The notes beneath the pieces are model-generated. The model was not told where the DNA came from. It saw only the letters and a program-made list of their open reading frames with translations, and did no database searches. From Tamlana crocina (GTDB lineage Bacteria; Bacteroidota; Bacteroidia; Flavobacteriales; Flavobacteriaceae), in contig CP158972.1 in assembly GCA_040429635.1 (NCBI GenBank), positions 2,242,001-2,306,000 of the forward strand: 64,000 bases of DNA, in the 5' to 3' direction. Shown here in pieces: positions 1 to 64,000 of the stretch (within the stretch, counting starts at the first letter, position 1; each line of letters begins with the position of its first letter). The position numbers and the translations under genes are program-made.

Positions 1-920
1 GCCTTTGGGATTGAATTAGTCACACCTAAGCCCATGCCCGGGTTGGTTCCGTAGGTAATCATAGGCTCAATATCGGCAGCGTCATAGTTGAACTCTGCGT
101 CGAATTCAGCACCTTCTTCAGTGTAAAGGGTTTGCCAATATTCCATGGCTTTATCCCAATCGGCACCTTTAGGTGTGTGCTTTCTTCCTTTAATATACTC
201 GAAAGTTTTCTCGTCTGGAGCAATCATTCCGCCACGGGCACCCATTTCAATAGAAAGGTTACAAACCGTCATACGGCCTTCCATAGACATATCTTCAAAC
301 ACATCTCCAGCATATTCAACAAAATAACCTGTTGCACCAGATGTGGTTTGTTGTGCAATAATGTAAAGTGCCACATCTTTTGGAGTAACACCAAAACCTA
401 ACTTTCCGTTTACGTTAATACGCATCTTTTTAGGTTTAGGCTGCATGATGCATTGCGTAGACAACACCATTTCTACTTCCGATGTACCGATACCAAATGC
501 AATAGCACCAAAAGCACCGTGTGTTGAAGTATGCGAATCACCACAAACAATAGTTGATCCTGGTAAAGTAATACCATTTTCAGGCCCTACAATATGAACA
601 ATACCATTGTTTCTATGCCCTAACCCCCAATGCGAAATACCATACTCAGCTGCATTGTTAGCCAAAGCCTCAAGCTGATTGGCCGAAAGTGGATCAGCAA
701 CTGGTAAATGCTGGTTCCAAGTTGGCGTATTGTGGTCTGCAGTAGCAAAAGTTTTTTCGGGGTACATCACTCCAATCCCTCTGCTTTTTAAACCTACAAA
801 AGCCACAGGACTAGTAACTTCATGTATAAAATGACGATCTATAAAAAATACATCCGGACCATCCTCTATTTTTCTAACAACATGTGAATCCCACACTTTG
901 TCGAACAACGTCTTACTCAT
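1..920 (-). CDS. leuC: 3-isopropylmalate dehydratase large subunit (LeuC), 3'-truncated by window edge
   Basis: Isomerises 2-isopropylmalate to 3-isopropylmalate in leucine biosynthesis, as a cytosolic heterodimer with LeuD. Reading the minus strand from the ATG at 918-920 gives [15 protein letters not shown], then the family stretches [33 protein letters not shown] and [11 protein letters not shown]. About 306 of the usual ~465 residues are visible and the frame stays open to base 1. The cysteines that bind the 4Fe-4S cluster lie in the missing C-terminal part. A TAnnTTTG box lies about 75 bp upstream of the start. The family is clear; whether leuD follows cannot be seen from this window. 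Confidence 0.95.
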
Positions 921-993
921 ATTATGTTTTATTTAATTTTTATGTCTTAAAAGAATATACTTTTGGGCTTTGATGAAAACGCCAAAATGCCTG

Positions 994-1001
994 CAAATTT
1001 A
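994..1001 (-). promoter_or_regulatory. Probable promoter -7 box for leuC
   Basis: On the minus strand this reads TAAATTTG, a perfect match to the Bacteroidota -7 consensus TAnnTTTG, about 75 bp upstream of the leuC start. No clear TTG -33 element sits at the usual distance, so the assignment rests on the -7 box and its position. I found no Leu-rich leader peptide between it and leuC. Confidence 0.45.
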
Positions 1002-1139
1002 CGAAAAACTGTTTGTTTTTTAAACATCTTGCTGAAATTAACCCCCAACATCAATTGTTTTTAAATAATTATTAATGGATTTAGAAATAATCAATAATTT
1101 TTTAACGGAACCGCTATATGGTTATAAATTTTAAAGCGC

Positions 1140-1526
1140 TTAGTTCAATCGGTCAGATACGTATTCCACTTTGGTTTTTCCGTGTGGTTTGGCCTTACCG
1201 TCTTCCCCCAAATTCACCATTACAATATTTGATATGGTAATAATGGTTTCGTGGGTCATTTTGTTTCTTACCTCGCAGCTAAGCACCAAAGACGCCTTAC
1301 CAAATTTAACCACCTCAATGCCAATTTCAACAATATCACCTTGTTTTGCCGAGGCTTTAAAGTCTATTTCACTCATAAATTTGGTCACCACTTTTTGGTT
1401 TTCCAACTGGATGATGGTGTACAAAGCGGCTTCTTCGTCTATCCACTCCAATAATCGGCCGCCAAATAAAGTACCATTGGCGTTTAAATCTTCGGGTTTA
1501 ACCCATTTTCTTGTATGAAATCTCAT
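1140..1526 (-). CDS. Acyl-CoA thioesterase, hotdog fold (YciA-like)
   Basis: A single hotdog domain of 128 residues, predicted to hydrolyse acyl-CoA thioesters in the cytosol. The N-terminal segment carries NANGTLFGGRLLEWIDEEA, the typical thioesterase helix region with GTLFGG at about residues 18-23 and an acidic residue near position 30. This is followed by beta-strand segments such as DIVEIGIEVVKFGKASLVLS. The length fits the short YciA/acyl-CoA hydrolase family. The gene stands alone between leuC and a DUF72 gene on the same strand. Substrate preference cannot be told from sequence. Confidence 0.85.
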   Translation of the reverse strand: MRFHTRKWVKPEDLNANGTLFGGRLLEWIDEEAALYTIIQLENQKVVTKFMSEIDFKASAKQGDIVEIGIEVVKFGKASLVLSCEVRNKMTHETIITISNIVMVNLGEDGKAKPHGKTKVEYVSDRLN

Positions 1527-1666
1527 GTGTTTGTTGTCTTGTTTTTAATAAAATATTTTTACATTTTGATAAAATTCTGGTTCTCGATACAAATTTTTCT
1601 CATTTCATTCGAAAAATTCACTCGAACTGACGTCTTGGCAAATTTAATGTTCAAAATCTACCACTG

Positions 1667-2554
1667 TCAAAATAATTCTTGTTGCTCTTTTTCGTTCGGA
1701 ATTTTAAGCTGATATCCCAATTCATCATTCAACTTTTTAATAAAATATGCCGAAAGCAAAGGCGATTCCTTTTCAATATTTTGATGGGTGAAAAAATCAA
1801 TTTCCTTAATGCCTTGTGCTTTCCAAGTTTTTAACCGCTCTACCCAATCATCCAATCTGCTGTAATCGGTGGGGTGGTTCGCGCCTACGTAGCGCACAAA
1901 AGCCGTTGGGTTGGTAAGGCGCATGTGCATCAAATCGCGACGGCCTGCAGTATCGACAATCACATTCGAAATGTTATGGCTTTCCAAAAGCTGAAATAAA
2001 TCCTCTGCAACCTTATTGTCGTTATACCAATCGGTATGCCTAAACTCGACCGCTAACGGAATTTCCTTTGGCCAATTTTCTACAAAGTCCACCACCCTAT
2101 CAAAATCCTTCGGTGCAAAATTATTGTGCATTTGTAAAAAAACGGTGCCCAGTTTCTCCTTAAGGTTGGAGGCATTGTAAAGGTAATTTTCAACTACCTC
2201 CTTTGTATCGTTCAATCGTTTCCAGTGGCTAATTTCCTGATTTAGCTTCGGGAAAAATTTAAAACCCTCTGGCGTTTTGTCGTGCCAAGTGGAAAACTGT
2301 TCCGCAGGGAAAATCCTGTAAAACGTGGCATTTAGCTCAATAGCATTGAATTGCGACGAGTAATACCCCAACTCATCCTTAGTCCCGCGCGGGTAAAATC
2401 CTTTTAAATCGGCACGGTTCCACTTAGCACATCCCACATAAATTTCGGGCACATTGTCATCCTTCACTTTATTTAATACCGTTTTGGTTTTCGGGTGGTC
2501 TTTCGGTAAAGTAAAATCGATTTGTTCTGGATGTTCAACGCTTCCAAACTTCAT
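1667..2554 (-). CDS. DUF72 family protein (YecE-like)
   Basis: A 295-residue protein of the DUF72/YecE TIM-barrel-like family. Visible signatures are YVGCAKWNRADLKGFYPRG near residues 40-58, the segment SSQFNAIELNATFYRIF, a KFFPKLNQEISHWKRL stretch, LGTVFLQMHNNFAP, and AVEFRHTDWY. These follow the order seen across the family, whose biochemical role is not established. It is monocistronic in appearance, with about 140 bp to the upstream thioesterase and a divergent plus-strand gene beginning 130 bp from its start. It is probably cytosolic, with no signal peptide. Confidence 0.85.
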   Translation of the reverse strand: MKFGSVEHPEQIDFTLPKDHPKTKTVLNKVKDDNVPEIYVGCAKWNRADLKGFYPRGTKDELGYYSSQFNAIELNATFYRIFPAEQFSTWHDKTPEGFKFFPKLNQEISHWKRLNDTKEVVENYLYNASNLKEKLGTVFLQMHNNFAPKDFDRVVDFVENWPKEIPLAVEFRHTDWYNDNKVAEDLFQLLESHNISNVIVDTAGRRDLMHMRLTNPTAFVRYVGANHPTDYSRLDDWVERLKTWKAQGIKEIDFFTHQNIEKESPLLSAYFIKKLNDELGYQLKIPNEKEQQELF

Positions 2555-2683
2555 GTTATCAATAGGTTTGTATGGTTGAGTAAAAGTAGAAAAATAGAAT
2601 TGTTAATAAACTGGTTGATAATAATAAAATACGATGCCCAAATAGCTTTTTATAATATTTAACTTTATTGAAAACTTTCCAAA

Positions 2684-3100
2684 ATGAACACTCGACAATC
2701 CCAAATTAAAAGTATTCGTCCAGAAATTTTAAGCAACACTATTAACGACAACATGAGCAGCGACGAGCGCTTTCAGAATCTCGTTTTACGCCCTGTCATT
2801 AAATTTCAAAACGATTTATTCATTGAAGTTTTCAGGAATTATGTGGCTAAGCACAAATCGGTTTTTTACGACTTGTCTTTGGAAAAGCGACAACTCTATA
2901 TTGAAAATGCCATCCAAAAAGACATGAAGTTTAGAAACTCATTGAAAGGAATGGTTATTGGGCAATTTACGGTTGAAGAATATTTGGTTTACATTGAAAA
3001 CTCATCGGCACTGAACAAACGTATGATGAACATCGTCAAGGAACGGCTTTTAAGCCAAATCCAATTGTTTGAAAAGCCGGAATATTTAAAAGCCGTTTAG
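2684..3100 (+). CDS. Uncharacterised flavobacterial protein, 138 aa
   Basis: I do not recognise a characterised family. The protein is mostly helical in appearance and lacks a signal peptide or membrane segment, so it is probably cytosolic. Its central part, about residues 30-115, is charged and regular (EVFRNYVAKHKSVFYDLSLEKR, then FRNSLKGMVIGQFTVEEY). The next gene on the same strand starts 8 bp after its stop, so the two are very likely co-transcribed. Coding bias and the tight spacing support a real gene. Confidence 0.7.
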   Translation: MNTRQSQIKSIRPEILSNTINDNMSSDERFQNLVLRPVIKFQNDLFIEVFRNYVAKHKSVFYDLSLEKRQLYIENAIQKDMKFRNSLKGMVIGQFTVEEYLVYIENSSALNKRMMNIVKERLLSQIQLFEKPEYLKAV

Positions 3101-3107
3101 CATTTAA

Positions 3108-3554
3108 ATGACCACAAAGCAACAGCTTCTGCAAATTTGTAACGAGCGGATAGACAAACGTGTTAACGATTACAAAGAAGAGATTAATTTAATAAAAGAA
3201 TCTATTGAAAGTAATGACAAGGGCGATTCTGAAGACGACGATTCTGGCAACGGCAAGCTGTTAAACGACCTCGAAAAAAACATGGGTTATTTAAACGATG
3301 CGCAACAAGCCAAAGCATTTTTAAAACAAATTAAGCTCAACGTAAGTACAACCTACGCGGCACTGGGCAGCATTGTTAAAACCAAACAAATGAATTTTTT
3401 CCTCTCTACAAGTATTGGAAAAATTGAATTGGGTAACGAGGTTTATTACGCCATTTCTTTAAGGTCGCCCATTGGCCAATTGCTAAAAAACAAATCTAAA
3501 AAGGATCGTTTTGAGTTTAACCAAACCAAATACGTCATTACTGAAATTATATAA
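3108..3554 (+). CDS. GreA/GreB C-terminal-domain-like protein
   Basis: A 148-residue protein. Residues ~1-60 contain a charged helical region with an acidic run (SNDKGDSEDDDSGNGK). The C-terminal half, with GKIELGNEVYYAISLRSPIGQLLKNKSKKDRFEF, resembles the FKBP-like C-terminal domain of transcript cleavage factors GreA/GreB, where a SPLG..L motif is typical. The long coiled-coil of true Gre factors that enters the polymerase secondary channel is at best shortened, so it may bind RNA polymerase without cleavage activity; that is inference. It is co-directional with the 138-aa gene 8 bp upstream and its 3' end overlaps the convergent DUF2461 gene by 8 bp. Confidence 0.6.
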   Translation: MTTKQQLLQICNERIDKRVNDYKEEINLIKESIESNDKGDSEDDDSGNGKLLNDLEKNMGYLNDAQQAKAFLKQIKLNVSTTYAALGSIVKTKQMNFFLSTSIGKIELGNEVYYAISLRSPIGQLLKNKSKKDRFEFNQTKYVITEII

Positions 3555-4227
3555 CCGACACACCGTTTAAATCGGTAGTGAGTACATCGCTCATGTAATC
3601 GAAAAAAGGACGCACGGCTTTAAAAGAAGTATCCACTTCGTTTAAAAACCCGGAATCCATTACTTCGTCATCGGTGTATTTTTTTGTGAAGATGTATTGT
3701 TTTTTCTTGATTAAATCGATAGATGGATGTTCTTTACTGAAGCCTTTGGGTGCGGTTTTAACCTCGTCACCCACAAAGGCATCGCCCCAAACACTATTGA
3801 ATTTTTTATTGGCTAAAATATCCCGGATTTCGGCATCGTCCATTTCAAATTCCTTCCGGATTCGAAGCAAATCCTCTTTAGCGGGCTCCCAAAACCCGGT
3901 GGCCAAAAAACTCTCGTTATTGGGTTGGATGTGCAGATAGTAACCACCTCGCAATTTTGGTTTTGTCCGGTGGAACGAACCTCCGAAATGTGTTTTATAA
4001 GGCAACTTATTTTTTGAAAAACGAACATCTCTGTAAATTCTAAATATTTTGAGTTTATCGATATCGTCATGTTTATTCAGGTTTTCAAAAATAGCATTGT
4101 AAAAGGCCTTTACCTCTTTTTCAACCGATTTGAATTCAGCCTTATTTTCATTGAACCAATCCCGATTGTTGTTTTTTTCTAATTTATTTAAAAAGGTGAA
4201 AACCGACTTTGAAATTACAACACTCAT
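3547..4227 (-). CDS. DUF2461 domain-containing protein
   Basis: DUF2461 (TIGR02453) protein. The start at 4227 gives MSVVISKSVFTFLNKLEKNN and fits the family N-terminus; an in-frame ATG at 4257 would add ten residues. Family features include NNRDWFNENKAEF near the N-terminus, KIFRIYRDVRFSKNKLPYKTH, then FHRTKPKLRGGYYLHIQP and FLATGFWEPAKEDLLRIR. The biochemical function is unknown. There is no signal peptide. It ends convergently with the Gre-like gene, overlapping by 8 bp. Confidence 0.85.
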   Translation of the reverse strand: MSVVISKSVFTFLNKLEKNNNRDWFNENKAEFKSVEKEVKAFYNAIFENLNKHDDIDKLKIFRIYRDVRFSKNKLPYKTHFGGSFHRTKPKLRGGYYLHIQPNNESFLATGFWEPAKEDLLRIRKEFEMDDAEIRDILANKKFNSVWGDAFVGDEVKTAPKGFSKEHPSIDLIKKKQYIFTKKYTDDEVMDSGFLNEVDTSFKAVRPFFDYMSDVLTTDLNGVSVI

Positions 4228-4256
4228 AACAATATTTTTAATTGTACTAAAATACA

Positions 4257-4283
4257 AAAAGTCCCGACCTAGTCGAGACTTTT
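4257..4283 (-). terminator. Rho-independent terminator after the secreted-protein gene
   Basis: Inverted repeat with arms 4257-4268 and 4272-4283 (seven pairs, one mismatch, four pairs) around a 3-base loop. On the minus strand it is followed by a T-rich tract. It lies 24 bp beyond the stop of the gene at 4307-4861 and just upstream of the DUF2461 gene, separating the two units. Confidence 0.75.
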
Positions 4284-4306
4284 CTTTTCATATTGTGTTT
4301 ACTTGA

Positions 4307-4861
4307 TTAAAGGCTACCCTTAGTGTAAATTTTTGTTTTTATTTGGTTGGACGTTTCATCGTAATATTCAATTACAAAATCACCGTTTTTATTGAAATAC
4401 CCTATACCATTTTGCACTTCACCACTTATAATGTAGTTGCCTCTAGATTGGGTTGTCCATGCGCTTCCTATTTCAACAAACTGATTGTTGTCATTATCAA
4501 AAGCAATATCAAAACCTCGGCTATTTGGCGTAAATTTGTACTGCCCATCATCGTTCACAAAATGTGTGGTTTTGGTCAGCAAATCAAATTCTGAATCGTT
4601 ATCATCATCAACCATCAACATTTTCTCCACTTTTTTGGTGGATTTAACACGCTGTTGATTGACCTTCTTTTTGTCCTTTTCGTCAAGTTTTACATCGGCC
4701 GTTTCTCGGGTTACCACTTTTACTTTTTTCTCGGTAGTAGCCTCACCGTCATCATATTTAACGGTTTTAACTTGAGTTTCCTGTTTTACTTCTTTTGGAG
4801 TTTCTTGTGCCCAGGCTGTAGTAAAAACAGACATGGCCAATATATATGCTAAATTTTTCAT
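4307..4861 (-). CDS. Secreted protein of unknown function, 184 aa
   Basis: An N-terminal signal peptide (MKNLAYILAMSVFTTAWAQ) predicts export to the periplasm. After it comes a highly charged Lys/Glu/Asp-rich segment (about residues 20-100), then a C-terminal region with beta-type segments such as GYFNKNGDFVIEYYD. I do not recognise a known domain. It is followed by a strong terminator and preceded by a small acidic lipoprotein gene on the same strand 43 bp away, suggesting one envelope-related unit. Function unknown. Confidence 0.75.
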   Translation of the reverse strand: MKNLAYILAMSVFTTAWAQETPKEVKQETQVKTVKYDDGEATTEKKVKVVTRETADVKLDEKDKKKVNQQRVKSTKKVEKMLMVDDDNDSEFDLLTKTTHFVNDDGQYKFTPNSRGFDIAFDNDNNQFVEIGSAWTTQSRGNYIISGEVQNGIGYFNKNGDFVIEYYDETSNQIKTKIYTKGSL

Positions 4862-4904
4862 CTTTATTTTTTTATATTAAAAGTTGCTTGATTTTAACCT
4901 AAAA

Positions 4905-5129
4905 TTATTTTTGTGATTCTTCCTTGGTCTCTTCGATTTCATCTTCAACATCTTCCAAGGCATCTTGCACATCGTCTGATATTTCTTTAGAGTTGTCTTT
5001 AATTTCGGTTTTCACCTCTTCAATGGCGCTTTCTATTTTTTCGTCTGCTGTTTTCTTTTCATCTCTACAACCCACAAAAACGGTTGATAAAACGAACAAA
5101 AACATTAAACTAATTAGCGTCTTTTTCAT
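4905..5129 (-). CDS. Small acidic lipoprotein, 74 aa
   Basis: An N-terminal lipoprotein signal with the Cys at about residue 21 (STVFVGC) predicts lipid anchoring in the envelope. The mature part is about 50 residues, almost entirely Glu, Asp, Lys and small residues (ESAIEEVKTEIKDNSKEI), with heptad-like spacing that suggests a long amphipathic or coiled-coil helix. There is no recognised family. It lies between the secreted protein gene and dps, all on the minus strand. Confidence 0.75.
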   Translation of the reverse strand: MKKTLISLMFLFVLSTVFVGCRDEKKTADEKIESAIEEVKTEIKDNSKEISDDVQDALEDVEDEIEETKEESQK

Positions 5130-5248
5130 GATTTTTGATTTTAAAAGTTACCTTTCTAAATTACTAGATCTTACCATTTAAGATTGCTTTGATTCAAACA
5201 AATAGGAACTCATTTGAACGGAACAACCTTTAAATTCTAAATTGTTTT

Positions 5249-5755
5249 TTAGGATATTTCGACCACTTTTTCCTTTAAAGTAGCTGTTGAATCTTTATTC
5301 CACGCATCGAGCATCCAACTGTGTTTTTCCAGTTCCCTGATGTATGCGCCAATTAAATCGACCGTACCTTCGTCTGAAACACTATTGGCCACATCGACCA
5401 CTTTCGACATTTGTTTTAATAGTTTTTTGTGATCCTTTAATGTTTCGGTAATCATGTCAGTATCCGATTTCAACGGTACTTCTTCGGTGATAGATGATAC
5501 TTTTAGGTAATCTTCCAATTTACTCATGGGATGGTATCTTAATGTCAAGATACGCTCGGCAATTTCATCGATTTTCACCTTGGCATCGTTGTACAATTCT
5601 TCAAACTTCAAATGCAAATCGAAAAAGTTTTTACCAAGAATATTCCAATGGTTGCTTCTTAATTTTTGATAATAAATGTGGTAATCCGCTAACAAAATAT
5701 TGAGCTCAACAACCACTTTTAAAAGTTCTTCATCTTTCATATTCAAATAGTTCAT
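5249..5755 (-). CDS. dps: Dps family ferritin-like DNA-protection protein
   Basis: Dps proteins form dodecamers that oxidise and store iron and protect DNA during starvation and oxidative stress. The ferroxidase signature is visible: SNHWNILGKNFFDLHLKFEELY, with the His of NHWN, the later His of DLHLKFEE and the downstream acidic residues of KIDEIAERIL. The start at 5755 (MNYLNMKDEE) gives 168 residues and fits the family; an upstream ATG at 5788 would add eleven residues but overlaps the predicted promoter. A promoter-like sequence and a 20-bp palindrome precede the gene. Confidence 0.9.
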   Translation of the reverse strand: MNYLNMKDEELLKVVVELNILLADYHIYYQKLRSNHWNILGKNFFDLHLKFEELYNDAKVKIDEIAERILTLRYHPMSKLEDYLKVSSITEEVPLKSDTDMITETLKDHKKLLKQMSKVVDVANSVSDEGTVDLIGAYIRELEKHSWMLDAWNKDSTATLKEKVVEIS

Positions 5756-5785
5756 AATATTTTGATTTTTAAATTTTTCTATTAT

Positions 5786-5816
5786 CAAACTATGAAGGAT
5801 AGGACTAAAAAGTCAA
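5786..5816 (-). promoter_or_regulatory. Probable dps promoter
   Basis: On the minus strand, TTG at 5814-5816 is followed after 21 bases by TAGTTTG at 5786-5792, one base shorter than the TAnnTTTG consensus. Its position 31 bp upstream of the dps ATG at 5755 supports that start and argues against the longer ORF beginning at 5788. Confidence 0.4.
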
Positions 5817-5851
5817 GTGCTTTAACAGGCTTTAACCCAATAGGCGGCGCA

Positions 5852-5871
5852 TTAACATAAATTTATGTTAA
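5852..5871. promoter_or_regulatory. 20-bp perfect palindrome upstream of dps
   Basis: TTAACATAAATTTATGTTAA is a perfect 20-bp inverted repeat with no loop, so it looks like a dimeric regulator site rather than a terminator. It lies about 97 bp upstream of the dps start and about 35 bp upstream of the predicted -33 element, a position suited to an activator. It does not match the OxyR, PerR or Fur consensus that I know. The regulator is unknown. Confidence 0.45.
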
Positions 5872-5924
5872 CAAAATTGGGGGTTGTTAAAAGTTTTAAG
5901 GGGAGTTAAGAAGAAAAAAATGCT

Positions 5925-6704
5925 TTATTCGAAATCGATTTTATTCAAAATCAACCCGGAAGCGGGTGCGATATAATTCATTTTTAAGTTGCTATCGGGC
6001 TGCAAACTAGTTTCGATATCGTTCAGCGAAAGTTTGCCTTTGCCCAAATCAATAAGCGTGCCCATCATTAACCGAATTTGGTTGCGCATAAACCCTTTGC
6101 CCCGAACACGCAATAAATATGTTTTTTCAGGAAAGTAATTGGCCGTGTACAACGTGTTTTCTACAATTTCGCAGGTCAATATTTTTCTGTTATAAACACC
6201 CGTTTCTGATGGTTTGTAACAATAGGATTTTAGGTAATGTTCACCTTCAAATAACTTGGCGCCCTGTTTCATAATATCAACATCCAATTCATCTAAAATG
6301 GTAGTCATTATGGGGGCACAAAACGGATGGCATTTTTCGCCATAGGTAAACAAATACAGGTATTCCTTTACTTTAGAGTGGTTGATGATATTGAATTTCT
6401 TATCGACTTCTTTAATACTCAAGGCCCGAATATCTTGCGGCAGATTGTAATTGAACCATTTTAGGAAGTACTCTTGATCTTCAATGGGTTCTTCCAAAAA
6501 CAATTCAAAGGCCGCCTGCTCTGCCGAAACCATGGCATCGGTCCTACCTGAAGTTAAAGTCTTAAAAGGTTTACCTTCAAGCACATAATTCATGGTACGA
6601 TCTACCATAAGATGCAATGTTTTTACATCTGGTTGTTTTTGCCATCCATGAAAACGATAGCCCAAATACTGGATCTTGATTAAGTAGAAGAACTTTTTAT
6701 TCAA
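5925..6704 (-). CDS. TruA-family pseudouridine synthase-like protein (divergent)
   Basis: TruA enzymes isomerise uridines 38-40 of tRNA. The N-terminus (YLIKIQYLGYRFHGWQKQP) and the catalytic segment SGRTDAMVSAEQ, with the catalytic Asp at residue 56, place it in the family, as do GKGFMRNQIRLMMGTLIDLG and the C-terminal ASGLILNKIDF. The motif after the Asp departs from the usual GRTDxGVHA, so this is a divergent member, perhaps a paralogue of a normal TruA elsewhere. Its start lies 16 bp after hisIE, so it is likely the last gene of the his transcript. Confidence 0.75.
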   Translation of the reverse strand: MNKKFFYLIKIQYLGYRFHGWQKQPDVKTLHLMVDRTMNYVLEGKPFKTLTSGRTDAMVSAEQAAFELFLEEPIEDQEYFLKWFNYNLPQDIRALSIKEVDKKFNIINHSKVKEYLYLFTYGEKCHPFCAPIMTTILDELDVDIMKQGAKLFEGEHYLKSYCYKPSETGVYNRKILTCEIVENTLYTANYFPEKTYLLRVRGKGFMRNQIRLMMGTLIDLGKGKLSLNDIETSLQPDSNLKMNYIAPASGLILNKIDFE

Positions 6705-6719
6705 AACGGAACAATAGTT

Positions 6720-7313
6720 TTACTTGTGCCTTCCTTTTAGTTCGTTTTCAATATCCTTTAAGGTAAACCCTTTGGCTTGAAGCAGCATTAAATAATGAAA
6801 TAATAAATCGGCCGATTCGTAAAGAAACAACTCGTCATTATTATCCATGGCTTCAATCACCGTTTCCACAGCTTCCTCGCCTACTTTTTGGGCAACTTTA
6901 TTGATGCCTTTTGAAAATAGGCTCGCCACATAAGATTTGTTGGTGTCTTTATTGGCAACACGTTCTGCAATCACATCTTCTAAAGTTGAAAAGAACCCGT
7001 AGGAAGGTTTATTGTCTTCTCCCCAACAATTACCGGTACCTTTATGGCAAGTAGGCCCAGCTGGATTTACTCGAACCAAAAGGGTGTCGTTATCGCAGTC
7101 GTTCTTTATATCAACAAGATTTAGAAAGTTTCCGCTTTCTTCACCTTTGGTCCAAAGACGTTTTTTACTTCTGCTGTAAAAAGTCACCTTTTGGGTTTCC
7201 AATGTTTTTTGATAAGCCTCCTCATTCATATAGCCCAACATCAAAACGTTTTTTGTTGAAGCATCCTGAATAATAGCAGGTACTAAACCGTGAGCATCGT
7301 ATTTTATAGTCAT
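6720..7313 (-). CDS. hisIE: Bifunctional phosphoribosyl-AMP cyclohydrolase / phosphoribosyl-ATP pyrophosphatase (HisIE)
   Basis: Performs steps 2 and 3 of histidine biosynthesis. Residues ~1-105 are the HisI cyclohydrolase domain, including MLGYMNEEAYQKTLET, FYSRSKKRLWTKGEESGN and the metal-binding Cys/His stretch PTCHKGTGNCWG. Residues ~105-197 are the HisE domain, with VASLFSKGINKVAQKVGEEA and VETVIEAMDN. The 197-residue length is normal for the fused form. It is the last his gene of the operon, with hisF 58 bp upstream and a TruA-like gene 15 bp downstream. Confidence 0.95.
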   Translation of the reverse strand: MTIKYDAHGLVPAIIQDASTKNVLMLGYMNEEAYQKTLETQKVTFYSRSKKRLWTKGEESGNFLNLVDIKNDCDNDTLLVRVNPAGPTCHKGTGNCWGEDNKPSYGFFSTLEDVIAERVANKDTNKSYVASLFSKGINKVAQKVGEEAVETVIEAMDNNDELFLYESADLLFHYLMLLQAKGFTLKDIENELKGRHK

Positions 7314-7371
7314 AATTATCTTTTGCCGTTCATTTTAAGAGATTAGTTCGACGTTCCTCTATGAAGTGACG

Positions 7372-8127
7372 TTATAATCGCACTTCAATATTATGTTTTT
7401 TCAACTTTTTTTTTAATTCTGGGATGGGGATTTCACCGAAATGAAAAACACTGGCGGCCAAAGCGGCATCAGCTTTTCCTTCAATAAATGTATCGGCAAA
7501 ATGCTGTACATTTCCTGCACCACCCGATGCAATAATAGGAATATTTAATTCGGTGGACAATTTAGCCAAGGCCTTATTGGCAAATCCGTTTTTTGTACCA
7601 TCATGATCCATACTAGTAAATAAAATTTCACCAGCGCCACGTTCTTCAACTTCTTTTGCCCATTCGAACAAATCGATTTCGGTGGGAATGGTTCCTCCCG
7701 CCAAATGTACTTTCCAGTTGCCATCAATTTGTTTGGCATCAATAGCCACCACTACGCATTGGCTCCCAAATTTATCAGCTAGTTCATTAACCAATTCCGG
7801 ACGTTTCACTGCCGAAGAATTAATGGACACCTTATCAGCACCACATTGTAACAAATCGTCAACATGTTCCACACTCGAAATACCTCCACCAACCGTAAAA
7901 GGAATGTTCACTTGTTCGGCAACACGTAAAACCATATCCAAAGTGGTGGCACGTCCTTCTAAGGTGGCCGAAATATCTAAAAACACCAGTTCGTCGGCTC
8001 CAACTTCAGCATATTGCTTCGCCAACTCTACTGGGTCGCCGGCATCGCGTAAATCCACAAAGTTGACTCCTTTAACGGTTCGTCCGTTTTTAATATCCAA
8101 ACAGGGAATAATTCGTTTTGTAAGCAT
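7372..8127 (-). CDS. hisF: Imidazole glycerol phosphate synthase cyclase subunit (HisF)
   Basis: The cyclase half of IGP synthase, which uses ammonia from HisH to convert PRFAR to IGP and AICAR. The 251-residue TIM barrel has both catalytic aspartates: D11 in [16 protein letters not shown] and D130 in VVVAIDAK. The phosphate-binding loops FTVGGGISS and IIASGGAGN are also present. It lies directly after hisA (52-bp gap) as in most his operons. Confidence 0.97.
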
Positions 8128-8179
8128 TCAAAATTCTTTTTATAATTTCCGATACTGCGGAAATAGAAAAACAAGTCAT

Positions 8180-8911
8180 TTAGACAAATTTTTCTAATTG
8201 CTGTAAACTGATTTTATTTTCGTAAATCGCTTTGCCGATGATGACACCTTCACAGCCCAATTCCTTTAAAACAGGCAACTCATCAATATGTGAAATTCCG
8301 CCGGAAGCAATTAATTTTATGGATTGTTTGCTCGAGTTACTGCATTCTGAAATGATTTGTTTGTACAAATCTACCGACGGCCCTTGAAGCATACCGTCTT
8401 TTGCTATGTCGGTACAAATTACATACTGAATACCTTTTTTTTGGTAACCTTTTATAAACGAAATCAACTCTAGCGAACTCTCTTCCTGCCAGCCACTTAT
8501 GGCTATTTTTCCATTATTGCAATCGGCTCCGAGTATAATTTTCTCGCTGCCGTATTTGTTTATCCAACCTTCAAAAGTTTTGGCGTCCTTAACAGCAATA
8601 CTTCCTCCGGTAATCTGCCGAGCACCAGAATTAAAAGCAATGTGTAAATCTTCATTAGATTTTAAACCTCCACCAAAATCGATTTTCAATTTGGTTTTTG
8701 TGGCTATCTGTTCCAACACTTTGTAATTCACAATATGTTGCGCTTTAGCGCCATCCAAATCCACTAAATGTAAATATTGAATGCCCGCTCCTTCGAACAT
8801 TTTGGCTACTTCCAACGGATTTTCGTTATATACTTTTTTGGTGTCGTAATCTCCCTTTGTTAATCGGACACATTTTCCGTCAATTATATCGATGGCTGGT
8901 ATGATTCTCAT
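8180..8911 (-). CDS. hisA: ProFAR isomerase (HisA)
   Basis: Isomerises the ProFAR intermediate to PRFAR (step 4 of histidine biosynthesis). The 243-residue TIM barrel carries the catalytic aspartates D8 ([20 protein letters not shown]) and D130 (ILGADCNNG), together with IDFGGGLKS and IASGGISHI phosphate loops. It resembles HisF as expected for these paralogues. A four-helix-bundle gene separates it from hisH upstream. Confidence 0.96.
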
Positions 8912-8954
8912 TGTTAATATTAAATATTTGATATTAAAAGTTAGAAGTCTCCTC

Positions 8955-9311
8955 CTAATTCTTTTGATTTTTCTTTGCCGTATTTATTGATGCAACAGTA
9001 ATGGCCAAAAGTTCTTTACCTTCACCTATTAACTTTAAAATTTCACCTTTCTGTTCTGGTAAAATCTCTTCAAAAATTTCTAACCAATAAACGCTTTCGT
9101 CAGCTTCTTCTTCTACGATTTTTAACTTATTGATAAAATCTGCCGTTGACTTTGCTCTTTGCGATGCACGATAATTGGCACCCACCGAACTCGAACTCCT
9201 AATTAATTGATTGACAAAAGCATTATATTCTCTCGATTTTGGAACTTTAAAACAAAACGTCCAACAATCTAAAGCAAACCTTTTTGTTCTTTCAATTAAT
9301 TGATTTTTCAT
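8955..9311 (-). CDS. Four-helix-bundle (23S IVS-type) protein inserted in the his operon
   Basis: A 118-residue protein of the four-helix-bundle family TIGR02436, first known from ORFs in intervening sequences of 23S rRNA genes. Typical features are the N-terminal [18 protein letters not shown], then [21 protein letters not shown] and the acidic helix [21 protein letters not shown]. The family function is not established. It sits between hisH (14-bp gap) and hisA (43-bp gap) on the same strand, so it is read with the operon although unrelated to histidine synthesis. This looks like a cargo gene insertion. Confidence 0.88.
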
Positions 9312-9325
9312 TAAACTTTTAATAT

Positions 9326-9919
9326 TTAACCTTTAACATCTAACTTTAAAAAGTTCTTTAATATTTTAGCGCCCTCGTTACCACTTTTTTCTGGGTGGAA
9401 TTGTACACCATAAAAATTATTGTGTTGCAATGCCGAAGCGTAATTGATACCATAATCGGTTTTGGCGATAGTCTCATCGCAGTGTTCTGCGTAGTAACTG
9501 TGCACCAAATACATGTATTCGTTTTCGTTGATACCCTTAAATAAATCGGATTTTAATTCTTTAATCACGTTCCAGCCCATCTGAGGCACTTTCACATCAT
9601 TCGAAAAGCGTTTTACGTTGGTTTGAAAAATACCCAAACCTTCAGTGTCACCTTCTTCGGTATGCTTGCACAGTAACTGCATGCCCAAACAGATTCCTAA
9701 AACGGGCTGTTTTAAAGTAGGAATGAGTGTATCTAAGCCGCTTTCCTTTAGCATTTTCATAGCCGAACTGGCTTCCCCAACACCTGGAAAAATCACTTTG
9801 TCGGCCGATTTTATTTCTTCAGGATTGTTGGATAATATCGCATCAACCCCCAATCGCCTAAAAGCGAATTGAATACTTTTGATGTTTCCCGCTCCGTAAT
9901 CAATAATTACTAATTTCAT
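9326..9919 (-). CDS. hisH: Imidazole glycerol phosphate synthase glutaminase subunit (HisH)
   Basis: Class I glutamine amidotransferase that supplies ammonia to HisF. The catalytic triad is visible: C77 in LGICLGMQLL, and H175 with E177 in VQFHPEKSG. The HisH-specific segment VPQMGWN at about residues 111-117 is also present. The length of 197 residues is typical. The spacer upstream (9920-9984) contains degenerate TTGTTG-type repeats and no further gene. Confidence 0.96.
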   Translation of the reverse strand: MKLVIIDYGAGNIKSIQFAFRRLGVDAILSNNPEEIKSADKVIFPGVGEASSAMKMLKESGLDTLIPTLKQPVLGICLGMQLLCKHTEEGDTEGLGIFQTNVKRFSNDVKVPQMGWNVIKELKSDLFKGINENEYMYLVHSYYAEHCDETIAKTDYGINYASALQHNNFYGVQFHPEKSGNEGAKILKNFLKLDVKG

Positions 9920-9984
9920 TTCTATTTGTTGTTGGTTGCTAGTTGTTTGTTGCTGTTTGTTGACTGTACAAAAGCAAATAAATA

Positions 9985-11121
9985 TTACAGCATCCCTTTT
10001 GTTGATGGTAAAAACATTTTGTTGGCATCACGTTTTACCGCCATTTTCATTGCTTTGGCAAAAGCTTTAAAAATGCCTTCAATTTTATGGTGCTCATTTA
10101 CGCCCTCTGCTTTTATATTTAAATTACATTTAGCCCCATCGGTAAACGATTTAAACAAATGGAAAAACATTTCTGTGGGCATATCGCCGATTTTTTCGCG
10201 CTTAAATTCGGCATCCCATTCCAACCAATTTCTTCCTCCAAAATCTACCGCCACTTGCGCTAGGCAGTCGTCCATGGGCAAACAGAATCCGTAACGTTCA
10301 ATTCCTAATTTATTTCCTAAAGCTTTGTTGAACAATTCGCCCAAAGCAATCATGGTATCTTCAATAGTGTGGTGCTCGTCCACCTCCAAGTCCCCATTCA
10401 CTTTAATAGTCAAGTCCATTGCGCCATGTCTACCAATTTGATCAAGCATGTGGTCGAAAAATGATAATCCGGTATCGATATCATTTTTTCCCGAACCATC
10501 TAAATTCAATTTGATATAAATTTGGGTTTCGTTGGTATTACGGGTAATTTCTGCAACTCTATCGTTAAGTTTTAAAAACTCGTAAATTTCTTGCCAATCG
10601 GTGCTGGTCAAAGCGATACAATTTAGAATGTCTTGCTTATCTGTTTCTATTTCATCGGCACCCAATTCTGGATCTTCAGATAGATAGATTCCTTTAGCGC
10701 CCAAGTTTTTGGCCAACTCCATGTCGGTAATTCGATCGCCCAAAACAAACGAATTTTCCAAATCGTATTCTTCCGAAAAATACTTCGTCAATAGTCCGGT
10801 TCTTGGTTTACGCGTGGGCGCATTTTCATGCGGAAATGTTTTGTCGATGAAGATTTCAGAAAACTCAACGCCTTCCTTCTTAAACGCATTGATGATTTTA
10901 TTTTGCGCCGGCCAAAAGGTGTCTTCCGGAAACGAATCGGTTCCCAGCCCGTCTTGATTGGTCACCATAACGAGTTCAAAATCCAATTCAGCAGCAATTT
11001 TTGCCATGTATTGAAACACTTTTGGGTAAAATTCCAGCTTTTCTAAACTATCCAATTGATAATCTACTGGTGGTTCTAAAACCAATGTGCCGTCGCGATC
11101 TATAAATAGTACTTTTTTCAT
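9985..11121 (-). CDS. hisB: Bifunctional histidinol-phosphatase / imidazoleglycerol-phosphate dehydratase (HisB)
   Basis: Catalyses IGP dehydration and histidinol-phosphate hydrolysis. Residues ~1-165 form a HAD phosphatase with D8 and D10 of [10 protein letters not shown], then [10 protein letters not shown], and [18 protein letters not shown]. Residues ~190-378 form the dehydratase, with [32 protein letters not shown] and the second histidine motif [16 protein letters not shown] that together bind manganese. The 378-residue fused form is standard in many flavobacteria and enterobacteria. Confidence 0.96.
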
Positions 11122-11138
11122 GCTAAAGCCCCTCCTAA

Positions 11139-11178
11139 CCTCCCCATTTCGACTGCGCTCAATGCAAGCTCGGGGAGG
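11139..11178. repeat. REP-like hairpin, copy A (hisB-hisC spacer)
   Basis: The core TTCGACTGCGCTCA at 11148-11161 recurs in two other his spacers. Here it is enclosed by CAT/ATG and further by a perfect 7-bp stem, CCTCCCC at 11139-11145 with GGGGAGG at 11172-11178. Similar short hairpins are dispersed in intergenic regions of Flavobacteriaceae genomes (general knowledge, not checked here). Confidence 0.7.
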
Positions 11179-11207
11179 AACTTTTACTCGGGTGTGTAAA
11201 AGTTAGT

Positions 11208-12254
11208 TTATTTTAATTCTTTTAAAGCTTTTATCAATTCCTCATTCTCATTCGTCGTTCCCACGGTAAAACGCAGTGTGTTTTCACAAAGCGGCTGGGT
11301 GGTTCTGTTTCTAATTACAATACCTTTTTTCAGCAACTCATTGTATCGTTTTGTCGCATCATCTACCCGCGCTAAAACAAAATTTGCTTCGGTTGGAAAA
11401 ATGGTTTCGACAAAACTAATGGTTTTAAGCGCTTCAATTAGTTTTGCTCTTTCGTTTAATACTGAATTCACCTCAGAACTAACGGCATCTAAATCTGAAA
11501 CACGCTCCAAAGCTCTTTTTTGAGTTAATTCGTTAACGTTGTATGGCGGTTTAATTTTATTTAAAACGGAAACAATTTCTGCGGAAGCATAACAAAGTCC
11601 CAAACGTACCCCTGCCAAACCATAAGCTTTGGAGAGGGTTTGGGTAACAATTAAGTTGGGGTAATTTGATAATTCTGAAATCCAACTTTCTTGATTCGAA
11701 AAATCGATATACGCCTCGTCAATAACAACCAAACCATTAAACTTTTCAAGCAGGGTTTTGATTTTTTCTGAAGCAATGACATTACCCGTTGGATTATTTG
11801 GTGAGCAAATAAATAACAATTTTGAATTATTGTCAATCGCCTTTAAAATCGCATCAACATCGGGCTGAAAATCGACATTCAACTCTACCTTACGCTCTTC
11901 AATTTCATTAAGATTTGCAAGCACTGTGTACATCCCATAAGTAGGCGGCAAAGTAATGATGTTATCTATTTTTGGGTCGCAAAATGCCCTGAATAATAAA
12001 TCTAAAACTTCATCGCTGCCATTTCCGAGTAAGATTTGATCTTCGGAAACGTTTTTTTGCTCTGCCAAAACCGCTTTCAATCGACGTTGCAGCGGATCAG
12101 GATAACGATTAATCCCTGTTTCAAACGGGTTTTCATTAGCATCTAAAAAAATCATTTTAGAGCCGTCTGAAACGTATTCGTCACGTGCGGAACTGTAAGC
12201 CTTCATGGCTTTTACATTCTCGCGAATTATATTTTGTAAATTGAATTTATTCAT
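11208..12254 (-). CDS. hisC: Histidinol-phosphate aminotransferase (HisC)
   Basis: PLP-dependent class I/II aminotransferase converting imidazole acetol phosphate to histidinol phosphate. Visible features are LDANENPFETGINRYPDP, the LLGNGSDEVLDLL turn, FICSPNNPTGN, VVIDEAYIDF and the PLP lysine K209 in TQTLSKAYGLAGVRLG. The C-terminal arginine region LCENTLRFTVGT is present. Length 348 is normal. Spacers with hairpin repeats lie on both sides, so the gene is not translationally coupled. Confidence 0.96.
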   Translation of the reverse strand: MNKFNLQNIIRENVKAMKAYSSARDEYVSDGSKMIFLDANENPFETGINRYPDPLQRRLKAVLAEQKNVSEDQILLGNGSDEVLDLLFRAFCDPKIDNIITLPPTYGMYTVLANLNEIEERKVELNVDFQPDVDAILKAIDNNSKLLFICSPNNPTGNVIASEKIKTLLEKFNGLVVIDEAYIDFSNQESWISELSNYPNLIVTQTLSKAYGLAGVRLGLCYASAEIVSVLNKIKPPYNVNELTQKRALERVSDLDAVSSEVNSVLNERAKLIEALKTISFVETIFPTEANFVLARVDDATKRYNELLKKGIVIRNRTTQPLCENTLRFTVGTTNENEELIKALKELK

Positions 12255-12322
12255 TTCTCTAGTGCCGTCCCGATAATTATCCGGCTATTTTAGCATCTTA
12301 AAATTTTAGTGCCAATATTTAT

Positions 12323-12344
12323 AGGCTTCGACTGCGCTCAGCCT
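12323..12344. repeat. REP-like hairpin, copy B (hisC-hisD spacer)
   Basis: Core TTCGACTGCGCTCA at 12327-12340 enclosed by complementary flanks AGGC (12323-12326) and GCCT (12341-12344). The flanks differ from the other two copies but still pair with each other. Confidence 0.7.
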
Positions 12345-12360
12345 GACATAGTAAAACGTT

Positions 12361-13644
12361 TTACTTTAAATCTTTTAATCGAATACTCACGGCATTTCTA
12401 TGCGCCTGTAAACCTTCGGCCTCTGCCATGAGTTCAATGGTTTCTCCGATATTAAAAATACCTTCCTTTGATATTTTTTGGAAGGTCATACTCTTTTGAA
12501 AACTATCTAGATTCACCCCCGAATACGCTTTGCTAAATCCGTTGGTGGGTAAAGTATGGTTGGTGCCCGATGCGTAATCGCCAGCACTTTCGGGTGTGTA
12601 ATTGCCTATAAATACAGAGCCGGCATTACTGATGCCATTTACATACAAATCTTCATTTTGGCTACAAACGATAAAATGCTCTGGGCCATATTCGTCAATC
12701 ATTTCAAGGGCCGTTTCATCATTTCTGACATAAATCAGTTTTGAATTAGCTATTGCCTTTTCAGCAATGGCTTTACGTGGCAACACATTCAGTTGTGTTT
12801 CAACTTCTTTGGAAACGTTTTCAATCAACGCGTTCGATGTCGATACCAAAATCACTTGACTATCTGTACCGTGTTCGGCTTGACTCAACAGATCAGAAGC
12901 GATATAAGCGGCGTTTGCAGAATCGTCGGCCACAACCAATAGCTCGCTAGGCCCGGCAGGCATGTCGATAGCCACACCAAATTTAGTAGCCAATTGTTTG
13001 GCAACGGTAACAAACTGGTTACCCGGACCAAATATTTTATAAACTTGTGGGATGGATTCTGTGCCGAAAGTGAGTCCGGAAATAGCTTGAATTCCCCCTA
13101 CTTTTATGATTTTTGTAACCCCACAAAGATGTGCGGCAAACAAAATTTCTGGCGCCAAATCCCCTTTTTTATTGGGTGGTGAGCACAGAACAATCTCTTT
13201 ACAGCCGGCTATTTGAGCTGGTACGGTCAACATTAAAACGGTTGAAAATAAAGGGGCGGTCCCGCCAGGAATGTACAAGCCCACTTTTTGAATGGGACGT
13301 TTCTCTTGCCAGCACAGAACCCCGTTGGTGGTTTCAACTTCAACCTTTTCGGTTTTTTGGGCACGGTGAAAAGCCTCAATGTTTTGTTTGGCCTGATTTA
13401 TGGCTTTTTTAAGGTTTTCAGGTACTTGGGTAATAGCTTCCTGTATTTCAGCTTCCGAAACTACATTATTGTTTAAAGCGATGCCATCAAATTTTTCGGT
13501 ATATGCTTTTATAGCTTTATCGCCATTCTCACGCACTTCCGCAAACACCTCATTAACGATACCTTCAATATCGCCAACGGTTTGCGTAGGCCGTTTTAAA
13601 ATATCGGCCCAAGTATTTTTATTTGGATTATTAATTATTTGCAT
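12361..13644 (-). CDS. hisD: Histidinol dehydrogenase (HisD)
   Basis: NAD- and zinc-dependent enzyme that oxidises L-histidinol to histidine, the last two steps of the pathway. Recognisable segments are LYIPGGTAPLFSTVLMLTVP, KIFGPGNQFVTVAKQ, AIDMPAGPSELLVVADD, AEHGTDSQVILV, and the catalytic Glu-His pair in DEYGPEHFIVC; the C-terminal ASGTNHTLPT loop supplies further ligands. The 427-residue length is normal. It is second in the operon after hisG, with a 121-bp spacer that contains a hairpin repeat. Confidence 0.97.
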   Translation of the reverse strand: MQIINNPNKNTWADILKRPTQTVGDIEGIVNEVFAEVRENGDKAIKAYTEKFDGIALNNNVVSEAEIQEAITQVPENLKKAINQAKQNIEAFHRAQKTEKVEVETTNGVLCWQEKRPIQKVGLYIPGGTAPLFSTVLMLTVPAQIAGCKEIVLCSPPNKKGDLAPEILFAAHLCGVTKIIKVGGIQAISGLTFGTESIPQVYKIFGPGNQFVTVAKQLATKFGVAIDMPAGPSELLVVADDSANAAYIASDLLSQAEHGTDSQVILVSTSNALIENVSKEVETQLNVLPRKAIAEKAIANSKLIYVRNDETALEMIDEYGPEHFIVCSQNEDLYVNGISNAGSVFIGNYTPESAGDYASGTNHTLPTNGFSKAYSGVNLDSFQKSMTFQKISKEGIFNIGETIELMAEAEGLQAHRNAVSIRLKDLK

Positions 13645-13720
13645 TGAAACCTCTCTTTTTCAATTCCACGAAGGTGAAAATCTTTTAAAGTTATAAAGCT
13701 AAAAATGAGATTCTAAAAAG

Positions 13721-13742
13721 ACACTTCGACTGCGCTCAGTGT
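13721..13742. repeat. REP-like hairpin, copy C (hisD-hisG spacer)
   Basis: Core TTCGACTGCGCTCA at 13725-13738 enclosed by complementary flanks ACAC (13721-13724) and GTGT (13739-13742). Same core as copies A and B with different, self-complementary flanks. Confidence 0.7.
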
Positions 13743-13765
13743 GACAATTCAGAATAAAAAACTAA

Positions 13766-14623
13766 TTACAGCACCATTTTTTCAATTGGGCAAACCAAAA
13801 TCCCTTGAGCGCCTTTAGCTTTTAAATCGTCAATAACTTCCCAGAATTCGTTTTTATTGATTACCGAATGGATTGAGCTCCACCCCTCTTCGGCCAAAGG
13901 CAATACGGTTGGGCTTTTCATTCCCGGTAAAATATCAATAATATCCTGAACCTTATCATTCGGAGCATTAAGCAAAACATACTTGGAACTTCTTCCTTTT
14001 AAAACCGACTGGATCCTAAACTGAATTTTATCTAAAATAGCTTGTTTTTCAGCGCTCAACACAGGTGAAACCGCCAAAACAGCTTCCGATTTCAAAATGG
14101 TCTCTACCTCTTTCAAGTTGTTTTTAAACAAGGTACTGCCGCTCGATACAATATCGACAATAGCATCTGCCAAACCAATATTTGGTGCAATTTCAACCGA
14201 ACCATTAATAATGTGCAAATTGGCATTGACATTGTTTTTATCTAAAAACGATTGTACGGTATTTGGGTACGATGTTGCGATACGCTTACCTTCCAAATCT
14301 TTGATGCCATTATAGTTATCGCCCTTTGGTACGGCTATACAAACGCGGCAACTAGAAAAGCCAAGCTTTTCAACCACATTAATACCTTCTCCTTTTTCTA
14401 CCAAAACGTTTTCGCCTATAATCGCGGCATCAACCACACCATCCTTTAAATACTGCGGAATATCGCCATTTCGTAAGTAAAACACTTCGACTGGAAACCC
14501 TTTTGCCGAAGCTTTTAATTGATCAATTCCGTTATCGATATAAATACCGATGTCTTTTAAAATTTGCATCGAGTCTTCGTTTAACCTACCCGATTTTTGT
14601 ACTGCAACTCTTAATTTGTTCAT
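13766..14623 (-). CDS. hisG: ATP phosphoribosyltransferase, long form (HisG)
   Basis: Catalyses the committed first step of histidine synthesis, condensing ATP and PRPP. The 285-residue length indicates the long form with a C-terminal ACT-like regulatory domain, so no HisZ is needed and feedback inhibition by histidine is expected. Visible motifs are VAVQKSGRLNEDSMQIL, VDAAIIGENVLVEKG, SYPNTVQSFL, and ADAIVDIVSSGSTLFKNNL near the PRPP site; KGAQGILVCPIEKMVL ends the regulatory domain. It is first in the operon and lies just downstream of the leader attenuator. Confidence 0.97.
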   Translation of the reverse strand: MNKLRVAVQKSGRLNEDSMQILKDIGIYIDNGIDQLKASAKGFPVEVFYLRNGDIPQYLKDGVVDAAIIGENVLVEKGEGINVVEKLGFSSCRVCIAVPKGDNYNGIKDLEGKRIATSYPNTVQSFLDKNNVNANLHIINGSVEIAPNIGLADAIVDIVSSGSTLFKNNLKEVETILKSEAVLAVSPVLSAEKQAILDKIQFRIQSVLKGRSSKYVLLNAPNDKVQDIIDILPGMKSPTVLPLAEEGWSSIHSVINKNEFWEVIDDLKAKGAQGILVCPIEKMVL

Positions 14624-14683
14624 TTCTTTAATTTAAAAGGTTATCCGTTTACGGGATAGATTCCCGTTTTCACGGGAATGAAA

Positions 14684-14712
14684 AAACCCGTTCGATTGTC
14701 TCAAACGGGTTT
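14684..14712 (-). terminator. Attenuator terminator of the his operon
   Basis: Perfect 9-bp stem with arms 14684-14692 and 14704-14712 around an 11-base loop. On the minus strand it reads AAACCCGTT then AACGGGTTTTTT, so the stem ends in a T-run. It lies 61 bp upstream of hisG and 29 bp past the stop of the His-rich leader peptide. Confidence 0.85.
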
Positions 14713-14756
14713 AAAATATGTTGAATTTATTCAATACATCTTCACTTCGCTTGAGA
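14699..14756 (-). promoter_or_regulatory. his antiterminator pairing (attenuation switch)
   Basis: On the minus strand TCTCAAGCG at 14748-14756, inside the leader ORF, can pair over nine bases (one G-U) with CGTTTGAGA at 14699-14707. The second segment overlaps the 3' half of the upstream terminator arm, so the two structures exclude each other. A ribosome stalled at the His codons (14769-14783) would leave the first segment free and allow antitermination; one reaching the stop would cover it and allow termination. The pairing is read from sequence; the mechanism is inferred by analogy with trp/his attenuators. Confidence 0.65.
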
Positions 14757-14795
14757 GCCAATTTGAAAATGATGATGTGTATGAATAAAAGTCAT
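14742..14795 (-). CDS. hisL: Histidine operon leader peptide, 17 aa
   Basis: A minus-strand ORF reading MTFIHTHHHFQIGSQAK then TGA. Four of five codons between positions 5 and 9 are histidine (CAT), far above chance. It starts just after a predicted promoter and is followed by a terminator/antiterminator pair upstream of hisG, the arrangement of a ribosome-mediated attenuator. The peptide itself needs no function; its translation rate reports charged tRNA-His. It is too short for ordinary ORF calling. The symbol is used by analogy with the enterobacterial leader, not by homology. Confidence 0.85.
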   Translation of the reverse strand: MTFIHTHHHFQIGSQAK

Positions 14796-14816
14796 GTACT
14801 TTATTTTGTTGTGATG

Positions 14817-14849
14817 CAAATATCAAAAATTTATACTAAAAACACCAAA
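14817..14849 (-). promoter_or_regulatory. Probable promoter of the his operon
   Basis: On the minus strand TTTG at 14846-14849, a 21-base spacer, then GATATTTG at 14817-14824, which matches TAnnTTTG at all but the first base. Transcription would begin some 10-15 bases upstream of the leader ATG at 14795, consistent with a short leader. Confidence 0.55.
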
Positions 14850-14944
14850 TATTAAAGAGGATTCTTAAAACATTTTTTCAATATTGATATTTAGCAATAA
14901 AAATTTAAATTATTCTTAAAAGAAAAACCTAAACATTGAATTGT

Positions 14945-15760
14945 TTATTGATTTCCTAAAATGATAGGCATGCCACTATCGCCCGAACCGATAACAATCA
15001 CTTTGCTATTCGAGGATTCCGACAATTTTATGGTGGCATCAATACCTTTGTCTTGTAAAATTTTATCGGTTAGCGATGCACTTAAAATACGGTTGGCATC
15101 TGCTTTACCTTGGGCCTCGATACGCACTTTTTCGGCTTCTTTTTCAGCAGTTACCAATCTAAATTCGTACTCTAACGATTCTTGCTCCTGCTTTAATTTA
15201 CGTTCAATGGCATCTTTAATGGTTGGTGGCAGCGTTACGTCACGAACCAAAACTTCGTTCAATTGAATGTATTGGTCGTCCACAATTTTTTGGGTTTCCT
15301 CAAAAATTTCTTGTTGAATGGCATCACGCTTACTAGAATACAATTGCTCTGGCGTATAGCGCCCCACCACACTACGTGCCGCCGAACGAATGGCCGGCAA
15401 CAATACACGATCTATATATTGTTCACTTTTTTCTTGGTGCAGTTTGCCCAAATCGTTATATGAAGGCTGAAACCAAACGGAAGCCTCCAGTTTGATATCC
15501 AGCCCATTGGATGACAAGACATTCATCTTTTCCATACGCTCTTGTTGACGTACTTCATAAACATAAACTTTGTTCCAGGGCGCTACAATATGAAACCCTT
15601 CTCCCAATGGCGGCTCGTCGGTAACTACACCTCCTCCAAAAGTTTTATACAGTACGCCAGCTTCACCCGAACCTATGGTTACGGCTGATTTGGTTAAAAT
15701 GATTATTAAAACAATGGCACCGACTACAAAAGGCAGTGCTATTTTAGGTAATTTTTCCAT
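14945..15760 (-). CDS. Prohibitin / SPFH-domain membrane protein
   Basis: A 271-residue protein with an N-terminal transmembrane segment at about residues 8-26 (ALPFVVGAIVLIIILTKSA), then an SPFH/Band 7 domain (VTIGSGEAGVLYKTFGG, GFHIVAPWNKVYVYEVR, IRSAARSVVGRYTPEQL). A C-terminal helical region rich in Glu/Lys/Gln (KLKQEQESLEYEFRLVTAEK) is likely coiled coil. Prohibitins form ring scaffolds at membranes, often with FtsH-like proteases; a partner is not visible here. It lies upstream of the his operon on the same strand. Confidence 0.88.
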   Translation of the reverse strand: MEKLPKIALPFVVGAIVLIIILTKSAVTIGSGEAGVLYKTFGGGVVTDEPPLGEGFHIVAPWNKVYVYEVRQQERMEKMNVLSSNGLDIKLEASVWFQPSYNDLGKLHQEKSEQYIDRVLLPAIRSAARSVVGRYTPEQLYSSKRDAIQQEIFEETQKIVDDQYIQLNEVLVRDVTLPPTIKDAIERKLKQEQESLEYEFRLVTAEKEAEKVRIEAQGKADANRILSASLTDKILQDKGIDATIKLSESSNSKVIVIGSGDSGMPIILGNQ

Positions 15761-15805
15761 GTTATCTTTATATTAAATTAGTCAGCTGTTTTTTGTAATG
15801 TACTC

Positions 15806-16576
15806 TTAGAGCTTCCCCTGGTTTACTAATTGCCCACCATCAATGGTTAAAAGTTGCCCGGATGTGGTTTGGGCATCGACCGCCAAATAAATAACCCCCT
15901 TTGCAATATCTTCGGGCAATGAGGTTTTGTTTATTAAAGAAGCTTTTTCAATATTTTCCTTTACGGCATCATATCGTTCTCCCAAAAAGCCCTTAGTCCA
16001 TCTTGTTTGAATAAACCCGGGACAAACACCATTAACCCTGACTTCTGGTGATAGCGCATGCGCCAATGATAAGGTCATTGTTGAAAGCGCTCCTTTAGAA
16101 GCTGCATAAGCTATTGAACTCCCCACACCAGATATGGCGCTAATGGATGATATATTAACAATAGCGCCCTGGCTCTTTTTTAAGTGAGCAGAAGTAAATT
16201 TTACCATTTGATACGCTCCAACAACATTAACCTCATAAAGATCCTGAAAATCCTTTTTACTTAATCCTTCCAGATCGTTATAATCGCAAAACCTTGTGGC
16301 TCCAGCGTTATTTACCAAAGCATCAATTCTCCCAAAAGCTTGAACGGTTTCTTCAACCATTCGTTTACAGTCAGCTTCATTTGCCACATTCGCCTTGCAT
16401 AGCAATACCTCCACTCCTAGTGATTTACATGTTTTAACAACCTCTAAAGCACTGTCTTTGCTCTTAGAATAATTAACAACTACATTCCACCCTCTTTTAG
16501 CAAATTCAATACACGATGCAGCACCAACACCAGATGCCGACCCTGTAACCAAAGCTGTTTTATTTTCGTTGTCCAT
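15806..16576 (-). CDS. SDR family oxidoreductase
   Basis: A 256-residue classical short-chain dehydrogenase/reductase. It has the cofactor motif TGSASGVGAA near the N-terminus, NNAG at about residue 90, the catalytic Ser in NISSISAISG, and YAASK with the catalytic Tyr and Lys. The C-terminal RVNGVCPGFIQTRW and QLLTIDGGQ are typical. The substrate cannot be assigned; SDRs of this type reduce 3-oxoacyl or sugar substrates. It follows the VWA protein gene by 8 bp, so the two are probably co-transcribed. Confidence 0.85.
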   Translation of the reverse strand: MDNENKTALVTGSASGVGAASCIEFAKRGWNVVVNYSKSKDSALEVVKTCKSLGVEVLLCKANVANEADCKRMVEETVQAFGRIDALVNNAGATRFCDYNDLEGLSKKDFQDLYEVNVVGAYQMVKFTSAHLKKSQGAIVNISSISAISGVGSSIAYAASKGALSTMTLSLAHALSPEVRVNGVCPGFIQTRWTKGFLGERYDAVKENIEKASLINKTSLPEDIAKGVIYLAVDAQTTSGQLLTIDGGQLVNQGKL

Positions 16577-16584
16577 TAACTTTT

Positions 16585-18618
16585 TTATATTAATCCGTTA
16601 TATTTTCTTAAAAACCACTCCAAACCTAGGCTTAACGCCAAAATGGCCAAAAGATATTTCCAATCTACCAAAGGTATGGTTTTTTTTACGCTTTTTTGTA
16701 ATGGAGCAAAACGTTTATCGTTCAACAAATCGCCAAAAACTTGATTTGAATTCTCAATAAAATAACTTGCCCCTGAGCTGTTTTCGGCCAATTGTTTCAG
16801 TTTATTGACATCAGCGTTTAAAAATTGCTGCTCCACATTATATTCTGAAATTTGAAAACTTCCAGATTTCGATAGGTTTTCTCCTTGAACACGTACGGTA
16901 AAACTATATCCGGAAGGAGGCAACCCGCTCAAATCTACTTGGTAATTGTTGTTTTTTAAAACGAACGGTACTGTTTTGCTTTCATTTGTGGAGTTGTTTG
17001 TAACGGTAATTTCGAGCGATTTCCTAGCATCAAAAATATAGTTTTTATCGAAAAACTCAGCTTTGACAACTACATTGCCGCCGCCCATAAAAACCGATTC
17101 GTAATCTATATTCAATCTACTTTTAGGTTTGTCCGTGGACAAATACTGAACGAGCTTACCCAAAAAACCGTCAAATTGGTTAAATGATTGTTGGCTCAAA
17201 AAACTTTGTGCCCGCCACTGCCAAATGTTTTCACCAAGTAAGACCGCTTGCCTTCTATTATCTTTTTCGAAAGTGGCCAATAGCGGACTTCCCGTTGAAA
17301 TACCATTAATAGTTTTATTCAAAATAGTTTCGAAAGGCACAAAAAAATTGATTTGACTGTAATTTGAATACAGTGGCGGAAAATCTTCAAAACCGATGTC
17401 TTGTACTAAAAAAGGTGTGTAATTTCTGTTCGATTCAGCTTGATAATCTTCCGTTTGGTTGATGATTTCAAAAGTGAAATTTTTATTGGCACTGTTTAAA
17501 AAATTCAAGTCGGTTTTTGGGCCAACAACGATAAATTGATTTTTGCTTTCAGCATCTAATTGCTCAAACAAATACTTGAACTTATTGTTTGGTTGATATA
17601 TAATAAATGACTGAAAATCATTTATTTCAATATTTTTTAATTCTGAATTAAAAATTGAAACAGAACGTTGTTCATTGGTTTCAATAGCTTTTTTTAACGC
17701 TCCTAAATCAGGATGGATGATGTCGCTTACAATGGCTATTTTTATCTTTTGATTTAAGACTTCAACAGTGAAATTTCTCGAATTATTTACTTTGTTTTTT
17801 TCATCACCCAAAGGCACTAAAGTCGCTTTGTAATTCACTAGGCCAATACTACTGGCTGGTAAATTTAAGTTAACGATTTTAGAATTTTCATATTTTGAAA
17901 AGCCAACCACCTCCGAATGCACAATAGTGTTTCCTCTGCTAATTTCAAACTTAGAACGCACGTTGTCATTTCCGCTGTAAACCAAAATGGCTTCAACCGG
18001 GAACTTGTTTTTATGATATGCGTATTTATTGACGTTGAGTTGTTGAATCTTCAAATCGGTGTGCTGAACGGTATCGCCTAGAATAATGGGGAACACGGGC
18101 TGCTTATACTGACTGCTTATGAATTGATAATCATTCCCGAAAGTCTGATTACCATCTGAAATCAATAAGGTTGGCGTTGTGGTTTGCTTATAAATTTGCG
18201 CCAATTGCTTAAAAGCGTCATAAATATTGGTTTCTTCTTCAGCAAAAGATAGTGAATCACTAGCTTTTAACGATTCGCCAAAAGTGTAAAACTCAATATT
18301 GAATTTATCGTTTAACGACTGGTTTTCAGCAATACTATTAATAAAACGTTCGGCTTTTTCTCTTTGGTTAAGATGGTTAATGGAACTGGAATTATCAACA
18401 GCAACCACTAAATTAGGCTTTTCAATAAACATTGAAACCTTATCAAAACTCGGGTTGATTAATAACAGTATTACCGCTAATACCGTTACAAACCTTAAAA
18501 AAAAGAAAAGCATGCCTAATCTGGTCATGCTTTTCTCTTTATATCTATACTGAAAATATGCAAAAACAAAAGCTATAATTCCAGCAAGAATAATATAAAC
18601 TATTGTTTCTGTTTGCAT
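16585..18618 (-). CDS. VWA-domain membrane protein, 677 aa
   Basis: Two N-terminal transmembrane helices (about residues 5-22 and 35-60), a periplasmic body, and one C-terminal helix (WKYLLAILALSLGLEWFL). The segment LVVAVDNSSSI near residue 75 is a MIDAS-type DxSxS motif of a von Willebrand factor A domain, followed by TPTLLISDGNQTFGND. Flavobacterial homologues are annotated as VWA or hypothetical membrane proteins and may relate to aerotolerance-type BatA/BatB proteins; the function is unproven. An 11-bp perfect inverted repeat lies inside the N-terminal coding region. Confidence 0.75.
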   Translation of the reverse strand: MQTETIVYIILAGIIAFVFAYFQYRYKEKSMTRLGMLFFFLRFVTVLAVILLLINPSFDKVSMFIEKPNLVVAVDNSSSINHLNQREKAERFINSIAENQSLNDKFNIEFYTFGESLKASDSLSFAEEETNIYDAFKQLAQIYKQTTTPTLLISDGNQTFGNDYQFISSQYKQPVFPIILGDTVQHTDLKIQQLNVNKYAYHKNKFPVEAILVYSGNDNVRSKFEISRGNTIVHSEVVGFSKYENSKIVNLNLPASSIGLVNYKATLVPLGDEKNKVNNSRNFTVEVLNQKIKIAIVSDIIHPDLGALKKAIETNEQRSVSIFNSELKNIEINDFQSFIIYQPNNKFKYLFEQLDAESKNQFIVVGPKTDLNFLNSANKNFTFEIINQTEDYQAESNRNYTPFLVQDIGFEDFPPLYSNYSQINFFVPFETILNKTINGISTGSPLLATFEKDNRRQAVLLGENIWQWRAQSFLSQQSFNQFDGFLGKLVQYLSTDKPKSRLNIDYESVFMGGGNVVVKAEFFDKNYIFDARKSLEITVTNNSTNESKTVPFVLKNNNYQVDLSGLPPSGYSFTVRVQGENLSKSGSFQISEYNVEQQFLNADVNKLKQLAENSSGASYFIENSNQVFGDLLNDKRFAPLQKSVKKTIPLVDWKYLLAILALSLGLEWFLRKYNGLI

Positions 18619-18682
18619 TTAAAATCTTTGCTTTCTGTTTAATTGAATAGAACTTCCTCTTAGCTGAGCAAGAAATTTACAA

Positions 18683-19429
18683 TTAAGTTAGCATTCCGCC
18701 ATCAACATTTAACGTTTGCCCTGTAACGTAGGCACTCATATCGCTGGCCAAAAATACACAGACATTAGCTACATCTTCTGGAGAACCACCACGTTTTAAA
18801 GGAATTCCAGCACGCCATTCGTCAACCACTTTTTCATCAAGTTTAGCTGTCATTTCAGTTTCAATAAAACCTGGTGCCACAACGTTACTTCTAATATTTC
18901 TTGAACCCAATTCTAATGCTACCGATTTTGAGAATCCGATAATACCCGCTTTTGATGCCGCATAATTGGTCTGGCCCGCATTTCCTTTTACACCAACCAC
19001 CGAACTCATATTGATAATTGAGCCTTTTCGTTGTTTCAGCATGGTGCGTTGTACAGCTTTGGTCATGTTGAAAACCGATTTTAGGTTCACTTCAATAACC
19101 GTATCGAAATCTTCTTCGGAAATTCGCATCAATAGGTTGTCTTTTGTAATACCAGCATTGTTGACCAATACATCGATACTACCAAATTCCTTAACAACAT
19201 CATCTGCCAATTTTTGGGCCTCCTCAAAACTAGCCGCGTTACTTTGGTAACCTTTGGCCTTAACACCTAAGCCATTCAATTCGTCTTCTAAAGCTTTAGC
19301 TGCTTCAACCGAAGAGCTATAAGTGAATGCCACATTGGCTCCTTGTTTTGCAAATATTTGGGCAATACCTTTTCCTATGCCTCGACTCGCACCGGTTATT
19401 ATAGCGGTTTTTCCTTCTAATAATTTCAT
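18683..19429 (-). CDS. fabG: 3-oxoacyl-[acyl-carrier-protein] reductase (FabG)
   Basis: NADPH-dependent reduction of 3-oxoacyl-ACP in type II fatty acid synthesis. The 248-residue SDR shows TGASRGIGKGIA, NNAGITKDNLLMRISEEDFD, SSVVGVKGNAGQTNYAASKAG with catalytic Ser, Tyr and Lys, and the C-terminal DMSAYVTGQTLNVDGGM, all characteristic of FabG rather than a general SDR. A good promoter lies 40-65 bp upstream. The VWA gene follows 64 bp downstream. Confidence 0.93.
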   Translation of the reverse strand: MKLLEGKTAIITGASRGIGKGIAQIFAKQGANVAFTYSSSVEAAKALEDELNGLGVKAKGYQSNAASFEEAQKLADDVVKEFGSIDVLVNNAGITKDNLLMRISEEDFDTVIEVNLKSVFNMTKAVQRTMLKQRKGSIINMSSVVGVKGNAGQTNYAASKAGIIGFSKSVALELGSRNIRSNVVAPGFIETEMTAKLDEKVVDEWRAGIPLKRGGSPEDVANVCVFLASDMSAYVTGQTLNVDGGMLT

Positions 19430-19466
19430 TAATATAATTGGTTTGTTTTTGTTTAAAATAGAATAT

Positions 19467-19494
19467 CAAATATATGAAATACTAACGGCTTCAA
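19467..19494 (-). promoter_or_regulatory. Probable fabG promoter
   Basis: On the minus strand TTG at 19492-19494, 17 bases, then TATATTTG at 19467-19474, a full match to the Bacteroidota -7 consensus TAnnTTTG. It lies about 40 bp upstream of the fabG ATG. Confidence 0.6.
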
Positions 19495-19500
19495 ATAAAA

Positions 19501-19532
19501 AAACCTCACAAAATATTGCGAGGTGTGGGTTT
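19501..19532 (-). terminator. Possible terminator after the lipoprotein gene
   Basis: AAACC-CACA at 19501-19510 can pair with TGTGGGTTT at 19524-19532 with one bulge; an alternative stem is ACCTC (19503-19507) with GAGGT (19520-19524). On the minus strand a TTTTTT run follows. It lies 11 bp beyond the stop of the gene at 19543-20124. Confidence 0.45.
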
Positions 19533-19542
19533 GTGTGATGAA

Positions 19543-20124
19543 CTAATTGTTTGGCATAAACTTGATGTCGACCATTCCCAAATACGCTCCTTCAACAAAG
19601 TTTGCAGGTAATGCTTGCTGCGTACCTAAATACGAAGCATACCCTAACACTAACACGTTATTGGCTTCCGCCGGAAACAAATTACCAACGTTATTACCGG
19701 AACTTCCAAAAGAATAATAATCATTGGTGTTTACAGAAACGAAGTAAGCTGTACCTGATTCAATATAAACAGGTGGAATATCTTCAAATGACAACAAGCC
19801 TGAGGAGGACACCACATTGGTGGTCACTAAAATTTCTTCAGTATTGGCATTCCAAAGCGTAACCCTGTAAGCATCGTTTTCAGGAACACGTATGCCCAAA
19901 GCAGTAATATTTCCATTTTTAAAGGTTTTAAATTTATAGCCCATTTCGAAAGTGTTCGGGCTATTCTTTTTGGTATATTTTAATTCTAAATCGCCACTTT
20001 CAATAAGGGATTTCATAGGGTATTCAGGTGTTGTCTCAATAACGGCTTCATCATCGCTCTTTGAACAACTCATTAAACAAATCAATAAAATAATTAATGT
20101 GAAAGTTAAATTTTGAGGTTTCAT
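19543..20124 (-). CDS. Lipoprotein with DUF4082-like beta domain
   Basis: A lipoprotein signal with LMSC puts the lipidated Cys at residue 20, predicting envelope anchoring. The 193-residue protein then has a beta-rich domain (YKFKTFKNGNITALGIRVPE, YRVTLWNANTEEILVTT, VYIESGTAYFVSVNTNDYYS) that resembles DUF4082, a jelly-roll-like domain found in extracellular proteins. The family assignment is from memory of its pattern and is tentative. It stands alone, with terminators on both sides. Confidence 0.7.
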   Translation of the reverse strand: MKPQNLTFTLIILLICLMSCSKSDDEAVIETTPEYPMKSLIESGDLELKYTKKNSPNTFEMGYKFKTFKNGNITALGIRVPENDAYRVTLWNANTEEILVTTNVVSSSGLLSFEDIPPVYIESGTAYFVSVNTNDYYSFGSSGNNVGNLFPAEANNVLVLGYASYLGTQQALPANFVEGAYLGMVDIKFMPNN

Positions 20125-20205
20125 GATTTCTAGTTTTTATGGATTCACCCTTATATCAACAAAGCATTAAATTTGTTACCTAGAAATCTTGATTTTATTT
20201 ACAAA

Positions 20206-20239
20206 AAAAATCCGTTAGCTTTTACACCAACGGATTTTT
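20206..20239 (-). terminator. Rho-independent terminator after sucD
   Basis: Perfect 11-bp stem AAAAATCCGTT (20206-20216) with AACGGATTTTT (20229-20239) and a 12-base loop; A and T runs make it work on either strand. It lies 21 bp beyond the sucD stop. Confidence 0.85.
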
Positions 20240-20259
20240 AATTATTCATATGAATTTTA

Positions 20260-21132
20260 TTAGCCCATCACTTCGGCTACTTTTTTTCCAATTTCAGCAG
20301 GAGAATCTACCACGTGGATACCGCATTCTCTCATGATTTTCTTTTTGGCTTGGGCAGTATCGTCGCTTCCTCCAACAATAGCGCCAGCATGCCCCATAGT
20401 ACGACCAGCAGGAGCAGTTTCTCCAGCGATGAAACCTACAATTGGTTTTTTACTTCCGCTTTCTTTGTACCAGTTTGCTGCGTCAGCTTCCAATTGTCCG
20501 CCAATTTCACCAATCATAACAACAGCTTCTGTTTCTGGGTCGTTGATTAGTAATTCAACAGCTTCTTTTGTAGTGGTACCAATAATTGGGTCTCCACCAA
20601 TACCAATAGCCGTTGTGATTCCCAATCCTTGTTTTACTACTTGATCGGCTGCTTCGTAAGTCAACGTTCCTGATTTAGAAACGATACCTACTTTTCCTGA
20701 TTTGAAAACAAAACCTGGCATGATACCGACTTTTGCTTCACCCGGAGTAATAACCCCTGGACAGTTAGGGCCGATTAATCGGCAATCTTTACCTTTTATA
20801 TAGTTTGATGCTGTAATCATATCAGCAACAGGAATTCCTTCAGTAATAGTAATAATCACTTTTATACCGGCATCGGCAGCCTCCATAATGGCATCGGCGG
20901 CAAATGCTGGCGGAACAAAAATAATGGTTGTGTCTGCACCAACTTGCTCAACGGCTTCCAAAACGGTGTTGAATACAGGCTTATCTAAATGCGTTTGACC
21001 TCCTTTACCCGGAGTTACCCCACCAACAACATTAGTACCATACTCAATCATTTGACTAGCGTGGAACGTACCTTCGCTTCCTGTAAATCCTTGAACAATT
21101 ATTTTCGAATCTTTATTTACTAAAACACTCAT
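20260..21132 (-). CDS. sucD: Succinyl-CoA synthetase alpha subunit (SucD)
   Basis: The ADP/GDP-forming succinate-CoA ligase alpha subunit of the TCA cycle. The 290-residue protein has the CoA-binding N-terminal domain ([25 protein letters not shown]), the [21 protein letters not shown] segment, and the active-site phosphohistidine H248 in [13 protein letters not shown]. The beta subunit sucC is not adjacent, which is common in Bacteroidota. It appears monocistronic, with a -7 box upstream and a strong terminator downstream. Confidence 0.97.
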
Positions 21133-21167
21133 AAGTGATTATTTTTTTGATTAATTTATATTGTACG

Positions 21168-21175
21168 CAAATGTA
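21168..21175 (-). promoter_or_regulatory. Probable sucD promoter -7 box
   Basis: On the minus strand TACATTTG, a perfect TAnnTTTG, 36 bp upstream of the sucD ATG. The nearest TTG upstream is 24 bases away, slightly long for a -33 element. Confidence 0.5.
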
Positions 21176-21227
21176 ATTTTTTGAATTAAATTTTTAAAGC
21201 AAAACAAAACATTTATTTTAAGTATTT

Positions 21228-22166
21228 TTACTTAGTTTTTTTCAAGCTTTCAATTATCTCAGGAATTTTTTTGATAGAAGCTAGTTCTTTATACTTCGAA
21301 CGAAAATCATCAGCCGGAATGCCGAAATAACTCTTATGGCCTTCCAACGATTTACTAACGCCCGCTTTTGCAGAAATAACGGCTTTTGTTCCTATAGTAA
21401 TACCGCTAGTAATACCTACTTGTCCCCAAATGGTAACCTCGTCTTCAACAACCACACAACCGGCCACACCAACTTGCGATGCTATTAAACACTTTTTACC
21501 AATTACGGTATCATGACCAATTTGCACTTGATTATCGATTTTTGAACCCTCACATATTCTCGTATCAGCTGTTACGCCACGGTCAATCGTGCAAGCAGCT
21601 CCAATATCCACATGGTCTTCGATAACTACTCGCCCACCCGATTTTAACCTGTCGTAGCCTTCGGCTCTTTTCTTATAATAAAAAGCATTGGCGCCCAAAA
21701 CCGTACCGGCATGAATGGTGACGTTATCACCAATAACGGCATCATCATAAATACTTACATTGGAATGGACAACGCAATTATCGCCAATAGTTACGTTGTG
21801 ACCAATAAAACTGTTAGGCTGAATAACAGTGTTTTTTCCTATTTTAGCTGAAGATGAAACCGTGGCATTTGAAGCTTTAAACGGCTTAAAATAATCGGTT
21901 AGTTTATTGAAGTCCCTAAACGGATCGTCACTCACCAACAATGCTTTACCTTCAGGGCAATCCACTTCCTTATTGATCAAGACAATGGTCGCTGCCGAAT
22001 TTAAAGCTTTATCGTAATACTTAGGATGGTCCACAAAAACGATATCTCCGGGTTCGACCACATGGATTTCGTTCATGCCCAAAACCTTAAAATCGGCATT
22101 ACCAACAAACTTACAGCCAATTAATTCTGCAATTTGGCTCAGGGTATATTCTTGAGGGAATTTCAT
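21228..22166 (-). CDS. LpxD paralogue: UDP-3-O-(3-hydroxyacyl)glucosamine N-acyltransferase family
   Basis: A 312-residue left-handed beta-helix protein of the LpxD family. The N-terminal uridine-binding-like domain (residues ~1-95) and hexapeptide repeats are followed by QVQIGHDTVIGKK, with a His at 218 aligned to the catalytic His of LpxD. Where LpxD has GADGFGFAP this protein has GANAFYYKKR, so the acyl-chain or sugar specificity may differ. The genuine lpxD lies upstream in the same operon. It may act on a second amino sugar substrate; that is inference. Confidence 0.8.
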   Translation of the reverse strand: MKFPQEYTLSQIAELIGCKFVGNADFKVLGMNEIHVVEPGDIVFVDHPKYYDKALNSAATIVLINKEVDCPEGKALLVSDDPFRDFNKLTDYFKPFKASNATVSSSAKIGKNTVIQPNSFIGHNVTIGDNCVVHSNVSIYDDAVIGDNVTIHAGTVLGANAFYYKKRAEGYDRLKSGGRVVIEDHVDIGAACTIDRGVTADTRICEGSKIDNQVQIGHDTVIGKKCLIASQVGVAGCVVVEDEVTIWGQVGITSGITIGTKAVISAKAGVSKSLEGHKSYFGIPADDFRSKYKELASIKKIPEIIESLKKTK

Positions 22167-22170
22167 AAAT

Positions 22171-22230
22171 CAGTATTCAGTCTCAGTCGCAGTATTCAGT
22201 TTTAACCATTTGACTGTTAACTGCCAACTA
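22171..22230. repeat. Degenerate CAGT-rich spacer repeat
   Basis: CAGTATTCAGT occurs at 22171-22181 and 22190-22200, separated by CTCAGTCG, then followed by TTGACTGTTAACTGCCAACT. This low-complexity spacer fills the gap between efp and the lpxD paralogue and has no ORF. It resembles the spacer at 9920-9965 in style. Confidence 0.5.
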
Positions 22231-22233
22231 TTT

Positions 22234-22800
22234 TTATTCCTTTACGCGTTCTTTGTAAGTTCCCTTTTCGGTCTCCACTTTAATTTTGTCACCTTCATTT
22301 ATAAATAAAGGTACATTCACTTCTGCGCCTGTTTCAACCGTTGCTGGTTTTGTTGCGTTAGTGGCTGTGTTCCCTTTTACACCAGGCTCGGTGTGGGTAA
22401 CTTCCAAAATAACACTTGCTGGCATTTCAACCGAAAGCGGTGCGTTATCTTCCGTGTTAATAATTACGGTTACCACTTCGCCTTCTTTCATTAAATCTGG
22501 ACGATCTAATGCGGCCTCCAACAATCTTATTTGGGTGTAGTCTGCCTCATTCATAAAATGATAAAACTCCCCATCATTGTATAAATACTGAAATTTATGG
22601 GTTTCCACACGAACGTCGTCCAATTTATGGCCAGCAGAAAATGTGTTGTCAATCACTTTTCCGTTGGTTACACTTTTTAATTTGGTGCGCACAAAAGCAG
22701 GCCCTTTTCCTGGTTTTACGTGTAAAAATTCTACAATTTTATAAATATCGTTATTGTATCTAATGCACAATCCGTTTCTAATATCTGATGTTGTTGCCAT
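22234..22800 (-). CDS. efp: Elongation factor P
   Basis: EF-P relieves ribosome stalling at polyproline stretches. The 188-residue protein has the KOW-like N-terminal domain with the tip HVKPGKGPAFVRTKLKS, where K32 occupies the modified position of E. coli K34, and two OB domains ending in PLFINEGDKIKVETEKGTY. It lies between lpxA (3-bp gap) and the lpxD paralogue within the lipid A operon, an arrangement I know from other Bacteroidota. Confidence 0.97.
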   Translation of the reverse strand: MATTSDIRNGLCIRYNNDIYKIVEFLHVKPGKGPAFVRTKLKSVTNGKVIDNTFSAGHKLDDVRVETHKFQYLYNDGEFYHFMNEADYTQIRLLEAALDRPDLMKEGEVVTVIINTEDNAPLSVEMPASVILEVTHTEPGVKGNTATNATKPATVETGAEVNVPLFINEGDKIKVETEKGTYKERVKE

Positions 22801-22803
22801 GTT

Positions 22804-23589
22804 TTAATTTGATTTAAAATATCCTTTCATTATACCACGGTGCGAATTTCTAATAAATTGAAGAATTTCATCGCGTTCTGGCGTGGCTTCCATTTCTGCT
22901 TCGATAATATCGGCAGCCTGTGTATTGTTATAATTTTTTTGGTAGAGAATTCTGAAAATATCCTGAATCTCCCTGATCTTTTCGGTTGAATAACCACGAC
23001 GACGCAACCCTACCGAATTAATCCCCACATACGAAAGTGGTTCGCGAGCCGCTTTTACATAAGGCGGAACGTCTTTTCTAACCAAAGAACCTCCGGTTAC
23101 AAAAGCATGATTTCCAACGGAAACAAACTGATGAACAGCCGTCATACCCGCTAAAACCACATAGTCGCCAATGGTAATGTGACCTGCCAAGGTGCTATTG
23201 TTTGAGAAGATGCAATTGTTACCTACGATACAATCGTGCGCGATGTGGCAATAAGCCATAATTAAACAGTTATCGCCTACTACGGTTTTCATTCGGTCTG
23301 CCGTACCGCGGTTTATGGTCACACACTCGCGGATGGTAACGTTATCACCTATCTCAACCGTGGTGTCTTCGTCGTTATATTTTAAGTCCTGTGGCACGGC
23401 TGAAATCACTGCCCCTGGGAAAATATTGCAATTTTTGCCAATGCGGGCGCCTTCCATAATGGTAACGTTGCTACCAATCCAAGTACCCTCACCTATTTTC
23501 ACATTATTATGTATCGTTGCAAAGGGCTCAATAACTACATTCTTTGCAATTTTGGCACCGGGGTGCACATATGCTAAAGGTTGATTCAT
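22804..23589 (-). CDS. lpxA: UDP-N-acetylglucosamine O-acyltransferase (LpxA)
   Basis: First step of lipid A biosynthesis: transfer of 3-hydroxyacyl from ACP to UDP-GlcNAc in the cytosol. The 261-residue protein has left-handed beta-helix hexads throughout, the catalytic His at H118 in MAYCHIAHDCIVGNN, the VPQDLKY loop, and a C-terminal helical region beginning VGLRRRGYSTEKIREIQ. It starts 10 bp downstream of lpxC/fabZ. Confidence 0.96.
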   Translation of the reverse strand: MNQPLAYVHPGAKIAKNVVIEPFATIHNNVKIGEGTWIGSNVTIMEGARIGKNCNIFPGAVISAVPQDLKYNDEDTTVEIGDNVTIRECVTINRGTADRMKTVVGDNCLIMAYCHIAHDCIVGNNCIFSNNSTLAGHITIGDYVVLAGMTAVHQFVSVGNHAFVTGGSLVRKDVPPYVKAAREPLSYVGINSVGLRRRGYSTEKIREIQDIFRILYQKNYNNTQAADIIEAEMEATPERDEILQFIRNSHRGIMKGYFKSN

Positions 23590-23598
23590 TTTATAATT

Positions 23599-25005
23599 TT
23601 ATTTTACTTTAGAAATTTGTGCCATTAATTCTGCTTCTGCACAAAGTTTTCCGTTAGCGTAAGCATAACCTTGCATATGGCAAATACCTCGACGTATAGG
23701 TGTTATTAACGTACAATTGAAAATTAACGTATCGCCGGGCATGACTTTTTGTTTGAACTTAACATTGTCCATTTTCATGAAGAACGTCAAGTAATTTTCT
23801 GGATCTGGCACCGTATTTAAAACCAAAATCCCTCCGGTTTGTGCCATAGCCTCAACTATTAAAACACCGGGCATAACGGGAGCTCCAGGAAAGTGTCCTT
23901 TAAAAAACTCCTCGTTCATGGTAACGTTTTTTGTTGCAATTACATTTTTATCTGTAAGCTCAAAAACCTTGTCAATCAACAAAAATGGTTGACGGTGCGG
24001 CAACATAGCCATAATTTGAGTCACATCCATTAATGGCGGTTGATTCAAATCGATATTAGGTACATTGTTGCGTCTTTCGTTTTTTATAATTTTTGAAAGC
24101 TTTTTAGCGAATTGGGTATTCACAAAATGCCCTGGTTTGTTGGCAATTACCTTACCTCTAATTCTTGTGCCGATTAAAGCTAAATCGCCCAATACATCGA
24201 GCAATTTGTGTCTAGCTGCTTCGTTAGGGTGATGTAGGGTTAGGTTATCTAATATACCGTTTGGTTTTACGGCAATATTATCTTTTTTGAAAGCTACTCT
24301 TAACTTTTCCATGGTTTCTGGAGACAATTCCTTATCTACATAAACAATGGCGTTGTTCAAATCGCCCCCTTTTATAAGTCCGTTTTCCAATAACATTTCA
24401 ATTTCATGCAAAAAGCTGAATGTTCTGGAATTGGCAATATCATTTTTAAAATCTGAAATTTGACTTAAAGTCGCATTTTGTGTACCCAAAACTTTAGTGC
24501 CAAAATCCACCATAGTGGTAATTTGGTACTCTTTAGCTGGCATCACTAAAATCTCACTTCCAGATTCTTCATCTACATAAGAAACAATATCTGTGATTTC
24601 GAAAACCTCACGTTGGGCATCAAGCTCCACAACGCCCGATTTTTCAATAGCTTCAACAAAAAATTTGGAAGAACCATCCATAATTGGAGGCTCGGATGCG
24701 TTCAATTCAATAATAGCATTATCAACATCCATTCCCACCAAAGCGGCCAAAACATGTTCTGAAGTTTGAATAGTTACACCATTTTTTTCCAAGCAAGTAC
24801 CACGTTGGGTATTGGTTACATAGTTGGCATCGGCCTCAATTATTGGCTCGCCTTCTAGGTCAACACGTTTAAAAGCCAAACCAAAATTGGCTTCTGCTGG
24901 CTTGAAAGTCAAGGTAACATCTTTCCCTGTATGCAATCCAACACCCGTTAAAGAAATGGCCTCCTTAATGGTTTTTTGGTTGTTTTCAGTATTTATTATT
25001 CCCAT
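23599..25005 (-). CDS. lpxC/fabZ: Bifunctional LpxC deacetylase / FabZ hydroxyacyl-ACP dehydratase
   Basis: A fusion typical of Bacteroidota. Residues ~1-310 are the zinc deacetylase LpxC, which commits to lipid A synthesis; they include SLTGVGLHTGKDVTLTFKPA, TSEHVLAALVGMDVDN and HHPNEAARHKLLDVLGDLALIG with the zinc-binding His and Asp. Residues ~320-468 are FabZ, with MLPHRQPFLLIDKV and GHFPGAPVMPGVLIVEAMAQ carrying the catalytic His and Glu. The fusion couples lipid A and fatty acid synthesis. Its start overlaps the end of lpxD by 10 bp, indicating translational coupling. Confidence 0.97.
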   Translation of the reverse strand: MGIINTENNQKTIKEAISLTGVGLHTGKDVTLTFKPAEANFGLAFKRVDLEGEPIIEADANYVTNTQRGTCLEKNGVTIQTSEHVLAALVGMDVDNAIIELNASEPPIMDGSSKFFVEAIEKSGVVELDAQREVFEITDIVSYVDEESGSEILVMPAKEYQITTMVDFGTKVLGTQNATLSQISDFKNDIANSRTFSFLHEIEMLLENGLIKGGDLNNAIVYVDKELSPETMEKLRVAFKKDNIAVKPNGILDNLTLHHPNEAARHKLLDVLGDLALIGTRIRGKVIANKPGHFVNTQFAKKLSKIIKNERRNNVPNIDLNQPPLMDVTQIMAMLPHRQPFLLIDKVFELTDKNVIATKNVTMNEEFFKGHFPGAPVMPGVLIVEAMAQTGGILVLNTVPDPENYLTFFMKMDNVKFKQKVMPGDTLIFNCTLITPIRRGICHMQGYAYANGKLCAEAELMAQISKVK

Positions 25006-26018
25006 TTATTCTTTTCTAGTTCGTTTATATTTTTAACTATAGTTGGTAAGTTCTTAAAATGAACATAAGATTTATTGTAGTCGCTCAATTTTATGGCGGG
25101 CGAACCTTGTAACATTTCGTTATCCTTTACGTTTCGGCCAATGCCCGATTGCGCTTGTATCCTCACATTGTCGCCAATAGTAATGTGGCCTACAATGCCC
25201 ACTTGACCACCAATTTGGCAATTTTTCCCAATTTTTGAAGATCCCGCAATACCCGTTTGTGCAGCGATAACCGTATTTTTTCCAATTTCTACGTTATGTC
25301 CAATTTGGATTTGGTTATCGAGTTTTACTCCTGCCCTGATTATGGTTGATCCAAAAGTAGCGCGATCTATGGTTGTCGCAGCCCCCACATCAACAAAATC
25401 TTCAATAATTACATTTCCTGTTTGTGGAATTTTGCTGTAACTCCCATCTTCATTTGGTGCAAAACCAAAACCATCGGCTCCAATTACCGCACCTGCATTG
25501 ATAACACAATTTTTTCCAATTATGGTTTCAGAATAGATTTTTGCTCCGGCAAAGACAATAGTATTGTCGTCCAACACCGAATTGTCACCAATATAAGTAT
25601 TCGGAAAAATTTTAACATTATCGCCCATCACCACATTCTCACCAATGTAACTAAAAGCGCCAATGTAAACGTTATCGCCGTATTTTGAAGAATTTGAAAT
25701 AAAGCAAGGCTGTTCTACGCCTACTTTGTTGAGCTTTACGGAATTGTAGTATTCTAATATTTTTGAAAACGCCAAATAGGCATCATCTACTTTTATTAAG
25801 GTTGTAGTTAGGCTATCTTCCGGTCTAAACGTTTTATTAACAATAGTTACCGATGCCTTTGTTTTATAAATGTGTGGCGTATATTTTGGATTTGCCAAAA
25901 AAGTTAACGCACCCTCAAAACCTTCCTCGATCTTAGCTATTTTAGATACTTCAACCTCTGGGTTTCCAACTACATCGCCTTCTAAAATCCCTGCTATTTG
26001 TTGTGCTGTAAACTTCAC
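24996..26018 (-). CDS. lpxD: UDP-3-O-(3-hydroxyacyl)glucosamine N-acyltransferase (LpxD)
   Basis: Adds the second acyl chain to UDP-monoacylglucosamine in lipid A synthesis. The 340-residue protein has the LpxD N-terminal domain (TAQQIAGILEGDVVGNP), hexapeptide beta-helix, the canonical GADGFGFAPNEDGSY loop and catalytic H241 in IQIGHNVEIGKN. It is first in the operon lpxD-lpxC/fabZ-lpxA-efp-lpxD paralogue. A -7 box lies 35 bp upstream. Confidence 0.96.
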   Translation of the reverse strand: MKFTAQQIAGILEGDVVGNPEVEVSKIAKIEEGFEGALTFLANPKYTPHIYKTKASVTIVNKTFRPEDSLTTTLIKVDDAYLAFSKILEYYNSVKLNKVGVEQPCFISNSSKYGDNVYIGAFSYIGENVVMGDNVKIFPNTYIGDNSVLDDNTIVFAGAKIYSETIIGKNCVINAGAVIGADGFGFAPNEDGSYSKIPQTGNVIIEDFVDVGAATTIDRATFGSTIIRAGVKLDNQIQIGHNVEIGKNTVIAAQTGIAGSSKIGKNCQIGGQVGIVGHITIGDNVRIQAQSGIGRNVKDNEMLQGSPAIKLSDYNKSYVHFKNLPTIVKNINELEKNKWE

Positions 26019-26052
26019 ACTGAAAAAAGTTAGATGTTTTTGTTTGAATACG

Positions 26053-26060
26053 CAAAAATA
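26053..26060 (-). promoter_or_regulatory. Probable promoter -7 box of the lipid A operon
   Basis: On the minus strand TATTTTTG, a perfect match to TAnnTTTG, 35 bp upstream of the lpxD ATG and between the HD gene stop and lpxD. No clear TTG at the expected distance. Confidence 0.45.
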
Positions 26061-26071
26061 GAAAAAATGTG

Positions 26072-27292
26072 TTAAAGTTTACGTTTTGGGTAACATATAT
26101 AATATTTGGTTACTGGTTTTGATAAGGCTTTTAAGTTAAGTTGGTCTGAGGCCTTAACAATATCTTCAATCTTCCCCGATTTATGTAAAATATTTATCCC
26201 CTTATGTTTTATGTGGTACGCTTGGTTTGAAATGTCTCCTGTAAACACAAAATATCGGGCTTCGTGTTCATTTATATTATGCTTTTCAATTAAGGATTTT
26301 ATATGCTTTTGAAGGCTTTCTGGCTTAACGGGTTTGTTTTTTACTTTTATTTTCAGCAACTCTCTATTAATAATCATTTCGCTTAAATTGCTCAGCACAA
26401 AATCGTCGTGTTTTTGCCAATGTTTCATAGCGGCAATAACATCATAATCATCCAGTTGGCTAAACACATCTAACGTTTGTTCATCAAAATTATCGGGAGT
26501 GATTTTATTCTTCAAAAAATACATTAGGGCATCGCTACCTGCCAAAGGCTCACCGCCATCGTACAACTCTTGAGCGCGCTTTAAAACCCGAATCAATAAT
26601 TGCTCAGCCACCAGTCCCGTTTTATGCAAATAAACCTGCCAGTACATTAAACGCCGTGCAATAAGAAATTTTTCAACGCTATAAATACCTTTTTCTTCAA
26701 CTACCAACTCATCGTCAACTACATTAAGCATGGTAATTAAGCGCTCGCTGTTTATGTTCCCCTCGGCAACCCCAGTGTAAAAACTATCACGTTTTAAATA
26801 ATCGGCCCGATCCATATCCAATTGACCCGAAACCAGCTGGCACATAAATTTTTTGGGATATTCGTCCTTAAAAATTTCAATGGCGAGCGTTAAACTTCCG
26901 TTAAATTCTTTATTTAACCGCTCCATAAACAGCAACGAAATTTCCTCGTGCGACACATTATTTACAATACTGTTTTCCATGGCATGCGAAAACGGACCAT
27001 GACCAATATCGTGCAGCAAAATAGCTATATAAAGTGCGCTTTCTTCTTGCTTTGAAATCGTAACCCCTTTAAAACGAAGCACATTAATAGCTTGTTGCAT
27101 TAAATGCACACAACCAATAGCGTGATGAAACCGCGTATGATGCGCCCCAGGATACACCAAATAAGACATGCCCATTTGGGTTATTCGACGTAACCGCTGA
27201 AAGTACTTATGCTGTATTAAATCAAAAATTAACGAATTAGGAATGGTAATAAATCCGTAAATTGGGTCGTTTAATATTTTAAGTTTGTTCAA
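26072..27292 (-). CDS. HD-domain phosphohydrolase (dGTPase/SAMHD1-like)
   Basis: A 406-residue HD-superfamily protein. The metal-binding residues are visible in HHTRFHHAIGCVHLM and AILLHDIGHGPFSHAMEN (the HD pair), with the later Asp in QLDMDRADYLKRDSFYTG, the pattern of dGTP triphosphohydrolase/SAMHD1-type enzymes. It probably hydrolyses dNTPs or another nucleotide; the substrate is not determined by sequence. The gene is divergent from porX, with 97 bp between starts, and lies upstream of lpxD on the same strand. Confidence 0.88.
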   Translation of the reverse strand: MNKLKILNDPIYGFITIPNSLIFDLIQHKYFQRLRRITQMGMSYLVYPGAHHTRFHHAIGCVHLMQQAINVLRFKGVTISKQEESALYIAILLHDIGHGPFSHAMENSIVNNVSHEEISLLFMERLNKEFNGSLTLAIEIFKDEYPKKFMCQLVSGQLDMDRADYLKRDSFYTGVAEGNINSERLITMLNVVDDELVVEEKGIYSVEKFLIARRLMYWQVYLHKTGLVAEQLLIRVLKRAQELYDGGEPLAGSDALMYFLKNKITPDNFDEQTLDVFSQLDDYDVIAAMKHWQKHDDFVLSNLSEMIINRELLKIKVKNKPVKPESLQKHIKSLIEKHNINEHEARYFVFTGDISNQAYHIKHKGINILHKSGKIEDIVKASDQLNLKALSKPVTKYYICYPKRKL

Positions 27293-27389
27293 ACTTTATT
27301 AATTTTCATTGAGTTCTACAAATATAACCATACGAACCTTTTAAAGGTGGTACGGAAAAATAAACATAATACTTTAAAACATCATAAAT

Positions 27390-28937
27390 ATGATAAAAAT
27401 ACTTTGGGTTGATGACGAAATAGATTTACTGAAGCCACATATATTGTTCTTGGAAAAGAAAAATTACCAAGTAACCAGTTGCCAAAGTGGATCTGAAGCT
27501 ATTGATATTTTAGAGGAAAAGAGTTTCGACATTGTATTTTTAGATGAAAACATGCCAGGCTTAACCGGTTTGGAAACCTTAAACGGCATTAAGGAAAAGA
27601 AAGATAGCCTGCCCGTGGTGATGATTACCAAAAGCGAGGAGGAATATATTATGGAGGAAGCCATTGGCAACAAGATTGCCGATTACCTTATAAAACCAGT
27701 AAACCCCAACCAAATCCTTTTAAGTTTAAAGAAAAATTTAGACCACTCCCGTTTGGTTTCGGAAAAAACCACCTCAAACTATCAACAGGAATTCAGAAAA
27801 ATAGCTATGGATATGGCCATGGTAAACAGTTATGAAGAATGGGCAAACCTCTACCAAAAACTGATTTATTGGGAAATTCAGCTGGAAGACATTGAAGATG
27901 TGGGCATGTTCGAAATTTTGGAATCGCAAAAAACCGAGGCCAACATCCAATTCGGAAAGTTTATTGAAAAAAATTATGCCAATTGGTTTAAGCCCAATAC
28001 CGATGCGCCCATCATGTCGCACACGCTTTTCAAGGAAAAGATTGTCCCAGAAATTAGCAAAGAGCAACCCACCGTTTTGGTGGTCATTGATAATTTGCGT
28101 TACGATCAGTGGAAAGCTTTCGAACCTGTAATAAACAATTATTATAAAAAGGAAAAAGAAGAAGCTTTTTTCAGCATTTTACCAACTGCTACCCAATATG
28201 CCAGAAATGCCATATTCTCGGGATTGATGCCTAGTGATATGGAAAAACTCTTTCCACAGTATTGGAAAAATGACACCGATGAGGGCGGCAAGAACCTACA
28301 CGAAGCAGACTTTTTAGAAACTCAAATAAAGCGCTTAGGACTTACCCACTTAGAGTACGAGTACCATAAAATAACCAATTTAAAAACAGGAAAGAAACTT
28401 GCTGATAATTTCAAATCACTAAAAAACAATGACTTGACCGTTATTGTTTATAATTTTGTGGATATGCTGTCGCATTCAAAAACCGAAATGGATGTGGTAA
28501 AGGAATTAGCCTCAAACGATAAGGCCTACCGATCCCTTACCTTAAGCTGGTTTAAAAACTCTCCCCTTTTTGAAATGATACAACAGGCGCAACGTTTAGG
28601 CTTCAAACTAATATTAACTACGGATCATGGTACTATAAATGTTAAAAAACCTTCAAAAGTTATTGGAGACAGGGATACGAGTTTAAACCTTCGCTACAAA
28701 ACAGGGAAAAGCCTCACTTACGACGATAAAGATGTTTTGGTTGCTAAAGATCCCAAGGAACTTCACCTGCCCAGTATAAATATGAGCAGCTCGTACATAT
28801 TCGCCAAAAGCGACCTGTTCTTTGCCTACCCGAACAATTATAACCACTACGTTAGTTATTATAGGAACACCTACCAGCACGGCGGGGTTTCCTTAGAAGA
28901 AATGATAATCCCGTTTGTGGTTTTCAACCCTAGGTAA
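27390..28937 (+). CDS. porX: PorX, response regulator with PglZ domain (T9SS regulator)
   Basis: PorX, with the histidine kinase PorY, controls the type IX secretion system in Bacteroidota. Residues ~1-120 are a receiver domain with acidic residues D8/D9 in WVDDE, phospho-acceptor D52 in FDIVFLDENMPG and the conserved Lys in YLIKPVNP. The C-terminal part (~200-515) is a PglZ/alkaline-phosphatase-like domain: VLVVIDNLRYDQWKAF, TQYARNAIFSGLMP, LTTDHGTINVKKP and GGVSLEEMIIPF. PorX proteins have been shown to hydrolyse oligonucleotides in some species. Its presence fits the T9SS sorting domain found at 59678-62331. Confidence 0.93.
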   Translation: MIKILWVDDEIDLLKPHILFLEKKNYQVTSCQSGSEAIDILEEKSFDIVFLDENMPGLTGLETLNGIKEKKDSLPVVMITKSEEEYIMEEAIGNKIADYLIKPVNPNQILLSLKKNLDHSRLVSEKTTSNYQQEFRKIAMDMAMVNSYEEWANLYQKLIYWEIQLEDIEDVGMFEILESQKTEANIQFGKFIEKNYANWFKPNTDAPIMSHTLFKEKIVPEISKEQPTVLVVIDNLRYDQWKAFEPVINNYYKKEKEEAFFSILPTATQYARNAIFSGLMPSDMEKLFPQYWKNDTDEGGKNLHEADFLETQIKRLGLTHLEYEYHKITNLKTGKKLADNFKSLKNNDLTVIVYNFVDMLSHSKTEMDVVKELASNDKAYRSLTLSWFKNSPLFEMIQQAQRLGFKLILTTDHGTINVKKPSKVIGDRDTSLNLRYKTGKSLTYDDKDVLVAKDPKELHLPSINMSSSYIFAKSDLFFAYPNNYNHYVSYYRNTYQHGGVSLEEMIIPFVVFNPR

Positions 28938-29028
28938 ATCTATAAAAAGCAAATAAACCCGATGAAATACATGTTTTTTTAGGAATAATAAAATTTTATT
29001 ACTATTATTGCTCTAAATTTTATTAATC

Positions 29029-29433
29029 TTGGAGATACGTTATAACCTAGACGAAGTTGAAGATGTTGCGAAGAAAGTCGTAACAAATTTAAAATCAAAA
29101 ACTTTGTTGTTTTACGGTAGCATGGGAGTTGGTAAAACCACTCTTATTAAAACCATTGTAAAGACTTTGGGGAGTTTTGAAATAGCCAGTAGCCCCACCT
29201 TCTCCATTGTTAATGAATATGATCTAGAAAATGATAAAATTTATCATTTTGACCTCTATCGAATAAAGGATTTGGAAGAGGCCTATAATTTCGGAATTGA
29301 AGATTATTTAGAATCCAATCATTGGAAATTAATCGAGTGGCCCGAAAAAATAGAGCCCATTTTGTTCGATACATTTGATAAAATTAAATTAGAAATTAAA
29401 GAGCACAACCTAAGAGTTTTAACTCTTGAATAA
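29029..29433 (+). CDS. tsaE: tRNA N6-threonylcarbamoyladenosine biosynthesis ATPase (TsaE)
   Basis: TsaE is the ATPase of the TsaBDE complex that makes t6A37 in tRNAs decoding ANN codons. The 134-residue protein has the Walker A motif GSMGVGKTT at about residues 30-38, ASSPTFSIVNEY, the Walker B-like YHFDLYRI and the LIEWPEKI segment. The only sensible start is TTG at 29029 (MEIRYNLDEV), which fits the family N-terminus. It follows porX by 91 bp on the same strand. Confidence 0.93.
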   Translation: MEIRYNLDEVEDVAKKVVTNLKSKTLLFYGSMGVGKTTLIKTIVKTLGSFEIASSPTFSIVNEYDLENDKIYHFDLYRIKDLEEAYNFGIEDYLESNHWKLIEWPEKIEPILFDTFDKIKLEIKEHNLRVLTLE

Positions 29434-29558
29434 GAAAAAAATCAATAACCCTATGTCTTTTAAATAGCATATTTCAGCCGATTTTTTTGGTTTTACGGGA
29501 TACCCACAACTAAAATTTCAAAAAACATTGTTTTTAACATTTCTTTAACATTTTTGAA

Positions 29559-29589
29559 TTGGATCAAAAAGAGTGTTTATCTAAATTTG
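29559..29589 (+). promoter_or_regulatory. Promoter for the small secreted peptide / membrane protein pair
   Basis: TTG at 29559-29561, 20 bases, then TAAATTTG at 29582-29589: a full match to the Bacteroidota promoter. It lies 30 bp upstream of the ATG at 29619 and is among the best-matching promoters in the window. Confidence 0.7.
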
Positions 29590-29618
29590 AAGTATTAATT
29601 AATTAAATCCCTAAAATT

Positions 29619-29759
29619 ATGAAAACTAAAAAGTATTTAATTGCATTTGCAATTTTCGGAGGAATGTTATTTATGGCTCAAGCAGCAAACCAGTACAACG
29701 TAGATGAGCAACAAACAGCAATCAGAAAAGACCAAATCAAAGTTCCATCGGCCGGATAA
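29619..29759 (+). CDS. Small exported peptide, 46 aa
   Basis: An ORF beginning MKTKKYLIAFAIFGGMLFMA, with a clear signal peptide (Lys-rich start, hydrophobic core, AQA cleavage region), then about 25 hydrophilic residues ending KVPSAG. It sits 30 bp after a consensus promoter, which supports expression. Its 3' end overlaps by 56 bp, in another frame, the start of the membrane protein gene at 29704. I recall similar short secreted peptides at this position in other flavobacteria, but the function is unknown. Confidence 0.7.
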   Translation: MKTKKYLIAFAIFGGMLFMAQAANQYNVDEQQTAIRKDQIKVPSAG

Positions 29760-30243
29760 TAAGAGTTTGTTAATTGGCAGTATTGTTGCTACATTAATTG
29801 CCATTACACCTTATTTATTTTATTTATACGAAAGTGTTCCAAACGTTCCTGTTTGGAACACTTTTTTATTTACTTACGAAAGCAAATATTACGAAAGTGC
29901 TTTTGTCCTTGCCTGGACGCTTACAGGCAAAATTATTCCTTTATTTTTATTATTTATCTGGTTTTTTACCTGTAGACACTGGTGGTACCATGTTTTGCTA
30001 GTTCCCATTGCCATGTACTCATATCAAATATTTATCACTTTAAATGATGATTTGAACTACGTTGACTCGAACCAATTAGTTTACTTGATACCCATAATGG
30101 CTATAATAATACCTACCATATATTTGGTTAGGGCACAAATTTTTAATAAGATTAACTCAGTTAACAAATCATTAGAAGAGCTTGAAGAGGAATTTAAAAT
30201 GTCTCCAAAAAATTTCTGGGGAAAAGTAAAGGATTATTTTTAA
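29704..30243 (+). CDS. Integral membrane protein of unknown function, 179 aa
   Basis: About four transmembrane segments: residues ~22-42 (LLIGSIVATLIAITPYLFYL), ~65-88 (with GKIIPLFLLFIWFFTC), ~92-110 and ~125-145. The C-terminus is charged (KINSVNKSLEELEEEFKM). The segment RPDNKSLLIGS after the start suggests the ATG at 29704 is right although it overlaps the upstream small ORF by 56 bp; no later start is available before the first helix. It is convergent with the receptor gene, with only 1 bp between stops. Family not recognised. Confidence 0.75.
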   Translation: MSNKQQSEKTKSKFHRPDNKSLLIGSIVATLIAITPYLFYLYESVPNVPVWNTFLFTYESKYYESAFVLAWTLTGKIIPLFLLFIWFFTCRHWWYHVLLVPIAMYSYQIFITLNDDLNYVDSNQLVYLIPIMAIIIPTIYLVRAQIFNKINSVNKSLEELEEEFKMSPKNFWGKVKDYF

Positions 30244-30244
30244 T

Positions 30245-32671
30245 CTATTTATCTACCCCATTTAAACGGTCTCTTTCATTACTATCAATTTCTTTGTGGC
30301 CATTTTTCAATTTATAGTTGCCAAATTTATAGTTGAACCCAAAGGTAAATAGCCTGTTTTCCAAGCGTGATTGCAAGAAGATATCTTGATTCAAATATTT
30401 TGTAGTTTCATTGAAATTTTGAGTGTTAAAAATATCAGTTACCCCAACACTCATAGATGCTCTATTCTCCCAAAACGTTTTTCTTAAGTTAATATCAAAC
30501 CCAAATCTGTTGCTTATTTTTGAAGCCCCATTAGCAATTGGCGAAATGTACATCAATGACAAATCGGTAGTCAAACTTTTGTCTTTCAATAGTGAAAAGT
30601 AATTTATCAAATGCCCGTAGAAAGACCACGAATCTATATTTTGAAGCGCGTTGTTGCTCTCTAAAGCATAAAACTGGTTGTCATAATGAAACACTGAAGA
30701 CAGCGCATATATACTCCAGCATTTTGTTAACTGCTTGTATGTAGTAAAATCTAAACCATAAGAAATACTTCGGTCAATGTTGGTATTGATCAACATCAGT
30801 AAATTTTCGTCATTGTCCTGAAATACAATCTCTATTGCTGGATTATTTTCATAACGATAATACAGTTCAAAAGTATAGGCATTATTTAAGGTGTAGCCCA
30901 ACGTAAAGCTATCATCAATCTGAGGTTTTAAGTTAGGGTCGCCTGTTATATATGTATTATCGTTCATGAAAAACTTAAACGGGTTTAGCTGCCCATATCT
31001 GGGTCTAAAAATCCGTCTATTATAGTTGAAATATATTTCATTGTTTTCATCCACATTGTGCATAACATGAAATGTTGGAAAAAACTTGATGTAATTATTG
31101 TTAAAATCCGAATTAGTAGATATCGAACTACTTTCCACATCGGTCAATTCAGCTCTAAGTCCCAGCTTCAAACTCCATTTGTTCCAATCTTTGGCATAAC
31201 TAGAATATACCGCGTAATTATGCTCATCGTAAAGAAAAGTATCGGAATTTTGAACATCCTCAAAACGCTCGCCGTTCTCGTAGCCATATTGGGTTAAAAT
31301 ATTTTCAGAATGGATTACCGATATTTTAGCGCCGGTTTGAAACACACCAGAATTGGCTAATGGCAGCTCATAATCCACTTGCCCTGTGTGCAGTTTTATT
31401 CTTTTACTGGTAAAGGTTTGAAATCTGTTTTTTCTAATCAAACTTCCGTTAGGAAACAAATAATCGGTATCGACATTTTGAAAGTTGGAAAAATCGTAAT
31501 CGGTTAAATGAGCATTGGCCGATAATTTTTCTCCTTCCTTTTTAAATTTATGTAAATAATCTAATGTGAACGCCAGGTTGAACGTTTCTTCAACCAATCG
31601 ATTTTCAGTCGTAAAACTTGAGTCTAGCTCCCTGTTATTATCAAAAACCTCAGTATTAGAATTTACATAAGTTTTGGAATGTTCTCGCGGAGAAATCAGC
31701 ATATTAGTTGTAAAACCCAAACTATTTCTTTCATCAAACTGATATTCGATATTGGTATTAATATTATGGTTAGCTGATTTTCGAGTTCGTCTATAATCCG
31801 TTGCCCAACTCGTTACAGTCTGCTCATTTTCAATAAAATTAACAAACTCGTCAATGTTTCTGTAATCTTTCCTTGGGCTGATGCTATAATTGAAATAGGT
31901 GTTAAGCTTTTTTGTTTTGAAAAAATGGCTGGTACCCAATGAATATTTTGGATATTCACTGCCTTGCTTATAATTTCCAAATACACTACCGTTATAACCA
32001 GAAACTAAATTTTTACTGGTAACAATGTTTAAAACCGAACCGCCCTCGGCTTCATATTTCGCGGGAGGGTTTGTAATGACCTCGATGGATTTGATATTGG
32101 TTGCTGAAGTGCCTTCCAGTAATTGCTGCACTTCAGTAATGGACAAATGCACCCTCCTATCATTAATATAAACTACGGGAACTGACATTTTTACCGAGAT
32201 GGAATTATCGCTCACAATAACTCCCGGTGTATGTTTTAATACATCCAAGGCATTGTTGTTTGATAGCGTGGAATTTTCAACATTAAATACCAATCGGTCT
32301 ACAAGACGCGTTACCGTTGGCCGTTTGGCTATAACCGTTACCCCCTTAAGTTCCTCCAGGTTTTCCTGTAACATGATGGTCTTTAAATTGATATCCCCAT
32401 CAACTTGAATTTCTTTGGAGTATTCAGAAAATCCCAAAAAACGTATTTTTAGCAAATATTTACCCGGAGTGATGTGTTCAATTAGAAAACTACCTTCGCC
32501 ATTTGTAATGGTTCCCGTGGCAGGATCTGTATTTTCAATTGTAACCAAAACTACATTGGCATAGGAAACAGGCTGGTTGTTTACATCTTTAACTTGGCCG
32601 GAAATACTGAATTCTTGAGAGAAGCCAAAAACAGAAAACAACCCAAAAAACAATAGTAGGTGTTTGGTCAT
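30245..32671 (-). CDS. Outer-membrane beta-barrel receptor with CarboxypepD_reg-like domain (TonB-dependent type)
   Basis: An 808-residue outer membrane protein. A signal peptide (about residues 1-19, ending FGFSQ) is followed by a CarboxypepD_reg-like domain (ISGQVKDVNNQPVSYANVVL to ~105), a plug-like domain (LDVLKHTPGVIVSDN, KSIEVITNPPAKYEAEGGS) and a long barrel with repeated aromatic strands. The C-terminal part resembles the Bacteroidota outer membrane beta-barrel family rather than classical SusC. The ligand is unknown. It has a good promoter very close to its start and is convergent with the preceding gene. Confidence 0.88.
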   Translation of the reverse strand: MTKHLLLFFGLFSVFGFSQEFSISGQVKDVNNQPVSYANVVLVTIENTDPATGTITNGEGSFLIEHITPGKYLLKIRFLGFSEYSKEIQVDGDINLKTIMLQENLEELKGVTVIAKRPTVTRLVDRLVFNVENSTLSNNNALDVLKHTPGVIVSDNSISVKMSVPVVYINDRRVHLSITEVQQLLEGTSATNIKSIEVITNPPAKYEAEGGSVLNIVTSKNLVSGYNGSVFGNYKQGSEYPKYSLGTSHFFKTKKLNTYFNYSISPRKDYRNIDEFVNFIENEQTVTSWATDYRRTRKSANHNINTNIEYQFDERNSLGFTTNMLISPREHSKTYVNSNTEVFDNNRELDSSFTTENRLVEETFNLAFTLDYLHKFKKEGEKLSANAHLTDYDFSNFQNVDTDYLFPNGSLIRKNRFQTFTSKRIKLHTGQVDYELPLANSGVFQTGAKISVIHSENILTQYGYENGERFEDVQNSDTFLYDEHNYAVYSSYAKDWNKWSLKLGLRAELTDVESSSISTNSDFNNNYIKFFPTFHVMHNVDENNEIYFNYNRRIFRPRYGQLNPFKFFMNDNTYITGDPNLKPQIDDSFTLGYTLNNAYTFELYYRYENNPAIEIVFQDNDENLLMLINTNIDRSISYGLDFTTYKQLTKCWSIYALSSVFHYDNQFYALESNNALQNIDSWSFYGHLINYFSLLKDKSLTTDLSLMYISPIANGASKISNRFGFDINLRKTFWENRASMSVGVTDIFNTQNFNETTKYLNQDIFLQSRLENRLFTFGFNYKFGNYKLKNGHKEIDSNERDRLNGVDK

Positions 32672-32687
32672 AAAGCAATTTAAAAAG

Positions 32688-32715
32688 CAAATTTAAAATA
32701 ATTATATTAAACCAA
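32688..32715 (-). promoter_or_regulatory. Probable promoter of the beta-barrel receptor gene
   Basis: On the minus strand TTG at 32713-32715, 17 bases, then TAAATTTG at 32688-32695, a perfect -7 box. It is only 17 bp upstream of the ATG, which would give a very short 5' UTR. Confidence 0.45.
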
Positions 32716-32838
32716 AATGAGGAAAACCCACACCTAAAATAGATGTTTTTTCTTATGTCAAACAAAATATTTAAAATCTTATTTTTTTAATTTACCTTTA
32801 TATTTTATTTATAACCTGATTGATTTAACCCAATTACC

Positions 32839-34038
32839 ATGGCCAAATCCCTTTCTCCTTTTACGAAGCAGCAATTGTTGCCCCAAGAAGAAACACTTGA
32901 AATTTTTAAAAAGAAAGGTGAACTGTTTATAGGTATCCCTAAAGAAACCGCTTTTCAGGAAAAACGGGTATGTTTAACCCCTGATGCCGTTTATGCACTT
33001 ACCAGCAATGGACACCGGGTTTTAATGGAATCGGGAGCGGGAGAAGGCGCTAGTTTTACCGACCGGGATTACAGCGAAGCAGGTGCCGAAATCACCAAAG
33101 ATACCGCAAAGGTTTTTTCTTGCCCGATGATTTTAAAGGTTGAACCGCCCACACTTGATCAGATTAAACTCATAAACCCACAAACCATATTAATATCGGC
33201 ATTGCAGCTAAAAACGCAATCAAAAAAATACTTTGAAACTTTAGCGACGAAACGTATAACGGCTTTGGCCTTTGAATTTATTCGCGATTCAGATGGAAAT
33301 TACCCTGCTGTAAAATCGTTAAGTGAAATTGCGGGTACGGCATCCATATTAATCGCATCTGAATTGATGTCGAATCCAATAAGCGGCAACGGCCTCATGT
33401 TTGGAAACATTAGTGGTGTGCCACCTGTAGAAGTCGTTATTTTAGGAGCAGGTACCGTAGGTGAATTTGCGGCACGCGGTGCCATTGGTTTGGGAGCTGG
33501 CGTTAAGGTATTCGATAACTCCATTACTAAATTAAGAAAATTGCAATCACACTTGGGCAGGCCTATTTTCACCTCTACTATACAACCCAAAAACCTAAAA
33601 AAAGCACTAAGACGATGCGATGTGGTTATTGGTGCCGTACGGGGCATCAACAGAGCGCCTATTGTAGTTACGGAAGAATTGGTGCAAACCATGAAAAAGG
33701 GTGCTATAATAATAGATGTTAGCATTGATATGGGCGGTTGTTTTGAGTCTAGCGAGGTCACCAATCATAGACAGCCCACGTTTGTAAAACACGATGTGGT
33801 TCACTATTGCGTTCCCAATATACCAGCCAAATATCCTAAAACCTCCTCGGTTTCAATCAGTAACATCTTTACCCCCTATTTACTTAAAATTGGTGAAGAT
33901 GGCGGTATTGAAAATTCTTTAAGATTTGACAAAGGTTTAAAAAATGGATTGTACTTTTACCACGGCATTTTAACAAATAGGTCGGTTGCAGAATGGTTCA
34001 ATTTGGACTACAACGACATTAATTTGCTTATTTTTTAA
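32839..34038 (+). CDS. ald: Alanine dehydrogenase
   Basis: NAD-dependent interconversion of alanine and pyruvate/ammonia. The 399-residue protein has an N-terminal extension of about 30 residues before IGIPKETAFQEKRVCLTP, the start of the AlaDh/PNT N-terminal domain. The substrate-binding region ESGAGEGASFTDRDYSEAGA, the Rossmann motif VVILGAGTVGEFAARGAIGLGA and the segment IIIDVSIDMGGCFESS are all present. PNT alpha subunits share the fold, but the absence of a PNT beta gene and the IDMGGC.E segment favour alanine dehydrogenase. Confidence 0.9.
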   Translation: MAKSLSPFTKQQLLPQEETLEIFKKKGELFIGIPKETAFQEKRVCLTPDAVYALTSNGHRVLMESGAGEGASFTDRDYSEAGAEITKDTAKVFSCPMILKVEPPTLDQIKLINPQTILISALQLKTQSKKYFETLATKRITALAFEFIRDSDGNYPAVKSLSEIAGTASILIASELMSNPISGNGLMFGNISGVPPVEVVILGAGTVGEFAARGAIGLGAGVKVFDNSITKLRKLQSHLGRPIFTSTIQPKNLKKALRRCDVVIGAVRGINRAPIVVTEELVQTMKKGAIIIDVSIDMGGCFESSEVTNHRQPTFVKHDVVHYCVPNIPAKYPKTSSVSISNIFTPYLLKIGEDGGIENSLRFDKGLKNGLYFYHGILTNRSVAEWFNLDYNDINLLIF

Positions 34039-34071
34039 CCTGAATTCTACATTTTTTTCACTCATACTAAT

Positions 34072-34455
34072 ATGAAACTAATACAGCGTATTGGCTATTA
34101 TTTAGGTGGTTTTGCCATTGGATTGGTTCTTTTGGCCTTTTTTTTAAGCGGAAAAAAAACCTCTTGCAGTTATGGTCCCGAAGCACGTGTTTTAAAAAAC
34201 ATCAATACCAAAAAAATCATTTTTTCACCCGAAGTGCTTAATAGTTTGAGCAAACATGCTTTAGATTCTACTTCTATTCAAACGATATTTAAAAAAGGGG
34301 ATATTAATTTTTCGAAAAGCGAACCGAGAAAAGAACCTTGCGCTGAATATTTAATTGAGGGCGAACTTAAAAACGAACAAATTCTATTAACTGTTGAAAA
34401 CTGCGATAGTACGGCTACGGTTACCAACTTAAACGTAGAGTCTGGTGATTATTAA
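34072..34455 (+). CDS. Membrane-anchored DUF4258-like protein, 127 aa
   Basis: One N-terminal membrane anchor (YYLGGFAIGLVLLAFFLSG) then a small domain containing LSKHALDSTSIQTIFKKGDI and AEYLIEGELKNEQILLTVENC. The His-containing helix and the following strands resemble DUF4258, which is found in some toxin-like RNases; similarity is recalled by pattern and tentative. It follows ald by 33 bp and its last 11 bases overlap the GTG start of the sugar transferase gene, so the three may be one operon. Confidence 0.6.
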   Translation: MKLIQRIGYYLGGFAIGLVLLAFFLSGKKTSCSYGPEARVLKNINTKKIIFSPEVLNSLSKHALDSTSIQTIFKKGDINFSKSEPRKEPCAEYLIEGELKNEQILLTVENCDSTATVTNLNVESGDY

Positions 34456-35041
34456 ACGTTCGTTCGATATTATTTTTTCAGCCATAGGCCTTATCGCACT
34501 TGCTCCTGTCCTCTTACTTATAGCAGTTGTAATCAAATTAGATTCGAAAGGCCCAGTCTTTTTTATTCAAGGACGTGTAGGCAAAAACAATAAGGATTTT
34601 AATATTTACAAGTTCCGAACCATGCGCGTGCAATCTGAAAAAGGCGGACTACTCACCTTGGGCAATAACGATTCTCGCATTACTAAAATCGGTTATTTTT
34701 TAAGACGTTATAAAATCGATGAATTCCCTCAGCTTATCAACATTTTAAAAGGCGACATGAGTTTTGTTGGGCCACGCCCAGAATTGCGCTATTATGTTAA
34801 CTTTTACAATGAAGACGACATGAAAATATTCCAAGTTCGTCCAGGCATCACTGGCTTAGCCTCCTTAAAATACCGAAACGAAGTAGAACTTTTAAAAGCC
34901 GCAAAAGACCCGGAAGCCTTTTTTATTGAAACCATTATTCCCGATAAATTAAAATTCAACAAAGAATACATAAAAAGAAGAAACTTTTTTTTCGACCTAA
35001 AACTTATTACGCTTACCGTTGTAAAAGTGATAACCAAATAA
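34445..35041 (+). CDS. Undecaprenyl-phosphate sugar phosphotransferase (PglC-like small phosphoglycosyl transferase)
   Basis: Starts a glycan by transferring a sugar phosphate to undecaprenyl phosphate at the inner membrane. The 198-residue single-domain form starts at GTG 34445, with a membrane segment at about residues 8-30 (IIFSAIGLIALAPVLLLIAV). The family motifs NIYKFRTMRV, IDEFPQLINILKGDMSFVGPRPEL and VRPGITGLAS follow. It lacks the multi-helix N-terminal half of WbaP/WcaJ proteins. It is probably the initiating enzyme for the polysaccharide locus further downstream. Confidence 0.92.
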   Translation: MIIKRSFDIIFSAIGLIALAPVLLLIAVVIKLDSKGPVFFIQGRVGKNNKDFNIYKFRTMRVQSEKGGLLTLGNNDSRITKIGYFLRRYKIDEFPQLINILKGDMSFVGPRPELRYYVNFYNEDDMKIFQVRPGITGLASLKYRNEVELLKAAKDPEAFFIETIIPDKLKFNKEYIKRRNFFFDLKLITLTVVKVITK

Positions 35042-35083
35042 ATTCTGGATTACGCAATCAATTTTCCGTCATCAACCTTGATT

Positions 35084-35114
35084 TTGGCATAAATTAATTA
35101 TTATTCATACTTTG
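35084..35114 (+). promoter_or_regulatory. Possible promoter of the short dehydratase gene
   Basis: TTG at 35084-35086, 21 bases, then TACTTTG at 35108-35114, one base shorter than TAnnTTTG (as at dps). A start site about 6 bases downstream would exclude the GTG at 35116 as start codon and favour the ATG at 35161. Confidence 0.4.
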
Positions 35115-35160
35115 TGTGCATAATAAAACCTTAAACCATTACTTTAGCGACACTGTTTTA

Positions 35161-36231
35161 ATGAACGAAAAAATAGCTCTTCAAATAGATCAATTATTAA
35201 TTGACAGTGGTTTGTTTCAAACTAAAGCCAAACCTACAGCCTACAATAACGATTTTAACTTTTCAAATGAAACTGTTTTAATAACCGGCGCAGCAGGGTC
35301 GGTTGGTGCTGAACTATCCAAACAACTTTTAAATTGTAATTATAAACACTTGATTTTGGTCGATATGGCAGAATCGCCACTTTACGATTTAATAAAAACA
35401 TTTGAACTTAACCATAAAAACCACACCAGCTACCACCTTTTAAACATTAACGATTCGGCTTCGATACATTTTATTTTTGAAAAGTATAAACCCACGCTCG
35501 TTTTCCACGCCGCAGCCTATAAGCATGTGCCTTTAATGGAAGAACATCCGCTTGAAGGCATTAAGACCAATATTTTTGCCACAAAAGAATTAGCCGAACT
35601 TTCAATACAATATGGTGTTAAGAAATTTATTTTCGTTTCAACCGATAAAGCTGTGAATCCATCGGGTGTTATGGGAATGACCAAACGGATTGCCGAAAAG
35701 CACCTTTCCTATTTAAATGCACAATACCATACTGTTTTTCTGAACGCTAGATTTGGAAACATTTTAGGCTCTAATGGTTCGGTGGTACCTCTTTTCAAAA
35801 GGCAACTGAAAAACGGAAGCCCAATAACACTAACTCAAAAGGATATTTCCAGATATTTTATTTGTAAACGCAAAGCCTGTTACTTAATTCTAAAAATGGC
35901 AGATTTTGATAAAAACACAACCAATACTTTCACCTTCAACATGGGCGAACCCATTAAAATTGTTGATATTATACAGCGCATGTTAAAGTATTACAATAAG
36001 AATGTAAGCGATATTGAAATAAAGAATACCGGCCTGCGCCCCGGCGAGAAACTCTTCGAAGAAATGATTTCAGAAAACGAATATTTAGAACCTACACTCG
36101 TTGAAGATATTTGGGCCGTAAAGGAAAAAAACAAGCAGAAATTTGAGGCCATTGATTTCAAATCATTGGAGCAGGTTAATTTTTACACCCCATATTCCGA
36201 AATCAAATCTATTTTGAAAAACAATGTGTAA
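35161..36231 (+). CDS. Soluble FlaA1/CapD-family nucleotide-sugar dehydratase-like protein
   Basis: Polysaccharide biosynthesis protein of the UDP-HexNAc 4,6-dehydratase family, 356 residues from the ATG at 35161 (371 from a GTG at 35116). It has the cofactor motif LITGAAGSVGAELSKQLL, AAAYKHVPLMEEHP, and the active-site FVSTDKAVNP and MGMTKR, where Met replaces Tyr as in PglF/WbpM-type enzymes. Unlike the 649-residue homologue at 41870-43819 it lacks the N-terminal membrane helices and first Rossmann domain. Where the homologue has YFMTIPEASQLVL this one has YFICKRKACYLIL, so it may be altered in specificity. It ends 1 bp before the convergent PRODH gene. Confidence 0.8.
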   Translation: MNEKIALQIDQLLIDSGLFQTKAKPTAYNNDFNFSNETVLITGAAGSVGAELSKQLLNCNYKHLILVDMAESPLYDLIKTFELNHKNHTSYHLLNINDSASIHFIFEKYKPTLVFHAAAYKHVPLMEEHPLEGIKTNIFATKELAELSIQYGVKKFIFVSTDKAVNPSGVMGMTKRIAEKHLSYLNAQYHTVFLNARFGNILGSNGSVVPLFKRQLKNGSPITLTQKDISRYFICKRKACYLILKMADFDKNTTNTFTFNMGEPIKIVDIIQRMLKYYNKNVSDIEIKNTGLRPGEKLFEEMISENEYLEPTLVEDIWAVKEKNKQKFEAIDFKSLEQVNFYTPYSEIKSILKNNV

Positions 36232-37404
36232 CTAAGTTTTTCTGCGCTTCTTTTCTTTAGTCAACAATGCCAATTCCCTTCCTGTTTGTCCTGCCACCGA
36301 AGTGTTTTCTTCAGCCCTTCTAATTAAATAGGGCACCACATCTTTTACTGGGCCGAATGGCATGTATTTGGCAACGTTATATCCTTTGTGTGCTAAATTA
36401 AAGCTAATATGGTCGCTCATTCCATAAAGTTGCCCAAACCAAATCCGTGGATCATTATTTAAAATACCCTTTTCGGCCATTAAACGCATCAATAAATAGC
36501 AACTATCTTCATTATGGGTGCCCGCAAAAATGGATATGCGCGCCAAGTTTTCCATCATATACCGCAAACCCTTATTGAAATTGTCATCAGTAGCGAATTT
36601 ACTGAAACAAATGGGCGAACTGTAATCCATAGCCTCTGCACGGTCGTTCTCCTTTTCCATGTAAGCACCACGAACCAATTTGTAGCCCAAAAAATAATTG
36701 CCCTTTATCGCTTTTTTATGTTCCCGTTTTAAAAACGCCATACGGTCGTGGCGATACATTTGCAAGGTATTGAAAACAATGGGTTTTTCGGTGTTGTATC
36801 TGGCCATCATTAGGGTGACTAAATCATCTGCAGCGGCTTGCATCCAACTTTCTTCGGCATCTATCAAAACAGCAATATCGTTTTTTTTAGCTTTTTTACA
36901 GACTTCATCAAAACGCCCAATAACTTTATTCCATTCAGCTTGCTCTTCATTAGTCAAAGTAACTTTGCTCCCTACTTTTTCATAAAGGGCAAAACGTCCG
37001 AATCCACTAGGTTTGAACACTGCAATAGGAATAGCCTCCCGTTCTTTTGCAAAATCGATAATTTTTAAAATTTTATCCTTCGCGGCATCAAATTCAGTTT
37101 CGGTTTCTTTGCCCTCCACAGAATAATCCAACACAGAACTCACTCCTTTTTCATACATTCTTTCAATAACCGATAAACAATCCTTCTCACTAACACCGCC
37201 ACAAAAATGGTCAAAAACCGTAGCTTTTATGATTCCTTCCACCGGTAAATGAGTTTTAATTGCAAAATTAGTGACCACCGTTCCTATTTTAACTAAAGGT
37301 TCGATGGAAATCATTTTGAACAAATAATAGGCGCGTTCTAATTCTGAATCACTTTTTAGGGAAAATGCAATTTGGGTGTTATCGAATATTAAGTCTGTAT
37401 TCAT
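36232..37404 (-). CDS. Proline dehydrogenase
   Basis: Flavin-dependent oxidation of proline to pyrroline-5-carboxylate, feeding proline into glutamate. The 390-residue TIM-barrel protein has VFDHFCGGVSEKDCL, LIDAEESWMQAAADDL, VFNTLQMYRHDRMAFL, GYKLVRGAYMEKEN, AGTHNEDSCYLL and the C-terminal PYLIRRAEENTSVAGQ that binds flavin and proline. It is a stand-alone PRODH, not PutA. It separates the first polysaccharide gene pair from aroB and the main polysaccharide locus. Confidence 0.93.
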   Translation of the reverse strand: MNTDLIFDNTQIAFSLKSDSELERAYYLFKMISIEPLVKIGTVVTNFAIKTHLPVEGIIKATVFDHFCGGVSEKDCLSVIERMYEKGVSSVLDYSVEGKETETEFDAAKDKILKIIDFAKEREAIPIAVFKPSGFGRFALYEKVGSKVTLTNEEQAEWNKVIGRFDEVCKKAKKNDIAVLIDAEESWMQAAADDLVTLMMARYNTEKPIVFNTLQMYRHDRMAFLKREHKKAIKGNYFLGYKLVRGAYMEKENDRAEAMDYSSPICFSKFATDDNFNKGLRYMMENLARISIFAGTHNEDSCYLLMRLMAEKGILNNDPRIWFGQLYGMSDHISFNLAHKGYNVAKYMPFGPVKDVVPYLIRRAEENTSVAGQTGRELALLTKEKKRRKT

Positions 37405-37488
37405 TAAATTTCAAATATTACATAACGAAGTTATCATTTTTTGTAAAATCTCCTTAATTTCACGGCGTTAAAAAATACCTAATATTTT

Positions 37489-38556
37489 ATGGATTCTATT
37501 ACCGCTAACGATAGCGTTATTCATTTCAACGAAACGTGCTATACTTCGTTAAACCAACACCTAAAAGAGCAAAATTTCTCTAAGATTTTTATTTTGGTTG
37601 ATGAGAATACGCACGAGCATTGTTTGCCCAAATTTTTAAGTAAACTTTCAACCAATACCGAAATTGAAATTATTGAAATAGAATCTGGTGAAATCAACAA
37701 GACCATTGACACTTGTGTTGGTGTATGGAATACGCTTTCGGAGCTCAATGCCGACCGAAAAAGTTTGTTAATCAATATTGGTGGTGGGGTAATTACCGAT
37801 TTGGGTGGTTTTGTTGCTTGTACATTTAAGCGTGGCATTGCCTACATTAACGTTCCCACTACCCTGCTCTCTATGGTTGATGCCTCTGTTGGCGGAAAAA
37901 CTGGTGTTGATCTTGGTGTTTTAAAAAACCAAATTGGTGTGATCAGCAATGCACATCAAGTGTTAATCGATACGGAGTATTTAGATACGCTACCACAAAA
38001 CCAAATGCGTTCGGGGCTGGCAGAAATGTTAAAACACGGACTCATTACTGGTGAAGATTATTGGAGTAACTTTTTGAATTTATCGAACCTATCGTTGGAG
38101 GATTTAGACCGTTTGATTCACGAATCGGTAATCATAAAAAAGAACGTCGTTGAGCAAGATCCTTTTGAAAATGGTCTTAGAAAAACGTTAAACTTTGGCC
38201 ACACTCTTGGGCATGCGGTAGAATCGTATTTTTTAAGTCACCCTGAAAAAACAACTTTATTACATGGCGAAGCTATTGTGGTGGGGATGATTTTGGAGTG
38301 TTATATTTCATCAAAACTTCTTGGTTTCCCTGAAAAACAAGTTGATAATATTAAAGATTTGTTTTTGGGTTACTACGGAAAAGTCACTATCGAACAAAGC
38401 GATTATGCCCCAATAATTGATTTACTGAAATACGATAAAAAGAATAGCCATGGCAGCATCAATTTCGTGCTTTTAGAAGCCATAGGAAAGCACCAATTAG
38501 ATTGTACCGTTGATGAAGATTTGATTATTGAATCTTTTAAATATTACTCAAAATAA
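37489..38556 (+). CDS. aroB: 3-dehydroquinate synthase (AroB)
   Basis: Second step of the shikimate pathway: cyclises DAHP to 3-dehydroquinate using NAD and zinc. The 355-residue protein shows LLINIGGGVITDLGGFVA, FKRGIAYINVPTTLLSMVDASVGGKTG, GLAEMLKHGLITG, NFGHTLGHAVES and LLHGEAIVVGMILE, which include the zinc ligands. It is divergent from the proline dehydrogenase gene and ends in a strong terminator shared with wzc. Confidence 0.96.
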   Translation: MDSITANDSVIHFNETCYTSLNQHLKEQNFSKIFILVDENTHEHCLPKFLSKLSTNTEIEIIEIESGEINKTIDTCVGVWNTLSELNADRKSLLINIGGGVITDLGGFVACTFKRGIAYINVPTTLLSMVDASVGGKTGVDLGVLKNQIGVISNAHQVLIDTEYLDTLPQNQMRSGLAEMLKHGLITGEDYWSNFLNLSNLSLEDLDRLIHESVIIKKNVVEQDPFENGLRKTLNFGHTLGHAVESYFLSHPEKTTLLHGEAIVVGMILECYISSKLLGFPEKQVDNIKDLFLGYYGKVTIEQSDYAPIIDLLKYDKKNSHGSINFVLLEAIGKHQLDCTVDEDLIIESFKYYSK

Positions 38557-38580
38557 CATCATTGTAAATTTTATAAAACA

Positions 38581-38610
38581 AAAAAGTGAAATCTTACGAT
38601 TTCACTTTTT
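38581..38610. terminator. Bidirectional rho-independent terminator (aroB / wzc)
   Basis: Perfect 13-bp stem with arms 38581-38593 and 38598-38610, tetraloop TTAC, and A/T runs on both sides, placed between the convergent aroB and wzc genes. This is the cleanest terminator in the window. Confidence 0.93.
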
Positions 38611-38637
38611 TTATGTTCTAACTTAAAGTTTTTAAAA

Positions 38638-41040
38638 TTAACTTGCCTTTGAAAATAAACGCTTAAAAAAGCCCTTTTTTTCATCAGCTGAATAATAGCC
38701 ATAGCGAGCACCATAGCCAAAATTAGACTGGTCTACATCATTAACTACCAACATCATTCCATTTAACTTGTTCTTTTCATGTAATTCCTTAGTGAAATTT
38801 AAAATGGACTTCTCGGTATAACCAGCGCGTGTTAAGTAAATGGTGTGTCCTGCGAATTGACTGATCAATAAGGTGTCAGTTACAAGCATAGCAGGAGCAG
38901 TATCAACAATCACAAAATCATAGTCAACTGAAACTTCGTCAAACAATGGCTTCATACGCTCGCTCATCAATAACTCTGCTGGATTTGGTGGAATTTTTCC
39001 GGCCAAAATCATATCCATATTATTACCATCCAAATCAAAAGTATTAATAGTATCCTGAACGCTTATTGAATCGTCATTCAAATATTCCGTCAATCCAATT
39101 TTTGAACCCTCGCTGGCTTTGGCTTTTGCTTTTATGATATCTGTATTCGGGTTTCTAATATCAGCTCCCATCAACAAAACACGCTTACCGGTATTAGCTA
39201 AAGTAAGGGCTAGATTGGCACTAAAAAACGACTTACCCTCTCCATTGACCGTAGAAGTTACAAAAATAACATTGTCGTAAGCTTTTAAGCTTCTGGCTCG
39301 CCTAACGTAATCAAAATTGGTTCTAATGATTCTAAAAGATTCAGACAACAGAGACCTGTCGTTTTTTTGAACAAAAGCATTTTGAGTATTCCCCAATTTT
39401 AGTCTAGGTATTTCCCCTAAAACAGTAATGTTGCTTATAGTTCCAACCAAATCTTCTTTATTGTGAATTTTGTTATCCAATAAATCTCGGACATAAATAA
39501 CACTAAAAGGCAAAAGCAAACCTATAAAAATTGAAGCGATGTAAATAAGGTTTTTGTCAGGCGATACTGGTGATGAATACCCGTAAGCTTGTTCAACTAC
39601 AACAGCATTTGGAGAAGTAGCCGTTAAAGATATGGTGGCTTCTTCCCTTTTTTCCAAAAGGTACAAATACAATTGTTCTTTAGTACCTTGTTCCCTTTCA
39701 ATATCCCGTAATTCCCGAGTTTGCCCAGGAACGGCATAAAGTTTCGAATTAACCTTACTCAACTGGTTTTGCAAGCTATTCATTCTCAACTTTACGGTTT
39801 TGGCTGAGTTATCCAAACTTTGTCTTAAACTATTTCTGAGTGTGCTTAATTGCTCATCCAAATTGATAATTATGGGGTTCTTCTCACTGGAGCTTCTTAA
39901 ACGCGTTTGTCTTTCAGTTAATAACTCATTATACTTGGCAGCCGTGGCAGTAATAGATTCATCGGCAAGCCCCAAGTTTGTAGGAAGAGGGTCAAAGGAA
40001 TCGCCAGGTTCCCCCAACTGACCTGTCATAAAGTTGATAGTATTCAACTCATTTTTCACAATGTTCAATTCTTGTTCGCTTTGAGCACTAACACCCAAGT
40101 ACATATTGGCTTCTGAAGCTACATCGGTAAGTTTATTGCCCGTTTTGTAACTTTCAGCAACATCGTCCACTTTGGCTAAATCGGCTTCTATTAACTTTAT
40201 ACGGGCATCAATGAAATCGGCAGTGTTTTTGGATTTTATGTTCTTCTCCCTAATGGTGTTTTTGTTATAAACCGCTATCAAGGTATTTATGAAATCAATC
40301 GCTTTAGATTTCACGGGGTCCTGCATTGAGACCTTTACAATCCTTGAGTTCTTTTCAATAGGCTCGAGTTTGATTTTGTACTTAAAATACGGCACCAAAC
40401 TAGAAATTGGTGTTATTTGAACACGGATATTTTTGCCTATTATATTTGAAGTATCTTCACTTTTAGGCGTTATAACTACCCCCCCTATTTTAGTTTTTAT
40501 ACTTTCGCCAAATTCCATTTTCTTTGGAGTATCATCTTCGTAAGCTTTGTAATTGAATTCCACATCTGATAATGGCTCAATATAAAAGTTCAACCAAGAA
40601 CTGTTGATTATTGAATCCGATTCAATAAAATTGATGTTGAAAGGGGCTTTGTCATACAATTCTGTTTCATGGACTCTACCCTGAACAAAAAACTGGATAT
40701 TTAAATCTAATTCTTCAATAACATCTTGAATGATTGTTCTTGAGGTAACAATAGCCACCTCATCTTCAAGTTTAGCGCTTTCAGTCCCTGAAAACATAGG
40801 CAAATCCTTAAATGCTGCTCCAGCTCCCGAACCTTCATCATCACTAACTATTTTCACCTTAGCGTATGCCTCATACTGTGGTGTTGTGTACCTGATATAA
40901 GTAAATGCTATGCCTACAGATAATAATAAACATAGTAAAAACCAGGGCCAACGTTTTGTGTATGATGACAGGGTTTTCTTTAAGTTAAAATCCTGAGAAC
41001 TGGACGACTCAGAAAAGGAACTTTGATTATTTGTAGTCAT
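38638..41040 (-). CDS. wzc: Polysaccharide chain-length determinant and tyrosine autokinase (Wzc/GumC type)
   Basis: Inner-membrane co-polymerase that controls capsule/exopolysaccharide chain length and export together with Wza. The 800-residue protein has a Wzz domain flanked by membrane helices (~33-50, and ~505-525 with NLIYIASIFIGLLLPFSVIY), a periplasmic coiled coil, then a BY-kinase domain: Walker A VTSTVNGEGKSFFSANLAL, Walker A' LLMGADIRNP and Walker B DFVIVDTAPAML. The C-terminus has a tyrosine cluster (YGARYGYYS) expected to be autophosphorylated. wza lies 16 bp upstream; no Wzb phosphatase is visible. Confidence 0.95.
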   Translation of the reverse strand: MTTNNQSSFSESSSSQDFNLKKTLSSYTKRWPWFLLCLLLSVGIAFTYIRYTTPQYEAYAKVKIVSDDEGSGAGAAFKDLPMFSGTESAKLEDEVAIVTSRTIIQDVIEELDLNIQFFVQGRVHETELYDKAPFNINFIESDSIINSSWLNFYIEPLSDVEFNYKAYEDDTPKKMEFGESIKTKIGGVVITPKSEDTSNIIGKNIRVQITPISSLVPYFKYKIKLEPIEKNSRIVKVSMQDPVKSKAIDFINTLIAVYNKNTIREKNIKSKNTADFIDARIKLIEADLAKVDDVAESYKTGNKLTDVASEANMYLGVSAQSEQELNIVKNELNTINFMTGQLGEPGDSFDPLPTNLGLADESITATAAKYNELLTERQTRLRSSSEKNPIIINLDEQLSTLRNSLRQSLDNSAKTVKLRMNSLQNQLSKVNSKLYAVPGQTRELRDIEREQGTKEQLYLYLLEKREEATISLTATSPNAVVVEQAYGYSSPVSPDKNLIYIASIFIGLLLPFSVIYVRDLLDNKIHNKEDLVGTISNITVLGEIPRLKLGNTQNAFVQKNDRSLLSESFRIIRTNFDYVRRARSLKAYDNVIFVTSTVNGEGKSFFSANLALTLANTGKRVLLMGADIRNPNTDIIKAKAKASEGSKIGLTEYLNDDSISVQDTINTFDLDGNNMDMILAGKIPPNPAELLMSERMKPLFDEVSVDYDFVIVDTAPAMLVTDTLLISQFAGHTIYLTRAGYTEKSILNFTKELHEKNKLNGMMLVVNDVDQSNFGYGARYGYYSADEKKGFFKRLFSKAS

Positions 41041-41056
41041 AATGATAGTTTAATAT

Positions 41057-41824
41057 TTAACGTGTTACAAGAATCACTATTCCCAAGATAAATGAAGAAA
41101 TAGAAAGTACCGTTCCTAACCTAGCATCAACAAAATAACCAGATGCCGCAGAATGATTAGGCTCTACATAAATAATGTCGTTTTGGGTTAAAAAGTAAAC
41201 GGGAGAATTGAAAAGTTCTTTGTTGGTCAAGTCCACACGGGTGTAAGTTTTAGTACCCTTAAAATCCCTAACTACTAACACGTTATCTCTACGGCCTTTA
41301 ATAGTCAAATCACCTGCCGTTGCCAAAGCTTGCAATAATGTAATTCTTTCTCCGGTAATTGAAAATGTGCCAGGGTTTCTTACCTCTCCTAAAACGGAAA
41401 TCCTAAAGTTTAAAATTCTAACAATAACAACGGGGTCTTTCAGATAACCTTCCTCTAGCTTTTGTTGGATAAGGTCTCTTACTTCACTTACCGTTAAGCC
41501 CAAAACTTTAATCTTTCCTAAAACAGGAAATTCAATATTTCCGTTTACGTCAACCAAGTAATTTATAATTTGACCTGCAGAACCAGCCTCTCTAAACAAA
41601 TTAAATGGCTTTGACGCTTCCATATCAAAAGTTGACACAGAAATACTCAGGTTGTCGTCAATCTTTATTTTCGGTTCAAAAGTATCGGTGTCAACTATGG
41701 TTTCAAAATTTTTGGCATTCTGAAAATAGGCCACTTCTTTTTTAGGCGAACATGAAGTTGCAAATAAAGTACTAATCACACAAAGCTTGATTAGTACTTT
41801 AATAGTACAAGATTTTAGATTCAT
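41057..41824 (-). CDS. wza: Polysaccharide export outer-membrane lipoprotein (Wza-like)
   Basis: Forms the outer-membrane export channel for the polysaccharide. The 255-residue protein has a lipoprotein signal with LFATSC (Cys about residue 25), a poly-export domain (IDDNLSISVSTFDMEAS, YLVDVNGNIEFPVLGKIKV, VSEVRDLIQQKLEEGYLKDP), then an SLBB domain (ISVLGEVRNPGTFSITGER, ITLLQALATAGDL), and a hydrophobic C-terminus (ISSFILGIVILVTR). It is shorter than E. coli Wza, as usual in Bacteroidota. It lies between the dehydratase and wzc on one transcript. Confidence 0.94.
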   Translation of the reverse strand: MNLKSCTIKVLIKLCVISTLFATSCSPKKEVAYFQNAKNFETIVDTDTFEPKIKIDDNLSISVSTFDMEASKPFNLFREAGSAGQIINYLVDVNGNIEFPVLGKIKVLGLTVSEVRDLIQQKLEEGYLKDPVVIVRILNFRISVLGEVRNPGTFSITGERITLLQALATAGDLTIKGRRDNVLVVRDFKGTKTYTRVDLTNKELFNSPVYFLTQNDIIYVEPNHSAASGYFVDARLGTVLSISSFILGIVILVTR

Positions 41825-41869
41825 TATAATTTGAATTTGGGGAGGGAAGGTAGTAAAAAAATTAGTTAT

Positions 41870-43819
41870 TTATAGGTTTACTGTGCTTTTATCTGAACTA
41901 GTAGATAATCCTTTTGCTTTCTTGTAAATTTGAACTTTCTTATCGTATCTTTCGTAGTCAGAATTATTTGATTTGTATTCCGGTATCAATCGCTTCATTT
42001 TCATAACAATATTATTATTTTGGAAGCGGTTTGTAATACAAAGTTCTTCAATTTCATTCTTAATCTTGGCATAGTCCAATTCTCTGGTCTTGCTAATCAT
42101 AATTTTCTTATGGTAGGTAGAAAGCGTATTTTCTCCGTTAGCCAATAACTCTTCGTAAAGTTTTTCGCCTGGACGTAAGCCTGAAATTTTTATGTCGATA
42201 TCTTCTGGGAATCTTAATCCTGAAAGCTTAATCATATTCTTGGCTAAATCGTAAATCTTTACAGATTCACCCATGTCGAAAATAAATATCTCACCGCCTT
42301 TCCCCATGGTTCCAGCTTCCAAAACCAATTGAGACGCTTCTGGTATGGTCATAAAATACCTAGTAATCTCTTTATGGGTCAAGGTTAACGGCCCTCCATT
42401 TTCTATTTGCTTTTTAAACAATGGAATAACTGAACCATTAGAACCTAATACATTACCAAAACGTGTGGTGATGAACTTAGTCTTGCTTTCTTTTTGAAGA
42501 CAACTAATGTACATTTCTGCCATTCGCTTAGTGGCTCCCATCACACTTGTTGGGTTAACCGCTTTATCCGTAGATACAAAAACAAACTTTTTAACATTGT
42601 ACCTTGAAGCTGTATCGGCTAATAGTTTGGTTCCGTTAACATTGATTTTAATGGCCTCGTAAGGAGACTCTTCCATTAAAGGCACATGCTTATAAGCAGC
42701 TGCATGGAACACCATAGTAGGCTTGTGGTTTTGAAAGATAGTATCAATCCTCAAACCGTCTCTAATATCTGCTACAATAGCTGTAAAATTATACTTTCCT
42801 GCACGTTTTAAATCTTGCTGAACATCATACAATGCTGATTCTGCCTGATCCACTAAGACCAAATGCTTTACATCATAATTTGAAAGTTGATTAACCAACT
42901 CACTACCTATAGATCCAGCAGCTCCGGTAACCAAAATGGTTTCACCGTTAAACTCGTCCAATAAATTAGGATTATCGATTTGGATAGGCGCACGACCTAA
43001 TAAATCTTCAATCTGGAACTGCTTAATTTGCTTAGTACTTAACTCACCATTGATCCAACTTTCAATAGGTGGCACCTTGGTGATTTTAGTATTGGTATCA
43101 GCCAATTTATCGATTAAAGCCATAATCCTGTTCTTGTCAACAGTTTGTGAGGCAACAACAATTTCGTCGATATCATTTTTTATAACAAAAGCAGTATCAA
43201 CCATAGAGCCATGAATGATTCGGGATCCATTAATATGCTTACCACTTTTCTTGATATCATCATCAATAAAAGACACTACATTGTAACTGGTTGACATATT
43301 ATTTACCAAGGCATTATAAGTTACTATACCAGAATCACCGGCTCCATAAATCATAACACGTTTAGTGGACAGAAACTTACAGCTTAAGTATTTGTAAGCT
43401 ATCTTAAACAATAATCTGCTCGAACTTAATGCCACAAAACTCAACAAAGCATGAATGATGATTATTGAAAGCGGAATGGTAAAACCAGGAACCACATCAA
43501 AAGCTCTATTTAAAAGCACAAAGAAACCAGAAGCTAATGTAGTTACAACCACAAACTTAAACACATTGATTACATCAGCAAACCCAGTATGCCTAATCAC
43601 ACTTTTAAAAGAACCTACTGCCAATAAACTAAGCACGCTTATGGTTAAAACAAATGGCAACTGGAGCACAAATTGTTCTAAATTAAAATCCAATGTAAAA
43701 TTGAATCTAATAAAGTATGCTGCAAAAAAAGCCGACATAACCATAGCTATATCGATAGCAAATACTAGCCATTTAGAAGCGTATTTTTGCGATAAATAAG
43801 TAAAGTAATTATTAATCAT
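41870..43819 (-). CDS. Membrane UDP-sugar 4,6-dehydratase (FlaA1/PglF/CapD family)
   Basis: A 649-residue protein with about four N-terminal membrane helices (to ~120), a first Rossmann domain (VMIYGAGDSGIVTYNAL), and the catalytic extended-SDR domain: ILVTGAAGSIGSELVNQL, AAAYKHVPLMEESPYEA, FVSTDKAVNP, MGATKR (Met in place of Tyr, as in PglF/WbpM), and RYFMTIPEASQLVL. It probably converts UDP-GlcNAc to UDP-4-keto-6-deoxy-GlcNAc. The aminotransferase gene immediately upstream overlaps it by 4 bp (ATGA), so the pair likely makes a UDP-4-amino-4,6-dideoxy sugar. Confidence 0.94.
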   Translation of the reverse strand: MINNYFTYLSQKYASKWLVFAIDIAMVMSAFFAAYFIRFNFTLDFNLEQFVLQLPFVLTISVLSLLAVGSFKSVIRHTGFADVINVFKFVVVTTLASGFFVLLNRAFDVVPGFTIPLSIIIIHALLSFVALSSSRLLFKIAYKYLSCKFLSTKRVMIYGAGDSGIVTYNALVNNMSTSYNVVSFIDDDIKKSGKHINGSRIIHGSMVDTAFVIKNDIDEIVVASQTVDKNRIMALIDKLADTNTKITKVPPIESWINGELSTKQIKQFQIEDLLGRAPIQIDNPNLLDEFNGETILVTGAAGSIGSELVNQLSNYDVKHLVLVDQAESALYDVQQDLKRAGKYNFTAIVADIRDGLRIDTIFQNHKPTMVFHAAAYKHVPLMEESPYEAIKINVNGTKLLADTASRYNVKKFVFVSTDKAVNPTSVMGATKRMAEMYISCLQKESKTKFITTRFGNVLGSNGSVIPLFKKQIENGGPLTLTHKEITRYFMTIPEASQLVLEAGTMGKGGEIFIFDMGESVKIYDLAKNMIKLSGLRFPEDIDIKISGLRPGEKLYEELLANGENTLSTYHKKIMISKTRELDYAKIKNEIEELCITNRFQNNNIVMKMKRLIPEYKSNNSDYERYDKKVQIYKKAKGLSTSSDKSTVNL

Positions 43820-44946
43820 AAGTTTGGGGTTTTTAATATAGTACTTAATATTCTATCTAAATCTTCTTGAGTTAGGTTTGATCCACTTGGCAAACAAAGT
43901 CCGCGGTTGAATAAATCTTCTGAAACACCATTGGTAAAATGTACACTGTTTTTAAACACAGGCTGCATGTGCATAGGCTTCCACAATGGTCTGGATTCAA
44001 TATCCTCTTCCAACAAAGCTAATCGTATTTGCTCTCTAGCTTCGTACGACTTTGTTGTTATACAGGTAATCCATCTGTTCGAGTATACATTTTCAGGCTC
44101 TTCCAAGAATGAAATCCCTTCAATGTGTGATAAATGCTTTTTATAAAATTCAAAATTTTGCCTTCTAGCAGTAACGCGGTCATTCAAAACCTCCATCTGC
44201 CCTCTTCCAATACCAGCCAAAACATTACTCATTCGGTAATTAAACCCGATAGAAGAATGCTCATAGTGAGGTGCATTATCACGAGCTTGGGTAGATAGAA
44301 ACACTGCTTTTTCTTTTTCTTCCTTAGTATTTACAACCAATGCTCCTCCACCGGAAGTGGTAATGATTTTATTTCCATTAAATGAGAAAATCCCCATATC
44401 GGCAAGCGCACCACAATAAGCACCAAAATAAGTACTTCCTAATGCTTCTGCACTATCCTCAACCACAGGTATGTCATATTTTTCAGCTACAGCGTTAATC
44501 TCTTTAGCTTTATACGGCATACCATATAAGTGTACAGCTATGATAGCCTTTGGCTTTTTGTGTTTTTGGATTCTATCTTGAATAGCAATTTCCAGTAATT
44601 CGGGCGACATGTTCCAAGTGTCAGATTCGCTGTCAACAAACACCGGAGTTGCTCCTTGATATATAATAGGATTTGCTGAAGCTGAAAAAGTAAAGCTTTG
44701 GCAAATCACTTCATCGCCTTGGCCTACACCCAATAATTGTAAAGCTAAATGTATGGCTGCTGTACCAGAACTTAACGCGGCAACATACTTTTCGTTACCA
44801 ATATATTGTTTAATATCATTTTCAAAACCATTTACGTTTGGCCCTAAAGGCGCTATCCAGTTGGTAGAAAAAGCTTCATTAACAAACTTCTGTTCTGTAC
44901 CTCCCATGTGGGGAGAAGAAAGATATATTTTGGTTTTTGTCAACAT
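43816..44946 (-). CDS. DegT/DnrJ/EryC1/StrS aminotransferase (PglE-like)
   Basis: PLP-dependent sugar aminotransferase that likely aminates the 4-keto sugar made by the adjacent dehydratase. Features of the 376-residue protein: SSPHMGGTEQKFVNEAF at the start, SSGTAAIHLALQLLGVG, HLYGMPY, VEDSAEALGSTY and PLP lysine K193 in FSFNGNKIITTSGGGA. The C-terminal YRMSNVLAGIGRGQME is also typical. It is first in the minus-strand block, with a full consensus promoter about 110 bp upstream. The product may be a bacillosamine- or viosamine-type sugar. Confidence 0.92.
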   Translation of the reverse strand: MLTKTKIYLSSPHMGGTEQKFVNEAFSTNWIAPLGPNVNGFENDIKQYIGNEKYVAALSSGTAAIHLALQLLGVGQGDEVICQSFTFSASANPIIYQGATPVFVDSESDTWNMSPELLEIAIQDRIQKHKKPKAIIAVHLYGMPYKAKEINAVAEKYDIPVVEDSAEALGSTYFGAYCGALADMGIFSFNGNKIITTSGGGALVVNTKEEKEKAVFLSTQARDNAPHYEHSSIGFNYRMSNVLAGIGRGQMEVLNDRVTARRQNFEFYKKHLSHIEGISFLEEPENVYSNRWITCITTKSYEAREQIRLALLEEDIESRPLWKPMHMQPVFKNSVHFTNGVSEDLFNRGLCLPSGSNLTQEDLDRILSTILKTPNL

Positions 44947-45055
44947 TAAATTTTACTTTAAATTCCGCACAAAAAGACCTAGGTCGTAATTGTTTGGATT
45001 ACAACAGTTACATGCTTTAAAAATGTTTTGGATATTTCCCTCTTTATTCATGTAA

Positions 45056-45087
45056 CAAAATTATTTTAACTAATAACTATTTATCAA
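45056..45087 (-). promoter_or_regulatory. Promoter of the aminotransferase-dehydratase-wza-wzc operon
   Basis: On the minus strand TTG at 45085-45087, 21 bases, then TAATTTTG at 45056-45063, a full Bacteroidota consensus. It predicts a 5' UTR of about 100 nt before the ATG at 44946. Confidence 0.62.
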
Positions 45088-45312
45088 TAACATACTAAAA
45101 CATATAACCTATAATCCTAATTAAATATAAGAAGCAATAGTTTTGAGAGTTTAACTACAACTATATGTTTTAATTTGTTTTTAATTCAATTAAATCAACC
45201 TGCTATTAATCAATTCAATTTTGTTAACTACGGTGTAAATTTAGTAATAGTTTCATATCACAAGGTCTAGTTTTTAGTTATTTCGCTAAAAGAGTGATTA
45301 AAATCGGTTAAC

Positions 45313-45320
45313 TACATTTG
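45313..45320 (+). promoter_or_regulatory. Possible plus-strand promoter for the long leader / ncRNA
   Basis: TACATTTG on the plus strand is a perfect TAnnTTTG box, but no TTG is seen at the -33 position. If used, transcription toward 45998 would carry a leader of about 670 nt including the repeat-rich structured segment. Confidence 0.3.
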
Positions 45321-45499
45321 TGATTTTTTACAAAAGAAAAACCGTGCACATTATCGATGCTGTGGTTTCTCACATTAATAAGAAACAAAAAGATATCAGC
45401 ATAGTATGTATGGCAATATAGATTGTAAACTGAAGTTGTATAAACAACATATCTTTTCATGGATACATTAGATTAACCTTAAATAATTTAATTTATGGT

Positions 45500-45886
45500 T
45501 CGTCAGTTTGATGAGCTACCTCACAAACAACGAAAGAACCTCTTTAATTGGTGTTCGAGGTTATATTCAACAGATAGCTCTGGTTGCCCCTCCCTCGTTA
45601 TGAAGACGGATTTTATTTCGGCGTCATTCCTATAAAGGTTAGGTAATCCGAGCGCAGCAGCCTGTGCTTAGCTAAGTCGTAGTACTGAAATCTGTTAATT
45701 GATAATCCACTCTCTATTCAAAAGATAGTCACAGACACCTTCGTTATGATCTGATACTTTACATCATCTAGATTATCTTCATTCTGATGAGCGCTGTTCA
45801 ACGGGGGGTGCCTTCAACAGATGGCCAGTCTTACCTTCCTCGCCATGAGGTTTAAATTAAAAAAGCGATGCACTCATCGAGATTTT
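45500..45886 (+). ncRNA. Candidate structured RNA / long capsule-operon leader
   Basis: Inside the 1.05-kb gene-free interval 44947-45997, this part is GC-richer than its flanks and full of hairpins: 45506-45528 (9 bp, one bulge), 45537-45562 (AACCTC/GAGGTT), 45602-45629 (GAAGACG with CGTC-TTC), 45651-45668 (AGCGCA/TGTGCT), a long-range pair 45701-45707 with 45771-45777, and 45794-45820. An imperfect ~40-base segment occurs twice, at 45566-45605 and 45813-45850. It ends in hairpin 45866-45879 followed by ATTTTT. No ORF of useful length is present. The strand is uncertain because the end hairpin also works on the minus strand. The remaining interval, 44947-45500 and 45887-45997, is AT-rich and holds only promoter-like sequences. 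Confidence 0.45.
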
Positions 45887-45997
45887 TAGCACTTTTTTGT
45901 GTTTCGTCGGAAAAAACCAAACCTTGATATAAATAGTGTAGTTTGTTGGATATTTTTTTTAATATTTGTCTCGAAATAATTAAAACCCAAATTTATA

Positions 45998-46993
45998 ATG
46001 ACTACGGAGCAACTGAACATGTTGACAAACAAGAAAATACTTGTAACTGGCGGTGCTGGATTCATAGGTTCAAATCTCATTGAAACATTATTAAGCCACA
46101 ACACAAATGTGGTATGCTTAGATAATTTTTCTACAGGGAAAAGAAAAAACATAGAACCTTTCCTAGAAAACAAAAACTTTAAGTTGATTGAAGGTGACAT
46201 TAGAAACCTTGAGGACTGCCATAAGGCCTGTTCGGGTGTTGATTTTATATTGCACCAAGCTGCTTTGGGTTCCGTACCACGTTCCATAAAAGACCCTATA
46301 ACCACAAACGATGTTAATGTTTCTGGTTTTTTAAACATGTTAGTCGCCGCCAGAGATGCCGAGGTTAAGCGCTTTGTTTACGCCGCAAGCTCATCCACTT
46401 ATGGCGACCATGAAGCGTTGCCTAAAGTTGAAGATGTTATCGGTAAGCCACTTTCACCATACGCTATTACTAAATATGTAAACGAACTTTACGCCGATAT
46501 TTTTCATAAAACATATGGCTTAAATACTATTGGCTTAAGGTATTTTAACGTGTTTGGACGCCGACAAGACCCAAATGGGGCTTATGCTGCGGTTATTCCA
46601 AAATTTGTTCAGCAATTTATTAAACATGAATCTCCAATGATTAATGGAGATGGCAGTTACTCTAGAGACTTTACCTATATTGACAATGTGGTCCAAATGA
46701 ACCTCAATGCTATAACGACCAATAATGAAAATGCGCTGAACACGGTTTACAATGTGGCCTTTGGAGAACGCACTACGCTTTTGGAATTGGCCACTTTATT
46801 AAAAGAGTATCTTTCAGAATTTGATAAATCCATCAAAGACGTTGAAATCAAGCACAGAGAAAATAGAGCTGGCGACATACCGCATTCTTTGGCATCAATT
46901 GATAAGGCAAAAACCTTATTGAATTACCAACCTAAATACAATATCAATACTGGTTTAAAAGAAGCCGTTTCATGGTATTGGGATAATCTTTAA
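45998..46993 (+). CDS. UDP-HexNAc 4-epimerase (WbpP/TviC family)
   Basis: Extended SDR that interconverts UDP-GlcNAc/UDP-GalNAc or their uronic acids. The 331-residue protein has ILVTGGAGFIGSNLIETLL, the catalytic SSSTYGDHEALPKVED with LSPYAITKYVNELYA (Tyr and Lys), RYFNVFGRRQDPNGAYAAVI and DFTYIDNVV, all close to WbpP/TviC. The next gene is a WbpO/TviB-type dehydrogenase, so together they should make UDP-GalNAcA. It is first in the plus-strand capsule block, after the long leader region. Confidence 0.92.
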   Translation: MTTEQLNMLTNKKILVTGGAGFIGSNLIETLLSHNTNVVCLDNFSTGKRKNIEPFLENKNFKLIEGDIRNLEDCHKACSGVDFILHQAALGSVPRSIKDPITTNDVNVSGFLNMLVAARDAEVKRFVYAASSSTYGDHEALPKVEDVIGKPLSPYAITKYVNELYADIFHKTYGLNTIGLRYFNVFGRRQDPNGAYAAVIPKFVQQFIKHESPMINGDGSYSRDFTYIDNVVQMNLNAITTNNENALNTVYNVAFGERTTLLELATLLKEYLSEFDKSIKDVEIKHRENRAGDIPHSLASIDKAKTLLNYQPKYNINTGLKEAVSWYWDNL

Positions 46994-47070
46994 TTTTTTG
47001 CTGATTATTAAATTAGGTTGTTAGGGCCATATTACTTTTTCAAGGGAAACATCACAAAATACATTAAAAA

Positions 47071-48351
47071 ATGAATAATATAAAAATTGCTGTTATTGGT
47101 TTAGGCTATGTAGGCCTGCCATTAGCTAGGCTGTTTGCTACAAAATACAATGTTGTTGGTTTCGATATCAACGAAGCCAGGGTTAAAGAGTTATCAAACG
47201 GGAATGACTCTACATTAGAAGTCGAATCCGATACTTTAAAATCGGTATTAAAAGAGACTAACAGTAATGAAACTGGTCTTTTTTGTTCTTCGAATTTAGA
47301 AGACATTAAACACTGCAACTATTATGTAGTCACCGTTCCCACACCTATCGATAAAAACAACAGACCAGATTTAACACCGTTGTATAAATCGAGTGAAACC
47401 GTTGGAAAGGTTCTAAAAAAGGGTGATATTGTCATCTATGAATCAACTGTTTACCCTGGTGTTACAGAAGATGAATGTATCCCCGTTTTGGAAAAGGTTA
47501 GCGGATTAAAATTCAATGAAGATTTTTATGCAGGATATTCTCCAGAACGTATAAATCCGGGTGATAAGTTGCATACGGTTGATAAAATCTTAAAAGTAAC
47601 TGCTGGATCTACACCAGAAATTGGTAAAAAAGTCGATGCGCTTTATGCTAGTGTAATTACTGCTGGCACGCACCTCGCCCCTACCATTAAGGTGGCAGAA
47701 GCCGCTAAGGTTATTGAAAATTCCCAACGCGATATCAATATTGCTTTCGTTAACGAATTGGCTAAAATCTTTAACCTAATGGATATCGATACGCATTCCG
47801 TTTTGGAGGCAGCGGGTACCAAATGGAACTTTTTACCGTTTAAACCCGGTTTAGTTGGTGGCCATTGTATTGGGGTTGACCCTTACTATTTAGCCCAAAA
47901 AGCTCAAGAAGTGGGCTACCACCCTGAAATCATTTTAGCCGGTCGCCGTGTAAATGACGGCATGGGACAATACGTCGCTTCTGAAGTGATTAAGCTTATG
48001 GTTCAAAATGACCTAAAAATTAAAGGGTCGAACATTTTGGCACTAGGCATTACGTTCAAGGAAAATTGTCCTGATGTACGAAACACCAAAGCAGTAGATG
48101 TCATAAATCAACTTAAAAGCTACGGTAGCAATGTCATTGTTTATGACCCTTGGGCGAACCCCGAAGAAGTGATGCATGAATATGGACTAAAAACTACCCA
48201 AGAACTTCCTAAAGGACAGTTTGATGCTGTAGTTTTAACAGTAGCGCATAAAGAGTTTCTTAACCAAGACCTAAATAGCCTGCTGAACACAAGCGGTGTT
48301 TTATATGATGTTAAAGGCGTCATTAAAGCCCCTAACTGTAAACGACTCTGA
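47071..48351 (+). CDS. UDP-N-acetyl-D-galactosamine/glucosamine 6-dehydrogenase (WbpO/TviB family)
   Basis: NAD-dependent four-electron oxidation of a UDP-HexNAc to the uronic acid. The 426-residue protein has the Rossmann motif IAVIGLGYVGLPLARLFA, VTVPTPIDKNNRPDLTPL, ESTVYPGVTEDECIPVLE, YSPERINPGDK and the catalytic Cys266 in LVGGHCIGVDPYYLA. It pairs with the epimerase 77 bp upstream. Its stop overlaps the flippase start (TGATG), so the block is translationally coupled. Confidence 0.94.
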   Translation: MNNIKIAVIGLGYVGLPLARLFATKYNVVGFDINEARVKELSNGNDSTLEVESDTLKSVLKETNSNETGLFCSSNLEDIKHCNYYVVTVPTPIDKNNRPDLTPLYKSSETVGKVLKKGDIVIYESTVYPGVTEDECIPVLEKVSGLKFNEDFYAGYSPERINPGDKLHTVDKILKVTAGSTPEIGKKVDALYASVITAGTHLAPTIKVAEAAKVIENSQRDINIAFVNELAKIFNLMDIDTHSVLEAAGTKWNFLPFKPGLVGGHCIGVDPYYLAQKAQEVGYHPEIILAGRRVNDGMGQYVASEVIKLMVQNDLKIKGSNILALGITFKENCPDVRNTKAVDVINQLKSYGSNVIVYDPWANPEEVMHEYGLKTTQELPKGQFDAVVLTVAHKEFLNQDLNSLLNTSGVLYDVKGVIKAPNCKRL

Positions 48352-49889
48352 TGAAAATCAATCAACTTAAGGGCGGAGCTGCATTATCATATGCTACTAT
48401 ATTCTTGACTAATATAGTTGGATTGGTACTCACACCGTTTATTATCCGATCTTTGGGAAGTGCTGAATATGGTCTTTATACCATGATTGGGGCCTTAGTT
48501 GGTTATATGAGCGTATTGGATTTTGGTCTGAATAATACCATTATAAGATTCATTGCTAAATATCGAGCTGAAAATGACAGAAAAGGTGAAGAAAACTTTT
48601 TGGCTCATAGCTTTATCATGTATTTATGTATTTCAGTTTTAATTACTATTATTGGGTGTTTTCTATACTTTAATTTAGAAAACTTATATGGTACCACATT
48701 AACTGGAGGTCAAATGGGAAAAGCAAAAAACATGATGCTTATCTTAATTTTTAATTTGGCAATAACGCTCCCAGGAGGTTCCTTTGCTGGAATTTGCTAT
48801 GGTTATGAAGAGTTTATACTTCCTAAAGTGACTAATATTTTTAGGTATATTTTAAGAAGCGTTTTAGTTGTTACTGTGTTGCTTTATGGAGGTGATTCAA
48901 TAAGCCTTGTGGTTTTAGATACCATTATGAACCTATTGGTTATCTCTATCAACATGTTCATTGCATTTAAAATTTTAAAAATTCGTTTTAAATTGCACAG
49001 TCTTGACAAAAAGTTGTTTTCAATAACCTTAAGCTTTTCACTTTGGCTTTTTGTTTTTGCAATAGTAAATCAATTAAGGTGGCAATTTGGGCAGTTAATT
49101 ATTGGATTATATTATTCAACAACAGTAGTTGCCATTTATGCTGTTGGTATTACTTTAGGTAATTATTATGGCGCTTTTTCAAGTGCAATTGAGTCGGTTT
49201 TTTTACCAAGAGCCATTCAAATGACTGTGAAAAATTTACCTTCAGAACAACTCACTAATACGTTTATTAAGATATCTAGAATAATTCTTATCATTTTACT
49301 TTATATTCTTGGGGCATTTGTTATTGTTGGAAAAGACTTTGTTTACTTTTGGGTTGGAGAAGAATACTATATGGCATATTATTATGCCGTGGTTATAATG
49401 ATCGGGCTTACCCCTATTCTATCCCAAGGTTTTGCAAATAATATACTTGAAGCCAGAAACCTAATAGCATACCGAGGGAAATTACTTTTGAGTTTAACAA
49501 TTATCGGTACTTCACTAGGTTTTATAGTGGTCCAGAAAATAGGGGTTCTTGAAATGATTCTAACTACAGTAATTTTCATGTTTATTGAGCGTGCTATGAT
49601 GTATTCCTACTACGTAAAAAAGGCAAAACTCAATATGTTTAGATACTACCAAGAAATATTTCCTCTATTTGTGAACTGTGCTTTTTTGATAACTATTGGG
49701 CTTATTTGTAACATGTTTTTACCAAGTAAGAGTATATTCGTGGCTCTTTTAAGTGCACTAGTTTACAGTGCTGTATATGCTGTAAGCTCTATGAAAATAA
49801 TGACTGAATATGAAAAATCTTTAACGGCGCAATTGTTAAATAAACTTCCTCTTACAAGAAAAATTAAAAGAAAATGGACAAAAAAATAA
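48351..49889 (+). CDS. wzx: Polysaccharide flippase (Wzx-like, MOP/MATE superfamily)
   Basis: Predicted to flip lipid-linked repeat units across the inner membrane. The 512-residue protein has about 12-14 hydrophobic helices, starts with the typical LKGGAALSYATIFLTNIVGL, then TPFIIRSLGSAEYGLYTMIGALVGYMSVLDFGL, the signature start of Wzx/RfbX proteins. It overlaps the dehydrogenase by 1 bp and the formyltransferase by 16 bp. Wzx with the Wzy-like gene further on indicates a Wzx/Wzy-dependent pathway. Confidence 0.93.
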   Translation: MKINQLKGGAALSYATIFLTNIVGLVLTPFIIRSLGSAEYGLYTMIGALVGYMSVLDFGLNNTIIRFIAKYRAENDRKGEENFLAHSFIMYLCISVLITIIGCFLYFNLENLYGTTLTGGQMGKAKNMMLILIFNLAITLPGGSFAGICYGYEEFILPKVTNIFRYILRSVLVVTVLLYGGDSISLVVLDTIMNLLVISINMFIAFKILKIRFKLHSLDKKLFSITLSFSLWLFVFAIVNQLRWQFGQLIIGLYYSTTVVAIYAVGITLGNYYGAFSSAIESVFLPRAIQMTVKNLPSEQLTNTFIKISRIILIILLYILGAFVIVGKDFVYFWVGEEYYMAYYYAVVIMIGLTPILSQGFANNILEARNLIAYRGKLLLSLTIIGTSLGFIVVQKIGVLEMILTTVIFMFIERAMMYSYYVKKAKLNMFRYYQEIFPLFVNCAFLITIGLICNMFLPSKSIFVALLSALVYSAVYAVSSMKIMTEYEKSLTAQLLNKLPLTRKIKRKWTKK

Positions 49890-50638
49890 TAATGATGGCG
49901 GGGGAAGGAAATTCCTCCTATTGCAACTACAATGCTCTTAAAAAGGATTATAACATTTCTCATATTATTGTTGATGCACCAACGGACAAAAAAAACTTTT
50001 TAAAACGACGGATAAAAAAACTTGGATTGACGACGGTAATTGGACAAGTGCTATTTAAAAAGTTGGTAATTCCTTACCTAAATCGAGAATCAAAAAATAG
50101 AATAGATGAAATTGTTAAGAAAAACAAATTGTCTTTTGAAAAATTTGAACCAGAAAAGACTATAAATGTATCATCGGTAAACTCAGAAGATTGTATAAAC
50201 ATTTTAAAAGAAATAGCACCAGATTTGGTTATAGTAAATGGCACCCGTATAATATCAAAAAAGGTCTTGAATTCCATTTCCGGAACATTTATTAATACAC
50301 ATGCTGGAATGACCCCACTTTATAGAGGAGTCCATGGGGCATATTGGTCAAAAATAAATAAAGATGGACATTGTGGTGTTAGTGTTCATTTGGTAGATCC
50401 TGGTATAGATACAGGGGGGATTCTTTTTCAAGAATTAATAGAAACAAATGATAACGATAATTTTGTTTCCTATACTTACCTTCAGATGGCCAAAGGGATC
50501 GAACTTATGAAAAAGGCCATAGATAGTATCTTAATTGGGCAAGCTAAAGTCGTAACCAATAATTTGGACAGTAAATTATGGAGCCATCCAACTATCTGGT
50601 TTTATTTAAAGCATAGAATATTCCACGGTGTAAAGTAA
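49874..50638 (+). CDS. Formyltransferase-family protein (possible sugar N-formyltransferase)
   Basis: A 254-residue protein with the formyl transferase core: LVIVNGTRIISKKVLNSI, then INTHAGMTPLYRGVHGAYW with the catalytic Asn-x-His, and HLVDPGIDTGGIL with the catalytic Asp. It uses N10-formyl-tetrahydrofolate in known members. In polysaccharide loci such enzymes N-formylate 4-amino sugars, which would fit the dehydratase/aminotransferase pair on the other strand. It lacks the C-terminal tRNA-binding domain of Fmt. The acceptor sugar is an inference. Confidence 0.85.
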   Translation: MDKKIIMMAGEGNSSYCNYNALKKDYNISHIIVDAPTDKKNFLKRRIKKLGLTTVIGQVLFKKLVIPYLNRESKNRIDEIVKKNKLSFEKFEPEKTINVSSVNSEDCINILKEIAPDLVIVNGTRIISKKVLNSISGTFINTHAGMTPLYRGVHGAYWSKINKDGHCGVSVHLVDPGIDTGGILFQELIETNDNDNFVSYTYLQMAKGIELMKKAIDSILIGQAKVVTNNLDSKLWSHPTIWFYLKHRIFHGVK

Positions 50639-50667
50639 TTGTTATTCCCAAATCAAACAACAGAAAA

Positions 50668-51744
50668 ATGATTAGCTCTATAAAAAAACTTATTCCTTTC
50701 AATTTAAAGGCTTCTACACATTTGATGATGTATAGCTTTAAACCTTTAAATGCATTTAGCTTTAAACAACCTCGTGTGGCATCAAAGCGCGTGTTTATCT
50801 TTCTGGCAGCCGATTACGGGAATTTAGGAGACGTTGCCATAACGCATGCCCAACATAAATTCCTCCAAAATAATTTCCCAGAGTATTTAGTTACTGAAAT
50901 CCCAATAAGCAAAACAATTGAGGGGATAGCCTTTGTAAAAAAAATAATAGCAAAAGGTGATATCGTTACAACTGTTGGTGGAGGAAATATGGGAGACCTC
51001 TACCCTATGATTGAGCACTTTAGACAAATGGTAATCAGTAATTTCAGAAACAACATGGTTGTTTCATTTCCTCAAACCATAGATTTTAGCGAGACTATAA
51101 AAGGAAAAAAGGGTCTGAACAAGGCTATAAGGGTATATTCCAAACATAAAAATTTAATTTTATTGGCAAGAGAGGAAAAAACGTATAAATTTTTCACTCA
51201 ACATTTTAAAAACAACCAATCCGTACTTGTGCCTGATATCGTGTTGAGTTTGGATAAAACCATTCCTTCTAAAGAAAGAAATGGCGCTATAATTTGTCTG
51301 AGAAACGACAAAGAAAAAAAACTAAACCAACAGGAAGAGGAAATTCTATTTGAAATTATTGACAAATGTTTTGATAAAAAAACGACCAGAGATACTCACA
51401 TAGGAGGAGAAAACCTATCTCTGTTTAGCCGTACTAAAGCACTTTTTAGTATTTGGGAGGATTTTAAAGGTGCTGAAGTCGTAATTACTGATAGATTGCA
51501 TGGTATGATTTTTTGCTTTATCACCAACACTCCTGCTATTGTTTTTTTAAACAATAACCATAAAATAAAATCTTCATTTGAATGGATTAAAAAATCTAAG
51601 AGAATTCTTTTAATTGAAAATTTTTCAAAGGACATAATTACAAAATCCTTAAAAACCCTAAAAGAACAAGACAATTCCGAAAAGAAAGAAAACCTTTTAC
51701 CTCGATACAATGAGGCAATAAATATAATAAAAGAAAAAAAATAG
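50668..51744 (+). CDS. Polysaccharide pyruvyl transferase family protein
   Basis: Predicted to attach a pyruvate ketal to a sugar residue using phosphoenolpyruvate, in the cytosol. The 358-residue protein has FLAADYGNLGDVAITHAQHK at the start of the domain, VTTVGGGNMGDLYPM, VVSFPQTIDF and the C-terminal signature VVITDRLHGMIFCFIT with the conserved Arg-x-His-Gly, all typical of the PS_pyruv_trans family. It lies 29 bp after the formyltransferase gene. Some members instead act on other anionic groups, so pyruvylation is probable rather than certain. Confidence 0.88.
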   Translation: MISSIKKLIPFNLKASTHLMMYSFKPLNAFSFKQPRVASKRVFIFLAADYGNLGDVAITHAQHKFLQNNFPEYLVTEIPISKTIEGIAFVKKIIAKGDIVTTVGGGNMGDLYPMIEHFRQMVISNFRNNMVVSFPQTIDFSETIKGKKGLNKAIRVYSKHKNLILLAREEKTYKFFTQHFKNNQSVLVPDIVLSLDKTIPSKERNGAIICLRNDKEKKLNQQEEEILFEIIDKCFDKKTTRDTHIGGENLSLFSRTKALFSIWEDFKGAEVVITDRLHGMIFCFITNTPAIVFLNNNHKIKSSFEWIKKSKRILLIENFSKDIITKSLKTLKEQDNSEKKENLLPRYNEAINIIKEKK

Positions 51745-51748
51745 TACG

Positions 51749-52732
51749 ATGGCACCAATGTTAACCATAGCTATACCCGTTTATAACGTATCGCAATATG
51801 TTGAAAAATGCATTAGGAGCTGTTATAATCAAGATGTTCCCGTATCAGATTATGAAATAGTAATTGTTAACGATGGTTCAAAGGATAACAGCCTACAGAT
51901 TTGCGAGAAACTTCAAAAAGAGTTTCCTTCTCTAAAAATTATTACCCAAAAGAACAAGGGCTTGAGCGGTGCCAGAAATACTGGGTTAGTGCATGCCCAA
52001 GGTGAATATATCTGGTTTGTAGACTCTGATGATTGGATTGAAGAAAATTGTTTAGGCGAAATTTTCAGTCTTTTAAGACTGCATAAATCTGATATTTTTT
52101 GGTTGGGACACGATGTTATTGTAAACAACAATTCTTACAGAAAATTTATCCCAACAAAAATAGACAACCCAATATCTGGTGAAGAAATGTTCACTAACCA
52201 CCTGAACAACCTGTTCTACATATGGAAATTTATTTATAGAACGGATTTTTTAATTGAAAACGAGTTAAAATTTTTTGAGGGCATTTTATATGAAGACCTT
52301 GAGTTTACGCCCAGGGCTTTGCTAAAGGCAAAAACATGTTTTACCATACCAAATGCTTTTTACAATTATTTAATTAGACAAGGTAGTATTGCCAGCCTAA
52401 ATAATATTAAAGATAAGAGTATCAATGATAGGCTAGCAATTATTGATGGATTGTCAGAATTACAAAAGGATAAAAGTGTATCGAAAATTTACAGTAACAA
52501 GCTTAGGGAAATCATTTTAGAATCCTATATAACAACCATAAAGATGAGCTCTCGGGGTAAATTGAAATTACCTCCATTAGCCTTTAGGATTATAAAGAGA
52601 ATCAAGGACGAACAATATTTAATTTCTTCAAATAAAATGGCTTTTTATATAATGAAGGCCAATCTTAACATATATCATAGATTTTACAAGAACGCTTACG
52701 CTTTAGCCTCAAAAATTAGACGTTATGCATAG
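51749..52732 (+). CDS. Family 2 glycosyltransferase
   Basis: A 327-residue inverting GT-A glycosyltransferase. It starts MLTIAIPVYNVSQYVEKCI, with IVIVNDGSKDNSLQI, KGLSGARNTGLVHAQGEYIWFVDSDDW containing the DSDD metal/nucleotide motif, and the acceptor-side YEDLEFTPRALLKA. Donor and acceptor sugars are unknown. It begins 4 bp after the pyruvyl transferase stop and overlaps the next gene by 8 bp. Confidence 0.92.
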   Translation: MAPMLTIAIPVYNVSQYVEKCIRSCYNQDVPVSDYEIVIVNDGSKDNSLQICEKLQKEFPSLKIITQKNKGLSGARNTGLVHAQGEYIWFVDSDDWIEENCLGEIFSLLRLHKSDIFWLGHDVIVNNNSYRKFIPTKIDNPISGEEMFTNHLNNLFYIWKFIYRTDFLIENELKFFEGILYEDLEFTPRALLKAKTCFTIPNAFYNYLIRQGSIASLNNIKDKSINDRLAIIDGLSELQKDKSVSKIYSNKLREIILESYITTIKMSSRGKLKLPPLAFRIIKRIKDEQYLISSNKMAFYIMKANLNIYHRFYKNAYALASKIRRYA

Positions 52733-53828
52733 AATTTTACATGTTGTTGGACGTATGAACAGAGCCGGTGCAGAAACCATGCTCATGAACTTATACCGAA
52801 AGCTAGATAGAACCAGATACCAATTTGATTTTTTGTACTTCACAGACGAGCACTGCGATTATGATGACGAAATAAAGTCGCTTGGAGGTAGGATTTTTAG
52901 GGTATCCGGCAAAAATCCATTAAGTCGAACTTGGGCTACTTACAAACTTTTTAAAAATGAAAAAACATTTTATGCAATACAATGCCACCAAATGTTTAGT
53001 AACGCATTTCATCTACTTGCCGGGTATCATGGAGGCATCGAGATGAGAATTGCCCACTCCCATAACACAAGCGATGCAAATAGTAACAAACTTATAGGGA
53101 AGATATACCATTCCATATCTAAAAAATTAATCTCTAAATATGCAACTCATTTTATAGCTTGCGGAGACATTGCAGGAAAATTTTTATTCCCAAAAGAAGA
53201 GAACGTTACTTTTCTTCCCAATGCTATTGATTTAAGCGCTTTTATAACTGAAACGCGCATAAATCGTCAAGTAGTTTTCAACAATAAGGATATTGATGAA
53301 AATACGATAGTTATAACTCAAATAGGTAGATTGAGCCCGGTTAAAAACCATAGGTTTACTCTAAAGCTTGCAGAATATTTAAAATCAAAAAACTTCAATT
53401 TTCACCTAGCTATTGTTGGGTCAGGCCATTTGGATCAAGAATTAAGGGAGCTGGTCGAAAAACTAAATCTAGAGAAACAAGTTACTCTCTATGGAACACG
53501 CAGCGACATTGCTACCATCTTGAAAAATTCTTCAATGATGATTATGCCATCTTTGTTTGAAGGGTTTCCGGTTGTTTTGGTTGAATCTCAAGCTTGTGGA
53601 ACACCATCTTTAATATCCTCAAATATTTCACCTGAAGTAGATTTAAAAATGGGATTAATTGAGTTTTGCGACCTAAATGATGATTTAGAAAACTGGTTCA
53701 AGAAAATAAATAGCATTTCAAAACAACCTAAGGTTGAAGCGACAACGAGAGAAAAAATTTTGTCGGAAAAAGGTTTTAACATAGATCTTAGTGTAAAAAA
53801 ATTAGAAACATTTTATGGAAAAAAATAA
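52725..53828 (+). CDS. Family 4 glycosyltransferase (GT1/GT4 superfamily)
   Basis: A 367-residue retaining GT-B enzyme. The N-terminal domain starts ILHVVGRMNRAGAETMLMNL, and the C-terminal domain has IVITQIGRLSPVKNHRFTL, VTLYGTRSDIATILKNSS and the EX7E-type motif MPSLFEGFPVVLVESQACG. It resembles exopolysaccharide EpsF-type transferases. It overlaps both neighbours by 8 and 14 bp, so it is translated as part of the block. Sugar specificity unknown. Confidence 0.92.
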   Translation: MHRILHVVGRMNRAGAETMLMNLYRKLDRTRYQFDFLYFTDEHCDYDDEIKSLGGRIFRVSGKNPLSRTWATYKLFKNEKTFYAIQCHQMFSNAFHLLAGYHGGIEMRIAHSHNTSDANSNKLIGKIYHSISKKLISKYATHFIACGDIAGKFLFPKEENVTFLPNAIDLSAFITETRINRQVVFNNKDIDENTIVITQIGRLSPVKNHRFTLKLAEYLKSKNFNFHLAIVGSGHLDQELRELVEKLNLEKQVTLYGTRSDIATILKNSSMMIMPSLFEGFPVVLVESQACGTPSLISSNISPEVDLKMGLIEFCDLNDDLENWFKKINSISKQPKVEATTREKILSEKGFNIDLSVKKLETFYGKK

Positions 53829-54696
53829 CCAACCCTTAGTCACAATAGGAATTCCGTTTTATAACACTGAAAAACATCTTGCAAGTGCAATAAAATCAGT
53901 AATTTGTCAATCTTATTCAAATTGGGAGCTTTTGCTAATGGACGATGGGAGTTCTGATAAATCTGTTGAAATTGCCAAAGATTTTGAAGCTAAAGATAAA
54001 AGAATAAAAGTTTTTAGCGATGGCAAAAATTTTAAGTTGCCTACACGTCTAAATCAATTGTCAAAGCTAGCTAATGGGGTGTTTTATGCCAGAATGGATG
54101 CTGATGATATGATGCATCCTGACAGGCTAAAAATCCAAGTTGAGTTTTTATTGGATAACCCAGAGGTAGATTTATTGGGGACCGGGCTTGTGGCCATTGA
54201 TGGGGCTAATCAAATAATAGGCATAAGAAAAGGTTATGCGAAAAAAAAAGTTTTGCTTAAACAAATTATTTTTGGTGGCTGGGCCGTTCATCCAACCATT
54301 ACAGGCAAGACTGAATGGTTTAAAAAAAATAAATACGACGAAAAGCTAACCCGCACAGAAGACTTTGACTTGTGGGTCAGAACAGTTGAGACTAGTCATT
54401 TTTGTAATATAGATTTTTTAGGCCTATATTATAGAGAGGAAAGTGAATTGTCGTTAAAGAAATATTTGATTTCGACTAGACAATCGCTAAAACTGTATTG
54501 GAAAAACAGAAAAATTATAGGATTACATTACTGTATTTTTTACTATTTTTTGAAATCCTTTAAACTTATAACCTATCTATTATTTAATTATACAGGGTTG
54601 ATGCATATTCTTGTAAAGAGGAGGTCTGGTGCAATGAGTTCTATCGATATTCACCATCATGAAAGTGTAATAGCGAGTATTGTTGCAAAAAAATAA
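53815..54696 (+). CDS. Family 2 glycosyltransferase
   Basis: A 293-residue GT-A enzyme with VTIGIPFYNTEKHLASAI, ELLLMDDGSSDKSVEIA, FYARMDADDMMHPDRL carrying the DADD motif, and an RTEDFDLWVR segment near the acceptor side. The C-terminal region (residues ~215-255) is hydrophobic and may associate with the membrane. It overlaps the GT4 gene by 14 bp. This is the third glycosyltransferase in the block; with the initiating enzyme at 34445 it allows a tetrasaccharide repeat unit (inference). Confidence 0.9.
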   Translation: MEKNNQPLVTIGIPFYNTEKHLASAIKSVICQSYSNWELLLMDDGSSDKSVEIAKDFEAKDKRIKVFSDGKNFKLPTRLNQLSKLANGVFYARMDADDMMHPDRLKIQVEFLLDNPEVDLLGTGLVAIDGANQIIGIRKGYAKKKVLLKQIIFGGWAVHPTITGKTEWFKKNKYDEKLTRTEDFDLWVRTVETSHFCNIDFLGLYYREESELSLKKYLISTRQSLKLYWKNRKIIGLHYCIFYYFLKSFKLITYLLFNYTGLMHILVKRRSGAMSSIDIHHHESVIASIVAKK

Positions 54697-54712
54697 ACAT
54701 TAAAAAGTATTT

Positions 54713-55828
54713 ATGAATTATTTTTTCAAAAATTTCACAACTGCGGACTATTTTGTTATTTATTCATGGTTACTTTTTTTGTTTGTTTTTTTTGGCTCCT
54801 TAATTGTAAGACACCTATATACTAAAAACAAAACTCTTTATCTCATATCGGACCGTAATATTTTAATCTCATTCGTAACTATCATCATTTTTTTATGTGG
54901 TACCAGAGGTATAAAAATAGGCACAGATACATGGAACTATCATTTTTTTTACTTTCTACAAGGCACTCGATTAAATAATCCTTTTGAAATTTTCAGCTTT
55001 TTCGAGACAGATTTAATGTTTGAACTAATTATGTTCTTGATTTTGCCGTTTAAGAATTTTACAATTTTCACATTGGCAATTTCAATAATTTTTAATGTTA
55101 GTATGTACAAGTTTGTCCGGAAGTTTACTAATGACGGTTATTCAGGAAGTAGTTTATTAATGTTTTTAATGATTGCAAGTTCATTCGTTTTCTTTACGCA
55201 TCAAGTTAACACCATCCGTAATGGTTTGGCAGTGCCCTTCGTTTTATTTGGTATTTATTACATGGATTCAAAAAACTACAAGAAGGCCTTTTTATTTTTA
55301 TTACTCGCATATTTTTGTCATGGCACTGTATTGATTCCCATCGCCTGCATTTTAGGAGCTCATTTTGGTCAAAAACTAAAACTAAATTATTTTATCTTAT
55401 TCTATATTTTAGGCATAGGTTTGGCCGCTGCAGGTTTTGGTTTTAATAAAGTAGCATTTTTGGCTTCAATTGGAACAGAAGATGTTCAAAGTTTATATTT
55501 TCAAGGAGAGACAAATTATAGAATTGGTTTCAGGCCTGATTTTGTTATATACAACTCTTTGTTCTTATTTCTGTTTATTAAATTAGGCAACTTGAAAAAC
55601 GATACAACCTTATTTTTGATAAAATATTTTGTGTTTTCTTCAATTGTATTTTTCTGGAATTTTAACATCCCTTATTCGGATAGAATAGGGGTTTACAGTT
55701 GGATAGTAATACCTCTATTATTCACTCACATTATGGTTAACTCATTCCCAAAAAAAAGTTTACATTATATAACTTTATTTACAATTGGGTATTTCTCATT
55801 AAACTATATTGTTTTACCTTTTATATAA
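54713..55828 (+). CDS. wzy: EpsG/Wzy-like polysaccharide polymerase
   Basis: A 371-residue protein with about ten hydrophobic helices. It shows the EpsG-type pattern: an N-terminal helix, FLCGTRGIKIGTDTWNYHFFYF after the second helix (arginine/aspartate loop), then TNDGYSGSSLLMFLM, HQVNTIRNGLAVPFVLFGI and YFCHGTVLIPIACI. This matches O-antigen/exopolysaccharide polymerases that join flipped repeat units in the periplasm. Sequence conservation in this class is low, so the name rests on topology, motif and position. Confidence 0.82.
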   Translation: MNYFFKNFTTADYFVIYSWLLFLFVFFGSLIVRHLYTKNKTLYLISDRNILISFVTIIIFLCGTRGIKIGTDTWNYHFFYFLQGTRLNNPFEIFSFFETDLMFELIMFLILPFKNFTIFTLAISIIFNVSMYKFVRKFTNDGYSGSSLLMFLMIASSFVFFTHQVNTIRNGLAVPFVLFGIYYMDSKNYKKAFLFLLLAYFCHGTVLIPIACILGAHFGQKLKLNYFILFYILGIGLAAAGFGFNKVAFLASIGTEDVQSLYFQGETNYRIGFRPDFVIYNSLFLFLFIKLGNLKNDTTLFLIKYFVFSSIVFFWNFNIPYSDRIGVYSWIVIPLLFTHIMVNSFPKKSLHYITLFTIGYFSLNYIVLPFI

Positions 55829-55871
55829 ACTTCCTTTAAAAAGGCAAAATTAATAATTTAACAACTAATAA

Positions 55872-56846
55872 ATGAACGGTAAATTTGTAATATCTTTAGA
55901 TTTCGAATTGCATTGGGGTATTTTTGATGTAAAAGAAGTAAACGATTATAAGGAAAATCTTAATAATACCAGAGAAGCTATAAACATGATGCTAAATTTA
56001 AGTGATAAGTATGGTATTAGGTTGACATTTGCTACGGTAGGCTTTCTTTTCAGCAAATCAAAAAAAGAACTGAAACAGTATATTCCCGAAATAAAACCTT
56101 CGTATTCAAACGAAAAGTTCAATCCATATCGGCTAATAGATATGATTGGAATAAATGAAATTAAAGACCCATATCATTATGCAAATGATATTGTAAAAAG
56201 AATTGCCTCGAACAAGAATCATGAAATTGGCACTCATACTTTTTGCCATTATTATTGTCTTGAAGAAGGCCAGGACACTACCCAATTTCAGGCCGATCTC
56301 ATTGCTGCAATTAATATCGCTAGAGATTCAGGAATCAAAATCGAAAGTATTGTTTTTCCGAGAAATCAAGTTGACCACAATTACCTAAAGATATGTGCAA
56401 ATAACGGAATAAAATCATACCGAGGAAATGAAAATTCCAAAGTGTTTATACCCAAAAAAATGGGATATTTTCCAAAAGCACTACGTTTATTAGATAGCTA
56501 CTTCAATATATTTGGATATCACACCTATCATTTTGACGAATTACTAAAAGATTCAAAACATTGTTTAAATCTCCCATCTTCGAGATTTTTAAGACCCCAT
56601 AACAAAAAATTAATGTGTTTGGAGCCCTTAAAATTGCATCGAATAAAAACAGCGATGACCCATGCGGCTAAAAATAACAAACTATATCATTTATGGTGGC
56701 ACCCTCATAATTTTGGAGACAATCTCAATGAAAATTTAAAGACACTAAACGCAATTTATGAGCATTTCATAAAACTCAATGAAAAATATAATTTTGAAAG
56801 TGAAACCATGACATCCTTAACCAATAAATTGCTCATTAAGCAGTAA
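55872..56846 (+). CDS. Polysaccharide deacetylase family protein (NodB-like)
   Basis: A 324-residue protein with a NodB-type fold: VISLDFELHWGIFD supplies the first metal/catalytic Asp, HEIGTHTFCHYY the HxxxH zinc ligands, and VFPRNQVDHNYLKI a following strand; a His lies in HLWWHPHNFGDNL near the end. It probably removes N- or O-acetyl groups from the glycan or a precursor. It has no signal peptide, so it would act in the cytosol on nucleotide- or lipid-linked intermediates, which is slightly unusual for the family. Confidence 0.85.
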   Translation: MNGKFVISLDFELHWGIFDVKEVNDYKENLNNTREAINMMLNLSDKYGIRLTFATVGFLFSKSKKELKQYIPEIKPSYSNEKFNPYRLIDMIGINEIKDPYHYANDIVKRIASNKNHEIGTHTFCHYYCLEEGQDTTQFQADLIAAINIARDSGIKIESIVFPRNQVDHNYLKICANNGIKSYRGNENSKVFIPKKMGYFPKALRLLDSYFNIFGYHTYHFDELLKDSKHCLNLPSSRFLRPHNKKLMCLEPLKLHRIKTAMTHAAKNNKLYHLWWHPHNFGDNLNENLKTLNAIYEHFIKLNEKYNFESETMTSLTNKLLIKQ

Positions 56847-56897
56847 AAAACTTAATTAAGTTATAGATTGTTTTATCTTAAATCAAAAATTAACTAT

Positions 56898-58286
56898 ATG
56901 AAATCATTAAGTGAGAAGATATTCTTTCAAAGCCCCATTTTTTTTCAAGAATTCATGATCAGTTTCTTCAACTATCTCTCATATAAAAAAAGATATGGTG
57001 GGAAATACAGAAAGTATCTTAACTATTACAAGCAAAACGAAAACTTAACTTTAGCTGAATTAGAAAACATCCAACTTAATAAGCTGAAAGTTTTTATACA
57101 TGAGGCTAAAGAAAAATCGCCATTCTATAATAAATTGTTAAAGGACATTAATGTAGACAACATAGAGTCTATCAAGGACCTAAAGAATCTTCCTATAATT
57201 AATAAAGAAGCACTAAGAGACGAGATAGAATCGGTTTACACCATTTCTAAAAAGGAAGGCGAAATCAGTAAAACAGGAGGTACTACTGGTAAATCTTTGG
57301 AAGTTAGGTATACATTGGATGATGTTCAAGAACGATTTGCCATATTAGATAATTTTAGGAATTGGTACGGCTACAAACTTGGAAAAAAAACAGCTTGGTT
57401 CAGTGGCAAAAACCTCCTAACCTCAAAAGATGTAAAGAATTGTCGGTTTTGGAAAACAGATAACTTACACAAGGTTAGATACTATTCCACATTTCATATA
57501 CATCATAAATATTTAGGTTTTTACCTAGATAACTTAATAAAATATAAACCAGAATATATGGTTGGGTTTCCTTCTACTATATATGAAATAGCAAAATATG
57601 GGCTAAACAAAAACATAGCATTTCCTGCTAATACAATAAAAGCGATATTCCCAACGGCAGAAACTATAACTGACGATATACGAGACGTTTTAGAAGGTTA
57701 TTTTAAAACTAATTTGTACAACCAATATGCTTCTTCGGAAGGGGCTCCGTTCATTCTTGAGTGCAAAAACAAAAAACTTCACATGGAGTTACAAAGTGGT
57801 GTTTTTGAGGTTTTAGATAAAAATGATATGCCATCTAGAAAAGGACGACTTGTTGTAACCCCTTTTAATACTAGTGGCACCCCACTAATTAGGTATGACA
57901 TTGGTGATGAAATCGAACTACCGTCTCAAGATGAGGTCTGTAATTGTGGCAATAACAATCCGCTTGTCAAAAAAGTTCTTGGCAGAATATCAGATTATAT
58001 ATTTTCTGAAGAAAATGGAAAAATCAACCTAGGGAATATTTCAAACTGCTTAAAAGGTGTAAAAGGTATAATTAGATTTCAAGTTCAGCAATCTTCAATT
58101 GATAGCATAATTGTTTTGATTGTAAAAGATGACAAACAATATGACTCTGAATATGAAAGTATTTTTTTAGAAAACCTCAGGGATAGAGTTGGAAAAAAAA
58201 TGAAAATTAGTTTAGAATACGTTACCAATATTGATGTAGAAAAAAGTGGTAAGTTTAGAATTGTAAAAAATTCTTTGAACAAATAG
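56898..58286 (+). CDS. CapK / phenylacetate-CoA-ligase-like adenylate-forming enzyme
   Basis: The ATG at 56898 (MKSLSEKIFF) is preferred to a TTG at 56868. About 462 residues, with the adenylation P-loop SKTGGTTGKSLEVRY, VGFPSTIYEIAKYG, IFPTAETITDDIRDVL, YASSEGAPFILEC and TPLIRYDIGDEIELP, which follow phenylacetate-CoA ligase and CapK proteins. In capsule loci this family is thought to activate a carboxylate (for example an amino acid or acyl group) for attachment to the glycan or to a uronic acid; that is not proven. It is the last gene of the block; the IS256 remnant begins 9 bp after its stop. Confidence 0.85.
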   Translation: MKSLSEKIFFQSPIFFQEFMISFFNYLSYKKRYGGKYRKYLNYYKQNENLTLAELENIQLNKLKVFIHEAKEKSPFYNKLLKDINVDNIESIKDLKNLPIINKEALRDEIESVYTISKKEGEISKTGGTTGKSLEVRYTLDDVQERFAILDNFRNWYGYKLGKKTAWFSGKNLLTSKDVKNCRFWKTDNLHKVRYYSTFHIHHKYLGFYLDNLIKYKPEYMVGFPSTIYEIAKYGLNKNIAFPANTIKAIFPTAETITDDIRDVLEGYFKTNLYNQYASSEGAPFILECKNKKLHMELQSGVFEVLDKNDMPSRKGRLVVTPFNTSGTPLIRYDIGDEIELPSQDEVCNCGNNNPLVKKVLGRISDYIFSEENGKINLGNISNCLKGVKGIIRFQVQQSSIDSIIVLIVKDDKQYDSEYESIFLENLRDRVGKKMKISLEYVTNIDVEKSGKFRIVKNSLNK

Positions 58287-58330
58287 TAAAATATAGACAC
58301 TATCCCGTAAAGTGTGTAAGTTATAAATCG

Positions 58331-58364
58331 AGGGTTTGGCTTTTTTAAAGTTGAACCCTTTTTT
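58331..58364 (+). terminator. Possible terminator inside the IS end, after the capsule block
   Basis: AGGGTT at 58331-58336 pairs with AACCCT at 58354-58359, followed by TTTTT on the plus strand. It lies 45 bp past the capK-like stop and may end the capsule transcript as well as insulate the IS. The stem is short and the loop 17 bases. Confidence 0.4.
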
Positions 58365-59569
58365 CAAATATAGTCAAAAACTGGTTTAGAATAATGCCCC
58401 AGTTCCTAATGGGCATCGACCATTTTTTGGTAGCCTCTCGAAGGGCTAAAAAAGTGGACTTCATAACGGCTTCGTCTGTTGGGAAGGAGAGTTTGTTCTT
58501 GGTGTATTTCCTGATTTTTCCATTAAGGTTTTCAATAAGGTTGGTGGTGTAAATGATTTTTCTGATTTCTAAAGGAAATTCAAAGAAAGCGGTAAGTTCT
58601 TCCCAGTTATCTTCCCTGCTTTTGATAGCGTAAGAGTACTTGTGTTTCCATTTCTGGGCAAAGTCATCCAGAGCGGCTTTTGCTGCACTTTTGGTGGGTG
58701 CATCGTAGATGTTTTTCATATCCTTTGCAAACGCCTTCTTATCTTTCCACACCACATAGCGGCAAGCGTTGCGAATCTGGTGCACCACGCAGATTTGGGT
58801 CTTGGATTCAGGAAAAACGTTTTTAATGGTATCGGTAAAACCGTTAAGATTATCTGCGGCCGTGATAAGCAGATCCTGAACGCCCCTGGCCTTTATATCG
58901 GTCAGGACACCCATCCAAAAGGCTGCCTGATTCATTCTTGCCAAGCCATAGCCCCAAGACTTCCTTTTTACCGTCCCTGCGCAGTCCCACGGCAATGTAC
59001 ATGGTCTTGTTGATGACCTTGGAGTTCTCCCGAACTTTGAACACAATACCGTCCATCCAAGTAATCAGATATACAGGCTCCTATGGTCTGTTTTGCCAGG
59101 CAACAATATCATTGGTCACTTTATCTGTGATACGTGATATGGTGGATGTGGACACATCAAAACCATAGACTTCACGGATCTGTTCTTCGATATCGGAATT
59201 GCTCATGCCCTTGGCGTAAAGGCTGATAATGACGTTTTCTATGCCATCGACCATATTGGCACGTTTGGGCACCAACATGGGGTTGAATGACGCTTCTCTG
59301 TCCCTGGGCACTTTGATACTGGCCTCTCCCAAAGAGGTCTTTACCTTTTTTGAGGCGTAACCATTGCGGGTATTGCTGTTATCGGATTGTTGTTGCCTTT
59401 CATAATCCAGATGCGCATCAATCTCGCCTTCAAGCATCTTTTCGATGCCCCGCTTTTGGATGGATTTTAGAAAGGAGGTCAGTTCGTCTCCTGTTTTGAA
59501 CTGTTTTAAAAAGTCGTCGTTTAGAAAACCTTCTTTCTTTATGAGTATGTAAATTTTAAAAATAAACAA
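58345..59569 (-). pseudogene. IS256-family transposase, broken by a stop and a frameshift
   Basis: N-terminal part 59569-59081 carries LEGEIDAHLDYERQQQSDNS, STSTISRITDKV. An in-frame TAG at 59081-59083 (probably from TTG, Leu) follows WQNRP; the same frame then continues [18 protein letters not shown]. Near 58933 one extra base shifts the frame to [30 protein letters not shown] and [13 protein letters not shown]. The three DDE residues are the Asp of WMDG, the Asp of AADN and the Glu of NLIEN. The likely start is the TTG at 59569, or an ATA further in that replaces the usual ATG. Confidence 0.88.
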
Positions 59570-59570
59570 A

Positions 59571-59600
59571 AAATATCGAGGGTTGCAACCCTCGATATTT
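59571..59600. repeat. 30-bp perfect palindrome at the IS terminus
   Basis: 15-bp arms with no loop, centred between 59585 and 59586, reading AAATATCGAGGGTTG and its complement. The inner part of the right IS end, just upstream of the transposase start. It may act as a terminator that blocks read-in, or as a transposase site. Confidence 0.6.
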
Positions 59601-59975
59601 AAACTTTACACACTTTGTGAGATACTACCTTAATTTTATTTTTTTAGGATGATTAATTGGATACAATCAAACAGGTTCTATTTTACCATGATTTTTTCGG
59701 TAAAGATTCCTTTATTAGTTTCGATTTCTATAAAATAAATGCCTTTAACTAAAGTATTTAAATCCAAACTTAATTTCTTCTCAACGAAAACTAATTGTCC
59801 ATAAGCAGAATAGCCTTTTACCTGTTTAAGTAAAAGCCCATTATTTAATACAATATTCAAAACATCTTCAACTGGATTTGGATATAACTTATAATCCTTC
59901 TTTTCAACTTGATTCATACTCAATAAGGCATTATCGTCAGATTGTTTTTTCTGCGAAACTTTATTAGATACAACG

Positions 59976-60539
59976 CAATCGTTGCTGTAGCCCGTGCCCG
60001 AATCCTTGTTCGGCCAGTTCGATGTGCTGTAGGAAGCGTTGTCCACCTCGATGCACGAAAGCTCCGGGTTGTTCCTTGCATCAAAATAAGTGAAGTTGGC
60101 GTTGTTGCCGTTCTTCACGTTTAGAGCCGTCAGGGCATTGCTCCCGCACGACAGGGCCCTTAGCGATGGTGCCGCACTTAGGTCGAGGACAGAAATATCG
60201 TTTAGGTAACAAGACAGCACCTTTAATTTGGCAGCCCCACTGAGGTCAAGGTCGGTGAGCTTGTTGTTGTGGCAGTACAAATATTCAAGCAAAGCGTTGC
60301 CCGAAAGGTCCAGAACGCCGAGTCCATTGGAACCACAGGACAGCGTGACAAGCGAGACAAAGTCCTCTATTCCGGTCATGTCCGATATGCCCCTGTCCGA
60401 AACGTTAAGCGTGGTAACTCCACTGATATTGGCGGTAACCACGTAATCGTCCAAAACATCATCATGCCCCAAATCTATAAGAGCCTGCTCAAAATTGTTA
60501 TTGGGGACGTAAGTAAGGCCTGGGGAACTTCCTCCTTCA
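59976..60539 (-). repeat. 564-bp tandem repeat, copy 1 (module 4, C-terminal)
   Basis: First plus-strand copy, beginning CAATCGTTGCTGTAGCCCGT. It differs from the next copy by one base that I can see (GGCAGCCCC against GGCGGCCCC near 60232). The length is divisible by three, so gain or loss keeps the frame. Confidence 0.95.
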
Positions 60540-61103
60540 CAATCGTTGCTGTAGCCCGTGCCCGAATCCTTGTTCGGCCAGTTCGATGTGCTGTAGGAAG
60601 CGTTGTCCACCTCGATGCACGAAAGCTCCGGGTTGTTCCTTGCATCAAAATAAGTGAAGTTGGCGTTGTTGCCGTTCTTCACGTTTAGAGCCGTCAGGGC
60701 ATTGCTCCCGCACGACAGGGCCCTTAGCGATGGTGCCGCACTTAGGTCGAGGACAGAAATATCGTTTAGGTAACAAGACAGCACCTTTAATTTGGCGGCC
60801 CCACTGAGGTCAAGGTCGGTGAGCTTGTTGTTGTGGCAGTACAAATATTCAAGCAAAGCGTTGCCCGAAAGGTCCAGAACGCCGAGTCCATTGGAACCAC
60901 AGGACAGCGTGACAAGCGAGACAAAGTCCTCTATTCCGGTCATGTCCGATATGCCCCTGTCCGAAACGTTAAGCGTGGTAACTCCACTGATATTGGCGGT
61001 AACCACGTAATCGTCCAAAACATCATCATGCCCCAAATCTATAAGAGCCTGCTCAAAATTGTTATTGGGGACGTAAGTAAGGCCTGGGGAACTTCCTCCT
61101 TCA
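60540..61103 (-). repeat. 564-bp tandem repeat, copy 2 (module 3)
   Basis: Same unit, starting with the same CAATCGTTGC sequence exactly 564 bp later. Clearly GC-richer than neighbouring DNA. Confidence 0.95.
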
Positions 61104-61666
61104 CAATCGTTGCTGTAGCCCGTGCCCGAATCCTTGTTCGGCCAGTTCGATGTGCTGTAGGAAGCGTTGTCCACCTCGATGCACGAAAGCTCCGGGTTGT
61201 TCCTTGCATCAAAATAAGTGAAGTTGGCGTTGTTGCCGTTCTTCACGTTTAGAGCCGTCAGGGCATTGCTCCCGCACGACAGGGCCCTTAGCGATGGTGC
61301 CGCACTTAGGTCGAGGACAGAAATATCGTTTAGGTAACAAGACAGCACCTTTAATTTGGCGGCCCCACTGAGGTCAAGGTCGGTGAGCTTGTTGTTGTGG
61401 CAGTACAAATATTCAAGCAAAGCGTTGCCCGAAAGTCCAGAACGCCGAGTCCATTGGAACCACAGGACAGCGTGACAAGCGAGACAAAGTCCTCTATTCC
61501 GGTCATGTCCGATATGCCCCTGTCCGAAACGTTAAGCGTGGTAACTCCACTGATATTGGCGGTAACCACGTAATCGTCCAAAACATCATCATGCCCCAAA
61601 TCTATAAGAGCCTGCTCAAAATTGTTATTGGGGACGTAAGTAAGGCCTGGGGAACTTCCTCCTTCA
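61104..61666 (-). repeat. 564-bp tandem repeat, copy 3 with 1-bp deletion (module 2)
   Basis: 563 bp long because one G is missing at about 61435; otherwise it matches copy 2. This deletion causes the frameshift in the LRR gene. Confidence 0.95.
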
Positions 61667-61818
61667 CAATCGTTGCTGTAGCCCGTGCCCGAATCCTTGT
61701 TCGGCCAGTTCGATGTGCTGTAGGAAGCGTTGTCCACCTCGATGCACGAAAGCTCCGGGTTGTTCCTTGCATCAAAATAAGTGAAGTTGGCGTTGTTGCC
61801 GTTCTTCACGTTTAGAGC
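61667..61818 (-). repeat. Partial copy of the 564-bp repeat (end of module 1)
   Basis: About 152 bp identical to the repeat unit, ending abruptly at GAGCCGTCA (61818); beyond it the sequence becomes AT-rich and no longer matches. This marks the edge of the homogenised segment. Confidence 0.9.
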
Positions 61819-62331
61819 CGTCAAATTATTATAAGAGCAATTTAATTTAGTTATTGAGTTATTACTATTTAAATTTAAACTGCTAAGGCTATTATAATCA
61901 CAATACAAAGTACTCAAAAGATTATTGCTAATTTCTAAATCATCAACGTTGTTAAAACCACAATCCAAATAAGTTAAAGTAGTAGTGTTATTATCAAATT
62001 CCAAATCACTAATTTTATTAAAAGCACACCGCAACTCTTCTAAAGATGTATTAGAGGTTAAATTTAAAGTTTGAATATCATTAAAATTACAGTTCAGTTT
62101 TTTTAAGGCAACAAATGCTTCTATACCAATTAAATTTGAAATTTCTTTAGAACTAACATCTAAATACGTAATTCTACTGATATTATTTGTGGACACATAA
62201 TTGTCCAATATATTATCATAACCTAATTCTATTAAGGCCTGTTCAAAATTATCGTCAGGGACATAGGTTTGTTGAGAGAATAGAACACCACTAAAAAGCA
62301 GGGTCATTAAAAGAAAATAAGGCTTTTTCAT

Positions 62332-62685
62332 TTTACAATTTTATTATTTATGGTTTACAATTTTAATCCCTTTATTTACGACAAAAAGCAATTTTTGGAC
62401 GTCGAATAGAAAAAATATTTTTTAAAACGCAAAAATAGGATATTAACTGAACCTAAGATAAAATTGTTAATAACTTATAGTAAACCAACACGTTAAAAAT
62501 AAAAAACAAGGTCAATACTTACAAAACAGAGAGGATATCATCGTAGAAAACAGGGATGATTAACACAATAGATACTGACTCAACATGGAAACAAACAATC
62601 TATGTAGACCGTATTAGGCTTATCATACGCTGTCCACCCCTATCAACAAACAGTAAAACATCAGTATTAAAACTTATAAAAGCAA
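62332..62685. other. Gene-free AT-rich interval upstream of the LRR gene
   Basis: No convincing gene. An 86-codon plus-strand ORF (62556-62816) lacks any family signal and runs through a terminator and into the 3' end of the beta-helix gene, so it is not called. The interval holds a possible promoter for the LRR gene. Confidence 0.6.
62430..62437 (-). promoter_or_regulatory. Possible promoter -7 box for the LRR gene
   Basis: On the minus strand TATTTTTG, a full TAnnTTTG match about 100 bp upstream of the ATG at 62331; no convincing -33 TTG. Confidence 0.35.
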
Positions 62686-62717
62686 AAATCTCCAAAAGCA
62701 GTAACTTTTGGAGATTT
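62686..62717 (-). terminator. Rho-independent terminator after the beta-helix gene
   Basis: Perfect 13-bp stem, arms 62686-62698 and 62705-62717, 6-base loop, followed on the minus strand by TTTTTGCTTTT. It lies about 62 bp past the stop at 62779. Confidence 0.88.
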
Positions 62718-62778
62718 AAACTTTTTTATAAAAAAAGATGCGACGGTTATCTAGAAAATCAAACTAGCGACCTTAATT

Positions 62779-64000
62779 TTATTTGTTGTTTTTCAGTTGT
62801 ATATTTTTTGAATTAACAACGTTTATATCTGTATTGATTGTTGAGTTTTGAATAGTAATATTTTCACATCCATCAATATTATTTGCTTTATTGTCTGACG
62901 ACCTAAAGCTGCACTCATCAAAAATAATATTCTTTGATGAATCTGCAATTAAATCATATAAGTCAATTGGCCTTCGAGTAACATCAACTTCTTCATTTCT
63001 TATATTAACATTAACTATGTCTGCCCCTCTTGACACATACCCAAAACTAGTAGGCAAATCTGTATTTAACTTATTATTATAAATTTCGGCGCCATGCAAT
63101 TTATTTCCGAGAATAATACCAGTTTTAAACTCAGTAAGATTATTATCGTGGACATCATAATTATCACCAGCTAAAGTTATACCATTTTTATAACCATTAA
63201 TTTTATTTCCATAAATTTGATAATTTCTATTGAATTCATCTCCAAATGGATCTAATCTTGATTTAAATATCATGGCGTGCTCAAATGGTTGGCCGTTTTC
63301 AATTCTTGCTTCAAAAGTATTGTTTCTAACTACTATGTCGTGAGAGGCTATGTTGGTTACCATGGAGTCAAAATAATTCTCTTCAACCGTTACAAATGAG
63401 CATGTAAAAAAAACAATATCACCAACGGCATTACCTTTAAAAGTGTTGCCCCGTAAGGTTACGTTTTCAATCTTTTCATACTCTTTAAGTGTACCATCAT
63501 CTTCTCTAACTCGCCAAGCCTCAAAACTAATCCCTTGTCTAGGCCATGTTCCCGCTGAACTATAATCAACTCCAGAAGGGTTCTCCCCTAGTGCCGTATT
63601 GATGATCTGACAGTTTTCAACAAGAATTCCGTCACCATCAAGAATACTTAAGCCATTCCTTCTAGAAGCATCAACAATACAGTTTCTTACAGTTACATTT
63701 TCAGAAATAACAGCATCACCAGGAGAACCATCTTCAGCCCTAATGGTACTACCATGAACAACAAAACCATCTCCAGCGCCGTTAGAAATTTTTATACCCT
63801 CTAACAAAATATTTTTGCCCCCTGAAACATGCGTAACATGACCCCAATCGTGGGAATAATAAGTTTTTCCGTACAAATCAACTACAGGAGTATAATCATG
63901 CTCCCAACGATCTCCTATCAAATTGCCTCCTGTGATTTTTATATTCTCTCCTTTATAAACCATTATCAAGCTATAAGCATGAGCATTTGTAGGTTGTACC
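62779..64000 (-). CDS. Right-handed parallel beta-helix repeat protein, 5'-truncated by window edge
   Basis: The reading frame stays open to base 64000 (upstream residues QPTNAHAYSLIMVYKG), so the apparent start at 63969, a TTG, is not the true start. About 406 residues are visible. They consist of short repeats with N-rich turns such as ENVTLRGNTFKGNAVGDIVF, FVTVEENYFDSMVTN, SHDIVVRNNTFEA and KNIIFDECSFRSSDNK, the pattern of pectate-lyase-like parallel beta-helices. It may be a secreted polysaccharide-active protein, but no catalytic signature can be assigned and there is no T9SS domain at its C-terminus. Base composition is AT-rich like the surrounding genome. Confidence 0.82.
   Translation of the reverse strand, partial: VQPTNAHAYSLIMVYKGENIKITGGNLIGDRWEHDYTPVVDLYGKTYYSHDWGHVTHVSGGKNILLEGIKISNGAGDGFVVHGSTIRAEDGSPGDAVISENVTVRNCIVDASRRNGLSILDGDGILVENCQIINTALGENPSGVDYSSAGTWPRQGISFEAWRVREDDGTLKEYEKIENVTLRGNTFKGNAVGDIVFFTCSFVTVEENYFDSMVTNIASHDIVVRNNTFEARIENGQPFEHAMIFKSRLDPFGDEFNRNYQIYGNKINGYKNGITLAGDNYDVHDNNLTEFKTGIILGNKLHGAEIYNNKLNTDLPTSFGYVSRGADIVNVNIRNEEVDVTRRPIDLYDLIADSSKNIIFDECSFRSSDNKANNIDGCENITIQNSTINTDINVVNSKNIQLKNNK

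Follow-up and report, generated by a model that had tools for sequence, protein, structure and literature searches.

In the window, which is the 64,000-nucleotide stretch of Tamlana crocina DNA analysed here (genome G000), a gene for an LRR protein carries tandem units that are almost identical to each other and is split by a single missing base. This raises the question of what keeps the units alike, and whether the break is a genetic switch or an error of the assembly. The features concerned are as follows.

59678..62331, minus strand: gene for an LRR protein with a T9SS sorting tail, in two frames in the assembly (reading frames; Pfam LRR_4 and Por_Secre_tail)
61351-62331, minus strand: frame of 326 aa
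59678-61420, minus strand: frame of 580 aa
61824..62331, minus strand: N-terminus and head of the first module (N1), AT-rich (GC 26%) and diverged from the units
61667..61823, minus strand: partial unit forming the tail of the first module (N1), 157 bp, identical to the units
61104..61666, minus strand: unit copy 3, first in reading order, 563 bp, short by one base
61435..61436, minus strand: place of the missing base, a probable assembly artefact (unit comparison, sister locus, rRNA operons)
60540..61103, minus strand: unit copy 2, 564 bp
59976..60539, minus strand: unit copy 1, last in reading order, 564 bp, with a private substitution at 60233
59684..59887, minus strand: T9SS C-terminal sorting domain, residues 512-579 of the 580-aa frame (Por_Secre_tail)
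58290..59645, minus strand: insertion sequence (Transposase_mut, two broken frames), outside the array
62779..64000, minus strand: upstream beta-helix gene, continuing past the window end

In reading order, the gene encodes a hydrophobic N-terminus (the stretch after the ATG, judged by eye), N1, the last 157 bp of which are unit sequence, three units and the T9SS sorting tail. Both reading frames matched Pfam LRR_4, and Por_Secre_tail was found in the downstream 580-aa frame (E 3e-11, 43.9 bits against a cut-off of 27). The same domain also scored above 27 in two further genomes, G166 (51.3 bits) and G249 (46.8 bits). The structure predicted for the unit was an LRR solenoid (pLDDT 85.1, pTM 0.82), and LRR structures were among its best Foldseek matches. 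Across its head, N1 shared 48% amino acid identity with the unit of the same gene. The sequence-only reading had proposed an exported surface protein with a T9SS tail and 188 residues of LRR-like sequence per unit. The latter held, as the unit is 188 residues long and the frames match LRR_4, and the former is supported at the domain level by LRR_4 and Por_Secre_tail. Judged by these domains, the gene product is probably an exported LRR protein displayed on the cell surface.

Comparison of the units bore out the three near-identical copies (564, 564, and 563 bp) and the partial fourth that had been reported; the end of the partial copy lies at 61823 and not at 61818, the earlier figure, which falls short by 5 bp. 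A single position (60233 A versus 60797 G) separates copies 1 and 2, the sole difference between copies 2 and 3 is one base absent from a GG at about 61435-61436, and the partial unit is identical to the full units over all of its 157 bp. A DNA search found no further copy of the unit elsewhere in the 3.75-Mb single-contig genome. Tandem Repeats Finder, with 500 as the longest period searched, returned no rows for the window, and the window had no Rfam match at the gathering threshold. When 800 kb from four genomes (200 kb each) were surveyed for periods of 45-1500, 0 arrays of at least 95% identity over 200 bp were found; arrays of such near-identical large units are rare.

In a draw of 397 genomes of the family, eight had a match to the array gene at E <= 1e-40, with four matches each in G000, G166, and G249 and one each in the five others. 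At this threshold, arrays of the gene were present in 3/397 family genomes. A profile of the three units matched 17 of 395 genomes of the order at E <= 1e-42, and among the loci of this draw, taken with short flanks, near-identical unit arrays were seen only in G000 and G166, G249 not being among the matches. Searching 149 relatives each of G249 and G166, sets that overlap the other draws, added none at E <= 1e-38. In the phage and plasmid collections, 12 and 11 records matched, respectively, every one with less than 60% identity. All three array-bearing genomes are single-contig assemblies. A sister locus, L075 (Bacteroidia bacterium Co_bin.288), is 95% identical over 6.9 kb. As L075 suggests, arrays of this kind may be broken in short-read assemblies, and the rarity of the array may thus be overstated.

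The orthologues in G166 (878 aa) and G249 (867 aa), which represent two other genera, share the plan of N1, three similar units, and a sorting tail, with unit periods of 573 bp in G166 and 564 bp in G249. The Tamlana crocina unit shares 57% identity with the units of G249 and likewise with those of G166. The G249 units show five differences outside the ragged unit end, each confined to the last unit, and two adjoin that end. In G166, 21 places in the first 259 bp distinguish the first unit from the other two, and nine places further on, ahead of the ragged end, distinguish the last unit; that the G166 units are less alike than the others counts against tight homogenisation. The N1 heads of the three genomes are 59-65% identical to each other and the unit heads 54-62%, while N1 heads and unit heads are 48-58% identical. 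The two kinds of heads were split by one branch in 96% of bootstrap trees, and all 12 modules of the array gene, the N1 of the sister locus included, formed one clade among 34 rows (95/87). The N1 tails match their own units at 100% of amino acids in G000 and G249 and at 60% in G166, and the edge of this identity lies at or within a few codons of a conserved L(N/D)(V/I)(K/R)NG motif.

Units that are alike within a lineage and diverged between lineages are what we read as concerted evolution, and several units would already have been present in the ancestor. The array and the homogenisation of its units are well supported. Recent amplification or continuing gene conversion had been suggested from the Tamlana crocina array, and this gained support from the orthologues, which repeat the pattern. 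Because two other genera carry the same array pattern, repeated or continuing homogenisation appears likelier than one recent event. The protein would thus consist of a first module that has diverged and a 188-aa LRR domain in three copies, and exchange or gene conversion among the units would maintain their likeness within each lineage while the units of different lineages diverge. Repeated amplification would look like conversion, and it is from the pattern of identity that we infer conversion itself.

The units also differ from the rest of the gene in base composition, a feature that the sequence-only reading did not contain: their GC is 51% as compared to 26% and 28% in the two ends of the gene. 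In G000, GC3 was 0.628 in two units (376 codons) and 0.225 in the N1 head and tail (267 codons), and at four-fold sites the values were 0.61 and 0.24, respectively. The GC3 of the units was likewise raised in G249 (0.620 versus 0.204) and in G166, the least uniform array (0.390 versus 0.245); the three contrasts come from related genes and are hence not independent. Within the array gene family, and in this family only, homogenised sequence is richer in G+C than homologous non-homogenised sequence. The jump in composition is real there. Since the units are so diverged that silent sites should be saturated, their high G+C would be maintained by some force or have been acquired separately, and not merely be inherited. 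It probably reflects some process linked to homogenisation, and the leading, still tentative, candidate for this is GC-biased gene conversion among the units, which would raise their G+C. In its fuller form, in which the LRR modules are a recombination hot zone and biased conversion lifts GC3 to about 0.63 as compared to 0.21 in N1, a module that would have ceased to recombine, in at least two, perhaps three genera of AT-rich bacteria, the proposal is somewhat doubtful. The best explanation overall, which we regard as likely, is an LRR array protein under concerted evolution with an artefactual missing base and a G+C content linked to homogenisation.

The missing base in copy 3 cuts the gene into the frames of 326 aa and 580 aa. 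To count frameshifts in single-copy genes, 200 kb of G000 were compared with 200 kb of the same-genus genome G002, using G002 frames of at least 200 aa and orthologues with at least 60% identity and at least 80% covered. None of the 67 orthologues (27,610 aa) was frameshifted in G000, and in the reverse direction the count was 0/66 in G002. Over 3.59 kb, on the other hand, the two rRNA loci of G000 show 4 mismatches and 5 indel events between them. Two of the five indel events lie in the 16S gene and are private to one copy among six, the five agreeing ones being the other G000 copy, both G002 copies, G166, and G249. In G002, which served as a control, both 16S copies were identical, and a comparison of its two rRNA loci over about 3.19 kb gave 6 mismatches and 1 gap position. 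The odd locus of G000, L232 (C1, about 932271-936796), carries the 16S indels together with a damaged tRNA-Ala that scored 49.8 versus 66.8 bits and was missed by ARAGORN. The base missing in copy 3 is present in L075, the contig of which ends within the array, so that its sequence may be a consensus of copies; the L075 genome contained only one further match, on a contig likewise starting inside the array. The frames of the array gene are open in the orthologues of G166 and G249. According to the abstract of PMC8812927, polishing fails in repeats. As indels occur in the rRNA loci whereas no single-copy orthologue is frameshifted, the base is retained in the sister locus, and the orthologous frames are open, the missing base is probably an assembly or polishing artefact of the near-identical repeats, and therefore the native array gene is probably intact.

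This bears on the sequence-only reading of a single-G deletion at 61435 that breaks the gene and could be reverted. The absent base does split the assembled frame, but the rRNA indels and L075 make a real deletion unlikely. A switch in which a real deletion in one unit turns the protein off, and recombination with a neighbour restores it or alters its length, can draw on the intact neighbouring units in the same array, on a unit length divisible by three and on the very absence of frameshifts from single-copy genes. It can also draw on the insertion sequence in the window. This mutator-family element has seven long copies (the window and L006-L011), of which three have an open stretch of 426 codons and four are broken, each of the four with an indel at one short stretch and one of them with a further indel elsewhere. 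The window copy is only 89-90% identical to the others, which should make it easy to polish, yet it is among the broken ones; a diverged copy broken at the shared stretch does not fit polishing failure neatly, and a real indel hot spot in the insertion sequence is possible. Against the switch stand the rRNA indels at sites conserved in other copies, the base kept in L075, the open frames in G166 and G249 and the number of full units, which is three in all three genera. Moreover, by inspection the site lies outside any homopolymer or short-repeat tract of the phase-variation type. We thus consider the switch improbable, and the reversible on/off function is unsupported. Of the proposed change of copy number in frame, the arithmetic stands, the unit being a multiple of three, while the change of length itself is unseen. 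Before a single-base frameshift in the near-identical repeats of a complete genome is called a switch, the rRNA operons of the same assembly should be checked.

As for the likeness of the units, one unit might have been amplified recently and independently in each lineage, without continuing conversion. The few differences among the units of G000 and of G249 would agree with this. However, the divergence in G166 is graded, with variants gathered in the edge units, and in two lineages the N1 tail has been converted to the sequence of the unit in its own gene, with the edge close to the same conserved motif; as independent amplification would also leave the G+C content unexplained, we regard it as unlikely. 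The main rival to GC-biased conversion is separate import, in which units came from G+C-richer relatives and were amplified later, their G+C being the mark of the donor. The abrupt change of GC at the array edges and the patchy occurrence of the gene speak for it. Yet N1 and unit heads divide the lineages alike and the 12 modules form one clade, which means that import would have had to hit the same part of the gene repeatedly. Neither was a G+C-rich donor found among 400 homologous stretches of at least 120 aa in 76 loci, a weak negative, as the scan behind most of these loci requires exact 8-residue peptides. A GC3 above 0.45 was reached there only by the units of G249 and by L084, L102, and L123; L084 and L123 are themselves G+C-richer (0.43 and 0.42), and L102 is at 0.37. 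Import is, on this evidence, rather unlikely. Selection on the codon use or mRNA of the repeats could lift G+C as well, and the rise is equally strong at four-fold sites, but the N1 head and the sorting tail belong to the same transcript and remain AT-rich, which leaves such selection highly improbable. GC-biased conversion stays the leading candidate.

The direction of the base changes was followed in two ways. Between the repeat and L075, eight differences have A/T in Tamlana crocina and G/C in the sister, and one is the opposite (p=0.039), with the direction unpolarised; the corresponding counts for the other 5.9 kb are 137 and 109. When the N-terminal part of the gene was added, the contrast gave a Fisher p=0.08. 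Loss of G/C on the Tamlana crocina side would give the same 8:1 pattern. Among the private variants of the last units in the three genomes, with the majority among units taken as ancestral, 11 changes were from G/C to A/T and three were the reverse, and those of the first unit of G166 numbered 9 and 10 in the two directions. These small numbers fit an AT-biased mutation, in which case the G+C of the units would need another force.

Two beta-helix genes (PF13229) adjoin the array gene in G000, L075, G166, and G249. Both lie upstream, except in G166, where there is one on each side; in G000 the second follows beyond the window, and the two genes are covered by 62779-64000 of the window and 5280-9000 of L229. 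Sugar-transferase genes are found near the array gene in G000, and similar frames, by likeness, in G166, G249, and L075. Because of the beta-helix and polysaccharide-gene neighbours, a role of the array protein in handling surface or environmental polysaccharide seems likely. The neighbouring insertion sequence was set aside as a possible driver of the array because of its position past the 3' end of the gene, outside the array.

Among known proteins, the best Foldseek match of the predicted unit was the cysteine-ladder LRR of the Listeria internalin InlJ (PDB 3bz5; E 2.4e-07, 35% identity, TM-score 0.59 by query length, rmsd 6.2). Both are exported bacterial LRR proteins, but InlJ has a single LRR domain as compared to the three near-identical ones here. 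InlJ comes from another phylum and is not known to have a T9SS tail. Large near-identical in-frame repeats that can change in number are found in Gram-positive surface proteins such as the alpha C protein, the export route and domain of which are other than those of the array protein. Within the same bacterial family, Flavobacterium psychrophilum has repetitive tandem LRR surface proteins, 16 to 23 per isolate, by the description in PMC8400371. There, whole consecutive LRR genes vary, whereas here the modules lie inside one gene; the comparison is one of descriptions.

GC-biased gene conversion in bacteria is disputed. In bacteria, recombining sequence is G+C-richer, which is given in favour of GC-biased gene conversion (PMC4450053), and in primate X palindromes the self-converting sequence is G+C-richer (PMC8981503). 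There, the contrasts are between genes or palindromes, whereas here homologous modules within one gene are contrasted and conversion is proposed. Among the matches listed from the open-access literature, no title dealt with G+C enrichment of homogenised modules inside a bacterial gene. With homogenised beside non-homogenised homologous modules, expression, chromosome position and host are constant, unlike in comparisons between genes. If the link is true, biased conversion in bacteria could be tested within single genes by means of such arrays.

As to whether homogenisation raises G+C in general, module identity was compared with the GC3 shift in 59 LRR genes with two or more modules, and the two were uncorrelated (rho -0.01, p=0.92). 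In 56 of the 59 genes the best module pair was below 80% identity, with shifts averaging +0.002 in 25 genes and -0.006 in 31, none in either group being larger than 0.155. One gene with a 92%-identical pair had a shift of -0.055, and the two genes above 95% were those of G249 (+0.224) and G166 (+0.088). Genes with HYR domains were fetched to widen the set of arrays. Among 748 frames of at least 300 codons, at least 60 homogenised (at least 95%) and at least 60 diverged (<75%) codons were present in 21, or in 19 without G166 and G249. In the 19 frames, two of which are in one locus, the mean GC3 shift was +0.044, with 12 positive and 7 negative values (Wilcoxon p=0.18); the strongest rises were +0.30, +0.23, and +0.18, and the strongest falls -0.10 and -0.12. 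The shifts of the array genes in G000 and G249, about +0.40 and +0.42, were the largest of all. A G+C rule across homogenised arrays, if any, is loose, and the link has no general support. In a post hoc comparison, the shift rose with the length of the homogenised tract (rho 0.44, p=0.059), and 7/8 genes with at least 300 homogenised codons had a positive shift versus 5/11 shorter ones (p=0.13, also post hoc), which is only a lead.

At the level of single loci, homogenised tracts of the HYR type had a GC3 higher by 0.13 to 0.30 in L268, L239, L260, L275, L273, and L281, and in L265 and L238 it was lower by 0.10 and 0.12 than in the diverged parts. Two further short arrays were noticed in other genes, with identities of 91% (L213, GC3 0.338 versus 0.325) and 94% (L226, 0.188 versus 0.139); they come from 79 loci, many of which overlap, and stand outside the count of 19 frames.
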